Part shown: positions 1 through 64,000 of the stretch, one piece after another
Layout: each line of letters starts with the position of its first letter
How positions within the stretch are numbered: the stretch's first letter is position 1
Origin: Clostridiales bacterium
GTDB taxonomy: Bacteria; Bacillota; Clostridia; Saccharofermentanales; Saccharofermentanaceae
Length of the DNA stretch: 64,000 bases
Direction of reading: 5' to 3'
Assembly (NCBI GenBank): GCA_017451265.1
Contig: JAFSPU010000007.1
Coordinates: 124,001 to 188,000 of the forward strand
Made by a program: the position numbers and the translations under genes
Notes under the pieces: model-generated
The model's input: the letters and a program-made list of their open reading frames with translations, nothing else
The model's database searches: none
What the model was told of the DNA's origin: nothing

Positions 1-36
1 ATTATGAGAATAGAGAGGATGCTGGCAGTTGAATAA
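1..36 (+). CDS. C-terminal tail of an upstream gene (partial)
   Basis: Frame 1 is open from the window edge and stops with TAA at 34-36, giving only about eleven residues (ending MLAVE). It overlaps the TTG start of ribF by 8 bases, as is common for translationally coupled genes. In many Bacillota the gene before ribF is truB (tRNA pseudouridine synthase B), so that is the obvious candidate, but eleven residues cannot show it. The call rests on overlap geometry and known gene order only. Confidence 0.35.
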   Translation: MMRIERMLAVE

Positions 37-982
37 CACGCTCACCACAGTCTGCTACCTGGATACGCTTCCTTTCCTGCATAAGGGAAGGGCTGTGGCA
101 TTGGGCTTTTTCGACGGCATCCACACGGGACACCAGCAGATAATAAGACAGACCGTAAAGACGGCGGCTCTTCAGGGGCTGACCTCCACGGTCATGACAT
201 TTATAAACTTCAGTAAGACTGACAACGGCGTACTTACTACGATCGAGGAGAAGCGCGAGATCTTATCGGGCCTCGGCGTGGACGAGCTGCTCGTGCTTGA
301 TTTCAATGCGGTAAAAGACATGGCTGCGGAGGACTTCCTGTACGAGATAATCCTCGTGCGCCTCTCGGCTCAGGCTGTGCTCGCGGGCACCGACTACAGG
401 TTCGGTAAGAATGCTTCCGGTGACGCTGAGCTGCTTAAGTCTTTCGGAAGCAGCAAAGGAATCGAGGTAAGCATCTTCGAGGACAAGCTTTACGGCGAGG
501 AGAAAAGAAGACTTTCGTCCACCTGGCTGCGCGAGGCAGCAGGGCAGGGAGACGTGGAGCTTTATTCCAAGCTTTGCGGCGGCAAGTGCTTCTCTTACAG
601 TGGCATCGTGGTCCACGGCAACCAGCTCGGAAGGCAGCTGGGGTTCCCTACGGCCAACCTCATCATCCCCGAGGATAAGTTCAAGGTGCGCCGCGGTGTT
701 TATGTGTCACGCGTGTACCTGGGCAAGACCAAGCTTTACGGCGTGACAAACGTCGGCTTAAAGCCCACGGTAAATGAGGATGACACGCAGCAGACGGCAG
801 AGACTTTCATCTTCGATTTCGACGAGGACATCTACGGCGCCAGGATAAAAGTGGAGCTTTTAAGCTTCATAAGGCCCGAGTGCAAATTCAGTTCCGTAGA
901 TGAACTTCAGGCTCAGGTGGAACAAGATAAACAGACAGCAAAGACATGGCTGTCAAAAAGTGGTATTATTTTCCCCGTATGA
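29..982 (+). CDS. ribF: Bifunctional riboflavin kinase / FAD synthetase RibF
   Basis: The 317-residue product matches the family length. It phosphorylates riboflavin to FMN and adenylylates FMN to FAD in the cytoplasm. The N-terminal nucleotidyltransferase half carries the HxGH-type motif in GFFDGIHTGHQQ (about residues 27-38). The C-terminal flavokinase half carries GFPTANL (about residues 209-215), the PTAN metal/ATP loop. The start is TTG at 29, preceded by AGAGAGGAT. No ATG in the first 25 codons offers a better start. The TFxPHP segment usual after the first strand reads TFINFSKTD here, a small departure. It is followed closely by lgt, so it is probably in one transcription unit with it. 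Confidence 0.93.
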   Translation: MNNTLTTVCYLDTLPFLHKGRAVALGFFDGIHTGHQQIIRQTVKTAALQGLTSTVMTFINFSKTDNGVLTTIEEKREILSGLGVDELLVLDFNAVKDMAAEDFLYEIILVRLSAQAVLAGTDYRFGKNASGDAELLKSFGSSKGIEVSIFEDKLYGEEKRRLSSTWLREAAGQGDVELYSKLCGGKCFSYSGIVVHGNQLGRQLGFPTANLIIPEDKFKVRRGVYVSRVYLGKTKLYGVTNVGLKPTVNEDDTQQTAETFIFDFDEDIYGARIKVELLSFIRPECKFSSVDELQAQVEQDKQTAKTWLSKSGIIFPV

Positions 983-994
983 CGAGGTATGAAT

Positions 995-1882
995 ATGAGT
1001 GAGATTCGTTTTCCTTTTATAGGTATTACGGTTACGGTAGATCCTGTTGCATTCCGCATCGGATCGTTCGAGGTTTACTGGTACGGCATCCTTATCGCTG
1101 CCGCCATGATCCTGTGCGGTCTTCTGGCTGTTAAGCAGGCGAAGAACAATAAGTTCTCCGAGGACCTCGTTTATGATGTCCTTCTCGTTTCATTGCCTTC
1201 GGCTATCATCGGCGCCAGACTTTACTATGTCTTCTGCGAGTGGTCTTACTATTCACAGGATATAAGACGCATCTTCGATACGCGTTCCGGCGGCCTCGCA
1301 GTATACGGCGGCATCATCGGCGCAGTCTTAGGCACATACATAATGTGCAGGATCCGTAAGCTTCCTTTTTCAACGGTTCTGGATTACTGCATCATCTATA
1401 TTCCACTTGGCCAGGCCATCGGCCGCTGGGGCAACTTCTTTAACCAGGAAGCATTCGGAACAACTACGACACTTCCCTGGGGTATGACATCACAGAGAAT
1501 CTCGAGCTACCTCGCAGCTAACTGTCCTGACCTCGATCCTTCCATGCCTGTACACCCCACGTTCCTTTATGAGTCCCTGTGCACCATTACGATCTTCCTT
1601 TTGCTGATGATCCTGGTGCGCCCGAACAGCACACACAGATACGAGACTACAAGTGTTTACATGGTGCTTTACGGATTCGCAAGATTCTTCATTGAGAGTC
1701 TGCGTACTGACTCACTTTATCTCGGTTCCACCAATATCAGAACATCTCAGCTTCTGTCACTCATCCTGGTGTTCGCAGGACTTATCATCATCCTCGTATC
1801 ACACCTTAAGGACTGGGAGAGACTGGAGCTTCCGGAGAACGCATTCGCTAAGAGGGAAGAGAAGAAGTCTTCCAAGAAATAA
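995..1882 (+). CDS. lgt: Prolipoprotein diacylglyceryl transferase Lgt
   Basis: Integral membrane enzyme that moves diacylglycerol from phosphatidylglycerol to the lipobox cysteine of prolipoproteins. The family signature appears as GRWGNFFNQEAFG (about residues 147-159), together with the GxRLYYVFCEW segment and an HPTFLYES motif near residue 190. There are about seven hydrophobic segments. ATG codons occur at 989 and 995. I prefer 995 because the GAGG at 984-987 lies only one base from the first but seven from the second. The gene ends in TAATG, overlapping the next start by one base. Its substrates in this window would include at least seven lipobox proteins. Confidence 0.93.
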   Translation: MSEIRFPFIGITVTVDPVAFRIGSFEVYWYGILIAAAMILCGLLAVKQAKNNKFSEDLVYDVLLVSLPSAIIGARLYYVFCEWSYYSQDIRRIFDTRSGGLAVYGGIIGAVLGTYIMCRIRKLPFSTVLDYCIIYIPLGQAIGRWGNFFNQEAFGTTTTLPWGMTSQRISSYLAANCPDLDPSMPVHPTFLYESLCTITIFLLLMILVRPNSTHRYETTSVYMVLYGFARFFIESLRTDSLYLGSTNIRTSQLLSLILVFAGLIIILVSHLKDWERLELPENAFAKREEKKSSKK

Positions 1883-3003
1883 TGCCCGGCAAGTCAGGTA
1901 TAGAAAAACTTCGCAATACGCAGTACTTCCGTAAGGTCGACTACTATCTCATAGTGCCGGTTTTTCTCATCACGGTCATCGGCCTTTATGTACTGAATCA
2001 GGTTCTTAGTGACGGTTACGAGGCTTACCCGAACAACCTCTACAGACAGGTGGGAGCCGCCATCGTAGGCATGGCCATCACGGCATTCTTGTGCATCATG
2101 GATACGCAGATCCTGCGAGCGTTCGGATGGGTCATCTACGGCGTGTCACTGTTCCTGCTGATACTGGTCCCTATAGACGGTTACGACTTGACCTGGAAGT
2201 GGGGTGCCGACTCCTGGCTGAACCTTCCCGTAATCGGTAACTTCCAGCCTTCGGAGCTTATGAAGATAGGACTTTCGATGGCGGCTGCGGATATATTTGA
2301 ACGAATACATGAAAAACAGGTCTCGCTTCTTAAAGGCATGGGCCTTCTGGCGCTCACATACGGCCCGCCGATGCTCCTCATCTTAAGCCAGCCTGACTTC
2401 GGTACCGCGATGGTTATCGTGGCATCATTCGTATGCGTATTGTTTGTATGGGGACTTAAGTACAGATACTTCCTTTTGGCCGCTTCCGGCGTAATCGTTA
2501 TCGGTGTTCCTTTCGTCTGGAACTTCTACCTTAAGGACTATCAGAAGAAAAGAATCCTCTCACTCGTATTCGAGGGTACAGACCCGGAGGCCGAGTGGAA
2601 CCTTGTACAGTCTAAAGCGGCCATCGCGTCAGGAGGTCTTTCAGGAAACCATACGGGTATCCTCGTAACTGTTCCGGTTAAGGAGAGTGACTTTATCTAT
2701 TCCGCCACTTCAGAGCACTTAGGCTTCATCGGAACGACGGCGCTTATACTGCTCGCGTTCTTCTTCCTGTGCCGTTGCCTCTTCGTGGCAGCGAGAGCTT
2801 CAAGACCTGCGTATTCGTATATGATCGTAGGACTTGTTGCGTCTTTTGCTTTCCATTACATCGAGAATATGGGTATGGCAGTTGGACTTCTTCCTATCAC
2901 AGGTATCCCGCTTCCTTTCGTAAGCTACGGAGGTACCGCCATGCTGGTTAATTATATTTCGTTCGGTATTATTCTGAATATTTCAATGGAGCTAAAGAAT
3001 TAG
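1882..3003 (+). CDS. rodA: SEDS-family peptidoglycan glycosyltransferase (RodA/FtsW/SpoVE)
   Basis: Polytopic SEDS protein of 373 residues that polymerises lipid II during wall growth. Signature segments are QPDFGTAMV (near residue 170), the SEHLGFIGT loop (near 275) and the C-terminal PFVSYGG (near 345). About ten membrane segments are visible. The short form, without an FtsW-like N-terminal tail, and its place after lgt suggest RodA or an SEDS paralogue, but FtsW and SpoVE cannot be excluded from sequence reading. The start overlaps the lgt stop by one base. No T-rich terminator follows directly; the hairpin array at 3055-3246 comes next. Confidence 0.88.
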   Translation: MPGKSGIEKLRNTQYFRKVDYYLIVPVFLITVIGLYVLNQVLSDGYEAYPNNLYRQVGAAIVGMAITAFLCIMDTQILRAFGWVIYGVSLFLLILVPIDGYDLTWKWGADSWLNLPVIGNFQPSELMKIGLSMAAADIFERIHEKQVSLLKGMGLLALTYGPPMLLILSQPDFGTAMVIVASFVCVLFVWGLKYRYFLLAASGVIVIGVPFVWNFYLKDYQKKRILSLVFEGTDPEAEWNLVQSKAAIASGGLSGNHTGILVTVPVKESDFIYSATSEHLGFIGTTALILLAFFFLCRCLFVAARASRPAYSYMIVGLVASFAFHYIENMGMAVGLLPITGIPLPFVSYGGTAMLVNYISFGIILNISMELKN

Positions 3004-3054
3004 CGTCAGTGTGTTCCGCTTCTATTACTATTGTTTCAGGGTTTCGGCTGTCAT

Positions 3055-3246
3055 TTGATTGCGCTTTTTGATTATTCGTAATTCCGCAATCAGAATTAGG
3101 CGTATTTGATTGCGTAAATCCGAATTAGAGAATTCCGCAATCAGATTTAAGTTATTTACGTTGCGGATTTTTGTTTTTTACATATCCGCAACCAAAAACA
3201 TGGGTTTTTGATTGCGAAATCTGAATTATGAGAAATCCGCAATCAA
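3055..3246. repeat. Array of four related inverted-repeat hairpins (TTGATTGCG / CGCAATCA)
   Basis: Four consecutive inverted repeats occur with a period of about 47-54 bases. Arms of TTGATTGCG lie at about 3055, 3106 and 3208, each answered by CCGCAATCA at about 3084, 3135 and 3237. The third pair is a variant, TTGCGGAT at 3161 with ATCCGCAAC at 3184. The loops share degenerate AAATCYGAATTA words. This explains most of the 414-base gap between rodA and padR, where I see no coding potential. It could be a REP/MITE-like intergenic repeat, a cluster of transcription stops, or a multivalent binding site. The sequence alone does not decide. Confidence 0.8.
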
Positions 3247-3335
3247 CTTTGTATAAAAGAGAGCTGTCCGGAGCATGTCCGTTTTTTTCATGATGTGAAT
3301 AATGATTAACAGCAGACAGAGCTGTTCTATATTTG

Positions 3336-3367
3336 GTATTGCACAATGTGTAATACTGTGCTATATT
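3336..3367 (+). promoter_or_regulatory. Promoter and 21-bp palindromic operator of the PadR operon
   Basis: An imperfect palindrome, GTATTGCACA-A-TGTGTAATAC, spans 3336-3356 with one mismatch between the arms. A -35-like TTGCAC (3339-3344) lies inside it and a -10 TATATT lies at 3362-3367, spaced by 17 bases. PadR regulators usually repress their own operon through such palindromes, so autoregulation of the following gene is the natural reading (inference). Confidence 0.6.
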
Positions 3368-3417
3368 CAGAACCAAGAGGGGTCACCCGCACAAATTTCA
3401 AGAACAGGGGGATAGAT

Positions 3418-3735
3418 ATGAACAATCAGTTCAAAAAAGGTGTCCTTGATTTGTGTGTGCTTACCATCCTGAAGAAAGGTGACAGCTACGGCTATGACGT
3501 AGCTGACACGCTTTCTTCCAAAATCCAGATGTCTGACGGAACTGTTTATCCGATTTTACGAAAACTCGCAGCAGAAGGATATGTAAGCACCTATCTCAAA
3601 GAGTCACAGAACGGACCGCCGAGAAAGTATTATCACTTAACTGATCTCGGTGCAGAGAAGTTAACCAAGGACAAACAGGAATGGGATGAATTCTCCCAGG
3701 CGGTAAAAGGAATATTGGAGGATATGAAGACATGA
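3418..3735 (+). CDS. PadR-family transcriptional regulator
   Basis: A 105-residue winged-helix protein of the short PadR type. It opens with NQFKKGVLDLCVL and contains the recognition segment DGTVYPILRKLAAEGYV (about residues 38-54) and the wing residues GPPRKYYHLT (about 63-72). The start at 3418 was chosen over an upstream in-frame ATG at 3346 because AGGGGGATAG precedes it and the family begins here; 3346 also lies inside the promoter/operator. It overlaps the next gene through ATGA. PadR genes commonly pair with HAAS-domain (DUF1700) membrane proteins, as here. Confidence 0.9.
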   Translation: MNNQFKKGVLDLCVLTILKKGDSYGYDVADTLSSKIQMSDGTVYPILRKLAAEGYVSTYLKESQNGPPRKYYHLTDLGAEKLTKDKQEWDEFSQAVKGILEDMKT

Positions 3736-4295
3736 CAAAGAAGGAATATCTTGACAAGCTCACACGCGAGCTCGGCTCGATGTCTTACAACGATGTCAAA
3801 GAGATCATAGGCGATATCGAGAATCATTTCGATGAAAGCGCTCTTGCCGGCAAGACTGAAGAAGAAGCCGCAGCAATGCTCGGCGATCCTTCGGAGCTCG
3901 CAGCAGATTATAAGGACGGGATGACATTCCCGACCATCATGAAGAAGAAGGAACAGAAGGCCGCTAAACCGGCTGTTAAAGAACCTACATCAGCGACGAT
4001 TGCTTTCGTAGTTCTCATTACGATATTCGTAGCGATACCTGCCTGGGTCACTCTCCTCGGTATTATCCTCGGAATCGTACTCTGTGAACTCGGAGTAGCA
4101 GCCGGCGCGGTCGCACTCCTTCTCACATGCTGGACATACGGTCCTTTCCTTACATCGGGACTTCTGTTCGGACTGACACTGCTCTTCTTCGGAATCTTCG
4201 GATATGCGGTATCGTACTTCTCCATTAAGTACTTTATCGTCGCCACCAAGTGGTACATCGATTCCATGAAGAAAGTTTGGAAGAACGGTATTTAA
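3732..4295 (+). CDS. HAAS-domain (DUF1700) membrane protein
   Basis: The 187-residue protein has an N-terminal HAAS domain (residues 1-60), beginning MTKKEYLDKLTREL and containing the acidic EEEAAAMLGDPSELAADY helix. Three or so hydrophobic segments follow between about residues 80 and 170. In this family HAAS domains occur beside PadR regulators and are thought to take part in envelope-stress sensing or in controlling the PadR protein. It starts within the padR stop (ATGA), implying translational coupling. The exact function is unknown. Confidence 0.85.
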   Translation: MTKKEYLDKLTRELGSMSYNDVKEIIGDIENHFDESALAGKTEEEAAAMLGDPSELAADYKDGMTFPTIMKKKEQKAAKPAVKEPTSATIAFVVLITIFVAIPAWVTLLGIILGIVLCELGVAAGAVALLLTCWTYGPFLTSGLLFGLTLLFFGIFGYAVSYFSIKYFIVATKWYIDSMKKVWKNGI

Positions 4296-4308
4296 GGAGG
4301 GAACAGCA

Positions 4309-4551
4309 ATGAAGAAATCAGAGATCAGACTTATAATCGTCGGTATCGCTTCGCTGGTCATCTCCGTATTACTGGCAGTGGCCACAGTGATCGTATTCAT
4401 CACCAACGTCGGTATGAGTGCAGATTTCGATAAGATCGGTGAGAGCTTCGACTCATTCACAGAAACAGTGGAGAGCGTGGCAGACGGCATCGAGAACACC
4501 GGTAATGAGATCGGTGATACGATCGAAGAGATCAATGAATTGGATCTTTAA
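4309..4551 (+). CDS. Small membrane-anchored protein, third gene of the PadR operon
   Basis: An 80-residue protein with a single strong N-terminal membrane segment (about residues 7-30), followed by a short acidic tail with an amphipathic pattern (SFDSFTETVESVADGIENTG). A good GGAGGG site precedes the ATG. I do not recognise a family. Its place 13 bases after the HAAS gene suggests the same transcript. DUF4097-type proteins often occupy this slot, but this one is much shorter. Confidence 0.7.
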   Translation: MKKSEIRLIIVGIASLVISVLLAVATVIVFITNVGMSADFDKIGESFDSFTETVESVADGIENTGNEIGDTIEEINELDL

Positions 4552-4617
4552 CTCATAAGGTTTACCGAAAGTTCACGAGTTAGGTAAGAAGCGTTTATCA
4601 AAGTAAGTTTAGAATGA

Positions 4618-4649
4618 GGCAGGTCCGTTTGGATCTGCCCATTTTATTT
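4618..4649 (+). terminator. Rho-independent terminator before the sucrose operon
   Basis: The stem GGCAGGTCC / GGATCTGCC (one G-U pair) has loop GTTT and is followed by ATTTTATTT. It lies between the PadR operon and the sucrose PTS gene, only about 3 bases before the ribosome-binding site of the latter. It either ends the upstream operon or acts as a 5' attenuator of the PTS operon. I do not see a clear antiterminator (RAT) partner. Confidence 0.75.
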
Positions 4650-4663
4650 GCGAGGTGACGATT

Positions 4664-6619
4664 ATGGATTACAGAAAATGCGCTTCGGAAATACTGGCGG
4701 GCATCGGGGGTAAAGAGAATCTTATCAGTGCGGCTCACTGCGCTACCCGACTCCGACTGGTTATTGCCGATAACAGTAAGATGAGCAAAGACACTGTTGA
4801 GAATGTAGATGGTGTTAAAGGAGTATTTGAATCAGCTGGACAGATTCAGATAATTATCGGAACCGGAACCGTTAACAAGGTGTATGATGAGTTTATCGAC
4901 CTTGCAGGTGTCCAGGCTATGTCCAAGGAAGATGTTAAGCAGGCAGCCGCTTCTAAGGCTCCTGTATGGAAGAGGATCCTCAAGACTTTAGGTGATATAT
5001 TCGTACCGATCATCCCGGCGATCGTTGCCACGGGTCTTCTTAACGGTTTGCTCGGAGGTCTTTCCAGAGCATTCCCGGCAATGACGGATCACTACATTTA
5101 CAGCCTTCTTGATATGTTCTCGAATGCTGCTTTAACATTCCTGCCTATTCTTATCGCAGTAAGTGCGGCTAAGATCTTTAAGGGTAATGTTTATCTCGGT
5201 GCAGTTATCGGAATGATCATGATCCACCCGAGCCTCGTAAATGCGTGGACGGTGGCTTCCGGAGCTGAGACTTCCACTTTGTGGTCATGGTTCGGCGTCT
5301 GGAATATTCAGAATACAGGTTATCAGGGACACGTTATCCCTGTAGTCATCGCGGTATGGCTCATGTGCAAGCTGGAGAACTGGCTGCATAAGCACGTTCC
5401 CGAGATGATCGATCTTTTCGTAACGCCTCTCGTTACGGTACTCGTTACGGGCTTCTTCACATTGACTGTGATCGGTCCCGTCTTCGCACAGCTTGAGTCC
5501 TGGGTTCTTACAGGCGCTCAGTGGCTTATCACTATCCCGTTCGGTATCGGCGCATTCCTGATGGGTGCTGCTTATGCTCCTACGGTAGTAGCCGGCGTGC
5601 ATCACATGTACAACGCCATCGAGGCTTCCATGATTGCCAACAACGGTCAGAATATCTGGATGCCTATCGCGACTGCGGCTAACGTTGCACAGGGTGCGGC
5701 AGCTCTCGCAGTAGCGCTCAAGACAAAGAACAAGAAGATCAAGTCCATGGCTCTTCCGGCTTCGCTCTCTGCGTTCCTCGGCATCACTGAGCCTGCTATC
5801 TTCGGTGTTAACGTAAGATTCGTAAGGCCGTTCATCGCCGGCATGATCGGAGGCGCGGTCGGTGCGGCTGCAGGCTCCATCCTGAATGTATACGCCACAG
5901 CTTACGGCGTTACGGGCGTGTTCGGTTTCCTCATCACAATGGACTGCACCGTAGGTTACCTGATCGACTTCCTCCTTGCAGCAGGCGTTGCTTTCGCAGT
6001 GTCCTGGTTCATGGGAATCCCTGAGGAGGCTGAAAACGGCGGCAAGAAGGCTGAGCCCGCTCTGGCAGTGGCAACGGCAACAGCAGGAAGTGCACCTGCA
6101 GCTCCCGCGGCTCCTGTGGCTGCTTCCGATGCTTGTGAAGTTCCCACCAAGGAAGAGGAGAAGGAGTTCATTATCGCTTCTCCCGTTAAGGGCAAGCTGA
6201 TCGCGCTCGAGGATGTTCCTGACGAGACCTTTGCGCAGGGCATACTCGGACAGGGCGCTGCTGTTATCCCCTCTGAGGGCAAAGTAGTCGCTCCCGCTGA
6301 CGGCGAGATAAGTTCCATTTTCGATACCAAGCACGCAGTGGGCATCACGCTTGAAAACGGCGTGGAGATCCTCGTGCACGTAGGCATTAACACGGTCGAG
6401 ATGGAAGGCAACGGCTTCGAGGCTTTCGTCAAGGAAGGCGATAAGGTCAAGAAGGGCCAGAAGCTCGTGGAGTTCTCCATCGATAAGATCAAGGAAGCAG
6501 GTTATAAGACCGAGACTCCCGTCATCATCACGAATACCGATGATTATGCTTCTGTACAGAAGATCGCGGATGACGGTGATATCGATACTCTGACAGATAT
6601 TATAAAGGTTTGCAAATGA
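4664..6619 (+). CDS. scrA: Sucrose-type PTS transporter, EIIBCA
   Basis: A single-chain PTS permease of about 651 residues in B-C-A order. The IIB domain (residues 1-85) carries the phosphocysteine in SAAHCATRLRL (about residue 25). The IIC channel (about 105-450) has the typical GITEPAIFGVN segment. An Ala/Pro-rich linker leads to a glucose-type IIA domain (about 500-650) with the active histidine in EILVHVGINTVEM. Sugar specificity comes from the neighbour: the next gene is a GH32 sucrose-6-phosphate hydrolase. The ATG at 4664 is preferred over an in-frame GTG at 4655 because GAGG lies at 4652-4655. The stop overlaps the next start (ATGA). Confidence 0.92.
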   Translation: MDYRKCASEILAGIGGKENLISAAHCATRLRLVIADNSKMSKDTVENVDGVKGVFESAGQIQIIIGTGTVNKVYDEFIDLAGVQAMSKEDVKQAAASKAPVWKRILKTLGDIFVPIIPAIVATGLLNGLLGGLSRAFPAMTDHYIYSLLDMFSNAALTFLPILIAVSAAKIFKGNVYLGAVIGMIMIHPSLVNAWTVASGAETSTLWSWFGVWNIQNTGYQGHVIPVVIAVWLMCKLENWLHKHVPEMIDLFVTPLVTVLVTGFFTLTVIGPVFAQLESWVLTGAQWLITIPFGIGAFLMGAAYAPTVVAGVHHMYNAIEASMIANNGQNIWMPIATAANVAQGAAALAVALKTKNKKIKSMALPASLSAFLGITEPAIFGVNVRFVRPFIAGMIGGAVGAAAGSILNVYATAYGVTGVFGFLITMDCTVGYLIDFLLAAGVAFAVSWFMGIPEEAENGGKKAEPALAVATATAGSAPAAPAAPVAASDACEVPTKEEEKEFIIASPVKGKLIALEDVPDETFAQGILGQGAAVIPSEGKVVAPADGEISSIFDTKHAVGITLENGVEILVHVGINTVEMEGNGFEAFVKEGDKVKKGQKLVEFSIDKIKEAGYKTETPVIITNTDDYASVQKIADDGDIDTLTDIIKVCK

Positions 6620-8892
6620 GTGACTGGAAACAAAATCTGCATATAGAGCCGCCGCAGGGATGGCTTAACGATCCTAACGGTCTGTGCTTCTATTCGGGCA
6701 AATACCATGTGTACTTCCAGTATGCTCCTGACTCCGCTTCAGGCGGGGGAAGGAAGTGCTGGGGTCACATGGAGTCACCGGATCTTCTTTCCTGGGAATA
6801 TACGGGAATCGTAATGGAGCCTGATATCCCGGAGGACCGTAACGGTGTCTATTCCGGATGCGCCGTAGTTGATGAAGGAAAGCTTCACATTTTCTATACG
6901 GGTAATGTGAAGAATCCCGGAGATTATGATTACATCAACGAAGGCCGTGAAGCCAACCAGATACATGTGGTGACAGACGACCCGCGCGTGCTTAACGGAA
7001 AGAATATCATCCTTCGTAATTCGGATTATCCGGATTACTGTTCCTGCCACGTAAGAGATCCCAAGGTGTGGATCGAAGACGGCGTGTGGAAGATGGTGCT
7101 CGGAGCAAGGACTAAGGATTCCAAGGGACTCGTTCTCTACTATGAAGGAGACGGACCGGAGAATTTCAAGTTCGTAAAGACTTACGAGATTCCCGGCTTC
7201 GGTTACATGTGGGAGTGTCCGGATCTGTTCTTTGTAGAAGGCAGTAGCTTCTTAGGGCTTTCCCCTCAGGGCCTGCCACATGAGGATTTTAAGAATCAGA
7301 ATGTCTACAGTTCCGGATACTTTAAGCTCACGGACGATAAGTTAAGTGACTTCGAGGAGTTTGATCACGGATTCGATTTCTATGCGCCTCAGACGTTCGA
7401 GGCGCCTGACGGCAGAAGGATCCTGATCGGCTGGATGGGAATAGGTGATATCCCTTACAGTAATCCGACAACGGAGCTTGGCTGGCAGCATTGTCTGACG
7501 CTTCCTCGTGTGCTCACCCTCGCGCCTGACGGAGGTATCTGTCAGAATCCGATAGATGAGATCCTTAATCTTCGTTCTTCACGTACAGCATATAAGGCAG
7601 GGCAGAAGACTGAGATCACACTGCCGTGCGACATCATGATCCGTGATGAAGGATTCACACGTGCATCCTTCGGAGGCTTCGAGATAACTGTAAGTGACGG
7701 CGCCGCAGTGCTTAAGTTCGACGAGAGCAGAGGCTGGGGCAGCGGAAGAGATATCAGAAGAGTAAAGATCGGTAAGTTCACTGATATGAGGATCATCCTA
7801 GATACCTCTTCGGCCGAGATCTATATCAACGGCGGAAGATTCGTCATGAGCACTCGTGTCTATCCTGATGCAGCGATCACTTATGAATGTGACTGTGCCT
7901 CCATGATCTATACGCTTAGTGAAAAGCCGATGAAGCTCGTCGCCATCGGTGAGGCACTCATCGATTTCATCCCGGATAAGACCGGCTGTGCATTCGATCA
8001 GGTCACGGCATTCTCACCCAAGCTCGGAGGCGCACCTGCCAATGTGTGCGGCGCATTCTCCAGGCTCACAGGTAAGTCCGCCATCTTAACTAAGCTCGGT
8101 AAGGATCCGTTCGGAAATAAGATCCTTAAGGAGCTCGGTGAGGCGGGTATCGATACATCTAATGTGGTCACGACCGATGAGGCTAATACAGCACTCGCGT
8201 TCGTAAGCCTGGAGGAAGACGGCAACAGAACATTCTCGTTCTACAGGAACCCTTCGGCAGACATGCTGCTCAAGGAAAACGAGATCAGCGATGAGATGTT
8301 CGATGATATATTCGCACTTCATTTCTGCAGCGTATCCCTCGGTGATTTCCCGATGAAGGACGCGCACAGGGCGGCCATAGAAAAGGCGAGAGCGAAGGGC
8401 GCACTCATAAGCTTTGATCCGAATCTGAGGTTCCCTCTGTGGAAGTCTGAAGAGGATTTGCGCGCGGCGGTAAAGGAGTTTATCCCCAAGGCCGACATAC
8501 TGAAGCTCTCTGATGAAGAGATCGCATTCATTACCGGCAAGGACGATATCGATGATGCTGCCGCGGAGCTTTTCGAGCAGGGCGTGAAGCTTATCGTTTA
8601 CACCAGGGGCAAGGACGGTGCCGTGCTTAAGACGGCTAATGCTTCCGGACAGGCCGCGGGTGTTGCCGTAAAGGCTGTGGATACGACGGGCGCAGGTGAC
8701 GCTTATATCGGCTCGCTGCTGTGGTACTTAAAATCCATAGGCGTGACCGTGAAGGACCTGACCGAGCTTACCGAGGCTGAGCTTTCCGAGGGCGCGGCTT
8801 TTGCAAATAAGTACTGCGCCGTGACGATCACGAAGCCCGGTGCGATACCGTCTTATCCGTCATTACAGGAATTTAAGAACATTTACAAATAG
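6616..8892 (+). CDS. Fused sucrose-6-phosphate hydrolase (GH32) and fructokinase (PfkB)
   Basis: One uninterrupted 758-residue frame joins two enzymes. Residues 1 to about 435 are a GH32 hydrolase with WLNDPNG (nucleophile Asp 19), RDPKVW (about 145) and WECPD (acid/base Glu, about 199), then a C-terminal beta-sandwich. From residue 439 a complete PfkB kinase begins (MKLVAIGEALIDF) and ends with the catalytic DTTGAGDAY loop (about 690). The linker is only a few residues. The first half splits imported sucrose-6-phosphate into glucose-6-phosphate and fructose, and the second phosphorylates the fructose. These are normally separate genes, scrB and scrK. The start was chosen at the ATGA overlap with the transporter stop. 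Confidence 0.93.
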   Translation: MSDWKQNLHIEPPQGWLNDPNGLCFYSGKYHVYFQYAPDSASGGGRKCWGHMESPDLLSWEYTGIVMEPDIPEDRNGVYSGCAVVDEGKLHIFYTGNVKNPGDYDYINEGREANQIHVVTDDPRVLNGKNIILRNSDYPDYCSCHVRDPKVWIEDGVWKMVLGARTKDSKGLVLYYEGDGPENFKFVKTYEIPGFGYMWECPDLFFVEGSSFLGLSPQGLPHEDFKNQNVYSSGYFKLTDDKLSDFEEFDHGFDFYAPQTFEAPDGRRILIGWMGIGDIPYSNPTTELGWQHCLTLPRVLTLAPDGGICQNPIDEILNLRSSRTAYKAGQKTEITLPCDIMIRDEGFTRASFGGFEITVSDGAAVLKFDESRGWGSGRDIRRVKIGKFTDMRIILDTSSAEIYINGGRFVMSTRVYPDAAITYECDCASMIYTLSEKPMKLVAIGEALIDFIPDKTGCAFDQVTAFSPKLGGAPANVCGAFSRLTGKSAILTKLGKDPFGNKILKELGEAGIDTSNVVTTDEANTALAFVSLEEDGNRTFSFYRNPSADMLLKENEISDEMFDDIFALHFCSVSLGDFPMKDAHRAAIEKARAKGALISFDPNLRFPLWKSEEDLRAAVKEFIPKADILKLSDEEIAFITGKDDIDDAAAELFEQGVKLIVYTRGKDGAVLKTANASGQAAGVAVKAVDTTGAGDAYIGSLLWYLKSIGVTVKDLTELTEAELSEGAAFANKYCAVTITKPGAIPSYPSLQEFKNIYK

Positions 8893-8904
8893 GAGGACAT
8901 TAAC

Positions 8905-9165
8905 ATGAAGCAGTTCGATTACACCATCAAGGATCCCGTAGGTATTCACGCACGTCCCGCAGGACTTCTGGGCAAGAAGGCAAAGGAGTTCGAGGGCACT
9001 GTCGTAACCATCGAGAAGGGTGATAAGTCCGCTGCGGCTACCAAGCTCATGGCTCTGATGGGACTCGGCGTTAAGTGCGGCGATACCGTTACCGTTAAGG
9101 TAGAAGGCGGCGATGAGGATGCTGCAGCAGCTGCCATCGAGGCTTTCCTGAACGAGAATCTCTGA
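8905..9165 (+). CDS. ptsH: Phosphocarrier protein HPr
   Basis: An 86-residue HPr that relays phosphate from Enzyme I to the EII permease. The active-site histidine is His 15 in VGIHARPAG. The regulatory region normally reads KSIMGVMSLG in Bacillota. Here it reads TKLMALMGLG, so a lysine stands at the place of regulatory Ser 46 with Thr 46 beside it. If that alignment is right, HPr kinase cannot phosphorylate it in the classical way. It has a strong AGGAGG site and sits between the sucrose gene and ptsI, so this operon carries its own general PTS proteins. Confidence 0.95.
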   Translation: MKQFDYTIKDPVGIHARPAGLLGKKAKEFEGTVVTIEKGDKSAAATKLMALMGLGVKCGDTVTVKVEGGDEDAAAAAIEAFLNENL

Positions 9166-9201
9166 TAACACGGATAATCACCTTCGATAAGGAGGATACC
9201 T

Positions 9202-10836
9202 ATGATCAAGTACACGGGTAAAGGCGTTTACGGTGCCGTGGCCATCGGCAAGGTGTCGGTGTTTAAGCGGCAGACCGCAAGCGTGGAAAAGGTCCGCATA
9301 ACGGATCCTGAAGCTGAGAAGGCACGCGTCACCGCAGCCAAAGAGAAGGCGACCGAGCAGCTGCAGGCCATCTACGAGAAGGCGCTCGCTGAAGTAGGCG
9401 AGGAGGAGGCTGCCATCTTCGAGGTTCACATGATGATGCTCGAGGACGAGGACTTCAACGATGCGATCAACGACATGATCGAAAGTGAACTCGTTAACGC
9501 CGAGTTCGCAGTGGCGTCCGCGCGCGATACTTTTGCGGCACAGTTCTCCGCCATGGAGGACAGCTACTTCCAGGCACGAGCCGCTGACATCAAGGACATC
9601 TCTGACAGGCTCCTGAACTGCCTCGCGGATAACGGCGTGAGCAGCGAGCTTGCGGGGGATAAGATGGTCGTCTGCTCAGATGACCTCGCGCCCTCGGAGA
9701 CGGTTTCGCTTGATAAGTCTAAGGTGCTCGCCTTTGCGACGGCATACGGCTCTTCCAATTCCCACACGGCGATCCTCGCACGTAACATGAATATCCCCGC
9801 CGTAATCGGACTCGGCAAGGAGTTCCTGGAGGGGATCGCGGACGGGCAGCAGATCTGCGTCGACGGCTACACGGGTGAAGTCTTCGTGAACCCGGATGAG
9901 GAGACTGTAACGAGGCTTATCAAGAAGCGTGACGAGGACCTGGAGAAGAAGAGCAGACTTAAGGAGCTCATCGGCAAGGATAATGTCACGCTGGACGGCA
10001 CTAAGATCAATGTGTTCTGTAATATCGGCGGCCCTAAGGATATCCCTCTCGTAAATGAGAATGATGGCGGCGGTATCGGCCTGTTCAGGTCTGAGTTCCT
10101 GTATCTGGAGAATTCCGATTTCCCGTCAGAGGAGCAGCAGTTCGAAGCTTATAAGAACGTGCTCGAATCCATGAAGGGGAAGAAGGTAATCATCAGAACT
10201 CTTGATATCGGCGCAGATAAGAAGGTTGATTACTTTAACCTCGATGATGAAGAGAATCCCGCCATGGGTATCCGTGCCATCAGGATCTGCCTGACGCGTC
10301 CCGAGATCTTCAAGACACAGCTGCGCGCCCTGTACCGCGCTTCAGTTTACGGTGACCTCGGAATCATGTTCCCGATGATCACGTCTGAGAGTGAGATCTC
10401 CGAGATCATGGGCTTCTGCGACATCATCAAGGCTGAACTTGATACACAGGGTATCCCTTATGCGGATAACATCGAACTCGGCATCATGATAGAGACTCCT
10501 GCTGCGGCAGTGATAAGTGATAAGCTCGCGCCGATGGTGGATTTCTTTTCTGTTGGTACCAACGATCTTACGCAGTATACGCTGGCGTGTGACAGACAGA
10601 ATCCGAAGATAGAAAGATTCGTCGATACGCATCATGAAGCGGTATTAAGACTCATCGAGATGGCGGCCAAGGCTGCGCATGATAACGGCAAGTGGATCGG
10701 TATCTGCGGCGAGCTCGGAGCTGATACTTCTCTTACGGAAAGATTCCTCAAGATGGGCATCGATGAGCTGTCTGTATCACCGCCGTCAGTGCTTAAAGTC
10801 AGGGACAAGGTCAGAAGTATAGATCTTTCCAAATGA
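9202..10836 (+). CDS. ptsI: PTS Enzyme I (phosphoenolpyruvate-protein phosphotransferase)
   Basis: A 544-residue Enzyme I, slightly shorter than the usual 570. It takes phosphate from PEP onto its histidine (His 188 in SSNSHTAILAR) and passes it to HPr. The PEP-binding barrel shows GLFRSEFLY, the TLDIGADK segment, FSVGTNDLTQY and the conserved cysteine in IGICGELGAD near residue 500. The usual GGxTSH around the histidine reads GSSNSH. An AAGGAGG site precedes the ATG. It is the last gene of the sucrose operon, followed by a clear terminator. Confidence 0.96.
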   Translation: MIKYTGKGVYGAVAIGKVSVFKRQTASVEKVRITDPEAEKARVTAAKEKATEQLQAIYEKALAEVGEEEAAIFEVHMMMLEDEDFNDAINDMIESELVNAEFAVASARDTFAAQFSAMEDSYFQARAADIKDISDRLLNCLADNGVSSELAGDKMVVCSDDLAPSETVSLDKSKVLAFATAYGSSNSHTAILARNMNIPAVIGLGKEFLEGIADGQQICVDGYTGEVFVNPDEETVTRLIKKRDEDLEKKSRLKELIGKDNVTLDGTKINVFCNIGGPKDIPLVNENDGGGIGLFRSEFLYLENSDFPSEEQQFEAYKNVLESMKGKKVIIRTLDIGADKKVDYFNLDDEENPAMGIRAIRICLTRPEIFKTQLRALYRASVYGDLGIMFPMITSESEISEIMGFCDIIKAELDTQGIPYADNIELGIMIETPAAAVISDKLAPMVDFFSVGTNDLTQYTLACDRQNPKIERFVDTHHEAVLRLIEMAAKAAHDNGKWIGICGELGADTSLTERFLKMGIDELSVSPPSVLKVRDKVRSIDLSK

Positions 10837-10864
10837 CTCAAAATTCTTACAGAATGTGACATTC

Positions 10865-10892
10865 AGGGCCGTGCTTTATGTGCGGCCCTTTG
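10865..10892 (+). terminator. Terminator after ptsI
   Basis: The hairpin has arms AGGGCCG (10865-10871) and CGGCCCT (10883-10889), followed by a short T run. It closes the sucrose/PTS operon. A possible -10 box (TATACT at 10894-10899) for the next transport genes follows immediately. Confidence 0.8.
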
Positions 10893-10930
10893 TTATACTT
10901 AATTGTCAATTTTTCTATAGGAGATATGGT

Positions 10931-11830
10931 ATGGGAGAGATGTTAATCAAGGCCGAGGGCCTGTGCAAGGATTACGGCAAGAAGTCCGTCCTGCATGATG
11001 TTGATTTCACTATTAACAAAGGCGATATCTACGGACTCGTAGGAAAGAACGGTGCCGGTAAGACGACCATCATGAGAATAATGACCGGTCTTCAGGTTCC
11101 GACTAAGGGTACGATCAGCTACGGTTTCGACAGAACGAGATTAGGCTCCGTGGGAGCGCTTGTGGAGCTGCCGTCCATCTATGCGAACAAGTCCGCTTAC
11201 GAGAACATTAAGTTCCAGTATCTTAACTTAGGCCTTAAGGTAGACGACTCCATCAACGAGATCCTCCACCTCGTCGGCCTTGATAATACAGGCAATAAGC
11301 CCGCAGGCAAGTTCTCACTCGGTATGCGCCAGAGACTCGGCATTGCGATGGCCATGGTAGGTGACCCCGAGGTGCTCGTGCTGGATGAGCCCATTAACGG
11401 CCTCGACCCCCAGGGCATCATCGGCGTGCGTGACCTTCTTATCAGGCTTAACCGCGAGAAGGGCATCACGGTCATCATCTCGAGCCACATCCTCTCCGAG
11501 CTTTCCAAGCTTGCCACGCGTTACGCTTTCATCGACGACGGCAGGATCATCCGCGAGTGCTCCGAGTACGACATCGAGCACGCAGGGGAGAAGCTCATAA
11601 TCATCTCCTGCGATAAGTCTTCCGAGTACTGCACACTGCTTACGGACAAGGGCTACAAGGCAGAGACTGTTACCAATCCGGACAAGGTTACCATCCACGG
11701 CGAGGCAGATATCACGGATATCGTCCTGCTTGCCAGGGACGGCGGCATCAAGATTACCGACTTCAGAACAGTGGAGACGGATCTTGAGGAGTTCTATGTC
11801 GGAGTTGTCGGAGGTAATAAGAATGTCTGA
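10931..11830 (+). CDS. ABC transporter ATP-binding protein (BcrA-type)
   Basis: A 299-residue ATPase with Walker A GKNGAGKTT (about 38-46), the signature FSLGMRQRLG (about 131-140) and Walker B VLVLDEPINGLDP. The C-terminal extension, about 80 residues after the ATPase core, is typical of BcrA-like subunits of bacitracin/lantibiotic-type exporters. The start at 10931 was chosen over an upstream in-frame start at 10856 because TAGGAGAT precedes it and the upstream extension overlaps the ptsI terminator. It overlaps the permease gene by 8 bases. The substrate is unknown. Confidence 0.88.
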   Translation: MGEMLIKAEGLCKDYGKKSVLHDVDFTINKGDIYGLVGKNGAGKTTIMRIMTGLQVPTKGTISYGFDRTRLGSVGALVELPSIYANKSAYENIKFQYLNLGLKVDDSINEILHLVGLDNTGNKPAGKFSLGMRQRLGIAMAMVGDPEVLVLDEPINGLDPQGIIGVRDLLIRLNREKGITVIISSHILSELSKLATRYAFIDDGRIIRECSEYDIEHAGEKLIIISCDKSSEYCTLLTDKGYKAETVTNPDKVTIHGEADITDIVLLARDGGIKITDFRTVETDLEEFYVGVVGGNKNV

Positions 11831-12887
11831 GTTATTAAAGTTTGAATACTACAGGATCTTCAAGAGCAAGATCATCTGGGTCATGGCTGCCATCTGCGCT
11901 GCGGCACCTGTACTCGCCGCACTGGCGCTTAACTTGATCATAAAAGAATTAGCGGGAGAGGACGTGAATTTTGACCTCACTTCTTCCAATGAGAAGTACT
12001 TTACCTGGTTCATCATCTCTTACTTCTACGAGAGAGTTCCTCTGATACTCGCGCTGTTCGTCCCGCTGTTCATCGGCAGGGACTACAAGGACGGCGTCAT
12101 CAGAAACAAGCTGATCGCAGGACACACGAGGTTCGAGATCTTTACCTCATACGTCGTTACGCAGGTTTCGGTGGCTGTGGTATTAAGCGCCATCTATATC
12201 TTCGCCGGCTGCATCGGCATGGCCTTCACCAGAGTGGGACTTAACCTGAACCACGGCGAGATGTTCTTAAGGGCAGGCACACTGCTGCTCGCGCTCATCG
12301 CGACCACCACGCTGTTCGCGGTTATATCGCTTCTTATCAAGAGCCGCGCAGGTACCACAGTTCTGTGTATTGCGTTCATCTTCACGCTTGGAATCTTCTC
12401 CATGCTGTCCACGAACTTCTCCTATAACCATAAGATGATCGACGAGTACCGTGAGATCTATGAGGAGAACATAAGCAACCTGCAGTTCGATTACGGCCCG
12501 AATTCGATGTACTACTACCAGCCTAAGGAGTTCGACGAGAGCGATTACTTTAATGTCGGCTGGTACATCGGTCACCCCATCTTCCTTCTTACTGATGCGA
12601 GCCTTTCTGACGAGTTCGTTCCTGATCTTCAGAGCCTGGTCCTGTCAGCAAATGACGAGCTTTTCAGCTATCCGAAGAAGATCGCCCGTACGGCTTTCGT
12701 GGATTCCATCTACGCAGCTTTCGTTGGCAACGGCGGCTACATCACAGCTGATGATCTGGAGAAGATCGACGGTGCTTACGTGAAGGTCGCTGATGCCGAG
12801 CTTCAGTACAACATCAAGTCCATTATCTGGCTTGCCATCTACTTCGGCGGCGGATATGCCCTGTTCAGAAAGAAGAACATTTTCTGA
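11823..12887 (+). CDS. ABC-2-type transporter permease
   Basis: A 354-residue membrane protein that partners the preceding ATPase. The first membrane segment (about 17-39) is followed by a large external loop and then a cluster of four to five segments. A second long outer loop (about 200-325) comes before a final C-terminal segment. The RDYKDGVIRNKLIAGHTR segment after the second membrane helix is characteristic of ABC-2 permeases of the bacitracin/antimicrobial-peptide group. The start at 11823 has GAGGT upstream; a longer frame from 11730 overlaps the ATPase gene and lacks a site. Confidence 0.82.
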   Translation: MSELLKFEYYRIFKSKIIWVMAAICAAAPVLAALALNLIIKELAGEDVNFDLTSSNEKYFTWFIISYFYERVPLILALFVPLFIGRDYKDGVIRNKLIAGHTRFEIFTSYVVTQVSVAVVLSAIYIFAGCIGMAFTRVGLNLNHGEMFLRAGTLLLALIATTTLFAVISLLIKSRAGTTVLCIAFIFTLGIFSMLSTNFSYNHKMIDEYREIYEENISNLQFDYGPNSMYYYQPKEFDESDYFNVGWYIGHPIFLLTDASLSDEFVPDLQSLVLSANDELFSYPKKIARTAFVDSIYAAFVGNGGYITADDLEKIDGAYVKVADAELQYNIKSIIWLAIYFGGGYALFRKKNIF

Positions 12888-12894
12888 TTTGCTC

Positions 12895-12922
12895 TTGACT
12901 TAATAAATAAAGGGTTTAAAAT
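12895..12922 (+). promoter_or_regulatory. Sigma-A-type promoter upstream of the zinc-ribbon/rpoD/rnf genes
   Basis: A -35 TTGACT at 12895-12900 and -10 TAAAAT at 12917-12922 are spaced by 16 bases. It lies in the gap after the ABC permease and is the best promoter upstream of the gene at 13014. The following genes (13014 to 20512) are nearly contiguous, so it may drive a long transcript. Confidence 0.6.
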
Positions 12923-13013
12923 GTAACGTGCGCTTTTAATGCCGTACTATGCCCTTTTGAGGTAATACAGGTGCGTGAAAGTGCTTGATTTTGACAGGTA
13001 AAGGCGGTTTTTG

Positions 13014-13772
13014 ATGGCTATTAAGCAAGGCATGTGTAAGAACTGCGGATCTCTTATCGTTTTCGATGAGAGAGACGATCAGTGCGAGTGCGTATTTTGT
13101 CACTGCATTTTCCCCTCTGAAGAGGCGGTAGAGATATATAACAATCCCGAGGGAAGGCAGTTCCCTAACGAGAAGTACGAGCCCAGCACAAGCGCTCAGA
13201 AGCATAACGTAACCAGAGTGTATTCATCTGAGAGCCTCGAGAAGTCCATTGCGAGGGAAGAGCTGCGCAAGGCTAACTCCGAGGGCCCCAAGACGAACGA
13301 GTTCGAGGTGCAGGCCAAGGACGTTAAGGCTCCCAAGAAGCTTGTTATCGGCGTGATCGCAGGTGCGGTTGCCATCGTAGGCATCGTAATCGCGATCTGC
13401 TACCCCATGTATAAGACGAGGATCGCGCTTCGTGATTCTATCGAAGCCGACATCGCTCCGGTGTTCGAGGGCATTGCTGACGTAGCGCTCACATCGGACG
13501 CAGAAGGTAATTATTTTGATGGTTTCTCCGTATTCGGACAGACGTGCCAGTATCTTAATGCGGCAACAGAAGATGAATTAAGTGAAGAGGACGCGAGAGC
13601 CATTTTCGAAAACTATTGTGCCTTAAGGGCAGAGAAGATCGCTGACGGCAGTGCGGATACATTCGACGGCGTGCAGATCAAGATCTACAGCCGCGGCGGA
13701 TACTACACTGTTACGGGGGCGAACGGCGAGGTGAACGCAGTGTTCACTGAAGATGCAGAAGCGGAGGGTTAA
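13014..13772 (+). CDS. Zinc-ribbon membrane protein of unknown function
   Basis: A 252-residue protein. The N-terminus forms a four-cysteine ribbon (CKNCGS near residue 8 and CVFCHC near residue 27). A charged linker follows, then one membrane helix (about residues 105-128), then an external C-terminal domain of about 120 residues with no family I recognise. Similar ribbon-plus-helix proteins are common in Clostridia. Start ATG 13014 was taken in preference to the TTG at 13011. Its last 20 bases overlap the first possible start of rpoD. Confidence 0.75.
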
Positions 13773-15540
13773 GATTACGGCTACTAAGAAAGCAACGGCA
13801 GACAAGAAGACTGCCGCCAAGAAGACGACAACTACAACTAAGAAGACCACTTCCAAGACAGCTGCTCCCGCTAAGAAGACAGCAGCTAAGACATCTTCCA
13901 AGAAGGCTGAGCCCGCAAAGAAGACAGCGTCCAAGAGCGCTTCCAAGACTGCGGCCAAGGCCCCTGCCAAGAAGACAGCAGCAAAGGCACCCGCCAAGTC
14001 TGCTGCTAAGGCTCCTGCAAAGAAGACAACAGCTAAGACTGCTTCCAAGAGCACGGCCAAGAAGGCTGAGCCCGCTAAGAAGGCAGCATCCAAGACAACT
14101 AAGACAACCAAGACAGCGGCTAAGGCACCTTCCAAGAGCACAGCTAAGAAGGCTGAGCCCGCAAAGAAGACAGCTGCTAAGGCTTCTTCCAAGGCTGCAG
14201 TTAAGCCCGCTGCAAAGACTGCTTCTAAGACGACAGCTAAGACAGCAGCAAAGACAACCAAGACTACAAAAAAGGCTGAGCCCGTAAAGAAGGCAGAGCC
14301 TGCTAAGAAGACAGCTTCCAAGGTCTCCAAGACAGAGGCTAAGGCTGAGGCTAAGCCTGCAGCAAAGAAAGCACAGTCTTCTGATAAAAAAGAAACAAAG
14401 AGCCCCAAGGGTTCTAAGAAGAAGGCAGAAGTGAAGGAAACAGAAGAGAAAGAGCAGATCGTCAATGAGCAGGCTAACGCCGAGCTTTCAGAGGATCTGA
14501 AGAATATACTTGCCCAGCTGAAGCTTATGGCTTCCGGCAAGACCATCTCAGAGGGTGAGTTCGATCTTCTCATGGTAGAGAAGAATGTATCTCCCGAGAC
14601 TACAGAGCTCCTTATCCAGAAGCTCGAGTCCATGAAGATCAAGATCGTGCCCGACACAGATGAAGATGATGATGACACAGATGATGTAACGACGACAGGT
14701 TCCGAAGAAATCAATGTAGACGACTCCGTCCGTATGTATCTCAAGGAGATCGGTAAGATCCCGCTGCTTAATGCAGAGCAGGAAAGAGAGCTTGCCCAGA
14801 GAATGCAGGACGGCGATAAGGATGCCAAGGATACTCTCGTAGAGTCCAACCTGCGTCTCGTCGTATCCATTGCGAAGAAGTACATGAACAGAGGCTTGAG
14901 CCTGCTTGACCTTATCCAGGAAGGAAACATCGGTCTTATCAAGGCTGTTGATAAGTTCGATTATTCCAAGGGATTCAAGTTCTCCACATACGCCACATGG
15001 TGGATCAGACAGGCTATCACGAGAGCCATCGCTGACCAGGCTAGAACGATCAGAATCCCTGTACACATGGTTGAGACTATCAACAAGCTCACACGTGTTC
15101 AGCGCCAGCTCATTCAGGACCTCGGAAGAGAGCCTACCATCGATGAGCTCGCAGAGAAGATGAACATGCCTGTTGATAAGATCCGTGATATCCAGAGGAT
15201 CTCCCAGGATCCCGTATCCATCGACAAGCCTGTCGGTGAGGAGGAGGATTCACACCTCGTTGACTTCATTCCTTCCGATGAGTACGTATCACCTGATGAT
15301 GAAGTAAGCAGAGAGCTTCTTAAGGAAGACTTGATCAAGGTCCTCGATCTTCTTACAGAGCGTGAGGCTAAGGTTATCAGACTCAGATTCGGTCTTGATG
15401 ACGACAAGCAGAGAACACTCGAGGAAGTAGGAAGAAGCCTCGGAGTTACAAGAGAGAGAATCAGACAGATTGAGGCTAAGTCCATAAGAAAGCTCGGAAG
15501 ATCTTCTTATGCTAAGCGCCTTGAGGGTTATACAGACTAA
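13753..15540 (+). CDS. rpoD: Primary RNA polymerase sigma factor RpoD with histone-H1-like tail
   Basis: A 595-residue vegetative sigma factor. Residues about 240-310 resemble region 1.1. Region 1.2 begins near [11 protein letters not shown]. Region 2 shows [14 protein letters not shown] and the -10 recognition segment [13 protein letters not shown], and region 4 shows the helix-turn-helix near [12 protein letters not shown]. The first 220 or so residues are almost only Lys, Ala, Thr, Ser and Pro in AKK/PAKK repeats, like the tail of histone H1. The ATG at 13753 overlaps the previous gene. An SD-like GGAGGG at 13763-13768 sits just before an ATT codon at 13774, so translation might start there. 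The genes of a possible Rnf complex follow 9 bases downstream. Confidence 0.93.
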
Positions 15541-15549
15541 GGTCAGCCT

Positions 15550-17043
15550 ATGTCCGTAGGCAGACGCAGTTCTTCTTTCTATAAAGGTTTCAACTCAGAC
15601 AACGCTTTGGATTTTTCAAAGCGTTCGTCTTTTGACCGCGATGTTATGCTCGAGAGGGTCTACCCCGGAAGGCTGATCCTCCCGATGCTCCAGCATCACG
15701 GAGATGAGTGCATCCCTAATGTTAAGATCGGCGAGACCGTCGCCATCGGTCAGTGTGTCGGCGCTCCGGCTCCGGGTACTATGGCCGTGCCTGTGCATGC
15801 CGGAATCTCCGGTACCGTAACTGCGATCAGACCCATTGTGCTGCCTGACGGAAGGACCAGCATGTCCGTCTTCATCGAAGGTGACAGGAAGAGAACCTAC
15901 CACCCCACGGTGCGCCCCAGAAACAACGTTAACGTCAGCGCTGCCACAGTTATGGGAATCGTGCGTGACGCGGGCATCGTAGGCATGGGCGGTGAGGGAA
16001 TCCCCGCCATCGTTAAGATCAACAGAGCCAAGAAGTTTAAGGTAAAGGAGTTGCTCGTAAACTGCCTTCAGAGTGAGCCCTTCGCTGACTCGGATTACCT
16101 CATAATTGACGAGTACGCAGACCACGTGATCATGGGTGCAGTTGCACTCGCGGGTTCTTGCGGCGTTAAGATAATAAACATCCTCATCTCCAAGGACAGA
16201 AAGAAAGAGATAACCGCGCTTCGAAGCGCCATGGAGCGAAGCTTCTCCATGTATTCGGGCTACGCTTTTAATTTCATTTTCCTTAAGACGAGATTCCCGC
16301 AGGGCTACTACAGGATGGTGGCGCGCGCGGTCTACGGCGTGAACCTTGAGGAGGGCGAGTGTCTGGAGAACAGGTGCAGGGCGGTCATGTTTAACTGTTC
16401 CACTGTTTACTCGTGCTGGAATGCCATCGCCGAGAGTATGCCGCTTGTTTCAAGGACTGTCAGCATCAGCACGGAAGACGGGCTTCTGCGTAATGTAGTG
16501 GCGCCCATCGGCACGCCTGTCTCGGAACTTCTGGATAACGTAAGCGGCTTTAAGGGCTCGTCCAGGATAATCGTCTGGGGTAACGCGCTCACGGGCCTTC
16601 AGATAGATAACCCGGAGACGACGCCTATCATCAAGACCACCTCGGGCATCTGCCTTATCACCGACGTGCAGGACATAAACTCGCCGTGCATAAGCTGCGG
16701 CAAGTGCTCCGATGTCTGTCCGGTAAGCATTGAGCCCGATAAACTTTATATGCTCATTAAAAACGGAAGGGAGAAGGACGCTGAGCGCCTCGGTGCAGGC
16801 AAGTGCATCGGCTGCGGCGCGTGCTCTTATATCTGCCCTTCATATATCAAACTCTCGGGAGTGGTGGCTGACTTCGCTGCTTTGAAGCGCAGGAAGGGAA
16901 GCTACCCGTATTCGGCTGTGGGAGACAGTGAGTGGATCGACGACCTCGCGCTGCTGTCGGCTGACCCCGTAAGCTCCGCCGAGAGCCGTAAGCCCGTGTC
17001 AGACACGATCACACTTCCTTTTGAAGGATGGGAGACAGAATGA
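15550..17043 (+). CDS. rnfC: RnfC-like electron-transport subunit
   Basis: A 497-residue protein with RnfC architecture: an N-terminal barrel-sandwich domain (MLQHHGDECIPNVKIGETV, with a PVHAGISGTV motif), a Rossmann-like NADH/FMN domain (GIVGMGGEGIPAIVK; the canonical motif is GGAGFP), and two 4Fe-4S motifs near residues 385 and 423 (CISCGKCSDVCP and CIGCGACSYICP). In canonical Rnf it accepts electrons from or gives them to NAD at the cytoplasmic face. The sequence departs from canonical RnfC at the NGAECEP segment, which reads NCLQSEP. It is coupled to rnfD by an ATGA overlap. Confidence 0.85.
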   Translation: MSVGRRSSSFYKGFNSDNALDFSKRSSFDRDVMLERVYPGRLILPMLQHHGDECIPNVKIGETVAIGQCVGAPAPGTMAVPVHAGISGTVTAIRPIVLPDGRTSMSVFIEGDRKRTYHPTVRPRNNVNVSAATVMGIVRDAGIVGMGGEGIPAIVKINRAKKFKVKELLVNCLQSEPFADSDYLIIDEYADHVIMGAVALAGSCGVKIINILISKDRKKEITALRSAMERSFSMYSGYAFNFIFLKTRFPQGYYRMVARAVYGVNLEEGECLENRCRAVMFNCSTVYSCWNAIAESMPLVSRTVSISTEDGLLRNVVAPIGTPVSELLDNVSGFKGSSRIIVWGNALTGLQIDNPETTPIIKTTSGICLITDVQDINSPCISCGKCSDVCPVSIEPDKLYMLIKNGREKDAERLGAGKCIGCGACSYICPSYIKLSGVVADFAALKRRKGSYPYSAVGDSEWIDDLALLSADPVSSAESRKPVSDTITLPFEGWETE

Positions 17044-17990
17044 CGGAGAGAGTAAAGGCGCCTTTTATACACACGGAGAATAACGACGCATACTCGGCTG
17101 CGGCGCATCTCGTTTCGCTCGTGCCTGCAGTGGCCGTGGGCGTGGTTTTCTACGGACTGCGCGCGGCTGTGCTGATCGCATTCTGCTCACTTCTCTTTGC
17201 GCTTTCTGATGACGTGTGCTCACGTATAAGACACATGAGCCGCGGAAGTATACTTAACCCGCTTTTTAACGGCGCTGTGATCGCGCTGCTGCTGCCGCCT
17301 GACACACCGCTTTATGTGGCTGCGACCGGCGTGCTGTTTGCGTCTGTGATCGTAAGGCAGCTCTCGGGAGGAAGGGGTTCGTCTTTCCTGAATGCTGCTG
17401 CCGCGGGACGCCTTTTTATAAGGATCTTATTCCCGCTTAACGAGGCCGCACTCGCCATCCCCGGAGAGAACAGGCTTTCACTTACGAGTCTGCTTACAGG
17501 GCCGCGTACGCCGGTGCCTGCCGACCTTTCGCAGTACTATTTCGCTGAGCTTTTCATGGGACGCTTCCCGTCGTTTATCGGCACCTCATGCACCGTGATG
17601 CTTCTGGCGGGTTTGATCTACCTGCTTGCCAAGAAGGTGCTCAAGCCGTACCTGCCCGCGTGCTACCTCGGCATGCTCACGCTTTTGCTCCTCATCAAGG
17701 ATATTTACATGGATACGGCGCAGACGGGCATGTTCCTGCTCACGTCAGGCATACTCTTCACGGCTTCGTATCTGATCTTCGACGACGACACGGTCAAGTC
17801 TTTCGGCCCCGTGGCTGTCACGCAGGCTTTCCTGTGCGCGGGACTTACGTTCCTCGCGTCATTTAAGCTCACGGGCATCGATCTGCTCGTGATCCCCGTG
17901 CTCATTACCGGCATCCTCACGGATGTGCTGGACTTCGCATTTAAAGTAATCAGGGCAACAGCGGAGGAGGACTCAAGTGTTAAGTCGTGA
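17040..17990 (+). CDS. rnfD: RnfD-like membrane subunit
   Basis: A 316-residue polytopic protein. Recognisable RnfD segments are SGGRGSSFLNAAAAGRLF (family: GGLGxNxFNPAxxGRxF), FIGTSCTVMLLAGLIYLL (family: GETSALALLIGG) and the late SGILFTASYLIFDDDTV (family: SGGLLFGAFFMATDPVT). The flavin-attachment motif SGATP is not present; the aligned place reads TGPRTP (residues 153-158), so covalent FMN is doubtful. The start was chosen at the ATGA overlap with rnfC. It overlaps the following gene by 14 bases. Confidence 0.78.
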   Translation: MTERVKAPFIHTENNDAYSAAAHLVSLVPAVAVGVVFYGLRAAVLIAFCSLLFALSDDVCSRIRHMSRGSILNPLFNGAVIALLLPPDTPLYVAATGVLFASVIVRQLSGGRGSSFLNAAAAGRLFIRILFPLNEAALAIPGENRLSLTSLLTGPRTPVPADLSQYYFAELFMGRFPSFIGTSCTVMLLAGLIYLLAKKVLKPYLPACYLGMLTLLLLIKDIYMDTAQTGMFLLTSGILFTASYLIFDDDTVKSFGPVAVTQAFLCAGLTFLASFKLTGIDLLVIPVLITGILTDVLDFAFKVIRATAEEDSSVKS

Positions 17991-19281
17991 TAATGTCGTC
18001 CGCTTTACTGTAGAAGCTATACTCTTCTTCGTGCTCAGCGCACTTTTGGTGGTGGCAGGCATTCTTGCCACCAACAGCAGTGAGTATACGCGTGTGCAGT
18101 CGGAGCTTGCGGTGGATTTCGCAGGTGTTCTGCCCGCGGATTCATATGTGCCGGTACAAAGCGCGCTCGTGGAGGGCTACGGCATCACGAATGTTTATGA
18201 AGGCATCGGCGAGGACGGCAACTCGAACGGCTACGTGGTGGAGATAGAGGTGACGGACCACCAGACGGGAAACCCGCTGAACCTTTTGATCGGAATCGAC
18301 TACAATACCGCCGCGCTGACGGGACTTGAGAGAGCTCCCGACGACCAGGGCCTGTCCGCCATCACTGACGAAGATATAAGCGTGATCCTTGCGCAGACGC
18401 TCGGCCAGCAGATCCCTGTGGCTTACGGCGTGCAGAGGCAGGATACGGACGACAACGCAGAGCAGCAGGTGCTGACGGGACTTAACGACGGTATCTACTA
18501 TGCGCAGACGCTGTCGGCGGACCGCTCCGGCTACATCGACTATGTGGAGATGAGCATCGAGAACGGCGTCATCACCATGGTGCAGTGGGATGCGTTTAAC
18601 GTCGACATGAATATCAAGAACAGAAGAGAGTCGTCGCTGGACGGCGTGTATGAGGTTTCCGGTCTTAACTGGGCTTCGCAGTCCTACATCCTCTGCCACG
18701 CGCTGATGGACGTGCAGAACCCCGACCTGCTTGCCATGAAGTCCGACGGCACCACTGACATCATAGACGGCGTTACGGTTAACATCAGAACCTTCGTGGA
18801 GCTGTGCGTGGAGTGCATCGAGAACTCCAGGGCCGAGTTTGATAAGGACATGTACTTTGCAGGCATGAGGGAGATCGTGGATAACCTCTTCGAGGGTGAC
18901 TTCGAGTCCTTGGGCGTCATGAATGACGACGGGTTCATCGTATTCACATTTGACGGCTACCCCGGCGTTTTCGCACTGCCTGACGGGGGACAGATGAATG
19001 TAAGACAGAAGATCACGGGTGACCTCGCGGACTACTCCGACTTCGATTCCACTGCGGCTGACGGCGGCGAGCAGATGACTACCACCGACAGGGGAAATGA
19101 GGACGGCATCCGCACGGAGGACAGCGCTTACGATGCAGACAGTATCGACGGTATCCCGATGGCGGAGATCAACACGTATATAGACGGCATCGAGGGTGAC
19201 ATCATGAGCACAGCTGACATCGTCACCGCGATCAACACCACATATAGATTCTTGAAAGACTACCTTAACTGGATGGCGTAA
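17977..19281 (+). CDS. RnfG-like protein with an inserted second FMN-bind-like domain
   Basis: A 434-residue protein, about twice the usual RnfG. It has one N-terminal membrane anchor (residues 11-31), then an RnfG-like outer domain (about 60-130, with NLLIGIDYNTAALTGLERAP). A second unit at about 166-285 has the FMN-bind pattern: DGIYYAQ, an IENGVITMVQWD strand and D261..DGVT (264-267) where the family has SGAT. The last 30 residues align without gaps to the RnfG C-terminus (IDGIEGD... for IDAISGA...), but SGAT reads EGDI, so the usual flavin threonine is lost. The start is GTG with GGAGGAGG upstream. Domain assignment is from pattern reading, not a search. Confidence 0.65.
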   Translation: MLSRDNVVRFTVEAILFFVLSALLVVAGILATNSSEYTRVQSELAVDFAGVLPADSYVPVQSALVEGYGITNVYEGIGEDGNSNGYVVEIEVTDHQTGNPLNLLIGIDYNTAALTGLERAPDDQGLSAITDEDISVILAQTLGQQIPVAYGVQRQDTDDNAEQQVLTGLNDGIYYAQTLSADRSGYIDYVEMSIENGVITMVQWDAFNVDMNIKNRRESSLDGVYEVSGLNWASQSYILCHALMDVQNPDLLAMKSDGTTDIIDGVTVNIRTFVELCVECIENSRAEFDKDMYFAGMREIVDNLFEGDFESLGVMNDDGFIVFTFDGYPGVFALPDGGQMNVRQKITGDLADYSDFDSTAADGGEQMTTTDRGNEDGIRTEDSAYDADSIDGIPMAEINTYIDGIEGDIMSTADIVTAINTTYRFLKDYLNWMA

Positions 19282-19282
19282 T

Positions 19283-20512
19283 ATGAGCATGATCGACACA
19301 TCGGACAAGACACTTAACAAGTCGCCCTTCAATGACCTGAAGGACCTTGATAATATCCCCGAGAACCCCTTCGAGGGTGTCGGTCTTGATCAGGAGCGCG
19401 AGGTAAGCCGCTTCTCCACCAGGTCATGTATCTTCACGGCTTTCATCATGATCTCGTTAAGCTTTATGCTGCCGGTGTATTCGGGCAGTATGAGTTCTTT
19501 CGGCATCTCGTGCCTCTGGGCACTCGGAGCGGCGCTTGTGTATGTGCTGTTTTGGTCATGCACCATGAGGTTCTTCGAAAGCCCCGACATGATGCCGGTC
19601 TCCATCGTTTTGAACCTGATTCCCGCGGTGGCTTTAAGCTTCCTGCCTTTTGTAAGTCTGCCGCTCGAGGGCCTCGTTTTCTTAGGCGCGGGTGTAACTG
19701 CTTTAACGCTTGAGGCTTCTGACAGCGCGCCGCACAAGAAGGTGCGCAAAGATGCTTCCGGGTTCACGGGCATCGACTTTTTAAGCGGCGAGGTGGTTAA
19801 GTATACCGAGTTCGTGAAGGCGGGTGCAGGGGAGATCGTGCTGCCGTTTATCTGTGCGCTTTTCTCTTCGTGCTTAGGCGTCGGTATTACTGAGCTTCTG
19901 CGCCGTTACACGCACCTGCAGGGCAAGGGTTTACGCGTTATCATCAGCGCGCTGGTGCTCGTGCTTTTCTCTGTCGTTATCAGTGCGGCGGGCGGCAAGG
20001 ATGTACTGTTCTCATCGGAGGAGTTAAGCGATGCGTTCACGCTGCCCCGTAACACTTATAAGCACTTAAGGAGCTTCATATTAAGAAGGACACGCTTCTT
20101 CGTAAGTATCGCGCTCGTCGGCGCGGGGTGTCTGATCGCTGACTCTGTTAATGAGTTGCTCACCCTTGGGCTGCCGTTCATGAAGCATATACTGTCGGCG
20201 CTTTTAGTCTTCGCCTTCGCATTCGCGCGCGGCAGGCAGTCAAAGCACAGGATACAGTTTGCCACGGAGCTCGCGGTGATACTCGCAGTGTGCGTGACGA
20301 GAGTGCATTCCATCTATGAGTTCGTGCTCGTGACGGTGCTCGCCACAGCGGTGGATGTGCTGATCACGTCGATGATGTATACGCGTAACAGAAGGCTCAT
20401 CATGTCGGTGAGAAGCCCGTATATAGACGGCATGCCGCTGGCGCTGCTGTCCGCGGCCATGATCTACATGGTGATGGAAGTGGTTCTGTGTTACTGGGGG
20501 ATAGTTTTGTGA
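19283..20512 (+). CDS. Polytopic membrane protein, possible RnfE-RnfA-like fusion
   Basis: A 409-residue protein with a 45-residue charged N-terminus followed by about ten to twelve hydrophobic segments. No family is obvious. Its length is close to RnfE plus RnfA. The C-terminal segment IDGMPLALLSAAM (381-393) resembles the RnfA ending GLPIALITAGLM, and the region 104-145 resembles the middle of RnfE. The cysteine motifs that bind the intramembrane 2Fe-2S cluster in RnfA/RnfE (LGxCP and NC) are absent: there is no Cys-Pro at all. It follows the RnfG-like gene by one base and ends the cluster. The RnfEA link is an inference from weak similarity. Confidence 0.5.
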   Translation: MSMIDTSDKTLNKSPFNDLKDLDNIPENPFEGVGLDQEREVSRFSTRSCIFTAFIMISLSFMLPVYSGSMSSFGISCLWALGAALVYVLFWSCTMRFFESPDMMPVSIVLNLIPAVALSFLPFVSLPLEGLVFLGAGVTALTLEASDSAPHKKVRKDASGFTGIDFLSGEVVKYTEFVKAGAGEIVLPFICALFSSCLGVGITELLRRYTHLQGKGLRVIISALVLVLFSVVISAAGGKDVLFSSEELSDAFTLPRNTYKHLRSFILRRTRFFVSIALVGAGCLIADSVNELLTLGLPFMKHILSALLVFAFAFARGRQSKHRIQFATELAVILAVCVTRVHSIYEFVLVTVLATAVDVLITSMMYTRNRRLIMSVRSPYIDGMPLALLSAAMIYMVMEVVLCYWGIVL

Positions 20513-20518
20513 TATAAT
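20491..20518 (+). promoter_or_regulatory. Promoter of tRNA-Arg
   Basis: TTACTG at 20491-20496 and TATAAT at 20513-20518, spaced by 16 bases, lie 17 bases before the tRNA. The promoter overlaps the 3' end of the preceding coding gene. Confidence 0.65.
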
Positions 20519-20535
20519 CCTTGTCGTGCCTAAAT

Positions 20536-20612
20536 GTTTGCGTAGCTCAGCTGGATAGAGCGACCGCCTCCTAAGCGGTAGGCCAGCGGTTCGAATCCGC
20601 TCGCGAACACCA
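20536..20612 (+). tRNA. tRNA-Arg (anticodon CCT)
   Basis: A complete cloverleaf: acceptor arms GTTTGCG and CGCGAAC (one G-U pair), a D arm with AGCTCAGCTGGATAGAGC, anticodon stem-loop CCGCCTCCTAAGCGG giving anticodon CCU (codon AGG), and T arm with GGTTCGAATCC. The discriminator is A, and CCA is encoded at 20610-20612. It stands alone with its own promoter and terminator. Confidence 0.97.
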
Positions 20613-20616
20613 CGTA

Positions 20617-20658
20617 CCCCCCCGTAATTACTGCGTTTAGCAGATTATGGGGGTTTTA
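20617..20658 (+). terminator. Terminator after tRNA-Arg
   Basis: A run of C (20617-20623) followed by GTAAT pairs with ATTAT and GGGGG (20649-20653), then TTTT. It ends the tRNA transcript. Confidence 0.75.
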
Positions 20659-20750
20659 CTTTTGCAAGGCAAGTGTGCAATCCAGATCGCACATTTCCCT
20701 ATTACAAAAGTGTGAAGTGATAATCTTAACCATAAAAGGAGGATTCGCTT

Positions 20751-21242
20751 ATGACAAGATTTCCCTGGGGCACAATGGCCCCCATCCCTTATGCAGATGC
20801 CAAGTACAATGTCACAGTAAATATGAGAGCCAACGGCATGATCGAGACAGAAGCCGACATAGATGAGAATCAGAAGATAGGAATAAAGGCCGCAGTTCTC
20901 CTCGGACTTGCCGACGGCTTAGCCAAGCTGGCTTCACAGTGTATTCCCACCGAACAGATCATCGCACACAAAAGAGATATCGAAGAGACAATCAGACAGA
21001 AGGTCTCCTCGGCAGGATACGACACAAGGGTCACGATCAATTCCATCACATGCGATGAAGCATCCCGCAATGCGCTCGAAGAAGCCAAGAAGAAAGCCAT
21101 GACCTCGGGTACTGTTGCACCTGCAGCCACAGCTTCATCTGTTGCTTATTCATCTGCGGTCCGTCCGAAGTTCTGCCCCAATTGCGGAAGCCCTGCAGGC
21201 GCCGGCAATTTCTGCACAAACTGCGGATCAAGACTTATCTGA
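20751..21242 (+). CDS. Zinc-ribbon protein of unknown function
   Basis: A 163-residue soluble protein with AGGAGG before the ATG. The N-terminal 110 residues form a mixed domain (about 15-105) that resembles the tail part of SPFH/virion-core-like zinc-ribbon proteins. A Thr/Ala/Ser linker leads to a C-terminal double CxxC ribbon (CPNCGS and CTNCGS, about 143-160). No catalytic motif is seen. It is probably monocistronic, because no gene follows for 249 bases. That gap (21243-21491) holds no coding frame, and I see no clear RNA element in it. Confidence 0.7.
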   Translation: MTRFPWGTMAPIPYADAKYNVTVNMRANGMIETEADIDENQKIGIKAAVLLGLADGLAKLASQCIPTEQIIAHKRDIEETIRQKVSSAGYDTRVTINSITCDEASRNALEEAKKKAMTSGTVAPAATASSVAYSSAVRPKFCPNCGSPAGAGNFCTNCGSRLI

Positions 21243-21491
21243 TATCGAAGGTCAGGCTTTCTCTAACGAAGGTCTCCAAGCCGCAAAACCAGCGAGCTGT
21301 TCGTCGGTCCTGTGGTAGTATCTTGATCCTTATCGAGCTTAGAAATTTCATTCATCTCTCAGTGAGAAGTTAAGAGACATTCTTTGGCGAATGTGTAGCT
21401 TAAGCGACAAAAAGTGATGATACTAACGATTGGGTTTCGCACATAGTAATGTGATAATAAATCAACAAAAATAAAGAAGGAGGACAATACC

Positions 21492-21776
21492 ATGAAAGAC
21501 TTAGAGAAAAACAATATTGATCTTGAAAAGTTGGAAGAAGTTGTTGGCGGAACACGTTCTGAGGAATTGGAACTTATCGAATTTGTAAAGACTCATACAT
21601 GGTGCACTACTGAGAGTGATGTATGGTATTGGCTTAAGAAAGAATCCGGTTTGCAGTTCAGAAGTCTTCATACTTCGACCTGGGGCTTGAATGAGTTCGA
21701 GCTCATGGACGGGACCAAACTTAATCATCGGGAGTTAATGACGCTGTTGAGGGAACGTATTTCTGATGATCTATGA
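21492..21776 (+). CDS. Small double-glycine leader peptide-like protein
   Basis: A 94-residue product. The N-terminal 20 residues look like a double-glycine export leader: acidic/hydrophobic LEKLEEVVGG followed by T, with the cleavage-type Gly-Gly at 19-20. The remaining 74 residues contain one Cys (WCTT), several Trp and end in a charged helix. The leader resembles that of the gene at 30712 (LDELEAVQGGT). Such leaders mark bacteriocin-like or signalling peptides cut by C39 proteases. No dedicated exporter is adjacent. AAGGAGGAC precedes the ATG, and a terminator follows. Confidence 0.65.
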   Translation: MKDLEKNNIDLEKLEEVVGGTRSEELELIEFVKTHTWCTTESDVWYWLKKESGLQFRSLHTSTWGLNEFELMDGTKLNHRELMTLLRERISDDL

Positions 21777-21785
21777 ATAAGAGGA

Positions 21786-21809
21786 AAGGGCGGAAAGGAC
21801 CGCCTTTTT
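21786..21809 (+). terminator. Terminator after the double-glycine peptide
   Basis: AAAGGGCGG pairs with CCGCCTTTTT around the loop AAAGGA, directly after the stop at 21776. It separates the peptide gene from the lipoprotein gene. Confidence 0.8.
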
Positions 21810-21865
21810 CTTTGGGTGTAATTCTGCAGCTCGGGGGGCGCGCAGAGAGTGGTATAATCGGGGGC

Positions 21866-22390
21866 ATGAAAAGATTTGCTACTAGTTTGATTATTATGAC
21901 GGCGCTTCTGGCGTTGGCGGCGTGTGGTTCTAACGGAACTGATACGACGGTGACTGAGAGTGCGACTTCTGCGACAGCTACCATGACCGCACCTGCTGTA
22001 ACGGAGGATGCGGTTCCTGCTGAGGAGACGGTTGTGATTACGACTGTGACTGCACCGGCGCAGACTGTGGACGCTGTGCCTGCAGACGAGGCTCAAGAAC
22101 AGCTTACCTACGAGCAGATCGATGCGGCGGTAGTCGAGCACATTAATGCCGTATACGGAATCGATTCATTCATCAGGGACGATATGAGCGCGGTGGATGA
22201 GGAAGGCACCACTTATTGCGTCTGGGTTATGTATACCATGACCGAGCAGGAATACGAGGACCGTACTAACCACGGCTATGCAGGCACCGCTTATGATGGC
22301 TTCGGTGAAGTTTCGGTGGATCTTGCTTCAGGTGACGCAGTCCTGTCTATCGACGGAGCCGAGCAGGAAACCTGGAACTTATATCAGTAA
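21866..22390 (+). CDS. Lipoprotein of unknown function
   Basis: A 174-residue protein with a lipoprotein signal: KR, then a hydrophobic core, then lipobox LAAC (Cys 19). A Thr/Ala/Val-rich spacer of about 50 residues follows, then a C-terminal globular part of about 90 residues (YEQIDAAVVEHINAVYG onwards). The ATG at 21866 was chosen over an in-frame start at 21773 because the signal peptide begins there. A TATAAT at 21853-21858 is only 7 bases upstream, which would give a leaderless or near-leaderless transcript. It converges with the minus-strand gene at 22395. Confidence 0.72.
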   Translation: MKRFATSLIIMTALLALAACGSNGTDTTVTESATSATATMTAPAVTEDAVPAEETVVITTVTAPAQTVDAVPADEAQEQLTYEQIDAAVVEHINAVYGIDSFIRDDMSAVDEEGTTYCVWVMYTMTEQEYEDRTNHGYAGTAYDGFGEVSVDLASGDAVLSIDGAEQETWNLYQ

Positions 22391-22394
22391 TCTT

Positions 22395-22973
22395 TCAGCA
22401 GGTAGTGTAAAGCCGCTCGGTTTCGGTGGAGCGGCGGATGAATGCGAAGAAGCCGTCGGCGCCGGTGACGATGAGAAGCTCGTGGCCGACCGGAAGTTCG
22501 AATCTGTTTACAAAGGCGAAGTAGTTATACTTTTTCTCGATGCCGTCTTCAGTGCAGGTGAGGAGCGCATACTGCATGTCCTGCTGATTCATATAATCCA
22601 CGTGCGTGATGGTGACGACTTTTGCCTGAATCTCCTCGGGCATTACGCGTGCGAGCGGGATGCGGAAGTGATCGCTGTGCTCGCTTTTCCATCTTCTGTT
22701 TTCAAAAACAACAAACACCACAGGCACCGTTATTACCGACAGCAGCATGCCGACTGTAAGCACTGCGTCCGTCAGCGTCTCATGCGTGGCGAAGAAGTCC
22801 CTGTAGGCGAAGACGAGTATCGTTAATACGACGATCATAACAGTAATCGGCAGGAACGCAAGCCGCATGGGCGTCTTGTTTAAAGGCGACAGGCCGTCCT
22901 GCGCTTTAAACATAACGAGCTGCGGGTTATCAAGCAGCATCTGCCTTTCTTCCTGTGTGAGTGTGCGTGCCAT
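22395..22973 (-). CDS. Two-helix membrane protein of unknown function
   Basis: A 192-residue protein: about 38 cytoplasmic residues, two membrane helices (about 39-58 and 68-90), then a soluble C-terminal domain with an alternating strand pattern (AKVVTITHVDYMNQQDMQYALL, KKYNYFAFVNRF). I do not recognise a family. It lies 5 bases downstream of the YidC-like fusion gene on the same strand and could share its transcript. Confidence 0.65.
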   Translation of the reverse strand: MARTLTQEERQMLLDNPQLVMFKAQDGLSPLNKTPMRLAFLPITVMIVVLTILVFAYRDFFATHETLTDAVLTVGMLLSVITVPVVFVVFENRRWKSEHSDHFRIPLARVMPEEIQAKVVTITHVDYMNQQDMQYALLTCTEDGIEKKYNYFAFVNRFELPVGHELLIVTGADGFFAFIRRSTETERLYTTC

Positions 22974-22978
22974 GTTTT

Positions 22979-25597
22979 TTAGTTATACGAGTACTCGTTC
23001 CAATTATCGTCGTCCCAGATATTGCCTGATACAGTAAGCCAGTATCCGTTGGGATCGACGAATTGTGTTCCGTGATTGAAATCTACATTCCATTCATCTG
23101 ACATGTATACCAGTTGTTCGCCGGTTTTGTCGTACTCTACTATCGGATTGCCTGTGAAGGGGTTTACGGGATTATCAATAACTCCATTGAGACAGATGAA
23201 AGGAGTGTCAGCGTTAGTCATAAAGTCGTATGATACAGAGAAGCCTTGGCTGCCAAAGTCTTTTACCAAAAGTACCGGGTTAACCCATTCGGCATCAAAT
23301 TCTGGATTGCTTACAAGAAGATCATCAAACTGTTCCAGGCCAAATCCGTGATCGGCTACGATTATGATACGTGAGTTGTCGTATAAGTTGTTAGCACGAA
23401 GATAATCAAACCATCTGCCTAAACATATGCAGGCTGACATATTGCACTCATATTGACTGTAATCTAAAAAGTTTGTATCCATGTGCATGGTCACACCGTC
23501 AACTACAAAACGATCTTCATGCTCTGCATCATATTCGGTATTGTCGATCATAGAACCGGGTGTGTAATCAGGTTCATTCATGAGGCAGACCTCGTGTGTA
23601 AGAGAGTTGGTTATCATGCAGAAACAATTCTGAGAATCGTCACAAGTTGTTGTAATGTCACATAAAGCGTTAATAGCCGCGTATTCCTGTGCATTGGTCT
23701 CGAATAGTCCAATCTGATAATGAGGGGTAGTAGCGACATAGGTATTATCTACATAACCGTTATAGTAATGATTAATATAGTTGTAAGATCCATCGGAATA
23801 AACGATGGGTTGTAAGATATAAGGCATAGTCTTCATTAATCCGAAACAGAATAGATTGCGGTTAAGTCTGGTTTCAATCTCTTCACCTGCATCAGTCAAC
23901 AGTTCGATTTGTTCGTTAAACATTCCTGAAAGCCTGAACGCATTGATATTCTCGTTATCATCATAGATGCTGACATCAGGTATCCATGAGTAATTTGCAT
24001 ATGCAGGATCACCGACTGACACGTTCCATCCGTTATCTGCAAAGATAGTAGGGAGTACTCTTAATGATTCATTGTGTTTATCAACGAGAGGTTCATCTGC
24101 GCGCAAGTTAATATTTGCGGGAGTATATTCGTATCCTCCGTAAAGAGCTGGAGCGGCAGTGTTGGTGTGCCCTCCGAAAGAGACTGTATTAGGGTAATAG
24201 ATGAATCCGTCAAACTGAGCGGCAACATCCGGTCGTTCATTAAAAATATATGGTATGTATGCACCAATCATACGGTCCATCATAATCAGGATAACATTTT
24301 GACCTGAAGTAGTCAGAGGTATGTTGATATCTTCTGTGTCGGTGTTGAAGTCGTATGTGCTGAGGCTGGAGACGCTCACAATCATAACGACATTACTTAT
24401 AGATAAAAATAGACAGGTTAATAACAGTACTGCTGTAAGGGTTTTGGTTATTTTCCTCAGTTTAAAAACTAAACCAAAGGCGAAGACTGCAAAGAGTATA
24501 TCTGCTCCAAGATTGATTAGAATCTTATTCTGTGAAAATTCCATAGGATAGTCATATATCAGTTTCCTGGAAAGCAGGCCGAAATTCTCATTAAAAGCAA
24601 TATAATTCAGAACCGCAGTTAATGCGCATATGGGCATAAGGTATTCCATGATTTTCCCGAATCTTTCTTTTGTCAGATAGATAAAAAGCGGAATCCAGAT
24701 TAAAAACATTCCGATAGCAATTAGCATGCTGCTTACAAGATAGAGAGTCGGATTATGCGGCGTTGAACTGAATGTGTTGATAAGTTCAGTAGGGTTTTCC
24801 GATATTACATCAGCCGGTATCATGATACCTGTAAGCACTGTCAGAACACCGCAGGATAATGCAATAAGACGTCCGTCAGTTTTGCTCTTTGAACGGGCAG
24901 ATGCAGGCTTTGTGTGTTTCTTGCTGATAGTGCAGCCGACGATGTTTTTTACTAGAGAAAAGACATTATTTAAAGTCCAATAGAAAACCAGACCTGAAGG
25001 GGAATCATACAGTAGAAATAAGAAAACCATCGCAATGAGTATGAGCTTCAGCTTCTCTTTTAGAGGTTCTTTGCCGGCGTAGATAAAGCTGGATATAAGA
25101 TTAACTGCGGTCATGAGGATAGGCAGTGCATTTATGCGAATATTGCCTATAGGTATTAGAGCGTCAGGAAGCCCCAGATCATGTATGGGTCCCAGAGAAA
25201 CTCCATGTAACATCTTCAATTCTGAAAGGAAATAGTATGCTGCCATGAAGAATGGTATCTGGAGCATAAGGGAAGTGAGGCCTTTGACAGTGTTAAGAGG
25301 ACTGTAATTTGCTTCCCTGTAATAAGCCTGAAGCATCATTACTTTCTCATCGCCCGAAAAAGACTTCTTGATGCGGTCTGCCACTGAACGCACTGAGGCA
25401 TCCTTTTCACGAGCCTGATTCTGCAGTTCATCCGCTCTGATGTACAAGGGAAGGGCAAGGATATTAACGACAAGACTTAATACAAGGATAGAAAAACCGC
25501 AGTTACCAGTGAATTTGTAGGCATAGAAGTATATAAACTCGAACACGAGCCTAATAGGTTCTATGAGTAACAAATATAGGTAATTAATCAAATTCAT
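22979..25597 (-). CDS. YidC/Oxa1-like domain fused to an alkaline-phosphatase-superfamily (sulfatase/LtaS-like) domain
   Basis: An 872-residue protein. Residues 1-215 follow YidC/Oxa1: a first core helix (SILVLSLVVNILALPL), a coiled cytoplasmic loop, SPLNTVKGLTSLMLQIPFF, and a final SGLVFYWTLNNVFSL. The groove arginine of insertases is replaced by Asn 45. Five to six further membrane helices follow (about 240-415). From about residue 435 comes an alkaline-phosphatase-fold domain: NVILIMMDRM, GGHTNTAAPALYGG (possible nucleophile Thr) and RIIIVADHGFG (metal site). The start at 25597 is preferred to the longer frame from 25753 because AGGAC precedes it and the YidC helix begins there. Base composition is AT-richer than the neighbours. 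It may modify an envelope polymer; the substrate is unknown. Confidence 0.82.
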   Translation of the reverse strand: MNLINYLYLLLIEPIRLVFEFIYFYAYKFTGNCGFSILVLSLVVNILALPLYIRADELQNQAREKDASVRSVADRIKKSFSGDEKVMMLQAYYREANYSPLNTVKGLTSLMLQIPFFMAAYYFLSELKMLHGVSLGPIHDLGLPDALIPIGNIRINALPILMTAVNLISSFIYAGKEPLKEKLKLILIAMVFLFLLYDSPSGLVFYWTLNNVFSLVKNIVGCTISKKHTKPASARSKSKTDGRLIALSCGVLTVLTGIMIPADVISENPTELINTFSSTPHNPTLYLVSSMLIAIGMFLIWIPLFIYLTKERFGKIMEYLMPICALTAVLNYIAFNENFGLLSRKLIYDYPMEFSQNKILINLGADILFAVFAFGLVFKLRKITKTLTAVLLLTCLFLSISNVVMIVSVSSLSTYDFNTDTEDINIPLTTSGQNVILIMMDRMIGAYIPYIFNERPDVAAQFDGFIYYPNTVSFGGHTNTAAPALYGGYEYTPANINLRADEPLVDKHNESLRVLPTIFADNGWNVSVGDPAYANYSWIPDVSIYDDNENINAFRLSGMFNEQIELLTDAGEEIETRLNRNLFCFGLMKTMPYILQPIVYSDGSYNYINHYYNGYVDNTYVATTPHYQIGLFETNAQEYAAINALCDITTTCDDSQNCFCMITNSLTHEVCLMNEPDYTPGSMIDNTEYDAEHEDRFVVDGVTMHMDTNFLDYSQYECNMSACICLGRWFDYLRANNLYDNSRIIIVADHGFGLEQFDDLLVSNPEFDAEWVNPVLLVKDFGSQGFSVSYDFMTNADTPFICLNGVIDNPVNPFTGNPIVEYDKTGEQLVYMSDEWNVDFNHGTQFVDPNGYWLTVSGNIWDDDNWNEYSYN

Positions 25598-25684
25598 TAA
25601 TAAGTCCTGTTGCTTATACAAAAGAATAAATATCTTTAAATAAACATTGAAAAGTATACACCATATCATTATTGACGGCGAGTA

Positions 25685-25714
25685 AACAAAAATCCCGGCA
25701 CGGGGGCGCCGGGA
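25685..25714 (-). terminator. Minus-strand terminator after the AarF-like gene
   Basis: On the minus strand the arms ATCCCGGC and GCCGGGAT are followed by TTTTTG. It lies about 70 bases after the stop of the AarF-like gene and upstream of the YidC-fusion start, separating the two minus-strand units. Confidence 0.8.
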
Positions 25715-25785
25715 TCTCTGTGAGTAGTATAGGATCAGCTTCACCTCTGTCATGGAAGTGCTCCAGCCTGGAACCGGTACTCATA

Positions 25786-27576
25786 TCACTTCTTCCAGAG
25801 CTTCTTTACCGAGAACACTCCGAGAGCTATGGAGAACAGGATGCCCGCCAGCGCCAGCAGCGGAACGTTGCCCGCGGCCTTGGGCTCGATGTCGGTAAGG
25901 CACAGGATGCAGCTGCCGAGCAGGATTACGCACGCCACGATCAGGAGCAGGGAGTAGCGCAGGAACTCGCCGATGCGGTCCAGCGGCTCATCAAGACCCG
26001 TGACCTCCATGTTGACCTTGAGCTTGCCTCTGTTAAGCGAGCTTAATGTGTCAGCGAGCAGCGCCGGAAGCTTTACGGTCTTGCCTCCTACGTCGATAAG
26101 GCCCTTGCCGAAGTCGATGGCTGTCTTCTTAAGGTCGAAGCTCTTCTTCATCCTCTCGGTGATCTTGGCGGTCATGAGCTCGAGCAGATTCAGCTCAGGG
26201 CAGATGTCCTCGATGACGCCTTCAATCGTAATGACGGACCTCGCCATCATGGTGAAGCGGCCCGGAAGCTCTACGCTGTTGTCCTCCGCCAAGTCAGTAA
26301 CCTCATTAAAGAGCACCATTACATCAAGGTCGTTTACGCCGGTTACGTCGGCGTACTTACTAAGCAGCGCCTCGGCATCTTCCATCAGCTTGTCGTGGTC
26401 TGTGTCGGGACCCGTGGCACCGATGGACTCCACGCCCTTAACGAGAGTCTCGGCATCACCCTTGATGAGGGAGGAGATCATGTCGATTATGAACTGCATG
26501 TCCTTCTCGGTGATCTGGCCGATCATGCCGAAGTCGATCCAGTAAGGTTTGCCCTCACTTACCATGATGTTGCCCTGGTGAGGGTCAGCATGGAAGAAGC
26601 CGACATCCATTACCTGGTGCACAAAGTTCTCGATAATGACCTGACCGATGGCGTTCATGTCGACGCCTTCCTCGATCAGCTTGTCCTTCTTGGCGAGGGT
26701 GACACCGTCGACGAAAGTCATGGTGAAGATGCGGGAAGTGGAGAGTTCATCGATTACAGTAGGACAGGAGATCTTTTCCTCGTCCTCGATGCAGTTCTCC
26801 TTGAAGAAGCGCGTTCTCTCAGCCTCAACGCGGAAGTCCAGCTCCTCGTAAGTGACCTTCTCGAGCTCCTCAAGAACCGAGATGAAATCGAGTGTCTTGG
26901 AGCCGTTCTCTTCGATGAGGACGTTGGCAGCGCCGCCGAGCTTCTTAAGGAGCTCGAAGTCCTTCACCATCATGTCCGCGATGAGAGGACGCTGTACCTT
27001 GGTTACGACCTTGGTGCCGTCCTTCAAGATACCGAAGTGTACCTGGCCGATGGAAGCGGAGCCTAAGGGCTCGTCACGGAACTCGGAGTAGATCTCGTCG
27101 ATCTTCTTGCCGGTCTCCTGCTCGATCATGGCGCGTGCCACTGCGGGGTCGAGCGGCTTAACGTTAGACCTTAATTTCTCGAGCTCCTTGCAGTACTTCT
27201 CGGGAAGGATGTCGACACGGCTGGACATGATCTGGCCGATCTTTACGTAAGTGGGGCCCAAGTCCTCGAGAGTGGTTCTAAGCTCCACGGGCGTCAGACC
27301 GTCAGCGTAGTAGTTATGCGCCGCAAAGATGCTGAGCATCTCGGAGGCACGTGTCTTCTCGTTCTTTTCCTTCTCTTCGATCTCCTTGGCAAGGAGCCTT
27401 TGAAGGTCGTCGCTCATTTCTCTGGAAGCCTCCTGCAGATGGGCCTTGCGATCCTCGAGCTTCATCTTGGTGGCTTCATATCTCATTCTTATCTTTTCAC
27501 GGTCCTGAGCCTTCTTCTCGGTGATGGCCGACTTGACCTCCTCGAGCTTGCTCTTAGGCTGTTCATGCTTCTTCAT
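25786..27576 (-). CDS. ABC1/AarF/UbiB-family atypical kinase
   Basis: A 596-residue protein of the UbiB family. After a charged coiled N-terminus (about 1-80) comes the family motif (KLGPTYVKIGQ type, here DLGPTYVKIGQIMSSR), the Ala-rich nucleotide loop (GSASIGQVHFG), the lysine strand (KVVTKVQRP) and the catalytic GFFHADPHQGN and IDFGMIG loops. Two membrane helices end the protein. Family members act in isoprenoid-lipid or quinone-related processes, but the role in Clostridia is not settled. AAGGAGAC precedes the ATG. It overlaps the upstream membrane gene by 14 bases. Confidence 0.9.
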   Translation of the reverse strand: MKKHEQPKSKLEEVKSAITEKKAQDREKIRMRYEATKMKLEDRKAHLQEASREMSDDLQRLLAKEIEEKEKNEKTRASEMLSIFAAHNYYADGLTPVELRTTLEDLGPTYVKIGQIMSSRVDILPEKYCKELEKLRSNVKPLDPAVARAMIEQETGKKIDEIYSEFRDEPLGSASIGQVHFGILKDGTKVVTKVQRPLIADMMVKDFELLKKLGGAANVLIEENGSKTLDFISVLEELEKVTYEELDFRVEAERTRFFKENCIEDEEKISCPTVIDELSTSRIFTMTFVDGVTLAKKDKLIEEGVDMNAIGQVIIENFVHQVMDVGFFHADPHQGNIMVSEGKPYWIDFGMIGQITEKDMQFIIDMISSLIKGDAETLVKGVESIGATGPDTDHDKLMEDAEALLSKYADVTGVNDLDVMVLFNEVTDLAEDNSVELPGRFTMMARSVITIEGVIEDICPELNLLELMTAKITERMKKSFDLKKTAIDFGKGLIDVGGKTVKLPALLADTLSSLNRGKLKVNMEVTGLDEPLDRIGEFLRYSLLLIVACVILLGSCILCLTDIEPKAAGNVPLLALAGILFSIALGVFSVKKLWKK

Positions 27577-28150
27577 TTACGTCGTCTCCTTTCTTAGCGG
27601 GCATGATCCACAGCAGTCTTACCGCGCTTACGATGGCACAGAAGAATACTGCGCTGCCGATGATCTTCATCAGGAACAGCGGAGACGCCAGTGATGAATG
27701 ATTGAAATAGATGATTCCGACGATGAGAGCCACGCCGAAGATCATTAGGATATTTGAAAGGATGACGAGAATAGACCAGCCGGGGCGCTGCGCACGCTTT
27801 GCAAAGGTGAGGGCATAGTAGAAAGTGTTGCCGCCGTCCACCAGCAAAAGCAGGCCGAAAGCCCAGCACAGGGTGTAAAGCACGTCCTCGTTAAAGACGA
27901 GTACCGCGAGGCCGACAAGGCCCACGATGAGCGCGAGTATAAACGTGATGTAACTCATAACCGAGCGGCTGCCCGTGAGGAACTCCAGAGTCTGCTCCAG
28001 AGTGTAAACGATCATGGCGTAGCCTGAGAACATAACCAGAGTCTCAATGTGTCTCTCAGGGCAAAGGATCAAAACAACTCCCAAACACATAAGTAAGATG
28101 GCAGTCAGGATCGACTGGCGTCTTATCTTGATAACAGCATCCAAAAGCAT
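27563..28150 (-). CDS. HdeD-like (DUF308) membrane protein
   Basis: A 195-residue protein with six hydrophobic segments arranged in pairs, like the HdeD/DUF308 family (LTAILLMCLGVVLILCP, then glycine-rich helices). It shares a 14-base overlap with the AarF-like kinase gene, implying coupled translation. AGGAGG lies before the ATG. HdeD proteins are linked to acid or envelope stress in enterobacteria; no role is known here. Confidence 0.72.
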   Translation of the reverse strand: MLLDAVIKIRRQSILTAILLMCLGVVLILCPERHIETLVMFSGYAMIVYTLEQTLEFLTGSRSVMSYITFILALIVGLVGLAVLVFNEDVLYTLCWAFGLLLLVDGGNTFYYALTFAKRAQRPGWSILVILSNILMIFGVALIVGIIYFNHSSLASPLFLMKIIGSAVFFCAIVSAVRLLWIMPAKKGDDVNEEA

Positions 28151-28324
28151 AATGCCGTTCCTCCTAAATTATTAATAGTAACAAGGTATCAGTAAATCTT
28201 TATAATTTCAATTGAGTATGATTAATTGTCTGTTAATTATTATGGGGTGCGTAGTTTTTCAAAGAGGATAGCTTTGTTATAATCACATCAAATAAGTTCG
28301 ACACTCGCCTTTTTACGAGGAAAT

Positions 28325-28825
28325 ATGAATTGTTTTACCATTTCTAATATGAGTCCGTTCGCTTTCAGGGCGATTATTTATTTCTGCGGCTTCGGGTTCG
28401 GATTCTTCGGGCTGATGCTTGTGATGTCAGCGTGTATTGACCGTATAGCTTGGCACGGTGTGATCGGGTTAATTCTGATCATCGCGGCGTTCGTGGTGCC
28501 TCTTTTGGCTTTGAAACTTGTGAGGACGGACGTTAAGTATGACGGTTTTACGGTTAAGACTGATTCGCGCCTTAAGCACCGTGATATCATCCTGCGTGAT
28601 GTCAGGCATATCAGCTATGAGTTCGTGACCTCGCGCGGGTCCTTTAGTGATGCGGTTCATGTGTATATAAAGCTGGATGATTATGCGACTGTCACGCTGA
28701 CAGACACATTCCCGAAGGAGGATTCAGGCCGCCTGGTGAAGGGTGACCGCTCATTCGTTCCGTTGCTTTTGATGTACGACGACATCGCTGAAAGATACCC
28801 GGAGAAGGTCGGCGCCGGGGAGTGA
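28325..28825 (+). CDS. Membrane protein with a PH-like domain
   Basis: A 166-residue protein. Two membrane helices (about 13-38 and 42-65) precede a C-terminal strand-rich domain (VKYDGFTVKTDSRLKHRDI, RHISYEFVTS) that looks like a bacterial PH/YdbT-type domain. A TATAAT lies at 28278-28283 and a GAGG site at the start. It is divergent from the HdeD-like gene. Function unknown. Confidence 0.65.
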   Translation: MNCFTISNMSPFAFRAIIYFCGFGFGFFGLMLVMSACIDRIAWHGVIGLILIIAAFVVPLLALKLVRTDVKYDGFTVKTDSRLKHRDIILRDVRHISYEFVTSRGSFSDAVHVYIKLDDYATVTLTDTFPKEDSGRLVKGDRSFVPLLLMYDDIAERYPEKVGAGE

Positions 28826-28913
28826 TTTAAGAACTAATTAAGACTTCCTTAAAGGCAGTTAAGAGTCCGCGGGGTATTATCAGAGCATAGGAATACTTAC
28901 GCGGAGGGAAGAT

Positions 28914-29582
28914 ATGAAGAAGATACTGATCACGGCGGGCTGCATAATTCTGGCGCTGGTGCTTACGGCTGCGGGGGCGCTTGTGCGTCTGAGGCTTAAG
29001 ACGGATTCCATCAACGACGACTACTCATTCATATATCAGGACAGCGCATACAGCGCGCCCGTGTATGCGGACGGTGTGGAGGTGATCACGCAGGATGTGT
29101 CCTGCGGTTATGCAGTGCTCGAGATGTTCGCGGACTGGAACGGCACTTCTGGTGTCACCGAAGAGTCCCTGTACGATGAGTACGGCAAGGTGGTAACTTC
29201 CACCGGCAAATCCTTCGAGGAGCAGATGAATCTGCGCTTCCCCGAGTACGACACGGTCATGCATAAGTACATGACGAACTCCGAGCTCGTCACAGCCGTC
29301 TACGACAGCCTCGAGCAGGGAATACCCGTGCCCTGCGAGTGGGCAGCTTTATATGAAGACACGTGGACGCTCCACTATTCGCTCATCATCGGCATGGATA
29401 TACCGAACGACATTGTCACAGTCGCGAATCCTTACGGCTACACCGAGCAGATCTCTTTAAGCGAGTTCCTGAGCAGAACGAGGTTCGACGCGTATGAGAA
29501 CATGCCGCTGTTCCTGAAACTCGGCTTTGCCTTCGGGATATTCGAAGAGAATACGGTTTTTATCGCAAATCAATGCTCGTAG
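28914..29582 (+). CDS. Membrane-anchored C39-like cysteine protease
   Basis: A 222-residue protein with one N-terminal membrane anchor (residues 4-24) that would place the rest outside the cell. The catalytic layout of C39-like peptidases is present: Gln 60, Cys 64 (ITQDVSCGYAVLEMF), His 154 (WTLHYSLIIGMD) and Asn 172 (ANPYG, where the family has Asp or Asn). Double-glycine leader peptides are classical C39 substrates, and one is encoded at 30712. Here, however, the domain stands alone and faces outward, not fused to an ABC exporter. It could instead be a transglutaminase-like or pseudo-enzyme. Confidence 0.7.
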   Translation: MKKILITAGCIILALVLTAAGALVRLRLKTDSINDDYSFIYQDSAYSAPVYADGVEVITQDVSCGYAVLEMFADWNGTSGVTEESLYDEYGKVVTSTGKSFEEQMNLRFPEYDTVMHKYMTNSELVTAVYDSLEQGIPVPCEWAALYEDTWTLHYSLIIGMDIPNDIVTVANPYGYTEQISLSEFLSRTRFDAYENMPLFLKLGFAFGIFEENTVFIANQCS

Positions 29583-29679
29583 CAGTCTGAAATGTCAGGC
29601 ACGCTTAACCGTGAAATCCATAAAAATATTTGATATAATATACAGCGGTGAAATCAATTACTCACTGTGAGGAGTAGAT

Positions 29680-30615
29680 ATGGAAAATACTAACGTTAAG
29701 CGTAGAAGATTATGGTCACCCTTCAGAAGGTTTCAGACGGACCGTTACACCTGGCATGACAACATAATAATCATCAGCCTGCTGTTCCTGGCGCTGCTGA
29801 TCATTACTGCGATATTAGATGCTTTTATAAACATCATTCCGGCGCTGATCTTCGGCAACACTGATAGCGGTGCGGTCAACATGTTCGTCATGTATATCCT
29901 GACCATCAGCCAGTGGATCGTGTACCTGGGGTACGAGCTCATTACCAAGCGTAACCGCCCCATGGCAAAGGCACTCACACACAAGGCCAAGGGCAACACG
30001 GTGAAGATGTTTCTTCTGGGCATGATGATCGGAGGCGGGCAGAATGCGCTTTGCATCCTGATCGCCATCTTACATGGCGACATCCACCTGGTCTTCGACT
30101 GCTTCAGGCCCCTGCCGCTGCTCGCGATACTCTTCGCGGTCTTCGTGCAGTCTTCGTCTGAGGAGCTCATGTGCAGAAACTTCCTGTACCAGAGGCTTGC
30201 CAGGGGACACAAGAGCCCGCTGGTGCCCATCCTCGGCAACTCGCTTATATTCATGTCACTGCACCTTTTTAACGACGGTATCTCGCTGGTGCCGATCCTG
30301 CACCTGGTGGCAATCGCGGTGTTCTACTCGCTGATCGTGTACTACTTCGACAGCATCTGGCTGCCCTTCGGCGCGCACACGGCATGGAACTATACACAGA
30401 ACATCATCTTCGGCCTGCCTAACAGCGGCATCGTAACCGAGTTCTCTATCCTTAAGCTTGATGCCACCAATGCGGCTTCCAACTTCATCTACGATCCTGC
30501 ATTCGGAGTAGAGGGGGCGCCTCTGGCACTGGTGTTCACCTGCATCGCCATCGTATTGACGATCGTCATCGGCAGGAAGCATAAGGTTAAGGACCCGCTT
30601 CAGGTCTGGGAATAA
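29680..30615 (+). CDS. CPBP-family intramembrane metalloprotease
   Basis: A 311-residue polytopic protein of the CAAX protease/bacteriocin-processing family. Motif 1 is EELMCRNFLYQRL (EExxxR, about 164-176), motif 2 is HLFND (FxxxH type, about 204) and motif 3 is the HTAWN helix (about 234). Eight or so membrane segments are visible. TATAAT at 29634-29639 and AGGAG mark its own promoter and start. It lies between the C39-like protease and a double-glycine peptide gene, so a role in peptide maturation or immunity is possible but unproven. Confidence 0.85.
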   Translation: MENTNVKRRRLWSPFRRFQTDRYTWHDNIIIISLLFLALLIITAILDAFINIIPALIFGNTDSGAVNMFVMYILTISQWIVYLGYELITKRNRPMAKALTHKAKGNTVKMFLLGMMIGGGQNALCILIAILHGDIHLVFDCFRPLPLLAILFAVFVQSSSEELMCRNFLYQRLARGHKSPLVPILGNSLIFMSLHLFNDGISLVPILHLVAIAVFYSLIVYYFDSIWLPFGAHTAWNYTQNIIFGLPNSGIVTEFSILKLDATNAASNFIYDPAFGVEGAPLALVFTCIAIVLTIVIGRKHKVKDPLQVWE

Positions 30616-30711
30616 GCGACAGATTGTTAGCACATTGTTCATTGGTTACAAGGGATTCATGTGGAATAATACAGTTAACAACAGTGAAACTGAAGAAGGA
30701 GGATTACGCCA

Positions 30712-30915
30712 ATGACTGACAGAGAGTTTAATTTAGATGAGCTTGAGGCTGTACAGGGAGGAACATCGCTCCCCGTTATTGAGAGACCGGGACTTCATAC
30801 ATTAGTTAATAAGTCTACAAATACTCTTCTTGAGAAGGCCACGGACGGTAAGCCTGCGGTACCCAGGAAGCTTGGCGGCGCTCTCGGAGGCGGAGAAGAG
30901 GACAGTATCATCTGA
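30712..30915 (+). CDS. Small double-glycine leader peptide (bacteriocin-like precursor)
   Basis: A 67-residue product. The leader (residues 1-17) reads FNLDELEAVQGG, a textbook double-glycine pattern with hydrophobic residues at the usual minus positions. The 50-residue core has no cysteine, is Gly-rich near the end (GGALGGGEED) and basic in the middle. It resembles the leader of the gene at 21492. A CPBP protease gene lies just upstream and a C39-like protease before that. It has an AGGAGG site and ends in a clear terminator, so it is a discrete small gene. Confidence 0.72.
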   Translation: MTDREFNLDELEAVQGGTSLPVIERPGLHTLVNKSTNTLLEKATDGKPAVPRKLGGALGGGEEDSII

Positions 30916-30941
30916 TCTAAACAAACAAAAAGAAATCACAG

Positions 30942-30976
30942 AAGCATCTGTCGTATATGCGGCAGATGCTTTATTC
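30942..30976 (+). terminator. Terminator after the double-glycine peptide
   Basis: AAGCATCTG (30942-30950) pairs with CAGATGCTT (30963-30971), followed by TATT. It closes the small peptide transcript just before the lipoprotein gene. Confidence 0.75.
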
Positions 30977-30985
30977 GGGGGTTAA

Positions 30986-31810
30986 ATGAATAAGAAACTT
31001 AAGAATGTATTACTGGTAAGCACAGCGGCTGCAATGGCATCTGTAATGGCAGCATGTTCTTCCACACCTGTGGAGACTATTGTTGTAGAAACGGCTGCGA
31101 TCACAGAGACAACAGCTGCGGCTGAGACATCAGCTGTTATCACGGAGCCTGCGGTAACTGAGCAGACGGCAGGGAACACCGATGAGTATGAGACGTTGGA
31201 GCTGGACAGCGATTTTCAGACATATGCCAACACATTCATCACGAATTTCGTGGAGCAGTGGTTCCCGGATTACGACCGTGATACCTCAAGCTTTGAGCAG
31301 ATCATTGATTTCGCGCATATCCATATGAAGCTTAACTCTTTCGATTCCATCGTATATGAGGACAGGGGAGATCTTACATTCGAGACTTTCACCACGGAAC
31401 AGCTGCAGCTCATTACGACTAAGTACTTCGGCATGATCATATTCGATGAGCAGTTAACCGCGCTTCCCACTCCTCCGGAGTCCTACGGAGATCAGCCTGC
31501 CGGACCTTTCTACGATGACGGCAGGATCTGGTATGAGGCTGCGGACGGGGAGATGTATAACCGCATTGGAATCGTTGATTCCATCGTTAATCCCACAGAC
31601 GGCACCTTAATGATCGACTTCTCCATCTATACCATCGACATGGACCGCTACTGGTCTTTGACCATGGACGAGCTGCGCGGATACTATACTTTAACTCCCG
31701 AACAGGCGGAAGCAGATCCGCTCCTGACCCGGACCGGCTCAGGAATGGCGACCGTCGGAGTCGCGCAGTCAGGTGAGTATTACCTGATAAACTACTCGGT
31801 AAGTAACTAA
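30986..31810 (+). CDS. Lipoprotein of unknown function
   Basis: A 274-residue protein with a lipoprotein signal peptide (lipobox MAAC, Cys 24) and a Thr/Val/Glu-rich spacer (about 30-65). A globular domain of about 200 residues follows with no motif I recognise (SIYTIDMDRYWSLTMDELRG near 205). A hairpin terminator follows the stop. The Thr-rich spacer style matches the lipoprotein at 21866. Confidence 0.72.
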   Translation: MNKKLKNVLLVSTAAAMASVMAACSSTPVETIVVETAAITETTAAAETSAVITEPAVTEQTAGNTDEYETLELDSDFQTYANTFITNFVEQWFPDYDRDTSSFEQIIDFAHIHMKLNSFDSIVYEDRGDLTFETFTTEQLQLITTKYFGMIIFDEQLTALPTPPESYGDQPAGPFYDDGRIWYEAADGEMYNRIGIVDSIVNPTDGTLMIDFSIYTIDMDRYWSLTMDELRGYYTLTPEQAEADPLLTRTGSGMATVGVAQSGEYYLINYSVSN

Positions 31811-31815
31811 ACGAA

Positions 31816-31840
31816 GGGTTGCCGCGAGGCAACCCTTTTT
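31816..31840 (+). terminator. Terminator after the lipoprotein
   Basis: A perfect stem GGGTTGCC / GGCAACCC with loop GCGA, followed by TTTTT. Confidence 0.92.
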
Positions 31841-31921
31841 AAGTCCGTTTATTAGGGCTTTTAATATTATATTCCCTGATAGTATGTAGGTAAGTAATCA
31901 CATAACAGGGGAGGTAGCAAC

Positions 31922-32164
31922 ATGGGACTTTTTAATCTTTTCTCTAAGCCTGAAGGTCACTGGATCAAGAGTGCTCACATATGCGCCAAAGATGACTACG
32001 AGTGTTCAGTCTGCGGACGGTCTTTTAAGTCAGCTCCCTTGGAGTGTCCCCGCTGCGGCGCCAAGATGCGTGGCACCATCAACGACTGGGAAGTCCGCAT
32101 GCGCCGCGAAGCCCTGGAAGAAGACCTTGATGAATACGAGGGCATCGAGGATGCGGATTACTGA
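31922..32164 (+). CDS. Small zinc-ribbon protein
   Basis: An 80-residue protein with four cysteines in two CxxC knuckles (CSVCG at about 29 and CPRCG at about 43) and a very acidic C-terminal tail (EALEEDLDEYEGIEDAD). GGGGAGG precedes the ATG. No family name can be given. It could be a metal-binding or nucleic-acid-linked accessory protein. Confidence 0.65.
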   Translation: MGLFNLFSKPEGHWIKSAHICAKDDYECSVCGRSFKSAPLECPRCGAKMRGTINDWEVRMRREALEEDLDEYEGIEDADY

Positions 32165-32218
32165 TTGATATGATTTAGATTAAAATACTTTAAGGAAACG
32201 AAGAAGGGAGCTGAGGAT

Positions 32219-32398
32219 ATGTGTCAGATATGGGATGAGATAAGAGAAGAAGGTGTTATGATGGGCAAGGAAGAGAATGCTCTTAAGATGATTGCTGATA
32301 ATCTTCCGTTAGAAACGATCGCCAGATACACCGGTCTTCCTCTCGAGCGTATCAAGGAACTCGCGGAAGCTAAGCCCGCATTGAGTTTTTTAGAATAG
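32219..32398 (+). CDS. 59-residue protein resembling the C-terminal tail of Rpn/PD-(D/E)XK nucleases
   Basis: A small frame from ATG 32219 (GGGAG and GAGG upstream) to TAG 32396-32398. The last 35 residues (ALKMIADNLPLETIARYTG, then LPLERIKELAEAK) match the helix-turn-helix-like tail common at the end of Rpn/YhgA-type recombination-promoting nucleases. The nuclease body is missing. It may be a remnant of such a gene or a real small protein. It ends 12 bases before the macrodomain gene. Confidence 0.55.
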   Translation: MCQIWDEIREEGVMMGKEENALKMIADNLPLETIARYTGLPLERIKELAEAKPALSFLE

Positions 32399-32410
32399 AA
32401 GGTTAATAAT

Positions 32411-33445
32411 ATGCCATTGAGTATTATTCGTAACGATATAACTAAAGTTAAAGCAGATGCTATAGTTAATACTGCCAACCCCAAGCCTGTGATTGGCGCA
32501 GGCACTGATAGTGCGGTTTATGCGGCTGCCGGAGAGACTAAGTTGCTTGAAGCTCGTAAGAGGATAGGAGATATAATGCCTGGCACTGCTGTTGAGACCT
32601 CTGCATATAATCTCGATGCTAAGTTTATTATTCATACTGTGTGCATTCCTTGGAAGTCAGGGAAGACAGAGGCTCTTGATGTGCTTGCGAATTGTTATCA
32701 CAACTCTCTCGTTCTTGCGGAAGAATTGAATTGTAAATCGATTGCGTTCCCTCTTATTGGTACCGGTGCATATGGTATTCCTCATGATGATGCAATCGGC
32801 GTTGCCAACGAGATTATCAAGACGTTCTTGAAAGAACACGACAGTTCGATGAAGGTTATGCTCGTTCTTTTCGATCAGGAGTCGGTGAAGTCAGGTGAGG
32901 CTCTGTCAAAGAAGATAAAATCGTATATTGATGAAAACTATGTTGATAATGCTGTCGTTAATGAATATGGGTTGACGGAAGACGATGAAAGGGAGATTTC
33001 TTCTATTAAGCGTCGCAGGGAGATGTATCACCGCGAGATGCAGATGGATTATTACCGAGCCAATGTTCCGAGGGAACTTATTGATGATTCTTCTAAGACT
33101 TTCGCAGAGAAGATGTTTGAGTATGCTGATAACAAGGGGTTAAAGGATTCGGCTTTATATGGCGGAAGCAGAGAACTCTACTTTAAGAGGCAGACTTTAA
33201 GCTTAATGCGCTCCGATTATGATTATCATCCGTCGAAATATGTATGTATCGTTGTATGTCTTGTATTGGAACTTGATCTTGATTCTACCTTGGATCTTCT
33301 TTCAAGAGCGGGATATGCATTATCCAGAAGTCGTAAGGCTGATGTGGTTGTAAGAGCTTGTATAAAAAATGGTATACATGATTATTTTGCAGTGAATAAC
33401 AGACTGCTTGAAAATGGCTGCGATGAACTGAGTAAGATTAAGTGA
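32411..33445 (+). CDS. Macrodomain (ADP-ribose-binding) protein with C-terminal helical domain
   Basis: A 344-residue protein. Residues 1 to about 165 form a macrodomain: IVNTANPKPVIGAGTDSAVYAAAG (ADP-ribose loop 1; GGGVDG is altered to GAGTDS), IIHTVCIPW, and FPLIGTGAYGIP (loop 2). The remaining part (about 180-344) is mostly helical and contains a conserved-looking block (FAEKMFEYADNKGLKDSALY, then YHPSKYVCIVVCLVLELDLD) of unknown function that often rides with macrodomains. Macrodomains bind or remove ADP-ribose. An ADP-ribosylglycohydrolase gene lies 0.9 kb downstream, suggesting linked ADP-ribose chemistry. Confidence 0.85.
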   Translation: MPLSIIRNDITKVKADAIVNTANPKPVIGAGTDSAVYAAAGETKLLEARKRIGDIMPGTAVETSAYNLDAKFIIHTVCIPWKSGKTEALDVLANCYHNSLVLAEELNCKSIAFPLIGTGAYGIPHDDAIGVANEIIKTFLKEHDSSMKVMLVLFDQESVKSGEALSKKIKSYIDENYVDNAVVNEYGLTEDDEREISSIKRRREMYHREMQMDYYRANVPRELIDDSSKTFAEKMFEYADNKGLKDSALYGGSRELYFKRQTLSLMRSDYDYHPSKYVCIVVCLVLELDLDSTLDLLSRAGYALSRSRKADVVVRACIKNGIHDYFAVNNRLLENGCDELSKIK

Positions 33446-33469
33446 ACCCGTTGATAATAGTTATATTCT

Positions 33470-33492
33470 GCCCCTCTTCGGAGGGGCATTTT
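33470..33492 (+). terminator. Terminator after the macrodomain gene
   Basis: A perfect GCCCCTC / GAGGGGC stem with TTCG loop, followed by ATTTT. Confidence 0.9.
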
Positions 33493-33506
33493 AAATGCGC
33501 TGGGAA

Positions 33507-33527
33507 ATGTCAATCTGAGATTGACAT
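33507..33527. promoter_or_regulatory. Inverted repeat upstream of the small-gene cluster
   Basis: ATGTCAATC (33507-33515) and GATTGACAT (33519-33527) form a perfect 9-bp inverted repeat with a 3-base centre. It lies about 80 bases before the ribbon-helix-helix-like gene at 33610 and could be its operator. Confidence 0.5.
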
Positions 33528-33609
33528 GTGTACTACCGAAGCTTAGTAGAATACAGCCATAACAAGAAACGAACGGATGAGATCTAAACAAAAAAGGAGG
33601 TTCATCAAT

Positions 33610-33777
33610 ATGGACGCAAAGTTTACAAAGTACAACGAGAAGTGCAGGTTTGTTCATTTCAGATTCAGAAAGGACAAGGACGCTAAGTTTCTGGAGTTTC
33701 TGGATTCCTGTGAAAACAAGACAGCATTCTTGAGAAGGGCAATCGACAGAGAATTGGAGGTGAAGGGAAATGGCTAA
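33610..33777 (+). CDS. Small ribbon-helix-helix-like protein
   Basis: A 55-residue basic protein. The middle reads FVHFRFRKDKDAKFLEFLDS, a strand-then-helix arrangement, and ends with KTAFLRRAIDREL, as in plasmid/phage RHH DNA-binding proteins. The start at 33610 follows AGGAGG at 33595-33600; an in-frame ATG at 33577 has no site. It overlaps the next gene by 8 bases. Probably a regulator, but the similarity is general. Confidence 0.6.
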   Translation: MDAKFTKYNEKCRFVHFRFRKDKDAKFLEFLDSCENKTAFLRRAIDRELEVKGNG

Positions 33778-34132
33778 GAAGGAAAGAAGAGCCGACGTCT
33801 GGGTTAAGTACTATCTCGTAGTTAAGGCAACAGGGATTACAGAGCTGGAAGACGAATATCCTATCTACGCTACGGAGAATGTTTACAACAGAATCAAAGA
33901 GTCTTACGAGTCTGGCAAATATAAGCAGCTTCATGAGGATAAGGAGCTTTTTGATATATATGACTGTGTGGACGGAGATACAAGAACATCATTCTTCCAG
34001 TACATATATGTAGATTATCCTCAGGTAGTTATCGACGGAAAGACGTTCGACCAGGTGTATGAAGAGTATATGGCTGCTGAAGAGGCCCGTAAGCAAATGA
34101 TTAATAAGAAAGACGACGAAGAGTTGTGGTAA
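33770..34132 (+). CDS. Hypothetical protein in the ADP-ribose island
   Basis: A 120-residue soluble, charged protein with alternating strands in the first half (VWVKYYLVVKATGITELEDE) and an acidic helical end. I recognise no family. It overlaps the preceding RHH-like gene by 8 bases and is followed by AGGAGG of the next gene, so it belongs to the cluster 33610-35966. Confidence 0.6.
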   Translation: MAKKERRADVWVKYYLVVKATGITELEDEYPIYATENVYNRIKESYESGKYKQLHEDKELFDIYDCVDGDTRTSFFQYIYVDYPQVVIDGKTFDQVYEEYMAAEEARKQMINKKDDEELW

Positions 34133-34145
34133 GGAGGTAATGAAT

Positions 34146-34352
34146 ATGGGAATCATCAAGAAAGAAATAACAGAACATCCAACACCGGAGCAGCTAAAGG
34201 AAGGTTATATGGAATGGACTCCGGAGAACGACAGGAAAATGCGTGAAAGACGTGCAGCTGAGGAGAAGTTAGTTATAAACGACGGAGAGGGTTATAGCCC
34301 AGTGAAGCTGACGAAGAAGTTTGAAATAGAAGACCATGAAAGGGAGGATTGA
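34146..34352 (+). CDS. Small hypothetical protein in the ADP-ribose island
   Basis: A 68-residue strongly charged protein (TEHPTPEQLKEGYMEWTPEN near the N-terminus, basic RKMRERRAAEEK after). ATG 34146 was chosen over ATG 34140 because AGGAGG at 34132-34137 is 8 bases away from it. It ends 3 bases before the ADP-ribosylglycohydrolase gene and is probably cotranscribed. No function can be given. Confidence 0.6.
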   Translation: MGIIKKEITEHPTPEQLKEGYMEWTPENDRKMRERRAAEEKLVINDGEGYSPVKLTKKFEIEDHERED

Positions 34353-34355
34353 AAA

Positions 34356-35645
34356 ATGATTGGAGCAATTATTGGAGATATCGTAGGAAGCAGATTTGAG
34401 TTTGATAACGGAAACAAGAGCAGAGAGTTCGAACTCTTTACGAAGCATTGTTGTTTTACGGATGATACCGTAATGACAATCGCAGTTGCTGAAGCTCTCA
34501 TGAATACCGGAAAGGACGCGGACGAGGCAACAGTTAAGACGGACCTTATCAAGTCTATGAAGAAGTGGGGACAGAAATACCCTAATGCCGGTTATGGTGC
34601 AAGATTCATCAGCTGGGTTTTGACGGACGATCCTGAGCCGTATGGTAGCTATGGTAATGGTTCTGGTATGAGAGTGTCTTCTGTTGGGTGGTTGTATGAT
34701 TCCTTGGAGCGTACACGTGAAGTTGCCCGTTGGACAGCGGAAATAACACATAATCATCCAGAGGAAGTTAAGGGTGCTGAGTCTGCTGCGACTGCCATCT
34801 TTATGGCGAGGACAGGTGCTTCTAAGGAAGAGATCCGTCAGTATCTTGAGACTGAGTTCGATTATGACCTTAGCAGGACTCTTGAAGATATTCGTCCTAA
34901 GTACTATCACGTTGAAGATTGTATGAGGACTATGCCGGAGGCTTTCGAGTGTTTCCTTGAGGCAGAGTCCTATGAGGAAACATTGCGTAACGTAATGTAC
35001 ATCGGTGGAGATACAGATACATTAGGTGCCATCGCAGGTGCCATTGCTGAAGCTATGTGGGGTGTACCGGTTAAGATTGTCCTCGATGCACAGTCGTATA
35101 TTGACGATGACCTTGATCAGGTTGTTCAGAGATTCAACAAATTGGTTCATAGCACTCGTGGTGAGACTGCAGACCCATACGAGAACAATAAGTACATCAA
35201 GATGGCAGTTGAACGTGCTCATGAAACGAGAACTGCTGAGGATATGATAATGGTTCTGGACGTACTTATTAAGAGAATGGAAGAAGGCGGCGAAGCTCCG
35301 ACACCTATGGTTGACGTTAATAACGCTATGGGCGAGTTCGATCCTGTAAAAATGACAATGGGTAAGCCGTTTCAGCTTGATAAGGATATGAGGCTTCGTA
35401 AGGATACTGTTATTGACGAATCTGGCAAGGAATGGTTTCCGTTATTTACTGATAATGAGGAGCTTAGTAAGAAGCCTACTACCAACATAAGTATCAATGT
35501 CCCGATAAGGATCATCTTGGAAGACGGTCTTAACAGTGACAGGGTTGAGGGTATAGTTATTAATCCTTTCGGATTATCAATGCCTATTCCTAAAGACGTT
35601 CTAAAGATTGTTTTTCGCAAGAGTAAGGCAGCGGAGGGGAAGTGA
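34356..35645 (+). CDS. ADP-ribosylglycohydrolase fused to an SseB-like domain
   Basis: A 429-residue protein. Residues 1 to about 290 are a DraG/ARH-type hydrolase: MIGAIIGDIVGSRFE, the metal motif FTDDTVM (34-40), HNHPEEVKGAESAA and GGDTDTLGAIAGA (about 217-229). This fold removes ADP-ribose from proteins or small molecules with two Mg ions. A second unit (about 310-429) resembles an SseB-type domain (EWFPLFTDNEELSK, then VPIRIILEDGL and EGIVINPFG) and is paralogous to the gene at 36167 (EWIPMFTDWDELTR, QPIRCILQDAF, EGIVLNLH). The fusion suggests a shared partner or substrate within this island. Confidence 0.88.
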   Translation: MIGAIIGDIVGSRFEFDNGNKSREFELFTKHCCFTDDTVMTIAVAEALMNTGKDADEATVKTDLIKSMKKWGQKYPNAGYGARFISWVLTDDPEPYGSYGNGSGMRVSSVGWLYDSLERTREVARWTAEITHNHPEEVKGAESAATAIFMARTGASKEEIRQYLETEFDYDLSRTLEDIRPKYYHVEDCMRTMPEAFECFLEAESYEETLRNVMYIGGDTDTLGAIAGAIAEAMWGVPVKIVLDAQSYIDDDLDQVVQRFNKLVHSTRGETADPYENNKYIKMAVERAHETRTAEDMIMVLDVLIKRMEEGGEAPTPMVDVNNAMGEFDPVKMTMGKPFQLDKDMRLRKDTVIDESGKEWFPLFTDNEELSKKPTTNISINVPIRIILEDGLNSDRVEGIVINPFGLSMPIPKDVLKIVFRKSKAAEGK

Positions 35646-35651
35646 ATAACA

Positions 35652-35966
35652 ATGGAAGAAAGAGTTATTATCAGTAGAATGAAAGCTGAGTCGTTTCTTA
35701 TAAAGGATCCATCACTTCATGATATCAATGCACCGTTCTATAAGTGGCTTATAGAGAATGGCTTCAAGCATGCATGGTATAAAGGACATTATGTTTGTTG
35801 TGATTGGGTTTATGTGAATATAACTCATAAGCTCTATGCTGACGGAATGCCAGGAATACCGGTAGTAACTCCTACAGGTAATCATGCAATTACGATAGAT
35901 GAGTTCATGACCATATGGAATATATACGAGCGCTATAAGGGAAAGGATATGTTGGTTATGGATTAA
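35652..35966 (+). CDS. Hypothetical protein in the ADP-ribose island
   Basis: A 104-residue soluble protein with many aromatic residues (APFYKWLIENGFKHAWYKGH, then CCDWVYVNITHKLYADG). I see no known domain. GGAGGGG precedes the ATG. It is the last gene before a hairpin and the riboswitch, so it likely ends the operon that starts at 33610. Confidence 0.6.
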   Translation: MEERVIISRMKAESFLIKDPSLHDINAPFYKWLIENGFKHAWYKGHYVCCDWVYVNITHKLYADGMPGIPVVTPTGNHAITIDEFMTIWNIYERYKGKDMLVMD

Positions 35967-35979
35967 GTCCGATTAATCG

Positions 35980-36000
35980 CCCTCATGCTTTGCGTGAGGG
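35980..36000 (+). terminator. Hairpin at the end of the ADP-ribose operon
   Basis: CCCTCATGC pairs with GCGTGAGGG around a TTT loop (one T-G pair). The downstream tract is TGTTAAA, not a clean T run, so termination may be weak. Confidence 0.6.
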
Positions 36001-36015
36001 TGTTAAACTTAACTC

Positions 36016-36098
36016 ACCATAAAGAGTACGGAAGGGACAAGCCCGATGAACGTACAGCAACCTGCCGGGAGGTAAGGTGCTAAAGCTTGAACGATGGT
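36016..36098 (+). ncRNA. SAM-I (S-box) riboswitch aptamer
   Basis: The S-box core is recognisable: P1 arms ACCAT (36016-36020) and ATGGT (36094-36098), AAAGAG, P2 arms GTACG / CGTAC around the kink-turn and GGGACAAGCCCGATGAA loop, AGCAACCTGCC, and GGTAAGGTGCTAAAGC. These match the conserved positions of the SAM-I class. The gene downstream is an SseB-like protein, not a methionine gene, which is unusual for this class. AGGTAAG (36070-36076) can also pair with CTTACCT (36106-36112), giving an alternative fold. Confidence 0.88.
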
Positions 36099-36105
36099 AT
36101 TAGAA

Positions 36106-36145
36106 CTTACCTTTTTCTGATCCCGTCGCTCAAGCGTCGGGATTT
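36106..36145 (+). promoter_or_regulatory. Expression platform of the SAM riboswitch
   Basis: CTTACCTTTTTC (36106-36117) can pair with the aptamer segment AGGTAAG and is followed by T residues. A second hairpin, TCCCGTCGC / GCGTCGGGA (36121-36142, one T-T mismatch), ends in TTTG. One of these likely acts as the terminator. Which one is used in the SAM-bound state cannot be told from reading. Confidence 0.55.
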
Positions 36146-36166
36146 GTTACAAGAAGGAGGATATAT

Positions 36167-36586
36167 ATGTACGAATTTACAAACAGGTTCAAGAAGAACT
36201 TCGGTATAAAAATGTGTGCGCAGGACTGCGTGGAGGATCCTACTGAGGATAACAAGCTTCGGCTGCTCGCGGAGCTCATATTAAGGATAGAAGACGGGTG
36301 TGAAGCTCTGGTGCCTATGACGATAGTAGGTGAGACCATTCATTACAATACCGTCTCTGACGGGTTTGACGAGTGGATCCCCATGTTTACTGACTGGGAC
36401 GAGCTTACCCGGGAGGAGCTGCCGGAGTTTACCCTGAGCCAGCCTATCAGGTGCATCCTGCAGGACGCTTTCGATCACCGCAGGGCGGAAGGCATCGTTC
36501 TTAATCTTCATACTGAAGAGGTGTTTATAAATAAGGAAGACCTGGATTTGGTATTAGATTATTTTTTGCAAAGTGAGGCAGAGTAA
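36167..36586 (+). CDS. SseB-like domain protein under SAM riboswitch control
   Basis: A 139-residue soluble protein of the SseB-like type (DEWIPMFTDWDELTREELP near 70; IRCILQDAF near 94; EGIVLNLHTEEVFI near 107). It is paralogous to the C-terminal domain of the ADP-ribosylglycohydrolase at 34356. GAAGGAGG lies before the ATG. The 5' leader carries a SAM-I riboswitch, so its expression should rise when SAM is scarce. Function unknown; SseB-like proteins include type III secretion regulators, type VII-associated and phage-related members. Confidence 0.75.
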   Translation: MYEFTNRFKKNFGIKMCAQDCVEDPTEDNKLRLLAELILRIEDGCEALVPMTIVGETIHYNTVSDGFDEWIPMFTDWDELTREELPEFTLSQPIRCILQDAFDHRRAEGIVLNLHTEEVFINKEDLDLVLDYFLQSEAE

Positions 36587-36646
36587 AAAGAATAGAAGAA
36601 TTTTTTCAAGCTTTCGAATAAATGCCTGCTGTTTTTGTTTACGGGG

Positions 36647-36928
36647 TTAAACTTTCTCGTAATCGTCAATGGGAACAATCTGTAATCTGTACCCCATAGG
36701 GACCAGTATCTTGAGTAAGCTGTCAACCTGAGGGGAATGAACATCCTTTTCCATGCGTGCGATTACAGGTTGTTTTACATTGCACAAGCGTGCGAGTTCT
36801 GCTTGAGATAATCCCTGAGATTCACGGATCTGAACCATAGTGCGGATGAGATCCTTTTCAAGTTCTATGACGCATTCTTCTTCAGGTGTAAGATCCAGCT
36901 CTTCTCTGAATTCTTTCCAATTAGTCAT
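36647..36928 (-). CDS. Xre-family (HigA-type) DNA-binding protein
   Basis: A 93-residue protein with a Cro/C1 helix-turn-helix (SQAELARLCNVKQPVIARME, about 41-60) and the end VPMGYRLQIVPID seen in HigA-like antitoxins. No HigB-like toxin gene is adjacent on either side, so it is an orphan antitoxin or a plain repressor. An 18-bp palindrome at 36978-36995 lies upstream of its start and is a likely operator. Confidence 0.8.
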   Translation of the reverse strand: MTNWKEFREELDLTPEEECVIELEKDLIRTMVQIRESQGLSQAELARLCNVKQPVIARMEKDVHSPQVDSLLKILVPMGYRLQIVPIDDYEKV

Positions 36929-36977
36929 CGCTCCTGTGCCTCCTTCGATAATCGTCGAGTTCTTTCTTGGTATGATA

Positions 36978-36995
36978 ATAACAAATATGTTATTA
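36978..36995. promoter_or_regulatory. Palindromic operator upstream of the Xre gene
   Basis: AATAACA (36978-36984) and TGTTATT (36989-36995) are perfect inverted arms around AATA, about 50 bases upstream of the minus-strand Xre gene. The placement suggests self-repression. The rest of the region 36996-37080 shows no coding signal. Confidence 0.55.
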
Positions 36996-37080
36996 AAGTG
37001 CGATAGCTAAAACGACAAAGATGGATGTGGTGGTGAATGGTATATCGATTTCTCTGATTGATTTTTGAGGGGGAGGCGCG

Positions 37081-37200
37081 GTGACATTAATGGAACGGTG
37101 CTGTATAATCAATACATAAGTGGTGTTACCCACTGACGGGTGACCTCAGAAGAATGTCACTGAGTGACCGTTATCCTTGGTCGGGGACGGTCACTTTTTT
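37081..37200 (+). ncRNA. Putative antisense RNA antitoxin (RatA-like) with promoter and terminator
   Basis: A plus-strand promoter GTGACA (37081-37086) with 17-base spacing to TATAAT (37104-37109) would start RNA near 37116. It ends at a strong terminator GTGACCG / CGGTCAC (about 37165-37194) followed by TTTTTT (37195-37200). The roughly 85-base RNA has no start codon with a ribosome site. Its 3' end overlaps the tail of the minus-strand toxin gene and its expected 3' UTR. This is the layout of TxpA/RatA type I toxin-antitoxin pairs. Confidence 0.65.
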
Positions 37201-37274
37201 ATGTACTCAATGAGTAGATTCACAACAATCAGAATAATCGTAAGAATCACAATAATAATCTCATAACTACTCAA
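37191..37274 (-). CDS. Small hydrophobic type I toxin (TxpA / holin-like)
   Basis: A 27-residue frame starts at TTG (37272-37274 on the complement) with AAAGGAGG eight bases upstream, and stops at 37191-37193. It encodes a short polar start (SSYE), a single membrane helix rich in Ile, Leu and Val, and a basic end (EYIKK). This is the pattern of the putative holin-like toxins of type I systems in Bacillota. A convergent plus-strand RNA overlaps its 3' end. It is too short for ordinary gene calling. Confidence 0.72.
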   Translation of the reverse strand: MSSYEIIIVILTIILIVVNLLIEYIKK

Positions 37275-37387
37275 GTGTACCACCTCCTTTCTCTCCGAAG
37301 AGGGAACTGAGGCCAACCGCCTTTCCGCGTGGGCAACACCCATAAACAGAATAACTAGTTGTTTTAAAGAATTTACCTACAAAAAGT

Positions 37388-37417
37388 CGACAAAAAACGA
37401 CAAAAAACGACAAAGAT
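37388..37417 (+). repeat. Tandem 10-bp repeat CGACAAAAAA
   Basis: CGACAAAAAA occurs twice in perfect tandem (37388-37407) and a third time with a changed end (37408-37417). A related CGACAAAGAT is also found near 37013. It lies just upstream of a TATAAT (37432-37437) that serves the arsC-like gene, so it occupies the -35/upstream region and could be a binding site or a DNA bend. Confidence 0.6.
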
Positions 37418-37474
37418 CGGACGGTTATATTTATAATGGATTAAGATCTTAAGTGAAGATGTGGAGGGTGGTTT

Positions 37475-37831
37475 ATGATTCAGGTTTATTGCTATTCCAG
37501 ATGTACTACATGTAAGAAGGCTCTTAAGTGGTTGGATGACAGTAAGATCCAATATGAGCTGATCGATATTAAAGAGAACCACCCGGATGAGAAGACATTA
37601 AGAAGTCTTCATAAAAAGAGTGGACTGCCGCTTAGAAGGTTCTTTAATACCAGTGGATTAATCTACCGTGAGATGGAACTGTCTAAGAAGCTTCCTGACA
37701 TGAGTGAAGACGATATGTTTAAGCTTCTCGCTTCCGACGGCATGATCGTTAAAAGACCTCTGCTCGTATCAGATGATAAGGTGCTCGTAGGTTTCAAGGA
37801 AGACGAGTGGAAGTCATTAGTAGGGAGATGA
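37475..37831 (+). CDS. ArsC/Spx-family thiol reductase-like protein
   Basis: A 118-residue protein of the ArsC/YffB/Spx group. The CxxC site is CTTC near residue 10-13 (YSRCTTCKKALKWLD). The family core RRFFNTSGLIYREM and the KRPLLV segment (about 92) are present. It may reduce a thiol or arsenate, or act as an Spx-like regulator. The arginine triad of true arsenate reductases cannot be assigned. GGAGGG precedes the ATG, and TATAAT lies at 37432-37437. Confidence 0.82.
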   Translation: MIQVYCYSRCTTCKKALKWLDDSKIQYELIDIKENHPDEKTLRSLHKKSGLPLRRFFNTSGLIYREMELSKKLPDMSEDDMFKLLASDGMIVKRPLLVSDDKVLVGFKEDEWKSLVGR

Positions 37832-37835
37832 CTAT

Positions 37836-37991
37836 ATGAACTGTCCCAGATGCGGTACGCCGATGCGCGGCGGAGTATGTCCTGAATGCGGATTCCCGGT
37901 TACAGGGAGTCAGTACAAATGTCGGTCAGACCTTTTGTTTATGAAGGTGAACTACATAGATTTAAGTTCTTCTTCTTTGCGCTTTAAATAA
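37836..37991 (+). CDS. Tiny zinc-ribbon protein
   Basis: A 51-residue frame five bases after the arsC-like stop, with AGGGAGATG upstream. It begins MNCPRCGTPMRGGVCPECG, a complete four-cysteine ribbon, with a fifth cysteine near residue 29 and a short hydrophobic end. Likely cotranscribed with the arsC-like gene. Coding is supported by position and the ribbon pattern only. Confidence 0.5.
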   Translation: MNCPRCGTPMRGGVCPECGFPVTGSQYKCRSDLLFMKVNYIDLSSSSLRFK

Positions 37992-38035
37992 ACAGCGCAG
38001 GCCGTGTTGATGAAGTGCGAGTGAGTATCTGACTG

Positions 38036-38593
38036 TCACACCAGCTCTGCGTCGTAGAGGATGCAGTAGGTGTTGCCGTTTTCTTCGTATGTGCCGAAAG
38101 TGCCCTGGACGAAGATGATCTCTCCGTCAGCCGGGTAGTCGTTTACCGGATCCTCGGCGTCAACAAGCTCAAACTCGATTCCCTGGGAGCAGCAGGCGGT
38201 GGCGTCTTGAATTATGCACGCGTGATACCAGGCGTCGGTGTCTTCGTTGTGGTAAGACGTAGCGATCCCGCACATCTTCACGACCATGCCTGTGTACTCA
38301 TCGGGCGTGGTGATCATGCAGTAAACGAACGAGTAGATCATGGTGGAGGAAAGCACGGTGAGATCGATGTCGATGCCGTTCTCTCCGTTTGTAAATGCCA
38401 TCTGCGCGGTCACGGGCTCAGCCTGCGTCGGCGCGGTCACTGCAGTCTCATAAACCGCAGGCACATTCAGATACGCGCTGCCGGAGGGGTAGGCATCCAA
38501 AGTATAAGCATCATCCGAACCTGACGCCCCCGCGCACCCGGCACCGCTCATCAAAAAACAAACAGCAAGCAAAAAAGTGACAACCCTCTTCAT
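38036..38593 (-). CDS. Lipoprotein with OB-fold-like domain in the zinc uptake operon
   Basis: A 185-residue lipoprotein (lipobox SGAGC, Cys 20). After a spacer, the C-terminal half (about 80-185) has strands like a small OB-fold: VVKMCGIATSYH, ACIIQDATACC, then GEIIFVQGTFGTYEENG. It overlaps the last bases of the permease gene by 4, so it is translated with the zinc transporter. It may help metal capture or regulation, which is inference from context. Confidence 0.7.
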   Translation of the reverse strand: MKRVVTFLLAVCFLMSGAGCAGASGSDDAYTLDAYPSGSAYLNVPAVYETAVTAPTQAEPVTAQMAFTNGENGIDIDLTVLSSTMIYSFVYCMITTPDEYTGMVVKMCGIATSYHNEDTDAWYHACIIQDATACCSQGIEFELVDAEDPVNDYPADGEIIFVQGTFGTYEENGNTYCILYDAELV

Positions 38594-39435
38594 ACTCTCA
38601 CACCTCCTTTAACTTTCCCGATCATCCAGCATAGCCCGAAGAAAACCACATCCGCAGCCACGATGGTGGAGCCGACCGGCGTGCCCGCAAGTATCGACAC
38701 CAAAAGCCCTGTCAGCGCGCACAACACTGACGCGCATGCCGAGAAGACCGTGACTGACCTGAAGCTTTTAAATATCCTCATGGCCGACAGTGCAGGGAAG
38801 ATCACGAGCGCGGAGATGAGAAGGGAGCCGACCAGGTTCATTGCGAGCACGATGATGACCGCGATAACCACCGCGATCAGCAGGTTGTAAAGGTCGACCC
38901 GCGTTCCCGCCGCGCGCGCAAAATCTTCATCAAAAGTCACCGCGAAGATCCTGTTATAAAACAGCACGAATATCACCACCACCGCAACCGAAAGCGCGAT
39001 GCACACCCACACCTCCGCCTGCGTCAGCGTGAGGATGGAAGTGGAGCCGAAAAGCGTGCTGCACACGTCGCCTGTCAAGTTAGACGAAGTGGAGAAGATG
39101 TTCATGAGAAGGTAGCCGAACGCGAGAGCGCCGACTGAGATCATGGCGATCATGGCGTCGCCCTTTATCTTTGCGTTCTTGCCCGTCCGAAGAAGCAGCA
39201 CTGCGCTTAAGACCGTGACCGGCAGGACAATCAGCATGTTGTTAGAAAGCTCCAGCACAGCCGCGATCGACATGGCCCCGAACGCCACGTGCGACAGCCC
39301 GTCGCCTATAAACGAAAACCTTTTGAGCACCAGCGTGACGCCGAGTAAGGAAGAACACAGCGCAATCAGCACGCCCACGATGAGCGCATACTGCACGAAA
39401 GGAAACTGCAGGTATAAAGTCAGCTTGTCGATCAT
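38590..39435 (-). CDS. znuB: Zinc/manganese ABC transporter permease (ZnuB-like)
   Basis: A 281-residue permease of the ABC-3 family with eight to nine membrane helices. Family segments include LVLKRFSFIGDGLSHVAFG (about 36-54) and FARAAGTRVDLYNLL in the middle coupling loop. It forms the channel for the ATPase (39432-40067) and the binding protein (40078-41082). It overlaps both neighbours by 4 bases, consistent with coupled translation. Confidence 0.92.
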   Translation of the reverse strand: MIDKLTLYLQFPFVQYALIVGVLIALCSSLLGVTLVLKRFSFIGDGLSHVAFGAMSIAAVLELSNNMLIVLPVTVLSAVLLLRTGKNAKIKGDAMIAMISVGALAFGYLLMNIFSTSSNLTGDVCSTLFGSTSILTLTQAEVWVCIALSVAVVVIFVLFYNRIFAVTFDEDFARAAGTRVDLYNLLIAVVIAVIIVLAMNLVGSLLISALVIFPALSAMRIFKSFRSVTVFSACASVLCALTGLLVSILAGTPVGSTIVAADVVFFGLCWMIGKVKGGVRV

Positions 39436-40067
39436 GCCGCGTCACCTCCTAAGATCATGATCCTGCTCGCGTACTTCTTAACTGAAGTGATGTCATGCGA
39501 GATCATGATGATGGTGACGCCCTCGTCGTTGAGTTGCTTTATAAGCTCGTACATGTGCTCCGTGGCCTCAGGGTCTAACCCGGAAACCGGCTCGTCCAGG
39601 AGAAGCACCTTACGTGTGGCGCACAGTGCACGCGCCAGAAGAACTCGCTGCTGTTGTCCTCCTGAAAGCTCGCTGTAGCAGCGGGAGGCGAGGGGAGTAA
39701 TCCCCATGCGCTCCATCTGCTGTGCGGCGAGAGCCTTCTCAGCCTTGGAATAAAACGGGCGGCGCCCGCAACGCCCCTGACACCCGGAAAGAACGATCTC
39801 TTTCACTGATGCAGGGAAGTCTTTCTGAACTTCAGTCTGCTGCGGGAGATACCCGATCTCGTTGCGCTCCAGGACGTCACCTCTTATGATCTGCCCGCTT
39901 ATGGGCGCTTTAAGTCCGAGCAGCGTCTTCATGAGCGTCGTTTTGCCGGAGCCGTTCTCGCCCACAATGCAGAAGTAGTCGCCTTCTTTTACGGTGAAGT
40001 TGATCCCGGAGGCCACGACGGTCTTCTCGTACCCCAGGGACAGATCTTTTACGGTGATCAGAGCCAT
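39432..40067 (-). CDS. znuC: Zinc/manganese ABC transporter ATPase (ZnuC-like)
   Basis: A 211-residue ATPase with Walker A GENGSGKTT, signature YSELSGGQQQRVLLARAL and Walker B VLLLDEPVSGLDP. It is short, like other ZnuC/AdcC subunits. The start at 40067 (TAAGGAG upstream) replaces a longer frame from 40127 that overlaps the binding-protein gene. The genes for the binding protein and permease flank it. Confidence 0.93.
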   Translation of the reverse strand: MALITVKDLSLGYEKTVVASGINFTVKEGDYFCIVGENGSGKTTLMKTLLGLKAPISGQIIRGDVLERNEIGYLPQQTEVQKDFPASVKEIVLSGCQGRCGRRPFYSKAEKALAAQQMERMGITPLASRCYSELSGGQQQRVLLARALCATRKVLLLDEPVSGLDPEATEHMYELIKQLNDEGVTIIMISHDITSVKKYASRIMILGGDAA

Positions 40068-40077
40068 ATGATTCTCC

Positions 40078-41082
40078 TTAGTGCAGTGCCTGTGTGAGTA
40101 CCGAAAGGTTCGCGCGCATGATGTCAAGGTAAGACGCGCCGCGGCTCACGTCCTCCGCCGTGACCGACTGCATGGAGTCGAGCGTGAGGATCTGCTGATC
40201 GGCAGAAGCCGTGTTGGAGATGATAGTCTCCGCGATGCTGTGGTCCGTTCCCTCAATGGTGAGTACCGCGGTAAGCCCGAGCTCGTCGACTTTGCCCGCA
40301 AGGAACGAGATGGTCTCGAAGCTCGCCTCGGTCTCCGCAGAGCAGCCCACAAAGGCGGCGTAGTAGTTAAGGCCGTAGTCGTCCGTCATGTATCTGAAGG
40401 GGAACCTGTCGCCAAAAAGAATCGTGTCAAACTCAGCGTCAGCGACGGCAGCCTCATACTCGGCATCAAGCGCGTTAAGCTCGGCGATGTAGTCGGCAGC
40501 GTTCTGCTCGTAAGCGTCGGCGTGCTCAGGGTCAAGGGAAGAGAGCTCGTCCGCAATGCGCTGCGTAAGAACTGCGGCACAGCGAAGTGAGAGCCAGACG
40601 TGCTCGTCATACTCGGGGCCTTCTTCCTCTTCTTCTGCGGCGTCGGCTTCCTCAGCTTCTTCCTCTTCGCCTTCCATGCCCTCCACGATCTCTTCCTCGA
40701 CTACCGTGTCGCCGAGTACATCGAGCAGGTTGATCACGACCATGTCAGGGTTGACTGCCTCCGCGAGCGCATCCTCCACCCACTCATCGGACTCGCCGCC
40801 GACGTAGATGAACATGTCGCAGGTGGCCACCTTCATGATGTCGTCGGCCGTCGGCTGGAAGCTGTGAAGGTCCACGCCCGAGTCAAGAAGCATGGTGACC
40901 TCTGCCGAGTCCGCCTCATCGCCCAGGACGTTCATGACCCAGTCGTATTCAGGGAAAATAGTAGTAACAATGTTAAGTTTGCTGTCGTTATTGGGCTCAC
41001 CGGCCTCCGCCTCTGAAGAGCAAGCCGTGAACATACCTGCCGCAAGTGCCGCGGCAACCAAAACAGAAAGGATTTTTTTCAT
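40078..41082 (-). CDS. znuA: Zinc-type ABC transporter substrate-binding lipoprotein (ZnuA-like) with acidic loop
   Basis: A 334-residue lipoprotein (lipobox FTAC, Cys 21). It follows the cluster A-I fold: TIFPEYDWVMNVLGD, first metal His 73 (DLHSFQPTADD), second His 161 (DEHVWLS). Between them lies a loop (about 129-160) of almost only Glu, Asp and Ala, where ZnuA proteins usually have a histidine-rich loop. The third ligand region reads GDRFPFRYMTDDYGL, where other members have His. Zinc is the likely cargo, but manganese is possible. Confidence 0.88.
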   Translation of the reverse strand: MKKILSVLVAAALAAGMFTACSSEAEAGEPNNDSKLNIVTTIFPEYDWVMNVLGDEADSAEVTMLLDSGVDLHSFQPTADDIMKVATCDMFIYVGGESDEWVEDALAEAVNPDMVVINLLDVLGDTVVEEEIVEGMEGEEEEAEEADAAEEEEEGPEYDEHVWLSLRCAAVLTQRIADELSSLDPEHADAYEQNAADYIAELNALDAEYEAAVADAEFDTILFGDRFPFRYMTDDYGLNYYAAFVGCSAETEASFETISFLAGKVDELGLTAVLTIEGTDHSIAETIISNTASADQQILTLDSMQSVTAEDVSRGASYLDIMRANLSVLTQALH

Positions 41083-41136
41083 CTTAAAACCTCCGTGTGT
41101 ACTGTGAAAATATGAGTTCAGTGCAGACGGGAGGTA

Positions 41137-41448
41137 TTAATTATTAAGCTGTACTTTAAGTGAAACGGGAGTTGATTCCGTGTGCGTGCCGGCAGGAATG
41201 ATGGCAGCCATAAGCACGAAAAGTGCAAGAGCCGCAAACTGTGTGCCGGCCGATGCCTTGAAGCCGAACTTCTGAAGGAGCTCCGTGCATATCTCGATGC
41301 ATTCGCAGATGTGGCAGTGCTCGCCCTCGCAGTCATGGTCAGCCTCGGCGACCACGTAGATGAAAGAGAACAACACAAGCGCGATCATCAGTAACGAGAT
41401 GATCACTGCCGCTGTTTTCTTTACTGTTGTCTTAGTGGACCTGCGCAT
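41137..41448 (-). CDS. Small membrane protein with Cys/His-rich external loop, first gene of the zinc operon
   Basis: A 103-residue protein with two membrane helices (about 17-35 and 72-90) that enclose a short loop rich in metal ligands (DHDCEGEHCHICECIEICTE). The start at 41448 was chosen because a strong promoter ends just before it; the longer frame from 41637 overlaps the promoter and the divergent gene. It precedes znuA by 54 bases. The loop suggests capture of zinc at the membrane surface (inference). Confidence 0.7.
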   Translation of the reverse strand: MRRSTKTTVKKTAAVIISLLMIALVLFSFIYVVAEADHDCEGEHCHICECIEICTELLQKFGFKASAGTQFAALALFVLMAAIIPAGTHTESTPVSLKVQLNN

Positions 41449-41455
41449 CGCACCG

Positions 41456-41484
41456 ATTATAGAAAAGCGCCTGCGGTGAGTCAA
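41456..41484 (-). promoter_or_regulatory. Promoter of the zinc uptake operon
   Basis: On the minus strand, TTGACT (41479-41484) and TATAAT (41456-41461) are spaced by 17 bases. The expected transcription start, near 41449, is next to the ATG at 41448, so the message may be leaderless. A Zur operator could overlap here, but I see no clear palindrome. Confidence 0.7.
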
Positions 41485-41517
41485 GGAGTATAATGGTCGC
41501 GTAAGGAGACGCGGGTT

Positions 41518-42474
41518 ATGAAGCATAAAAGTATCGGCAGGTGCAGGCAGGAAAGAAGGTCGCTCATCGCTTTGATCGCGTGCGCGTGCGTGTGCCTGGG
41601 TCTTGTTATTGCGGCCGTGTGTTTTATTAGTTCGCATGCGCCGGGTGCAGATTTTGATGCAGAGTCTGCCGCCGAGAGTTCCACCGCTGAGACTGCTTTT
41701 ACTTCTGAGTACGCGATGGCGAGTGAAACTTCTGCTTTGCCTTCTCCCACGCCCACGCCCGAGCCCACTTCTACGCCGACTCCCACGCCTACGCCCGCAG
41801 TGCTCACGTCTTTGGATGGTTACGAGCCGGGTGCCGTGATCGACGACGAGCTTATCGACGCGTCTAACTTAAGTCAGTATTTTTCTGTGAGCGAGATCAC
41901 CGAGGGTGACGCCGTGTACCAGAGGATCGCGGGGCAGTCTTTTGTTTACAACAATGACATTGCGCTGTCGGACCTTAGGTACCTTAAGATGCTGCATGTG
42001 AATTTCGACGGGCGCTACCAGGTGGGCGAGATGATCGTGAATGCTTCCGCGGCGCAGCAGGTGACGGAGATCTTCGAGCTGCTGTGCGAGGCTCGCTACC
42101 AGATCTACTCCATGTACCTGATCGACGACTTCTGGGTGGGCAACGGCACCGACTCAGACACGAACTCCATCGACCACAACAACACGAGCTGCTTCTGCTA
42201 TAGGCCCGTGTCAGGCTCCTCGCATATTTCGAAGCACGCGCTCGGCCTCGCGATCGACCTTAACCCGCAGCAGAACCCCTATGTCAGAGTGAACGCCGAC
42301 GGGTCATTAAGCTGCGCGCATGAGAACGCGGAGGCCTACGTTTCGAACCGCTCCGCCGATGTGCCGCACGTGATCACCGAGTCTGACTATGCCTACCAGC
42401 TTTTCACCGCCCGCGGCTGGACCTGGGGCGGCAGCTGGAGTAACCCTAGAGACTACCAGCACTTCCAGCTGTGA
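41518..42474 (+). CDS. Membrane-anchored D-alanyl-D-alanine carboxypeptidase-like protein (M15)
   Basis: A 318-residue protein with one N-terminal membrane helix (about 18-38), a Pro/Thr-rich wall-spanning linker (PTPTPEPTSTPTPTPTP, about 76-95) and a C-terminal M15/VanY-like domain. The zinc signature is SKHALGLAIDLN (about 233-244), with a second ligand region near NPRDYQHFQL at the very end. It would trim peptidoglycan side chains outside the cell. GTATAATGG and AAGGAG precede the ATG. It is divergent from the zinc operon. Confidence 0.85.
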   Translation: MKHKSIGRCRQERRSLIALIACACVCLGLVIAAVCFISSHAPGADFDAESAAESSTAETAFTSEYAMASETSALPSPTPTPEPTSTPTPTPTPAVLTSLDGYEPGAVIDDELIDASNLSQYFSVSEITEGDAVYQRIAGQSFVYNNDIALSDLRYLKMLHVNFDGRYQVGEMIVNASAAQQVTEIFELLCEARYQIYSMYLIDDFWVGNGTDSDTNSIDHNNTSCFCYRPVSGSSHISKHALGLAIDLNPQQNPYVRVNADGSLSCAHENAEAYVSNRSADVPHVITESDYAYQLFTARGWTWGGSWSNPRDYQHFQL

Positions 42475-42558
42475 TTTAACTTGTTCCCGCGGCCCTCGCC
42501 CACCAGTTTCGCTTATGTGGTATCATTTGGGATAGTTTGGGGCAAGGCAGGGCGGTTG

Positions 42559-44094
42559 ATGGACACACTTAAGTCCGGAAGTAAGAAGCTTACTTACAAG
42601 AACATAATCAATGCCGTTATTCTGGCGGCATACGCGGGCATACACATATTTCTGGTGCTTCACCATGAGGCCTGGCGCGATGAGTCGCAGGCGTGGGTGC
42701 TCGCATATAATTCCACCTGGATCGAGCTTATCAAGCTCTGCTCTTCCGATGGCCACCCGGTCCTCTGGTTCTTCGTGCTAAAACTCCTGCAGCTATTGCA
42801 CATGCCTTTCTTATACGCGGGCTTATTCAGCACGGCCCTGATGACCATCGGCGCGGCGGTGCTGCTTTGGAAGTCGCCTTTTAAACTGATAACTAACATC
42901 TGCATATTAATCTCGCCGGTGTTCTTTTACTACAACCCGGTCATCTTCAGGACCTACTGCATCGTGGTGCCTCTGTTCATGCTCATCAGCGTTTGCTGGC
43001 CCGAGCGCCGCAATAAGCCCATCCTCTACGGTCTGCTGGTGGCGGTGCTGTTCCAGACGCATATACTTGTGTCCGGCTTTGCGATCGGCTGCGTGCTGGA
43101 GATGCTCTTAAGCCTTAAAAAGCACCACAAGAAGAACCACATCATCGGCCTTGCGCTCGCTTTCCTGAGTGGTCTGGCCATGGTGCTCGAGCTGCGCCAG
43201 CCCGCGGGAACCGAGACTTATATTCACGTTACGCGTGAGTATTTTAAGGAGCGCCTGCAGGAGCCGCTTATGTACAGGATCAAGTGCGTTGCCATGTGGT
43301 ATGAGTTTAAGGAGAAGCCGCTCGGCATGGCAGTCCTTGTGGTGTTTGCAGTGCTGCTGGCGGCTTTCGTCATACTGTTCTGCGTGGGCAAGGGTAAGCG
43401 CAGGAAGCTGTTCGACATCGGGCTCGTGAGCTTTGCGGGAGTTATCTGCTACGCGGGCATCATCATACTTGTAAGAGACGCGGGACACCCGCAGATGGTA
43501 ATCCTCCTGTGGATGCCGTTGCTGTTCTGTGCGTGGGTGACTGTCGGCCTGGGGCTAGGCGCGGGCGCGAAAGAGGGAACAGAAGAAGCAGGAAAGAAAC
43601 TGAAAGCAACACGACTTTTCGAGGCTCTGCTGGTACTAAGCTGTCTGCTGGCGTTCCCGAGGACAGTGCTTGAGGACGCGGTCTACGATGAGCAGAAGCC
43701 GTTCTCCGGAAGCCGCGAGATCGCGCAGGTGATCATTGACACGGCGCCCGAGAACTCCGTGGTGGCCATCCATAACGATTACTTCAGCATGAACATAGTG
43801 GCTTACCTTTACGATTCTGATAAGAACCTGCGGATCTGGGACATCGACAACGCGGAGGAATACGGCATCCATAAGTGGGGCCACGACAACATGCGCGCGC
43901 CGGATTCGTTCCCGATCTACGATACCCTGTGCTCTGACCTGCCTGATGAGACCAGGTGCTACTGGGTGTACGGCACGAGTATCTTCCAGTACTATCACGT
44001 GTATTACGGTGACATCGCTTTCGTGGCTCAGAACGAGGAGCCCAATAAGTGGGATGAGTATTACCAGCTATTTGAAGTAACAATGAACAGATAA
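42559..44094 (+). CDS. Polytopic membrane glycosyltransferase-like protein (GT-C type)
   Basis: A 511-residue membrane protein with about ten to twelve helices. The first outer loop contains HHEAWRDESQAW, where GT-C transferases of the ArnT/PMT type carry their catalytic acidic residues. The C-terminal 120 residues are soluble (VVAIHNDYFSMNIVAYLYDS onwards). It lies 13 bases before a GT2 dolichyl/polyprenyl-phosphate sugar synthase-like gene, which would supply its lipid-linked sugar donor. The start at 42559 has GGCGG upstream; an in-frame start at 42481 precedes the likely -10 TATCAT. Confidence 0.75.
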   Translation: MDTLKSGSKKLTYKNIINAVILAAYAGIHIFLVLHHEAWRDESQAWVLAYNSTWIELIKLCSSDGHPVLWFFVLKLLQLLHMPFLYAGLFSTALMTIGAAVLLWKSPFKLITNICILISPVFFYYNPVIFRTYCIVVPLFMLISVCWPERRNKPILYGLLVAVLFQTHILVSGFAIGCVLEMLLSLKKHHKKNHIIGLALAFLSGLAMVLELRQPAGTETYIHVTREYFKERLQEPLMYRIKCVAMWYEFKEKPLGMAVLVVFAVLLAAFVILFCVGKGKRRKLFDIGLVSFAGVICYAGIIILVRDAGHPQMVILLWMPLLFCAWVTVGLGLGAGAKEGTEEAGKKLKATRLFEALLVLSCLLAFPRTVLEDAVYDEQKPFSGSREIAQVIIDTAPENSVVAIHNDYFSMNIVAYLYDSDKNLRIWDIDNAEEYGIHKWGHDNMRAPDSFPIYDTLCSDLPDETRCYWVYGTSIFQYYHVYYGDIAFVAQNEEPNKWDEYYQLFEVTMNR

Positions 44095-44107
44095 GGATGC
44101 AGCGGTT

Positions 44108-44800
44108 ATGAGTGATTTTGTTTTGTCGGTAGTGATCCCGTGTTATAACGAGGCGGGCAGCATACATGAGATCGTGGACAAGGTGCTGGCGGCGCCGATC
44201 GAGAACAAAGAGATAATCGTCGTCGATGACAAGAGCACTGACGGCACGAGCGACATCCTGGACAGGGACATTGCACCGCTTGTAAGCAAGGTGATCCACC
44301 ATGAGGTGAACACGGGAAAGGGAGGTGCGCTGCGCACAGGTTTCCAGCACGCCACGGGTGACCTCGTCATCATTCAGGACGCGGACCTGGAGTACGATCC
44401 CAATGAGTACCCGCTTGTCGTAAACCCCATCCTTAACGGCGAGTGCGATGTTTGCTACGGCTCGCGTTTCCTGAACCAGGCTGCCAAGGGCTACAAGGCA
44501 AACCAGATGGCCAACAAGTTCTTAACGCGCCTTACCAACGTGCTGCTGCACCTTCACCTGACTGACGTGGAGACCTGCTACAAGTGCTTCAAGAGAGAGA
44601 TCATTCAGAGCGTTGATATTAAAGAGAACCGCTTCGGCTTCGAGAACGAGATCACGGGTAAGCTCGTCAACATGGGCGGCGTGCGCATAAAGGAGGTGCC
44701 GATCTCTTACTACCCCCGCACGAACGAAGAAGGTAAGAAGATCGGCTTCAAGGACGGTGTGCGCGCGATCCTTTGTATCTTCAAGTACAGAAAAGGCTGA
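44108..44800 (+). CDS. GT2 glycosyltransferase, polyprenyl-phosphate mannose/glucose synthase-like
   Basis: A 230-residue GT-A enzyme: VVIPCYNEAGSI at the start, EIIVVDDKSTDGTSDI (nucleotide site), QDADLEYDP (DxD-type metal site near 95) and the end of the DPM1-like group (ETCYKCFKREI and GFENEIT). There is no membrane helix, matching the soluble DPM1-like subgroup. It likely transfers a sugar to polyprenyl phosphate for the membrane transferase encoded just upstream. Confidence 0.9.
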   Translation: MSDFVLSVVIPCYNEAGSIHEIVDKVLAAPIENKEIIVVDDKSTDGTSDILDRDIAPLVSKVIHHEVNTGKGGALRTGFQHATGDLVIIQDADLEYDPNEYPLVVNPILNGECDVCYGSRFLNQAAKGYKANQMANKFLTRLTNVLLHLHLTDVETCYKCFKREIIQSVDIKENRFGFENEITGKLVNMGGVRIKEVPISYYPRTNEEGKKIGFKDGVRAILCIFKYRKG

Positions 44801-44845
44801 CGCGCGGCGGTCTGACGACTTGCCCCGCACCCGGTGGTTTTAAAC

Positions 44846-44872
44846 AAAGAAAAAGGACTGCCGAAGCAGTCC
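44846..44872 (-). terminator. Terminator of the DUF4214 gene
   Basis: On the minus strand GGACTGC / GCAGTCC with loop TTCG is followed by TTTTTCTTT. It lies 32 bases after the stop of the minus-strand secreted protein gene. Confidence 0.9.
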
Positions 44873-44904
44873 AGTTTCCAAAGGAAATATAGGTAATGAA
44901 GGTA

Positions 44905-46167
44905 TTAGGCATCGATACCGTATGTGTTGCAGGTTGTTGTCCACTCTGTGGATGCTGTGAAGCCTGCGATTACCTGTGATCTTGAAGTGCCGTTGTTAAG
45001 AGCGTTTACCCAAGTCTCGAGACCTGCCTGGTCGGGCTCACGGTCGAAGAATACCTTGTAAAGTGTCTTAACGAACTGCTCGTTGCTTAAGTTTCTGTTA
45101 GTGAACTCAAGGGAACCGAAGAAGCCGTTTGCAACCTGTGTGCCGGACTTAGCCTTGGATGTAAGAAGGTTGATCCAGTAAGCTCTGCCGGACTCGTCAG
45201 CGTTACGGTTAAGTGCGTTGACATAAAGTCTGTCTACGAATCCCTCGGCGCCTGTTCTTGCAGCGCCGGCTACCAGAGTAGCGGGAGCGGAAGATTCTTC
45301 TGAGATTGTGAACACGGGAGCGGGTGATACGGGCACGCTGTAGTTTATGGGTGTTGCTGTTTCGGGAACTGTGTTAGGCTGCGGGTTCTCAGGGATTACG
45401 GGTGTCTCGTAAATTACGATAAGATCAGGGCCCTCCTGGATACGGGGATTATTAGGCTTATCGGGTGTCTCCGGTGTCTCCTCAGGTATCTCAATTATCT
45501 CGAATGTCTCGGGCTCAACATACTCGTATGCATCAATCTGATCCTGTGTAACGGGGTGGAGCTCAACTGCGCCGCTGTCAGTTACGATGATTCTAAGGCC
45601 TCTGAAGCCGGAACCAACAGCGATGCTGATGCCGCCGCGCTTCATGATGAGCTTGCCGTTATGTACGTAGAAAGATCCTGCTGTGAATGTGGAATAATCG
45701 CGTTCTGTGTAATAGATTCTGTAAACGCCTGCAGGAAGTGTTGTAGGCTCGTCTGTGATGTGAAGAATGTCGCCTGTGTGGAAAGGAGACTCGTCAGTCT
45801 CTTCGTCTTCTTCAGTCAGCCCAAGTGTTTCTATTGTGAACTCAGCTTCAGGCTCGTCGATCTCTGCGGGCTTCTGTACGGGAGTTGTATCCTCTTCAAG
45901 AACAAAGACCGGAACGGACTCTTCTTCGTCCGGTGTTGTGGCATCCTGCGCAGCCTGATCGAGTATTTCCTGAATCATTCTTTCAAGCTCGTTTTTTGAT
46001 TCGTCTCTGAGTATTGTCTGGCCGGGTGTATGATTTTCAGCCTCCTGAGCATTCAGCGGGGGGACAACAGGAAAATATTCATCTGCCATTACTGTTGCGC
46101 CGCCGAGCATTACTGTTGCTGCGACTGTTGCTGCCATTGCCTTCCCGATCATCTTGTTTACCTTCAT
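44905..46167 (-). CDS. Secreted protein with DUF4214 domain
   Basis: A 420-residue protein with a signal peptide (AATVAATVMLGGATVMADE). The middle region is acidic and Pro-rich with a strand-rich segment (about 130-205, HTGDILHITDEPTTLPAGVY). The last 110 residues are a DUF4214 unit: two related repeats (FVDRLYVNALNRNADESGRA and FVKTLYKVFFDREPDQAGLE) with the NR/DREPD calcium-loop-like turns found in S-layer-associated and secreted proteins. Its surface role is unknown. Its own terminator follows. Confidence 0.82.
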   Translation of the reverse strand: MKVNKMIGKAMAATVAATVMLGGATVMADEYFPVVPPLNAQEAENHTPGQTILRDESKNELERMIQEILDQAAQDATTPDEEESVPVFVLEEDTTPVQKPAEIDEPEAEFTIETLGLTEEDEETDESPFHTGDILHITDEPTTLPAGVYRIYYTERDYSTFTAGSFYVHNGKLIMKRGGISIAVGSGFRGLRIIVTDSGAVELHPVTQDQIDAYEYVEPETFEIIEIPEETPETPDKPNNPRIQEGPDLIVIYETPVIPENPQPNTVPETATPINYSVPVSPAPVFTISEESSAPATLVAGAARTGAEGFVDRLYVNALNRNADESGRAYWINLLTSKAKSGTQVANGFFGSLEFTNRNLSNEQFVKTLYKVFFDREPDQAGLETWVNALNNGTSRSQVIAGFTASTEWTTTCNTYGIDA

Positions 46168-46345
46168 TGTCTTTTCTCCTCTGGTTTTGGGTTTGGGTTT
46201 TGTGTTTTAGTTTTCTGTTTTGCAAAGCCATTAAACCGCTGTGAAGGAGGCAAACCAATCAGTAATATGGGCGCGTTCTGTTGCTTAAGCGACACCCCGG
46301 TCGCGATGTGTTGCTTTAGGGAGCTCATAACACATTCTCTATAAA

Positions 46346-46378
46346 CCTATTGACACAGTAGGGAAATAGGCATAATAT
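46346..46378 (+). promoter_or_regulatory. Sulfur-regulon operator and promoter, copy A (nifS operon)
   Basis: The 17-bp imperfect palindrome CCTATTGACACAGTAGG occupies 46346-46362, with TATAAA just upstream. The -35 TTGACA (46350-46355) lies inside it, and a -10 TAATAT lies at 46373-46378 (17-base spacing). Identical or near-identical copies stand before the mccB and metQ transcripts. A repressor bound here would block the -35 box. An Rrf2-type (CymR/IscR-like) protein is a reasonable guess. Confidence 0.8.
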
Positions 46379-46414
46379 AACACCGTAATATTTTCACACA
46401 GGAGATCAACAACA

Positions 46415-47599
<1,185 letters not shown>

Positions 47600-47612
47600 G
47601 GAGGACACTAAC

Positions 47613-47993
47613 ATGGCTTTATACAGTGAAAAGGTAATGGACCACTTCAGAAACCCCAGAAACGTAGGCGTGCTTGAGGACGCGAACGGCGTCGGCACCG
47701 TAGGCAACGCCAAGTGCGGCGACATCATGAAGATGTACCTGAAGATCGAGGACGACATCGTGAAGGACGTTAAGTTCGAGACCTTTGGCTGCGGCAGCGC
47801 AATAGCTTCCAGCTCCATGGCAACGGAGCTTATCAAGGGCAAGCCTGTGGAGGAGGCGCGCAAGCTTACGAACAAGGCGGTAGCAGAGGCGCTCGACGGA
47901 CTGCCGGACTACAAGATGCACTGCTCGGTACTCGCCCAGGAAGCGATCGAGGCGGCACTGAAAGACTATGAAGAAAACGGACAAGGTGGCTAA
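47613..47993 (+). CDS. iscU: Fe-S cluster scaffold protein IscU/NifU N-terminal type
   Basis: A 126-residue scaffold on which Fe-S clusters are built from sulfur supplied by the desulfurase. Three conserved cysteines are present: VGNAKCGDIMK, ETFGCGSAIASSS and KMHCSVLA. The Asp next to the first cysteine (CGD) is also kept. AAGGAGG precedes the ATG. Its stop overlaps the next start by one base. Confidence 0.96.
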   Translation: MALYSEKVMDHFRNPRNVGVLEDANGVGTVGNAKCGDIMKMYLKIEDDIVKDVKFETFGCGSAIASSSMATELIKGKPVEEARKLTNKAVAEALDGLPDYKMHCSVLAQEAIEAALKDYEENGQGG

Positions 47994-49237
47994 TGAGTTT
48001 AATTAAAGAGATTTCTGATTACATAAGAAGCGGAGAAACCTCATCACAGAAGCTCGGTCTTGAAATCGAGCATTTTGTGATTAATGAGAACGGAATTCAG
48101 ATCGACTTTCATCAGATCTCGGAAATGATCAAGGAAGTCGGTGAGAAGATCGGCGCGAAGCTTGTATACATGGACGGCTATCCGGTCGGTTATATTGCAG
48201 ACGAATATACTACCAGTCTGGAACCTTCATGCCAGTTCGAGATAAGCATCAATCCGTATTCTGATATCCATGAGATCGGGAGGATCTATAACGAATTCAT
48301 CGATCTTTGGATTCCTCTGTTCGCACAGAAGGGTTACCGTTTTATAACTGCAGGCAACCTTCCTCTTGTAGAACTTGGCGTCATCACACCTGATGATATC
48401 GCCTTGTCTCCCAAGAAGAGATATATCTTCATGGATGACTACTTTAAGACCAGCGGCAAGTATGGCAAATACATGATGAGAGCTTCGGGTTCCACGCAGA
48501 TCTCTGTTGATTATTCATCAGAGCAGGATATGGTAAGAAAGCTTCGCGTGCTCCAGAAGATAAGTCCTGTTCTGATGATCCTGATGGAGAATAAAAGCAA
48601 TCCTGATTCCACACTGCCGGGAGTAAGTGATAAGACGCATCTTCTCAGGATCCAGGAGTGGGATGATATCGACCCTGAAAGAACGGGATTCGTGCCGCAT
48701 TCTTTTGATGAAGACTTTGGCTACGATAAGATGGCCGAGGTAATCTGCAATGTTCCTCTGATCCTTTATACAGAAGACGGCGTGACGGAAGGCGTCGGCA
48801 GCAAGACTGCGATGGACCTTATCGCGGAAGGCAGGGAGCCTAAGAATATCGACCACATCATCTCCATGGGCTTCTTTCACTTCAGGGTGAAGACTTACAT
48901 TGAGATCAGAGTGGCGGACGCAGTGCCGCTTAATAAGGCACTGGGTTATGTTGCGCTTCTAAAGGGAATAGTTTATTCTGACAGCGCGCTTACGCTGCTT
49001 GATAAGGAGCTTGAATCAGCAAACGATGCGTCTTCTGTTCAGGACGCAGTAGAGAGAATCATGAAAGACGGATTTGATGCGGTTATCTATAACGGTAAGA
49101 CTGCAAGAGAGTGGGCGGATCACCTGATAGGTATCGCATCCGGCAACCTTCCCGAAGAAGAAAAGGAGTATCTTAACCATGTGCGAGCTATACGCGGTGA
49201 CAGCAAAGCGCAAGATAACGGTCAACGATACGCTTAA
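47993..49237 (+). CDS. Glutamate-cysteine ligase-like protein (GCS2/EgtA-type)
   Basis: A 414-residue ATP-dependent ligase of the GCS family. It opens with KLGLEIEHFVI (the first metal/substrate Glu motif) and shows RASGSTQISVDY (substrate site, about 162-173) and KTYIEIRVADAVP near 300. It would join glutamate and cysteine to gamma-glutamylcysteine. It is placed after nifS-iscU and before a class II amidotransferase. No second-step glutathione synthetase gene is in the window. Whether the product is glutathione, ergothioneine-like or a gamma-glutamyl compound is open. Confidence 0.85.
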   Translation: MSLIKEISDYIRSGETSSQKLGLEIEHFVINENGIQIDFHQISEMIKEVGEKIGAKLVYMDGYPVGYIADEYTTSLEPSCQFEISINPYSDIHEIGRIYNEFIDLWIPLFAQKGYRFITAGNLPLVELGVITPDDIALSPKKRYIFMDDYFKTSGKYGKYMMRASGSTQISVDYSSEQDMVRKLRVLQKISPVLMILMENKSNPDSTLPGVSDKTHLLRIQEWDDIDPERTGFVPHSFDEDFGYDKMAEVICNVPLILYTEDGVTEGVGSKTAMDLIAEGREPKNIDHIISMGFFHFRVKTYIEIRVADAVPLNKALGYVALLKGIVYSDSALTLLDKELESANDASSVQDAVERIMKDGFDAVIYNGKTAREWADHLIGIASGNLPEEEKEYLNHVRAIRGDSKAQDNGQRYA

Positions 49238-49937
49238 GACCTTCTACTCGCATAGTGAGGAGCATAAGAACGGGTGGGGAATCTACCTGAAGGACGACGC
49301 GTCCGAGATTATTGTTAAGGAGTACCTTAAGGCGGCTGACAGCTTGTACCTGAAGGCTCTGTTGGAGCAGAAGCTTGAGACTAAGCTTTGCATCGCACAC
49401 ATCAGAAGCGCCACCATCGGAGAGGTAAGTGATAACAACGCACATCCGTTTACCGGCATCGACAAGTTCGGACGGCAGTGGGTGTTGTGCCATAACGGCA
49501 CGCTTTTTGACGCGCCGGAGCTTGATAAGTACCACTACATACAGGAGGGCAGTACGGACAGCGAGCGGCTTTTTCTGTATCTTCTCGAGCGCATGAACGG
49601 CTTGGATGTTGCTGACGCGGAGGACCGCATGAGACTTATCGAGGACGTGATCTCGAAGGTCGTGCCCGGGAACAAGGTGAACCTTATGATCTACGACGGC
49701 GAGTACCTGTATGTACACAAGAATGAGCCCGGCACGCTCCATGCGAAAACAACTTCAGACGGCATCATATTCTCGACGCATCCGCTTGATGACGGGCACT
49801 GGACCGAGGTGCCGTCCAACTGCCTCCAGGTGTATAAGGAAGGCGAGCTCGTTTACGAAGGAAGAAGACACGACTACACCTACATCTACGATCCCGAGAA
49901 GATGAAGGTCGTCTTCATGGCCTACGCGGGACTTTGA
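49179..49937 (+). CDS. Class II glutamine amidotransferase (EgtC/YafJ-like)
   Basis: A 252-residue Ntn-hydrolase fold protein. The nucleophile is the Cys directly after the initiator Met (MCELYAV). Family motifs NGWGIY, CIAHIRSATIG and LCHNGTL are present. EgtC of this fold removes the glutamyl group from a gamma-glutamyl intermediate in ergothioneine synthesis, fitting the gamma-glutamylcysteine ligase upstream, but egtB and egtD are not here. The start at 49179 overlaps the ligase gene by 59 bases. The N-terminal Cys requirement fixes this start. Confidence 0.85.
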   Translation: MCELYAVTAKRKITVNDTLKTFYSHSEEHKNGWGIYLKDDASEIIVKEYLKAADSLYLKALLEQKLETKLCIAHIRSATIGEVSDNNAHPFTGIDKFGRQWVLCHNGTLFDAPELDKYHYIQEGSTDSERLFLYLLERMNGLDVADAEDRMRLIEDVISKVVPGNKVNLMIYDGEYLYVHKNEPGTLHAKTTSDGIIFSTHPLDDGHWTEVPSNCLQVYKEGELVYEGRRHDYTYIYDPEKMKVVFMAYAGL

Positions 49938-49986
49938 TAGGTACCAAAAGAGAACCGTCCCCGAATGAGACATAAATTGTTATAAA

Positions 49987-50019
49987 CCTATTGACACAGT
50001 AGGTAAGTAGATTTATAAT
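49987..50019 (+). promoter_or_regulatory. Sulfur-regulon operator and promoter, copy B (mccB-mccA-metNI)
   Basis: The palindrome CCTATTGACACAGTAGG at 49987-50003 is identical to copy A. The -35 TTGACA (49991-49996) lies within it. The -10 is TATAAT (50014-50019), 17 bases apart, a strong promoter. RNA would start near 50026, about 29 bases before the leader peptide. Confidence 0.85.
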
Positions 50020-50054
50020 CACTGACATAAAGCAAAACGAAAGGAAATCCAACT

Positions 50055-50129
50055 ATGAGAAACATGTGTTGTCGAATGTATCATTCCCGGGCGAAGGAAG
50101 ATATGTCCCTCGATGTTTCGCGATGTTGA
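50055..50129 (+). CDS. Cysteine leader peptide 1 (attenuator)
   Basis: A 24-residue leader with AAAGGAAA upstream: MRNMCCRMYHSRAK at the start, ending in Arg-Cys-stop. It has tandem Cys codons (TGT TGT) at positions 5-6 and a third Cys as the last residue. Fifteen consecutive bases around the Cys pair are identical to leader 2 at 58842. The codons for Ser-Arg-Ala (CCCGGGC, 50086-50092) can pair with GCCCGG at 50158-50163 in the terminator. Ribosome stalling for lack of Cys-tRNA would favour antitermination. Confidence 0.82.
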   Translation: MRNMCCRMYHSRAKEDMSLDVSRC

Positions 50130-50157
50130 GATTACTTAAGAAAACCATGTCTTTTAT

Positions 50158-50190
50158 GCCCGGCGCCTGAACAAGCCCCGGGCTTTTTTA
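50158..50190 (+). terminator. Attenuator terminator of the mccB operon
   Basis: GCCCGG (50158-50163) pairs with CCGGGC (50178-50183), followed by TTTTTT. The 5' arm can alternatively pair with CCGGGC of the leader-peptide codons, which would prevent terminator formation. It is the conditional terminator of the attenuation system. Confidence 0.85.
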
Positions 50191-50223
50191 ACTCAAAAAA
50201 CAATTCAAGGAAGGTAAATAAAA

Positions 50224-51384
50224 ATGAGCAAGGAAACATTAAACATCAATTCACTTCTTATCCACGGCGGCATCGACGGCGATGAGACCACGGGCGCGGT
50301 TAACGTCCCTGTCTACCAGACATCCACCTACAAGCAGGACGGCCTCGGCAAGAACCACGGCTGGGAGTACAGCAGAACAGGCAACCCCACACGCGCCGCA
50401 CTCGAGCAGCTGATCGCAGACCTTGAGAAGGGACAGTACGGCCTGGCATTCGCATCGGGACTTGCAGCCATCAACACTGTTCTGTCGCTGTTCAAGTCCG
50501 GCGACAAGCTCATCGTCTCCGACAACATCTACGGCGGAACTTTCCGTATCCTCGACAACGTATTTAAGAACTTCGGCATCACATATAAGATCGTAAATAC
50601 ATCTGACCTCGCGGCAGTGGAGGCAGCCATCGACGATGACGTTAAGGCCATCTACATCGAGACTCCCGCCAACCCGCTTCTTACCATCACTGACATCGAA
50701 GCCGTAAGTAAGATCGGCAAGAAGCACGACAAGCTCGTTATCGTCGACAACACATTCCTCACGCCTTACCTGCAGCGCCCGATAGAACTCGGAGCTGACA
50801 TCGTAATCCACAGCGGCACCAAGTACTTGGGCGGCCACTCCGACACCATCTCGGGCTTCGTAGTAGTAAACGACAAGGCACTCGCCGACAGGCTCTATTA
50901 CCTCCAGAACGCCATCGGCGGCGTGCTCGCTCCCTGGGACTCGTTCCTCATCATAAGAGGCATCAAGACACTCGGCGTAAGAATGGACAGGCACGTTGCC
51001 AACGCAAACAAGATCGCGCGCTGGCTTTCTGAGAGCGGCTACGTAAGCAAGGTGTACTACCCGGGTCTCGAGTCTGACCCCGGCTATGAGATCCAGAAGA
51101 AGCAGGCTGACGGCGCCGGCGCGATGATATCCTTCGTGCTTGACGAGAAGTACGACTACAAGAAGTTCTTCGAGCAGCTTAAGCTTGTAACTCTCGCTGA
51201 GAGCCTCGGAGGCGTGGAGTCTCTCGTATGCCACCCGGCTTCCATGACTCACGCTGCGATCCCCGCTGACATCCGTAAGGAAGTAGGAATCGTGGACGAG
51301 CTCATCAGACTTTCAGTAGGTATCGAAGATGTTGATGATCTGATCGCAGATCTGAAGCAGGCCATCGAGAATTCAGCTAAGTAA
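50224..51384 (+). CDS. mccB: PLP-dependent transsulfuration enzyme (cystathionine gamma-lyase/synthase, MccB-like)
   Basis: A 386-residue Cys/Met-metabolism PLP enzyme. The PLP lysine is in IHSGTKYLGGHSD (about 198). Also visible are YSRTGNPTRAALE (about 55-67) and ASGLAAI. Beside a cystathionine beta-synthase-type gene, the pair fits mccB-mccA reverse transsulfuration (homocysteine to cysteine). Cystathionine gamma-synthase activity cannot be excluded by reading. It follows the cysteine attenuator, as expected for a cysteine-making enzyme. Confidence 0.88.
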   Translation: MSKETLNINSLLIHGGIDGDETTGAVNVPVYQTSTYKQDGLGKNHGWEYSRTGNPTRAALEQLIADLEKGQYGLAFASGLAAINTVLSLFKSGDKLIVSDNIYGGTFRILDNVFKNFGITYKIVNTSDLAAVEAAIDDDVKAIYIETPANPLLTITDIEAVSKIGKKHDKLVIVDNTFLTPYLQRPIELGADIVIHSGTKYLGGHSDTISGFVVVNDKALADRLYYLQNAIGGVLAPWDSFLIIRGIKTLGVRMDRHVANANKIARWLSESGYVSKVYYPGLESDPGYEIQKKQADGAGAMISFVLDEKYDYKKFFEQLKLVTLAESLGGVESLVCHPASMTHAAIPADIRKEVGIVDELIRLSVGIEDVDDLIADLKQAIENSAK

Positions 51385-51405
51385 GAGGAAGGACAGGAGA
51401 TCACT

Positions 51406-52320
51406 ATGGAAAACGTATTTGAAGATATAAGAGGCATGATCGGCAACACTCCGATCCTGAAGATCAACCATATGGGCGTCAAGCCCGGAGTAAATGTTTA
51501 TGCGAAGCTTGAGTTAATGAACCCGGCAGGTTCCGTAAAGGACCGCGTAGGTGTGTACATGATCGATGACGCCAAGAAGCGCGGCATCCTCAAGGAAGGC
51601 GGCACCATTGTAGATGCCACGGCAGGCAACACAGGCATCGGCATTGCGGTGGCAGCACTTAACCAGGGTTACAAAGTAATCTTCACGGTGCCCGAGAAGT
51701 TCTCCATCGAGAAGCAGAAGGTAATGAAGGCGCTGGGAGCCGAGATCATCCACACGCCCCGTGAAGACGGCATGCTCGGTGCGGAGAGCCTCGCAGAGGA
51801 GATCCTGAAGAAGACTCCCGGAGCCGTGTCCTTAAGACAGTTCCGTAACCCCGCGAACCCCCTTGCGCACTACGAGACCACAGGCCCCGAGATCTACCGC
51901 CAGCTTGACGGCAAGATTGACTATTTCGTGGCAGGCGCTGGCTCAGGCGGAACCTTCTCAGGAGTAGTGAAGTACTTGAAGGAGCAGGACGCTAAGATCA
52001 CCGGCGTTCTCGCAGACCCTTACGGCTCCACCATCGGCGGCGGCGAGCACTTCGACTACAACATCGAGGGCATAGGAAACGACTTTATTGCGGACACCAT
52101 GGACATCACGCTCGTGGATAAGGTCATCAAGATAACAGACGATGAGGCGTTCGAGACTTCGAGATCACTTGCGCTTCATGAGGGCATTCTCGCAGGCTCG
52201 TCTTCAGGTGCGGCTCTGGCTGCGGCACTGAAGCTTGCCGAGGAGATCGATGAAGGAAACATTGTAACGGTATTCCCGGACAGAGGAGACCGCTACTTAA
52301 GCAAAGGATTGTTTGATTAA
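51406..52320 (+). CDS. mccA: Cysteine synthase / cystathionine beta-synthase (MccA-like)
   Basis: A 304-residue fold-type II PLP enzyme. PLP lysine in NPAGSVKDR (about 39-47), ATAGNTGIGIAVAAL (substrate loop) and GAGSGGTFSGV (phosphate cradle, about 173-183). It condenses O-acetylserine with sulfide or homocysteine. Place beside mccB supports the latter. The usual TSGNTG reads TAGNTG, which is typical of the cystathionine beta-synthase subgroup. The stop overlaps the metN start (TAATG). Confidence 0.9.
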   Translation: MENVFEDIRGMIGNTPILKINHMGVKPGVNVYAKLELMNPAGSVKDRVGVYMIDDAKKRGILKEGGTIVDATAGNTGIGIAVAALNQGYKVIFTVPEKFSIEKQKVMKALGAEIIHTPREDGMLGAESLAEEILKKTPGAVSLRQFRNPANPLAHYETTGPEIYRQLDGKIDYFVAGAGSGGTFSGVVKYLKEQDAKITGVLADPYGSTIGGGEHFDYNIEGIGNDFIADTMDITLVDKVIKITDDEAFETSRSLALHEGILAGSSSGAALAAALKLAEEIDEGNIVTVFPDRGDRYLSKGLFD

Positions 52321-53318
52321 TGGGAAACGTTTACGAACTTAATAATGTCTATAAGACCTATAAGAATGACGGCAAGGAATTTACGGCATTAAAGGGCGTG
52401 AGTCTGGAAGTTAAGGAAGGCGAGATCTTCGGCATCATCGGCATGAGCGGCGCAGGTAAGTCCACGCTCGTGCGCACGCTGAACCGCCTCGAGGAAGTCA
52501 CTTCAGGCACCGTCAGCTTCTACGGCAAAGACCTTGCATCTTTAAAGCCTAAGGAGCTCAGGGAAGTTCGTCATTCAATATCGATGATATTTCAGGGATT
52601 CAACCTCCTTAACCAGAGGACAGTAATCCAGAACGTGGAGCAGTCGCTTAAGATTATCGGCACGCCCCGCGAGAAGCGCCGCAAGAAGGCAGAGCAGATG
52701 CTCGAGATCGTTGGGCTTCTTGAGAAGCGTAACGAGTACCCCGCACGCCTTTCGGGCGGTCAGAAGCAGCGCGTCGCAATAGCACGTGCACTTGCAGTGG
52801 ATCCCAAGGTACTCCTTTGCGATGAGGCCACGAGTGCGCTTGACCCCAAGATCACGGGCGAGATCCTCGACCTTCTGAAGAAGATCAACGAAGAGCGTAA
52901 GTTAACGATAATAATCATCACTCATGAGATGGCTGTGGTGGAGAAGATATGTGACCGCGTCGCGATCATAGACGACGGTAACCTGGCGGAAATCGGGGAT
53001 GTTAAGGAAGTGTTCTCTAACCCTAAGAGTAAGGCCGCCAAGAAGCTCGTGTTCCCAAGCAATCCCTTCGAGGCTTCGGAGCCTGACGGCAAGATGATAA
53101 GACTTGTGTTCGACGGTACGCAGTCAAGTGTGCCTTTCATTGCGAACCTCGTGGAGAAGACCGGCATTAAGGTCAACATCCTGAGCGCAAACACCAAGAG
53201 CGTCGGAGGCATCGGCTACGGTCAGATGATCGTGGAGCTGCCTAAGGATGAGAAGGAAAGACAGACCGCGATAGATTTCTTTAAGGACGGCGGACTTTCC
53301 GTAGCGGAGGTGAATTAA
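52320..53318 (+). CDS. metN: Methionine ABC transporter ATP-binding protein MetN
   Basis: A 332-residue ATPase with Walker A GMSGAGKST, the MIFQGFNLL Q-loop, signature RLSGGQKQRVAIARAL and Walker B VLLCDEATSALDP. The C-terminal 90 residues form the NIL domain (about 245-332) that binds methionine and inhibits transport in this family. It acts with MetI (next gene) and the lipoprotein MetQ, which here lies apart at 59094 under its own copy of the same control. Confidence 0.95.
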   Translation: MGNVYELNNVYKTYKNDGKEFTALKGVSLEVKEGEIFGIIGMSGAGKSTLVRTLNRLEEVTSGTVSFYGKDLASLKPKELREVRHSISMIFQGFNLLNQRTVIQNVEQSLKIIGTPREKRRKKAEQMLEIVGLLEKRNEYPARLSGGQKQRVAIARALAVDPKVLLCDEATSALDPKITGEILDLLKKINEERKLTIIIITHEMAVVEKICDRVAIIDDGNLAEIGDVKEVFSNPKSKAAKKLVFPSNPFEASEPDGKMIRLVFDGTQSSVPFIANLVEKTGIKVNILSANTKSVGGIGYGQMIVELPKDEKERQTAIDFFKDGGLSVAEVN

Positions 53319-53319
53319 G

Positions 53320-53973
53320 ATGAGTGATTATATAAAAGATGCGATTTTAACCGGCGTGTGGGAGACACTTATAATGACGTTCTTTGCGTCGCTGTTCTCA
53401 TATGCTGTAGGGTTGCCTCTCGGCGTGGTACTGTATTCCACTTCCAAGGGAAGGCTGCTGGAGAATAAAGTTGTTAATGCGGTAGTCGGAACTATTGTTA
53501 ATATCACGAGGTCACTGCCGTTCCTGATTCTGCTGGTGCTGCTGATCCCGTTTACCCGCTTCGTTGTAGGTAAGTCGATCGGCACCACGGCCGCCATCGT
53601 GCCTTTGACTATCGGTGCGATCCCGATCGTTGCAAGAATGGTCGAGGCTTCATTGAACGAAGTGCAGCCCGGAATAATCGAGGCGGCGACTTCCATGGGC
53701 GCGTCACCACTGTATACGATAATTCATTTTATTATTCCCGAGGCAATGCCTTCGCTGCTGCAGGGAGGTGCCATCAATGTGGCGACTGTTCTGGGTTACT
53801 CAGCGATGGCGGGCGTTATCGGAGGCGGTGGCCTCGGCGCTATCGCGCTGCAGTACGGCTACTACCGTTACGACAAGCCGGTTCTGTGGACGACGGTTAC
53901 TTTGCTGATCATCATGGTAATGCTGATACAGGAGTTTGGAATCAGGCTGTCGAAGAAGCATCGTAAAGCATAA
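53320..53973 (+). CDS. metI: Methionine ABC transporter permease MetI
   Basis: A 217-residue permease with five or so membrane helices. It opens with the MetI pattern (GVWETLIMTFFASLFSYAVG), and the coupling loop EVQPGIIEAATSMGASP is the family EAA motif. It follows metN by one base. A terminator follows. Confidence 0.94.
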   Translation: MSDYIKDAILTGVWETLIMTFFASLFSYAVGLPLGVVLYSTSKGRLLENKVVNAVVGTIVNITRSLPFLILLVLLIPFTRFVVGKSIGTTAAIVPLTIGAIPIVARMVEASLNEVQPGIIEAATSMGASPLYTIIHFIIPEAMPSLLQGGAINVATVLGYSAMAGVIGGGGLGAIALQYGYYRYDKPVLWTTVTLLIIMVMLIQEFGIRLSKKHRKA

Positions 53974-54000
53974 TTTACAGGCGCATTCAGATATAAAGAA

Positions 54001-54029
54001 GCGGGACAGATGAAACTGTCCCGTTTTCT
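54001..54029 (+). terminator. Terminator of the mccB-mccA-metNI operon
   Basis: CGGGACAG (54002-54009) pairs with CTGTCCCG (54016-54023) around ATGAAA, followed by TTTTCT. Confidence 0.9.
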
Positions 54030-54030
54030 A

Positions 54031-54081
54031 TTGACAGCATAATCCACTCGGTGTATATTCTGTATTACAAGGACTAATACA
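54031..54081 (+). promoter_or_regulatory. Promoter and operator of the CPBP-GntR operon
   Basis: TTGACA (54031-54036) and TATATT (54054-54059) are spaced by 17 bases. Just downstream, TGTATTA (54061-54067) and TAATACA (54075-54081) form a perfect 7-bp inverted repeat with a 7-base centre. The operon contains its own YtrA-type GntR regulator, so self-repression at this site is likely. Confidence 0.7.
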
Positions 54082-54114
54082 AAGCATACACAAGTTTTGG
54101 AAAGGCGGTAGATT

Positions 54115-55032
54115 ATGGATAAGAAGAAAGTAATCAAGTTTGTCGGCATCACCTATGTGATCGCTTGGACTTTGCAGATCATCGGATCGCTTTATGCGGT
54201 TAATAATCATGGGATGACGGGGACTATGGTGTTCCAAGGATGCCTGGCAGTTTGTATGTTCGCACCTTTGGTTGCATCTTTGATCGCGAACGGGAATCTG
54301 AAGGGCATGGGCTGGAAGCCTAAGTTCAAGGGCAATATCGGATGGCTCTTCTTCGGCGCATATGCCATGATCATTCCGACGGCCCTGGGAGCAGCTTTGT
54401 TCTTCGGGATCTTCCCGAGTCTTTTTGACGGCAGCGGATCAATGCTGATCGCTCAGGCCGAGGAGCAGGGCGTGAACCTTATGGAGATGCTCGAGCAGAC
54501 GGGAATGGATATGAAGACATACCTGATCGTACAACTTGTTCCTTCAGTGCTTATTGCACCCTTCATAAATATCATTACAGCCATTGGCGAAGAGACCGGT
54601 TGGAGAGGATTCCTGTATCCGGAACTTAATAAGAGATTCGGTAAGGTCGGAACGTGGCTTATAGGCGGAGTCATCTGGGGAGTATTCCACTTTCCTGCGA
54701 TGATCCTCGGCGGCTACGAGTATGGCTTCGACTATCTTGGCGCCCCTGTACTGGGACTTGTTGTATTTACGGTCTGCTGTATAGTACTCGGTATATTCGA
54801 GGAGATCATCTACGACAGGACAAAGTGCATCTGGTATGCAGCGCTCTTGCACGGATCGTTCAATGCGATCCCTACCATCCCTCAGCTGTTCATAAATGCG
54901 AATAATCCGGATATCAACAAGTACATGGTATTAGGACCTTTACCCAATGGACTTATCGCGATGATCCCCTTAGTCGTATTCGCAGCGATCCTTGGTGCAT
55001 GGTCGATCAGAAGAAAGAAGGTGGAATCATGA
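54115..55032 (+). CDS. CPBP-family intramembrane metalloprotease
   Basis: A 305-residue polytopic protein with EETGWRGFLYPEL (motif 1, about 162-174), GVFHFPAM (motif 2, about 192) and HGSFNA (motif 3, about 246). Eight membrane helices are visible. In this operon it precedes a GntR repressor and a DUF5808 protein, a set found in other Clostridia. The substrate is unknown. The stop overlaps the GntR start (ATGA). Confidence 0.88.
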   Translation: MDKKKVIKFVGITYVIAWTLQIIGSLYAVNNHGMTGTMVFQGCLAVCMFAPLVASLIANGNLKGMGWKPKFKGNIGWLFFGAYAMIIPTALGAALFFGIFPSLFDGSGSMLIAQAEEQGVNLMEMLEQTGMDMKTYLIVQLVPSVLIAPFINIITAIGEETGWRGFLYPELNKRFGKVGTWLIGGVIWGVFHFPAMILGGYEYGFDYLGAPVLGLVVFTVCCIVLGIFEEIIYDRTKCIWYAALLHGSFNAIPTIPQLFINANNPDINKYMVLGPLPNGLIAMIPLVVFAAILGAWSIRRKKVES

Positions 55033-55388
55033 TCATAAGGATAGATGAATACTCTGATGTACCTATCTACATGCAGATTAGAAATCAGATAGTTATGGGA
55101 ATCTCCTCGGGCGAGCTTAAGCCCGGGGAGCAGCTTCCCACAGTAAGAGCTCTCGCGCTCGAGATAGGAATCAACACGATGACGGTCAGCAAGACCTACC
55201 AGCTATTAAAGCAGGAAGGCTACATCATGACCGACCGTAAGAACGGCGCAAGGGTGCGTGAGAATATCACGCAGAGCGGCGTTATCAGCGAAGAGAATAA
55301 GACTGAGCTTCGCCGCATAGTATCGGAAGCAAGACTGTCAGGCGTCGGCAAGGACGCGCTTAAGAAACTCATAGATGAGTTCTATTGA
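55029..55388 (+). CDS. GntR-family (YtrA-type) transcriptional regulator
   Basis: A 119-residue short GntR protein: a winged helix (MQIRNQIVMGISSGELKPGE, then TVRALALEIGINTMTVSKTY) with only a 45-residue dimerisation tail, as in YtrA. It typically represses transporter or membrane-protein operons. The start at 55029 forms an ATGA overlap with the protease gene. Confidence 0.92.
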   Translation: MIIRIDEYSDVPIYMQIRNQIVMGISSGELKPGEQLPTVRALALEIGINTMTVSKTYQLLKQEGYIMTDRKNGARVRENITQSGVISEENKTELRRIVSEARLSGVGKDALKKLIDEFY

Positions 55389-55407
55389 GGACAAGGAGGG
55401 TAAGGTT

Positions 55408-56496
55408 ATGACATGGATCATTAAGTTAGTAATGTTTATCTGCATTGTACCGACGGTCATTCTTATGTATATCTTGGGCTTCTCCAAGAACCCGGGCAAG
55501 AAGAATATGATCATGGGTGTAAGAGACAACCCGAAGTTCCATGAGGGTAAAGGACAGGAGAAGTTTGATACGATAGTAAGTTCCGCACGTAAGGGCGGCC
55601 TCATCATTACAGCAATAGTTGTGATCTTAAGCATTGTAATGCTTTTCCTGCCTGTTAACGGCGGTACGTTGCTCGCGTGGGTGCTGCTCGTTTTCGCACT
55701 GTTCCTGGTAGCAGTACCTTACGGCAAGGGCAACACTGAGCTCAAGAACCTCAAGAAAGAGCTCGGCATCACGAAGTCCGGTGTCACATACACGGACATC
55801 ACGAGCACGAACACAGTGCACGCGCTTAAGCTTCCGTGGCTGATCCTTCCTAATGCACTCGCACTGATCAGCACGATTGCAGCAGTCCTTATAGACTTTG
55901 GTGTCTTCGGTGTAACACCCGCTGTTGAAAAGTACGCGCTTACTGTAATGAGCCTGTCGTTCCTGTTCATAGCAGCTATCATGATTCCTATTGCGGTAAT
56001 GATGGACAATGCAAGGAATATGGTAATAAGCCGCGACAGCAGCATCAATGCGAACTACAGCAGAGCGAAGAAGAAGACATGGGCGGATCTGTTCATCGCT
56101 ATGAGCTGGGCTAACGCTCTCTACCTGATCGCGAATAGTGTCCTGATGTTCTTCACAGACAGTGAGGCGGCAGTGCTCATCAGCACCTTAGGTTACACAG
56201 CTGTGATAATGGCAGTCGTTGTAATCGGAGTCATCAATCAAAGACAGGTCGAGAACAGATATGAGCGCGACACCGAGCTCGAGCTTCAGGATGACGACGA
56301 CAACTGGCTCCTCGGCATGTTCTATTACAACAAGAACGACACGCGCCTCAACGTCGAAAAGCGTTTGGGCTACGGCGGCACCATAAACCTTGCACACCCG
56401 GCTGGAAAGGTAATAGGAATAGTAAGTGCGCTGATACTTATCGGCTCACTGATAATGATAATTTACCTCAATGTAACCGGTCAGCTGGTGGTATAA
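55408..56496 (+). CDS. DUF1648/DUF5808-like membrane protein
   Basis: A 362-residue protein with about nine membrane helices. The C-terminal part WLLGMFYYNKNDTRLNVEKR (about 303-322) followed by the GYGGTINLAHPAGK segment is the DUF5808 signature. AAGGAGGG is eight bases before ATG 55408; an upstream in-frame ATG at 55375 lies inside the GntR gene. Members are often found with YtrA-type regulators. Function unknown, perhaps linked to signalling-peptide immunity (SdpI-like context). Confidence 0.8.
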   Translation: MTWIIKLVMFICIVPTVILMYILGFSKNPGKKNMIMGVRDNPKFHEGKGQEKFDTIVSSARKGGLIITAIVVILSIVMLFLPVNGGTLLAWVLLVFALFLVAVPYGKGNTELKNLKKELGITKSGVTYTDITSTNTVHALKLPWLILPNALALISTIAAVLIDFGVFGVTPAVEKYALTVMSLSFLFIAAIMIPIAVMMDNARNMVISRDSSINANYSRAKKKTWADLFIAMSWANALYLIANSVLMFFTDSEAAVLISTLGYTAVIMAVVVIGVINQRQVENRYERDTELELQDDDDNWLLGMFYYNKNDTRLNVEKRLGYGGTINLAHPAGKVIGIVSALILIGSLIMIIYLNVTGQLVV

Positions 56497-56528
56497 TTCC
56501 GATAGCTTTAAGGAATAGAGGTAGAAAC

Positions 56529-57005
56529 ATGAAGAAATTATTCGCGGCAGTATTGGCAACGGCAATGATGTTCACGATGGCTGGGTGCAAGTCTTTGTAT
56601 CAGCTTGATCCGGCATCCAAGACGGAGCAGGAGCTTGTGCATGTTCTGCACTCGGGCGACGATGTGGGTTTAAGGTATTTCGATGAACTGGATTATACGG
56701 ATATCGAATTTGAGGAGATCTACTGGCAGACGAATGACAGACTGGCTGTAGGACCGACCGAGCCCTGGTATGCGGGCGTCCTGTATCTGACTGAGGAGCA
56801 GGCTGATGAACTGTGGGACGAGTATGAGTGGGAAGAGTGCGAATTCCCTGATATCGAACTGTACGATGTCGAGGTTCCCCAGACTGATTCGAATCTGTGG
56901 TGCAGCTCTGATGACTTCAACCAATATATTGCAGATCAGGCAGTTCAGGTTATAGATATCGTATTCAACGGAGACGTATTGGTTTTCTATCTTAAGACGA
57001 CCTGA
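56529..57005 (+). CDS. Lipoprotein of unknown function
   Basis: A 158-residue lipoprotein (lipobox MAGC, Cys 20). The mature part is very acidic with many Trp/Tyr (ELWDEYEWEECEFPDIELYD). I recognise no domain. AGAGGTAG precedes the ATG. It is 33 bases after the DUF5808 gene and may share the transcript. Confidence 0.68.
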   Translation: MKKLFAAVLATAMMFTMAGCKSLYQLDPASKTEQELVHVLHSGDDVGLRYFDELDYTDIEFEEIYWQTNDRLAVGPTEPWYAGVLYLTEEQADELWDEYEWEECEFPDIELYDVEVPQTDSNLWCSSDDFNQYIADQAVQVIDIVFNGDVLVFYLKTT

Positions 57006-57052
57006 CATTGTCGTATAATAGAGCTATCAAATACTGATCCGGGAGCGCGGAT

Positions 57053-58714
57053 GTGAATAGCTCGAAGTATTTCAGTCTTAGTGATAAAAGCTCCGTAAGG
57101 GATGCTCTTGTCTTTGTGCAGGAGAACCTGCGTCGGGTTAAGACGGGTGATAAGCTGACGAACAGCGCGATGGTCGCCTGCGAGGAGATGATCGCCTTAT
57201 TCGTGAAGCATGCACCCGAAGACGGCAGTCTTCAGGTAAAGTTCAGTAAGTCATTAGGTGAGTATTACATCACTCTCCGATGCAAAGGCGATGAATTCGA
57301 CCCCTTTGACAACTATGTAGAGAAGACATCCGAGTTAAGCCGTATGGGCAGGGACGATGCTTCGTCTGCCATACGGTCGATACTTCTCATGTCCTACGGG
57401 AATCAGCTTCGTTACTCCAACAGGAACGGCGTTAACAGGACTCAGATCAGCGTAGGTAAAGCGGAACAATCAATGCTTAAGAATACGGTCATAGCCCTGG
57501 TAATGGGTCTTGCCGTCGGATTGATCCTGAAATTCCTGGTCCCGGAAAAGATAACCGATGCTGTCGTTTTCTATGCGCTCGAACCGGTGAAGATCATGTT
57601 CATGAATGCGATAAAGATAATCATCGGACCTGTAATCTTCTTCTCGATGGTCTCGTGCCTGTCGTCGTTCAAGAGTCTGTCGGAACTTGGCAGGATCGGC
57701 GCCAAAGTAATGGTGTCTTATGTGCTGACGACTATACTGGCTGTAAGCCTTGCAGTGGGACTGTCACTTCTGTTTAAGCCGGGAACTGAGGGGTTTGCTG
57801 CGGACGGTAATGCAGCGGCAGCAGTAGATGTATCTACGGATATAGATACGTCCTTAAGGACGACTATCATTAATACCGTACCGTCGAATCTATTCGTACC
57901 GTTCGTCGAGACTAATACTATGCAGCTGTTATTCCTTGCCGTGTTGTTCGGCATAGCTGTCGGAATGACAGAGGAGTATTCGGGTGCGCTGAAGAAGTTC
58001 TTCGATGCGGGAAATACGCTGGTTCTGACGGTTACGTCCATAATCACAAGATTCATTCCACTGGCGGTATTCGCGTCCGTGGCACTGATAGTTGATCAAC
58101 TCGGGCTGGATTCTGTGAGATCGTTAGCAGGGTATATCGGTGTGCATCTATCTACGGTGGCCTGCATGCTCATAGTTTACGGATTGATCATCCTTATCTT
58201 CGGAAGATTAAATCCTTTGAAGTTCTACTCGAAGTTTAAAGAAGGCATGTTGACGGGACTCGCGCTTGCAAGCAGCACCGCATTGATGCCTACGAACATT
58301 CGCATCTGCACGGAGAAACTCGGTATCTCACATAAAGTCTGTGATTTCTCGATACCTCTCGGCGCCACTGTCAATATGGATGGTACAAGCATCACTCTCG
58401 TGATCGGTGGACTTTTCCTCGCGAGGGCGTACGGAGTTGATGTGTCATGGTCTTTGCTCGCGTCCGTCATGATCACGATAGTCCTGCTGTCGCTCGGATG
58501 TCCCGGAGTTCCGGGAGCGGGTTTAATCTGTCTGGGCATCATCGTGCAGCTTATGGGAGTGCCGATAGAAGCGCTGGGATTACTGATCGGAATCTATCCT
58601 TTCATAGATATGGTAAACACCATGTCGAATATCACGGGTGATGTAGCAGTAACGACGGTTGTGGCGAGAAGTGAAGGGCTTATCGATACCGACGTGTATA
58701 ACCGGCACGATTAA
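57053..58714 (+). CDS. RsbW-like ATPase domain fused to a dicarboxylate/amino acid:cation symporter (DAACS)
   Basis: A 553-residue protein. Residues about 10-125 look like a HATPase/anti-sigma (RsbW-like) domain (NSAMVACEEMIALFVKHA as the N-box helix, then CKGDEFDPFDN as a degenerate G1 box). From about 137 a full glutamate/cystine-type symporter follows, with about eight helices, the hairpin SSTALMP, GATVNMDGTS (about 441-450) and VNTMSNITGDVAV. The start is GTG, with GGGAG upstream and TATAAT at 57014-57019. The transporter may carry glutamate, aspartate, serine or cystine. Its neighbours (sulfur regulon) make cystine tempting, but this is inference. Confidence 0.82.
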   Translation: MNSSKYFSLSDKSSVRDALVFVQENLRRVKTGDKLTNSAMVACEEMIALFVKHAPEDGSLQVKFSKSLGEYYITLRCKGDEFDPFDNYVEKTSELSRMGRDDASSAIRSILLMSYGNQLRYSNRNGVNRTQISVGKAEQSMLKNTVIALVMGLAVGLILKFLVPEKITDAVVFYALEPVKIMFMNAIKIIIGPVIFFSMVSCLSSFKSLSELGRIGAKVMVSYVLTTILAVSLAVGLSLLFKPGTEGFAADGNAAAAVDVSTDIDTSLRTTIINTVPSNLFVPFVETNTMQLLFLAVLFGIAVGMTEEYSGALKKFFDAGNTLVLTVTSIITRFIPLAVFASVALIVDQLGLDSVRSLAGYIGVHLSTVACMLIVYGLIILIFGRLNPLKFYSKFKEGMLTGLALASSTALMPTNIRICTEKLGISHKVCDFSIPLGATVNMDGTSITLVIGGLFLARAYGVDVSWSLLASVMITIVLLSLGCPGVPGAGLICLGIIVQLMGVPIEALGLLIGIYPFIDMVNTMSNITGDVAVTTVVARSEGLIDTDVYNRHD

Positions 58715-58779
58715 ATTCAGTTATAAATCAGTTATCAATTGGATTGAGAACAACCTCTAAAAAACGGTGATACTATAAA

Positions 58780-58812
58780 CCCATTGACACGGTGGGTAAA
58801 TAGGAATAAACT
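58780..58812 (+). promoter_or_regulatory. Sulfur-regulon operator and promoter, copy C (metQ operon)
   Basis: The palindrome here reads CCCATTGACACGGTGGG (58780-58796). Compared with copies A and B, bases 3 and 15 have changed together (T/A to C/G), keeping the symmetry, which supports a dyad protein site. -35 TTGACA is at 58784-58789 and -10 TAAACT at 58807-58812, spaced by 17. Confidence 0.82.
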
Positions 58813-58841
58813 AACGCCATCAAACGAAAGGAGGCGCAAAA

Positions 58842-58961
58842 ATGTACAGAACATACGATACAGGAACGACGATGATGTGTTGTCGAATGCTGAACTCCCG
58901 GGCACGCCAGATGGCCTCGGCGCAGGATAGAGACTTGCGCCTCGAGAAAGAACGATGTTGA
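58842..58961 (+). CDS. Cysteine leader peptide 2 (attenuator)
   Basis: A 39-residue leader with AAAGGAGG upstream. It contains TTMMCCRMLNSRARQM and ends in Arg-Cys-stop, like leader 1. The tandem Cys codons are positions 13-14. CTCCCGGGCAC (58895-58905), which encodes part of Asn-Ser-Arg-Ala, is fully complementary to GTGCCCGGGAG (58989-58999), which contains the 5' arm of the terminator. Stalling at the Cys codons would leave this segment free to form the antiterminator. Confidence 0.85.
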   Translation: MYRTYDTGTTMMCCRMLNSRARQMASAQDRDLRLEKERC

Positions 58962-58988
58962 AGCAAGATGCTTTGAAACATATGCCAT

Positions 58989-59025
58989 GTGCCCGGGAGT
59001 AAATTGGAAGCCCCGGGCATTTTTA
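58989..59025 (+). terminator. Attenuator terminator of the metQ operon
   Basis: TGCCCGGG (58990-58997) pairs with CCCGGGCA (59012-59019), followed by TTTTT. The same 5' arm lies in the segment that can pair over 11 perfect bases with the leader-peptide codons, so the two structures exclude each other. Confidence 0.88.
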
Positions 59026-59093
59026 ATGCCAACAAACACAAAATCAAAAACAAACACAAAACAAAAAGTTATTAATTAAGGAGATCACTAAAA

Positions 59094-59951
59094 ATGAGTA
59101 AGAGAATTATCAAGAAGGCAATCGCAACAGCAGTAACACTTTCCATTGCAGGTTCATTCGCAGCCTGCGCAGCAGAATCAGAGGCAGAGAACTCAGTGCT
59201 CGGAGAGTCCAGAGAGAACACAGTAATCACAGTAGGCGCTAACATCACACCTCACTCCGAGATCCTCGAAGTAGCAAAGCCGATCCTCGCAGAGCAGGGC
59301 ATCACACTTGAGATCGTTCAGCTTGAGGATTCCGTTACACCTAACACAGGCGTTATCGAAGGTTCCCTCGATGCTAACTACTTCCAGCACGTACCTTACC
59401 TTGACCAGTTCAACCTCGAGAACGGTTCCGACCTGGTTTCCATCGGTGCAGTACACTATGAGCCGTTCGGCATCTACGCAGGAAGAGTTTCTGACCTCGC
59501 TGACCTTGAGGAAGGCGCTGTAGTTGCAGTACCTAATAACGTAACAAACGAAGCAAGAGCATTGCTCCTCCTCGCACAGGAAGGCCTCCTCGTATTAAGT
59601 GACGACGCAGGCATCAATGCTACAGTAGAAGATATCGTAGAGAACCCTCTTAACATCCAGTTCGAAGAGCTCGCACCCGAGCAGCTCGTAGCAGCACTTC
59701 CTGACGTAGATGTAGCAGTTATTAACGGTAACTACGCAATTGAGGGTGGCCTCCACGTAAGCCAGGCTCTCGCAGTAGAGGCTAACGACGGACTTGCAGC
59801 ACAGACATACGGCAACATCATCGCAACATCACCCGAGCACGCTGATGACCCTGCACTCCAGGCTCTCGTAGAAGTACTCCAGGGACCTGAAGTAGCTCAG
59901 TACATCAACGACACATACGACGGTGCAGTAGTACCCCTCTACGGAAACTAA
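59094..59951 (+). CDS. metQ: Methionine ABC transporter substrate-binding lipoprotein MetQ
   Basis: A 285-residue NLPA-family lipoprotein (lipobox FAAC, Cys 24). Family features include VGANITPHSEILEVAKPIL and SLDANYFQHVPYLDQFN, which shape the methionine site, and the VAVPNNVTNEARALLLL segment. It serves the MetNI transporter encoded 5.1 kb upstream. AAGGAG precedes the ATG. It is separated from metNI but shares the operator and cysteine leader design. Codon use is very uniform, suggesting high expression. Confidence 0.93.
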   Translation: MSKRIIKKAIATAVTLSIAGSFAACAAESEAENSVLGESRENTVITVGANITPHSEILEVAKPILAEQGITLEIVQLEDSVTPNTGVIEGSLDANYFQHVPYLDQFNLENGSDLVSIGAVHYEPFGIYAGRVSDLADLEEGAVVAVPNNVTNEARALLLLAQEGLLVLSDDAGINATVEDIVENPLNIQFEELAPEQLVAALPDVDVAVINGNYAIEGGLHVSQALAVEANDGLAAQTYGNIIATSPEHADDPALQALVEVLQGPEVAQYINDTYDGAVVPLYGN

Positions 59952-59977
59952 TCTCGTATAAAAGGAGATCACATACG

Positions 59978-61138
59978 ATGATAGGTTTTGAGTACTACAA
60001 CCCGGCTAAGATCGTTTTCGGTGAGGGTGCTGAACAGAGTTTAAGCAAGCTTCTTAAAGAATATAAAGTTACATCACTTCTGCTGGTCTACAGCGGAGAC
60101 TTCGTAAAGACTCTCGGCATCTATGATGTTATCAAGGCTGCCGTAGACGAACTCGGAATCAAGTTCTCTGAAAGCGGCGAAGTAGTACCGAACCCTTCCA
60201 TCGAACTCGTAAGAAAACTTGTCGCACAGGGCAAGAAAGATAAAGTAGATTTTGTTCTGGCAGTCGGTGGAGGTTCCTCCATCGACACCGCCAAAGCAAT
60301 AGCACTCGGTATACCGTATGATGGCGATGTCTGGGACTTCTTTGACAAAGGCAGCTCCCCTGAATCAGTCCTTAACATCGGAGTCATCGCGACAACGGCA
60401 TCAAGCGGTTCCGAGACAAGCAACTGCGCGATCCTCTCATACGGTGAGTGGAAGAAGGGCTTTGAGGATGACCGCATTATCCCCAAGTTCGCGATAATGA
60501 ATCCCCGTTATACCGCGAACCTTCCTTCATATCAGACGAATGTAGGTATTGCAGACGTGCTTTCACACCTTCTGGAAAGATACTTCTCAGACGAGAAGAA
60601 TTCAGACACCACAGACTACCTGATCGAAGGTGCGGTAAGAGCACTCCTCGTGAATGCTGACAGACTGATCGCTGATCCTCAGAACATCAACGCCAGAGCA
60701 GAGATACAGTGGCTCGCTTCTGTGGCACATAACAATTTCCTTGATGCCGGAAGAAGAGCTGACTGGGGTTCACACAGGATCGAGCATGAGCTGTCAGCGC
60801 AGTACAACATCACACACGGCGAGGGCATGGCAGTAGTCTTCACGGCATGGACAAAGTACATCGCTGACATCAAGCCCTGGAGACTGGCACTGCTCGCATC
60901 ACGAGTTTACGGCAAAGATCCGTATGACTATGACGAACGTGAAAGAGCTCTGCTCCTTTCACAGGAACTGGAAGCATTCTTCAGGAAACTGGGACTTAAG
61001 ACTCATCTGTCTGAGCTCGGGATAACGAATGAAGACTTCGAGGTAATGGCAGCCCGTGCCACAAAGGGCGGAGAAGTAGGACATTATGTTCCGCTTAACG
61101 CACAGAAGATCATTGAGATCTTAAACATCGCATTATAA
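59978..61138 (+). CDS. Iron-containing alcohol dehydrogenase (BDH/YqhD-type)
   Basis: A 386-residue group III alcohol dehydrogenase that uses NAD(P)H to reduce aldehydes. GGGSSIDTAKAIALG (about 92-106) is the nucleotide motif. Metal ligands are the Asp and His in GIADVLSHLLE (about 190-200) and the histidines in RIEHELSAQYNITHGEGMA (about 267-285). It follows metQ by 26 bases, with the same AAAAGGAGATCAC ribosome site as its neighbours, and no terminator intervenes. Why it sits in a methionine/cysteine-controlled operon is unclear; an aldehyde from sulfur amino-acid breakdown is possible. Confidence 0.92.
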   Translation: MIGFEYYNPAKIVFGEGAEQSLSKLLKEYKVTSLLLVYSGDFVKTLGIYDVIKAAVDELGIKFSESGEVVPNPSIELVRKLVAQGKKDKVDFVLAVGGGSSIDTAKAIALGIPYDGDVWDFFDKGSSPESVLNIGVIATTASSGSETSNCAILSYGEWKKGFEDDRIIPKFAIMNPRYTANLPSYQTNVGIADVLSHLLERYFSDEKNSDTTDYLIEGAVRALLVNADRLIADPQNINARAEIQWLASVAHNNFLDAGRRADWGSHRIEHELSAQYNITHGEGMAVVFTAWTKYIADIKPWRLALLASRVYGKDPYDYDERERALLLSQELEAFFRKLGLKTHLSELGITNEDFEVMAARATKGGEVGHYVPLNAQKIIEILNIAL

Positions 61139-61168
61139 AAAATAACCATAAAAAGGAGATCACACAAA

Positions 61169-61726
61169 ATGGCTAGAATTAAATTGGTAGAACAGAACGA
61201 AGTTACAGGCGCCGAGAAGGAGCGTTATGACGAGCTCGCAGGCAGAAACGCAGTAACAAACATGAAGAAGGGCCTTCTGAATGACGCAGCTACATACGAC
61301 GCATTCATGGCTTGGTACACTTCCTGGAACCGTCTCGTAGAAGTAATCGGTGAGAAGGATGCTATCCTCTTCGCACATAAGATCTCTACAACTAACTCTT
61401 GCCAGCTGTGCTCCTTGTTCTTCATCAGCGACGTTAAGGGCTTAGGTCTTGATCCCGCTAACCTCGTATACGATGAGAAGGAGACACTGCTCACCACATT
61501 GGCAGAGCAGATCGTTAAGGATCCTACAGCTGTTTCCGATGAGCTTTTCGCAGATCTTAAGAAGTTCTTCAACGATCAGGAACTCGTAGTTATCGTAGGA
61601 TTCGCAGGTCAGATGATCGCTACAAACAACTTCAACTCAGTATTCAAGATCGATGTTGACCAGCGTCTGCTTCCTCTCGTTAAGGAGTTCAAGCCCGCTA
61701 CCTGGAGAGCTGATATTAAGAAGTAA
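61169..61726 (+). CDS. Carboxymuconolactone decarboxylase/AhpD-like protein
   Basis: A 185-residue all-helical protein of the CMD/AhpD fold. The CxxC redox motif is in NSCQLCSLFFISDVKGLG (about 77-94); the usual CxxCxxxH has Phe or Ile in place of His. Members act in thiol-based peroxide defence or unknown redox steps. It shares the AAAAGGAGATCAC site with the preceding two genes and is the last gene of the metQ unit. Confidence 0.82.
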   Translation: MARIKLVEQNEVTGAEKERYDELAGRNAVTNMKKGLLNDAATYDAFMAWYTSWNRLVEVIGEKDAILFAHKISTTNSCQLCSLFFISDVKGLGLDPANLVYDEKETLLTTLAEQIVKDPTAVSDELFADLKKFFNDQELVVIVGFAGQMIATNNFNSVFKIDVDQRLLPLVKEFKPATWRADIKK

Positions 61727-61738
61727 TCAGAAGTTCAG

Positions 61739-62917
61739 TTACGAACCTCTGTAAGAACCGGAGAGGTACCCATATGCGATTACATTACCGTAAGTCGCAG
61801 GGGTGCCTCTTTCACTTATGTTAAGAATCCTGTAGTAGAAGTAATCAGGGGAGAAGGACGCATCATCGAATGTGATCTCGTATTCCGAGTCAGGCTCACC
61901 GGCCATGGCATAGACGGACACGGAGTATGTGTTTCCGGGGTAGCTGGGAATCACGTCCAGACGGCGGTAAGTGCCTTCTTCATTTCCTGCCTCAAGCTCG
62001 GTCTCATGAAGATCATCGATATACCAGTGGACACAGGATCCGTCGGTCTCATTTACCATATAGACAACATAATACTGCGCACCCTCGACCTCTTCGAAGC
62101 TTAACTGCGGTGCGCGGTAAGACAGGGCACTGTCCCACACGCCGTCGACGAGATCATCCGAAGTAACTTCCAGCGTGGCGCCTTCCATGAAATCGTACAT
62201 CGTTCTCTCATATCCGCCGTTTCTGGATTTGTAGATATAATCCGTCATGGAATCCATGCAGACGATACCGAATATTCCGACCACTCCCACGATCAAGATT
62301 ATGAATATGGCAGTGAAGATATTGAGTCTGGTCTTGCGGGTGTCGGAAGGGGTTCTGACATCGACGTTATCTACGTATTTCTCCGTGAAGGTCTGCAGGT
62401 AAAAGACAAATGCCAGCACCAGGAAGATCAGGCAGCCGAGGGCGATTACCACTGCAAATGCCACACAGTCCGGCTCATAATCTTTCCACTTAAGATAGTA
62501 ATTCGCATCCGCGCCGAGGAAGCCTAAGAAGGCGAGCAGGGAGATAAGTGCAGCAGCCTTGCTGTCAGATGTATATCTGTTAACAACCGGCTCGCCCGTG
62601 CGAGGAAGCTTATGCAGAAGGTAGTCATACTCTTTCCTGTCCTCAGGCACCGTGAAACCGTTCTTCTTAAGTCGGTTCAGGTAAACGGCGGTGTTGCAGT
62701 AGTTGTATAAAAATATCAGGAACAGCGGGACCCCGACAATGTCCATATACATGCAGATGCCTATGAAATTGCTGTATTTCAGATTCGGATCGTCAGAAGA
62801 CGAGAGCACAAGGCCGATTACAAGTCCGACGACGATCATCACGAGAGTAATGATAATGCCTGTCCTGCAGTTCTTCTTCGTATTTTTGTCGTAGATAATC
62901 TTGGCCGGTGTATTCAT
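61739..62917 (-). CDS. Membrane protein with external C-terminal domain
   Basis: A 392-residue protein with six hydrophobic segments: two near the N-terminus (about 17-38 and 45-70), two around 110-170, one near 200-220, and the rest external. The outer part (about 240-392) has strands with an FN3- or carbohydrate-like look (APQLSFEEVEGAQYYVVYMV). GGAGGG precedes the ATG at 62917. I recognise no family. It converges on the AhpD-like gene with only 12 bases between the stops. Confidence 0.68.
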   Translation of the reverse strand: MNTPAKIIYDKNTKKNCRTGIIITLVMIVVGLVIGLVLSSSDDPNLKYSNFIGICMYMDIVGVPLFLIFLYNYCNTAVYLNRLKKNGFTVPEDRKEYDYLLHKLPRTGEPVVNRYTSDSKAAALISLLAFLGFLGADANYYLKWKDYEPDCVAFAVVIALGCLIFLVLAFVFYLQTFTEKYVDNVDVRTPSDTRKTRLNIFTAIFIILIVGVVGIFGIVCMDSMTDYIYKSRNGGYERTMYDFMEGATLEVTSDDLVDGVWDSALSYRAPQLSFEEVEGAQYYVVYMVNETDGSCVHWYIDDLHETELEAGNEEGTYRRLDVIPSYPGNTYSVSVYAMAGEPDSEYEITFDDASFSPDYFYYRILNISERGTPATYGNVIAYGYLSGSYRGS

Positions 62918-63020
62918 ATTCTATCCCTCCGTATGAGCCCATTATAGACTAAGTCGAAGTGAATATCAATACAAATATATCGAATAACGATAACAAATTA
63001 ATCTAATACAGAAACAGAAC

Positions 63021-63443
63021 TCACTGCAGCCCTCTGCGTATGGTCTCAGCCATATTAAGGAAATGGTCGCTCTTCATGATGGCAAGGCCGGCACCTTCGT
63101 CACCGAGCACCACCAGGTTGTCTCCGGGGTTGATGTCGAACAGCTTGCGTGCCTTGGCAGGGATCACGATCTGCCCCTTGTCTCCCACGGTTACCAGCCC
63201 GAAAAGGTGTTTCCCGCGCGGCGCCACACCGAGCCCCAAGTTATCGCCGGGCTTATACTTCGCGAGATCATCCAGGCTTACGCCGAAAGCGTCCGCAATG
63301 AGCATGCTCTTCTCAAGGTCAGGGACAGTCTCGCCGGACTCCCACTTGGCCACAGCCTGACGCGATACGCCGACTTTCTCCGCCAGGTCCTCCTGCGTCA
63401 TCTTAAGAAGCTTACGCATTGATACGAGATTTTCACTGAACAT
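63021..63443 (-). CDS. Xre-family regulator fused to an AbrB/MazE-like domain
   Basis: A 140-residue protein with two DNA-binding domains. Residues 5-60 are a Cro/C1 helix-turn-helix (TQEDLAEKVGVSRQAVAKWE). Residues about 80-125 are a SpoVT/AbrB swapped-hairpin domain (VTVGDKGQIVIPAKARKLFD). The pair in one chain is seen in some Bacillota regulators. It overlaps the end of the acyltransferase gene by 11 bases, so they are likely one transcript. Confidence 0.9.
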   Translation of the reverse strand: MFSENLVSMRKLLKMTQEDLAEKVGVSRQAVAKWESGETVPDLEKSMLIADAFGVSLDDLAKYKPGDNLGLGVAPRGKHLFGLVTVGDKGQIVIPAKARKLFDINPGDNLVVLGDEGAGLAIMKSDHFLNMAETIRRGLQ

Positions 63444-64000
63444 CTTTCTGTACCTTCTTTCTGCTTATTCCGAGTACGGCCCATCTTATGAACGGAATCC
63501 TCGAGAGGATTGTATAAAGTATAATACCTGCTCCAAAACCTGCGGCTGCCGTCAGGATATATACGCACCATGCGGGCAGGATGCCTGCCTTGGCTACAAA
63601 CAGACCGAATGCCGATATTCCGATGTAGTGGAAGATGTAGATTCCCCACGCCTTCTTGCTCATCCACGCAGTGAAGCTGTTTCGGAAATCCAGGAACTTC
63701 GCACCGAATGCGAGAACAGTGACACTCATCCAGTAAGCAAAGAAGCTGAAGAAGACCGTTCTGTTCACGGGTGCGTCGGCGTAGTTATCACCGAAGTTTG
63801 TGACTGTGAATGCAATACCCGAAGCCAGTGCGAGCACAGCGAATATCGGCAGGAACTTCTTGATCTTATCGATGATCTCATCATGCGAGAAGACGAAATA
63901 TCCGAGGAAAAATGCGAAGCCGTACAGACCGAATCTGTAGACGGCGATGACCGGTGTATTCAGGATAAGGCCTGCGCCGAACATCGGGATCGCTAGCAGG
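63433..64000 (-). CDS. Acyltransferase 3 family membrane protein (C-terminal part)
   Basis: The frame is open to the window edge, so the N-terminus lies outside. The visible 189 residues hold about five membrane helices with the family C-terminal pattern (SKKAWGIYIFHYIGISAFGL, then a long helix and a basic end). OafA-like proteins O-acylate surface sugars or lipids. The catalytic His of motif 1 would be in the missing part. Confidence 0.78.
   Translation of the reverse strand, partial: LLAIPMFGAGLILNTPVIAVYRFGLYGFAFFLGYFVFSHDEIIDKIKKFLPIFAVLALASGIAFTVTNFGDNYADAPVNRTVFFSFFAYWMSVTVLAFGAKFLDFRNSFTAWMSKKAWGIYIFHYIGISAFGLFVAKAGILPAWCVYILTAAAGFGAGIILYTILSRIPFIRWAVLGISRKKVQKDVQ

What the first reader, a model, noticed from the sequence alone, without database searches (positions are those of the whole stretch)
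15550..20512. Divergent Rnf-like electron-transfer cluster without RnfB
RnfC and RnfD are clear, but the usual C-D-G-E-A-B set is reduced to four genes. The RnfG-like protein is doubled in size, the fourth protein lacks the RnfA/RnfE cysteine motifs, no rnfB follows (a tRNA does), and the RnfD SGATP flavin motif reads TGPRTP. The cluster directly follows rpoD. Together these point to a remodelled membrane electron-transfer or ion pump complex that differs from canonical Rnf and Nqr.
Basis: partly seen in the sequence, partly recalled or inferred. Interest (0 to 1): 0.82.

Follow-up and report, generated by a model that had tools for sequence, protein, structure and literature searches.

The report
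Stripped-down Rnf complex without RnfB
A family of gut and rumen bacteria carries a second, heavily altered copy of the Rnf membrane electron-transfer complex, kept under selection beside a sigma-factor gene although most of its usual membrane redox cofactor sites are gone, which points to a changed and still unknown job.

Summary
Confirmed and extended. In Saccharofermentans-type rumen/gut Clostridia, window 15550-20512 encodes RnfC, RnfD, an RnfG split by an inserted FMN_bind-like domain (not a simple doubling), and a 409-aa protein that is probably an RnfE-RnfA fusion; no rnfB. The order Z-rpoD-C-D-G-EA recurs in 78 named loci (8, on short contigs, lack Z) and in other genera of the family; the RnfG-like gene is in 113 of 115 family genomes. 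Selection is purifying. RnfC keeps all eight [4Fe-4S] cysteines and its FMN loop (77 of 77); RnfD mostly keeps its riboflavin ligands. The covalent-FMN sites of RnfD and RnfG, conserved RnfA/E cluster cysteines, and RnfB are gone; 82 of 85 genus genomes lack ApbE. Sister genera hold this cluster and canonical RnfA/E (28 of 30), so it is a paralogue; the window's genus lost the canonical copy (PF02508 0 of 85). It is thus neither a ferredoxin:NAD+ Rnf nor an Nqr, but a separate branch, complementary to Nqr in what it kept. The mechanism (one-way electron transfer from a cytoplasmic donor, or redox gating) is inferred.

The parts
13014..13772 (+). [not shown]
   Evidence: A9 alignment; found in 174 of 188 order genomes, also those without this cluster; no rpoD or rnf hit beside it in 4 of 4 outgroup loci looked at
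13753..15540 (+). rpoD-type sigma factor, upstream gene of the presumed operon
   Evidence: rpoD-to-RnfC gap median 19 bases in 74 loci
15550..17043 (+). RnfC-like, FMN plus two [4Fe-4S] head
   Evidence: TIGR01945 over cut-off; PDB RnfC 7zc6_C E 2.6e-86 with profile A7
15982..15999 (+). RnfC FMN loop GMGGEG (canonical GLGGAA); Glu replaces Ala in 77 of 77
16060..16080 (+). RnfC NCLQSEP (canonical NAAECEP): Gln at the NuoF-Glu95-like position in 77 of 77
   Evidence: E95Q in NuoF: PMC11677225 passage
16687..16836 (+). two CxxCxxCxxxC motifs, all eight Cys kept in 77 of 77
17028..17990 (+). RnfD-like; riboflavin ligands N122 and D252 kept, covalent-FMN Thr lost
   Evidence: PF03116; 9eri_D E 1.5e-47 with profile A8
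17496..17513 (+). TGPRTP, near the position of the lost covalent-FMN Thr
   Evidence: alignments
17977..19281 (+). RnfG-like with inserted domain; both flavinylation sites changed
18478..18855 (+). inserted FMN_bind-like domain (residues 168-293), best conserved part of RnfG
18766..18777 (+). DGVT of the insert, at the place of SGAT in 2kzx
19183..19206 (+). C-terminal RnfG segment where SGATITS stands in L164; Thr lost
19283..20512 (+). probable RnfE-RnfA fusion without conserved [2Fe-2S] cysteines

Best explanation
The locus is an ancient RnfB-less paralogue of Rnf (subunits C, D, G with an insert, probable fused E-A), lying directly behind rpoD and probably transcribed with it. Shown from sequence: the cytoplasmic head RnfC keeps the residues for FMN and two [4Fe-4S] clusters, and RnfD mostly keeps its riboflavin ligands; the covalent FMN sites of RnfD and RnfG, RnfB, and conserved cysteines for the RnfA/E cluster are gone. 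Inferred: electrons enter at RnfC from a cytoplasmic donor (NADH with a retuned pocket, or another carrier), go through the two clusters to riboflavin in RnfD and towards the conserved outer insert domain of RnfG, where a non-covalent cofactor or substrate would have to take over. It would be a one-way, outward electron-transfer device, not a ferredoxin:NAD+ loop and not a pump driven by a buried [2Fe-2S] cluster.
For: Conserved gene order and short gaps; dN/dS 0.035-0.10 against the nearest relative L052. RnfC 8 Cys and FMN-loop glycines 77/77; RnfD N 66/77, D 74/77, Arg next to FMN_D 71/77. Insert column identity 0.73 against 0.46 for the rest of RnfG: constraint is highest in the cytoplasmic head and the outer insert. 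Two other RnfB-less clusters keep an RnfG flavin motif: L164 (ApbE-like frame, C, D, G with two inserts and SGATITS, E, A) and L264 (C-D-G with SGAT-E-A plus an FMN_bind lipoprotein), which fits an electron-export ancestry. The canonical path (PMC11889175, passages) needs RnfB, AE1, FMN_G and riboflavin; mutating the B8 or AE1 cysteines or the FMN_G or riboflavin residues abolished activity there.
Against: No FMN_D anchor (T in 1 of 77), and the Glu185 position of C. tetanomorphum RnfD is replaced in 77 of 77, so the step from riboflavin to the outside has no known carrier. ApbE is missing in 82 of 85 genus genomes. RnfC changes at three pocket positions may mean NADH no longer binds. Ion pumping is not excluded: one paper places the Na+ site at RnfD residues that are mostly kept here. 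No biochemical data exist. The two comparison clusters may not be close to its ancestors: L164 sits on a very long branch, its RnfD also lacks the ATP motif, and L264 was not in the tree.
Confidence: 0.42

Rival explanations
1. Redox-gated sensor or transporter: RnfC and riboflavin-RnfD sense the cytoplasmic redox state, and the RnfD, RnfE-A and RnfG parts respond by changing shape (or by moving an ion), with no electrons leaving the membrane.
For: Outer redox sites lost while the cytoplasmic head is kept; outer insert strongly conserved; RnfD residues that one paper links to Na+ are mostly kept; cluster lies behind rpoD in the family.
Confidence: 0.28
2. Outer flavins are present but held without ApbE (non-covalent FMN in RnfD and in the RnfG insert), so an electron exporter of the L264 kind still works.
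For: Insert keeps Gly and Thr of the motif (G 77/79, T 77/79); RnfD Arg 71/77.
Against: Motif D-x-x-[ST]-G-A-[ST] (PMC12052999, passage) changed at the [ST] in most and at the Ala in 78 of 79; C-terminal RnfG site without trace of SGAT; FMN_D Thr lost.
Confidence: 0.17
3. Quinone reductase: electrons leave at RnfD to a quinone, as in Nqr.
For: NqrB, the RnfD homologue, is where quinone binds in Nqr (PMC11889175, passage). 24 of 39 genus genomes have some UbiA-family match, 18 over the cut-off.
Against: 9 of 23 good-quality genus genomes have no UbiA-family (PF01040) match at E<=0.001, among them G001 at 100% completeness, which has the cluster.
Confidence: 0.05
4. Decaying remnant of Rnf without function.
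For: Many cofactor sites lost; E-A protein evolves fast (mean column identity 32%).
Against: dN/dS 0.035-0.27 in all nine comparisons made; 113 of 115 family genomes keep the RnfG-like gene.
Confidence: 0.04
5. Ordinary Rnf completed by subunits encoded elsewhere.
For: None found; own assembly is incomplete.
Against: PF02508 0 of 85, RnfB over cut-off 0 of 39, ApbE 3 of 85 genus genomes.
Confidence: 0.02

Closest known systems
Canonical Rnf (RnfCDGEAB)
   Same: Order C-D-G-E-A; RnfC cofactor motifs; RnfD family and riboflavin ligands
   Different: No RnfB, no covalent-FMN sites in D or G, no conserved RnfA/E cysteines, RnfG insert, E-A probably fused
Na+-Nqr
   Same: Proposed route in print: rnf duplication plus loss of rnfB (PMC4014512, passages)
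   Different: Nqr lost the RnfC cofactors, gained NqrF and kept the membrane cofactors; here the RnfC cofactor motifs stay, no NqrF was seen in the operon, and the covalent flavin sites are lost
NQR/RNF-like systems of Meheust et al. 2021 (PMC8238504, passages)
   Same: Partial Rnf/Nqr set thought to work one way
   Different: Those are RnfD-NqrF fusions in flavinylation gene clusters; here RnfC is kept and ApbE is mostly absent
PplA / CPE2226 / A3DHT5-type FMN_bind domains
   Same: Fold and sequence of the RnfG insert; PplA only a weak match
   Different: Here the domain sits inside RnfG and the SGAT of A3DHT5 reads DGVT
RnfB-less cluster of G373 (L264)
   Same: C-D-G-E-A without B, in a genome with a separate rnf cluster that has B (L265)
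   Different: RnfG and RnfD flavin motifs present, E and A separate, FMN_bind domain on its own lipoprotein

Membership tests
Rnf | RnfB polyferredoxin subunit | tested here: not met
   None in the operon; 0 of 39 genus genomes over the TIGR01944 cut-off, 37 of 39 with weak matches mainly to the 4Fe-4S part
Rnf | RnfC with FMN loop and two [4Fe-4S] motifs | tested here: met
   77 of 77; TIGR01945 over cut-off
Rnf | RnfC NAD(H) pocket as in canonical members | tested here: inconclusive
   Ala to Glu 77/77, Phe to Ile 71/77, Glu to Gln 77/77; the three PDB RnfC sequences have Ala, Phe and Glu there; binding itself not testable
Rnf | RnfD riboflavin ligands | tested here: met
   N 66/77, D 74/77; both kept in the window
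Rnf | Covalent FMN Thr in RnfD | tested here: not met
   T in 1 of 77; window has Leu
Rnf | Flavinylation motif in RnfG | tested here: not met
   Pattern [ST]GA[ST] in 1 of 79, there in a linker rich in Thr/Ala/Pro
Rnf | RnfA/RnfE fold (PF02508) | tested here: inconclusive
   No PF02508 match; weak RnfA/RnfE HMM and fold support
Rnf | Cysteines of the RnfA/E [2Fe-2S] cluster | tested here: not met
   No column has Cys in more than 52 of 79; the window's residue there is Ser
Rnf | Fd:NAD+ activity, ion pumping | not testable with these tools
   Needs biochemistry
Nqr | NqrF reductase subunit | tested here: inconclusive
   No such gene seen in the operon in the fetched loci; not searched genome-wide
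Nqr | NqrA-type head without FMN/FeS motifs | tested here: not met
   Cysteines and loop kept
NQR/RNF-like (eLife 2021) | RnfD fused to an NqrF-type domain in a flavinylation cluster | tested here: not met
   RnfD 320 aa with PF03116 only; ApbE 3 of 85 genus genomes

The most novel reading that the evidence does not exclude
A separate branch of the Rnf/Nqr superfamily: after a duplication and loss of RnfB, the outcome opposite to Nqr was reached, with the cytoplasmic FeS/FMN head kept and the covalent membrane flavins and [2Fe-2S] cysteines lost. It would act as a family-wide transmembrane redox device without covalent flavins, reporting or passing cytoplasmic reducing power to the envelope. 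RnfB-less clusters with other cofactor sets (L164, L264) would show this as one of several one-way Rnf derivatives.
Probability: 0.5. Interest if true: 0.76.

Novelty: new variant of a known kind. Interest (0 to 1): 0.6.

Why it matters
Na+-Nqr is proposed to have arisen by duplication of rnf and loss of rnfB (PMC4014512, passages). This family shows what look like the same opening steps with the opposite result, in living bacteria that in sister genera still hold both copies. It offers a natural test of which Rnf cofactors are needed for which function. It also means that annotation calling these genes 'Rnf' would wrongly credit rumen Saccharofermentans relatives with ferredoxin:NAD+ energy conservation, which matters for hydrogen and energy budgets of the rumen (inference).

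Tried and rejected

Quinone reductase: disfavoured. Decay: disfavoured.

TGPRTP as a new flavin motif: rejected, not conserved in alignment.

ApbE: the first 39 genus genomes gave 0; the fuller set of 115 family genomes gave 3 of 85 genus genomes. Of these, G122 has ApbE beside a membrane protein with two SGAT-like motifs; around the ApbE of G142 no SGAT-like protein was seen in 9.1 kb; G111 was not looked at.

Literature: seven searches listed no paper that describes this cluster in the open-licence library held; only listings and abstract starts were seen for most, and subscription papers are not held. Of the cited papers only passages were seen.

Rows left out of counts: L081 (RnfC and RnfD in one open frame) from the C and D counts; L077 (contig starts in G) has no C or D.
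Full report
What is there. The window lies in an unnamed 1.96-Mb assembly (69.5% complete). Named relatives found through protein 3 are Saccharofermentans, Mageeibacillus, 'Ruminococcaceae' and 'Clostridiales' genomes, many from rumen and gut; the label 'Saccharofermentans-type' rests on those titles. The gene order is Z (13014-13772), rpoD (13753-15540), RnfC (15550-17043), RnfD (17028-17990), RnfG-like (17977-19281), E-A-like (19283-20512), then tRNA-Arg.

Conservation. In 20 of 20 fetched genus genomes C-D-G-E stand together; Z and rpoD were each recognised in 19 of 20. Of 78 named loci, all have G; 77 have C and D (in L081 as one open frame); 75 have rpoD and 70 have Z, and the 8 without Z lie on contigs of 5.3-8.2 kb. 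Protein 4 was found by HMM in 76 and by eye in the two most distant. Gaps: rpoD-C median 19 bases (74 pairs), C-D -4, D-G -4, G-E 3 (76 pairs each). Of six loci from four other genera of the family, all show Z, C and G in order; rpoD, D or E is unlabelled in one locus each, partly because overlapping long frames were dropped by my script. The RnfG-like profile hits 83 of 85 genus genomes, 30 of 30 in other family genera and, weakly, 10 of 73 outside the family. In a class sample of 341 genomes, 33 match; the 11 full-length matches are all in the window's genus, and the other 22 cover only the insert or an RnfG part (E<=1e-6; of these only L234 and L264 were looked at further).

Selection. Against L052, dN/dS is 0.035 (C), 0.104 (D), 0.048 (G), 0.093 (E); against L053, 0.10-0.27 including Z. 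Synonymous sites are near saturation, so the ratios are rough.

E-A. AlphaFold model mean pLDDT 83.8, pTM 0.82. Evidence for RnfA in the C half: top two VIA-align rows, A5 profile against A. woodii RnfA E 0.029, RnfA HMM E 3.5e-4 for the window protein with set size 1 (0.018 in the smaller set). Evidence for RnfE in the N half comes from sister genera: matches around the conserved IREILG segment, E 1e-4 to 4e-4. Controls and weak points are under Tried and rejected. I call the fusion probable, not proven.

Cofactor sites. Counts use the window plus 76 loci (C, D) or 78 loci (G, E). RnfC: 8 Cys 77/77, GxGG glycines 77/77, Ala to Glu 77/77, Phe to Ile 71/77, Glu to Gln 77/77. In E. coli NuoF, E95Q raises ROS (review passage); that the Gln here is the equivalent position follows from the shared NxxxxEP motif and is my inference. 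RnfD: N123 and D249 of A. woodii, mapped through and two canonical references, are kept in 66 and 74 of 77; T156 in 1 of 77. RnfG: insert motif G 77/79, Val 78/79, Thr 77/79; the C-terminal site has no SGAT. The ApbE motif is D-x-x-[ST]-G-A-[ST]; an Ala-to-Val change alone lowered flavinylation to about half in the cited work, so the insert motif is weakened, not provably dead.

Paralogy. In the same order, 94 of 188 genomes have PF02508: 0 of 85 in the genus, 28 of 30 in other family genera, 66 of 73 outside the family. C-D-G-E-A-B operons stand in the five sister-genus genomes looked at, G157, G102, G100, G158 and G162 (RnfB of G158 is short, near a contig end), where the remodelled RnfG is also found. 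ApbE: 3 of 85 genus genomes, 29 of 30 in other family genera. In an RnfC tree of 35 rows the family's remodelled copies form one group (99/98) apart from the canonical ones (100/100); L164 joins them on a long branch (2.38), unsafe. Thus duplication or acquisition came first and loss of the canonical copy in the genus later; the C-terminal SGAT site is already lost in family genera that still have ApbE.

Comparison clusters. L164 (G181): C, D, G with two inserts and SGATITS, separate E and A, an ApbE-like reading frame upstream (recognised by eye); the same genome has a canonical G-E-A-B stretch at a contig end. L264 (G373): C-D-G-E-A plus an FMN_bind lipoprotein, no B, with three of four RnfA/E cysteines replaced by my reading; L265 of the same genome has C, D, G, A and B in order (an E between G and A was not listed there, its place being taken by an opposite frame in my listing). 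These make an electron-export ancestry plausible but do not prove it.

Mechanism. The published path runs ferredoxin, RnfB, AE1, FMN_G, FMN_D, riboflavin, RnfC, NAD+ (PMC11889175 and PMC9588780, passages). Here only the last part, riboflavin to RnfC, is left with its known ligands. The two papers differ on where Na+ crosses (RnfA/E or RnfD), so loss of the RnfA/E cysteines argues against a pump but does not exclude one. The highest constraint is in RnfC (mean column identity 60%) and in the RnfG insert (73%). I therefore favour one-way transfer from the cytoplasm, with redox gating as the main rival; both are inference.

Noticed in passing
window 22979-25753 (-): Long protein joining a YidC-type insertase domain (PF02096, E 1.5e-21) to a C-terminal part with a weak, sub-threshold sulfatase match.
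   Followed up: partly
window 13753-15540: rpoD of the window's subclade has a long Lys/Ala/Thr-rich N-terminal extension (595 aa; 538-641 aa in several near relatives, about 350 aa in many others).
   Followed up: no
window 13014-13772: Z, no Pfam match, five invariant N-terminal Cys, is an order-wide orphan family (174 of 188 genomes); a TadA-like frame stands next to it in L260 and L262 by my reading.
   Followed up: partly
window 21492-21776: 94-aa peptide with a VVGG double-glycine-like leader, possibly a secreted peptide precursor; no Pfam match.
   Followed up: no
L264 4600-9118: RnfB-less C-D-G-E-A cluster with RnfD and RnfG flavin motifs plus an FMN_bind lipoprotein, in a genome that also has an rnf cluster with rnfB.
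   Followed up: partly
L234 6159-7715: 518-aa protein with one SGAT-bearing FMN_bind domain followed by three repeats of the insert-type domain without SGAT.
   Followed up: no
L081 6989-9406; L125 5905-8381: Frames that differ from the rest: RnfC and RnfD in one open frame in L081; RnfG shortened to 261 aa in L125.
   Followed up: no
L237 7730-9304: In G122, one of the three genus genomes with ApbE, the neighbouring frame is a membrane protein with two SGAT-like motifs, perhaps a separate flavinylated system.
   Followed up: partly
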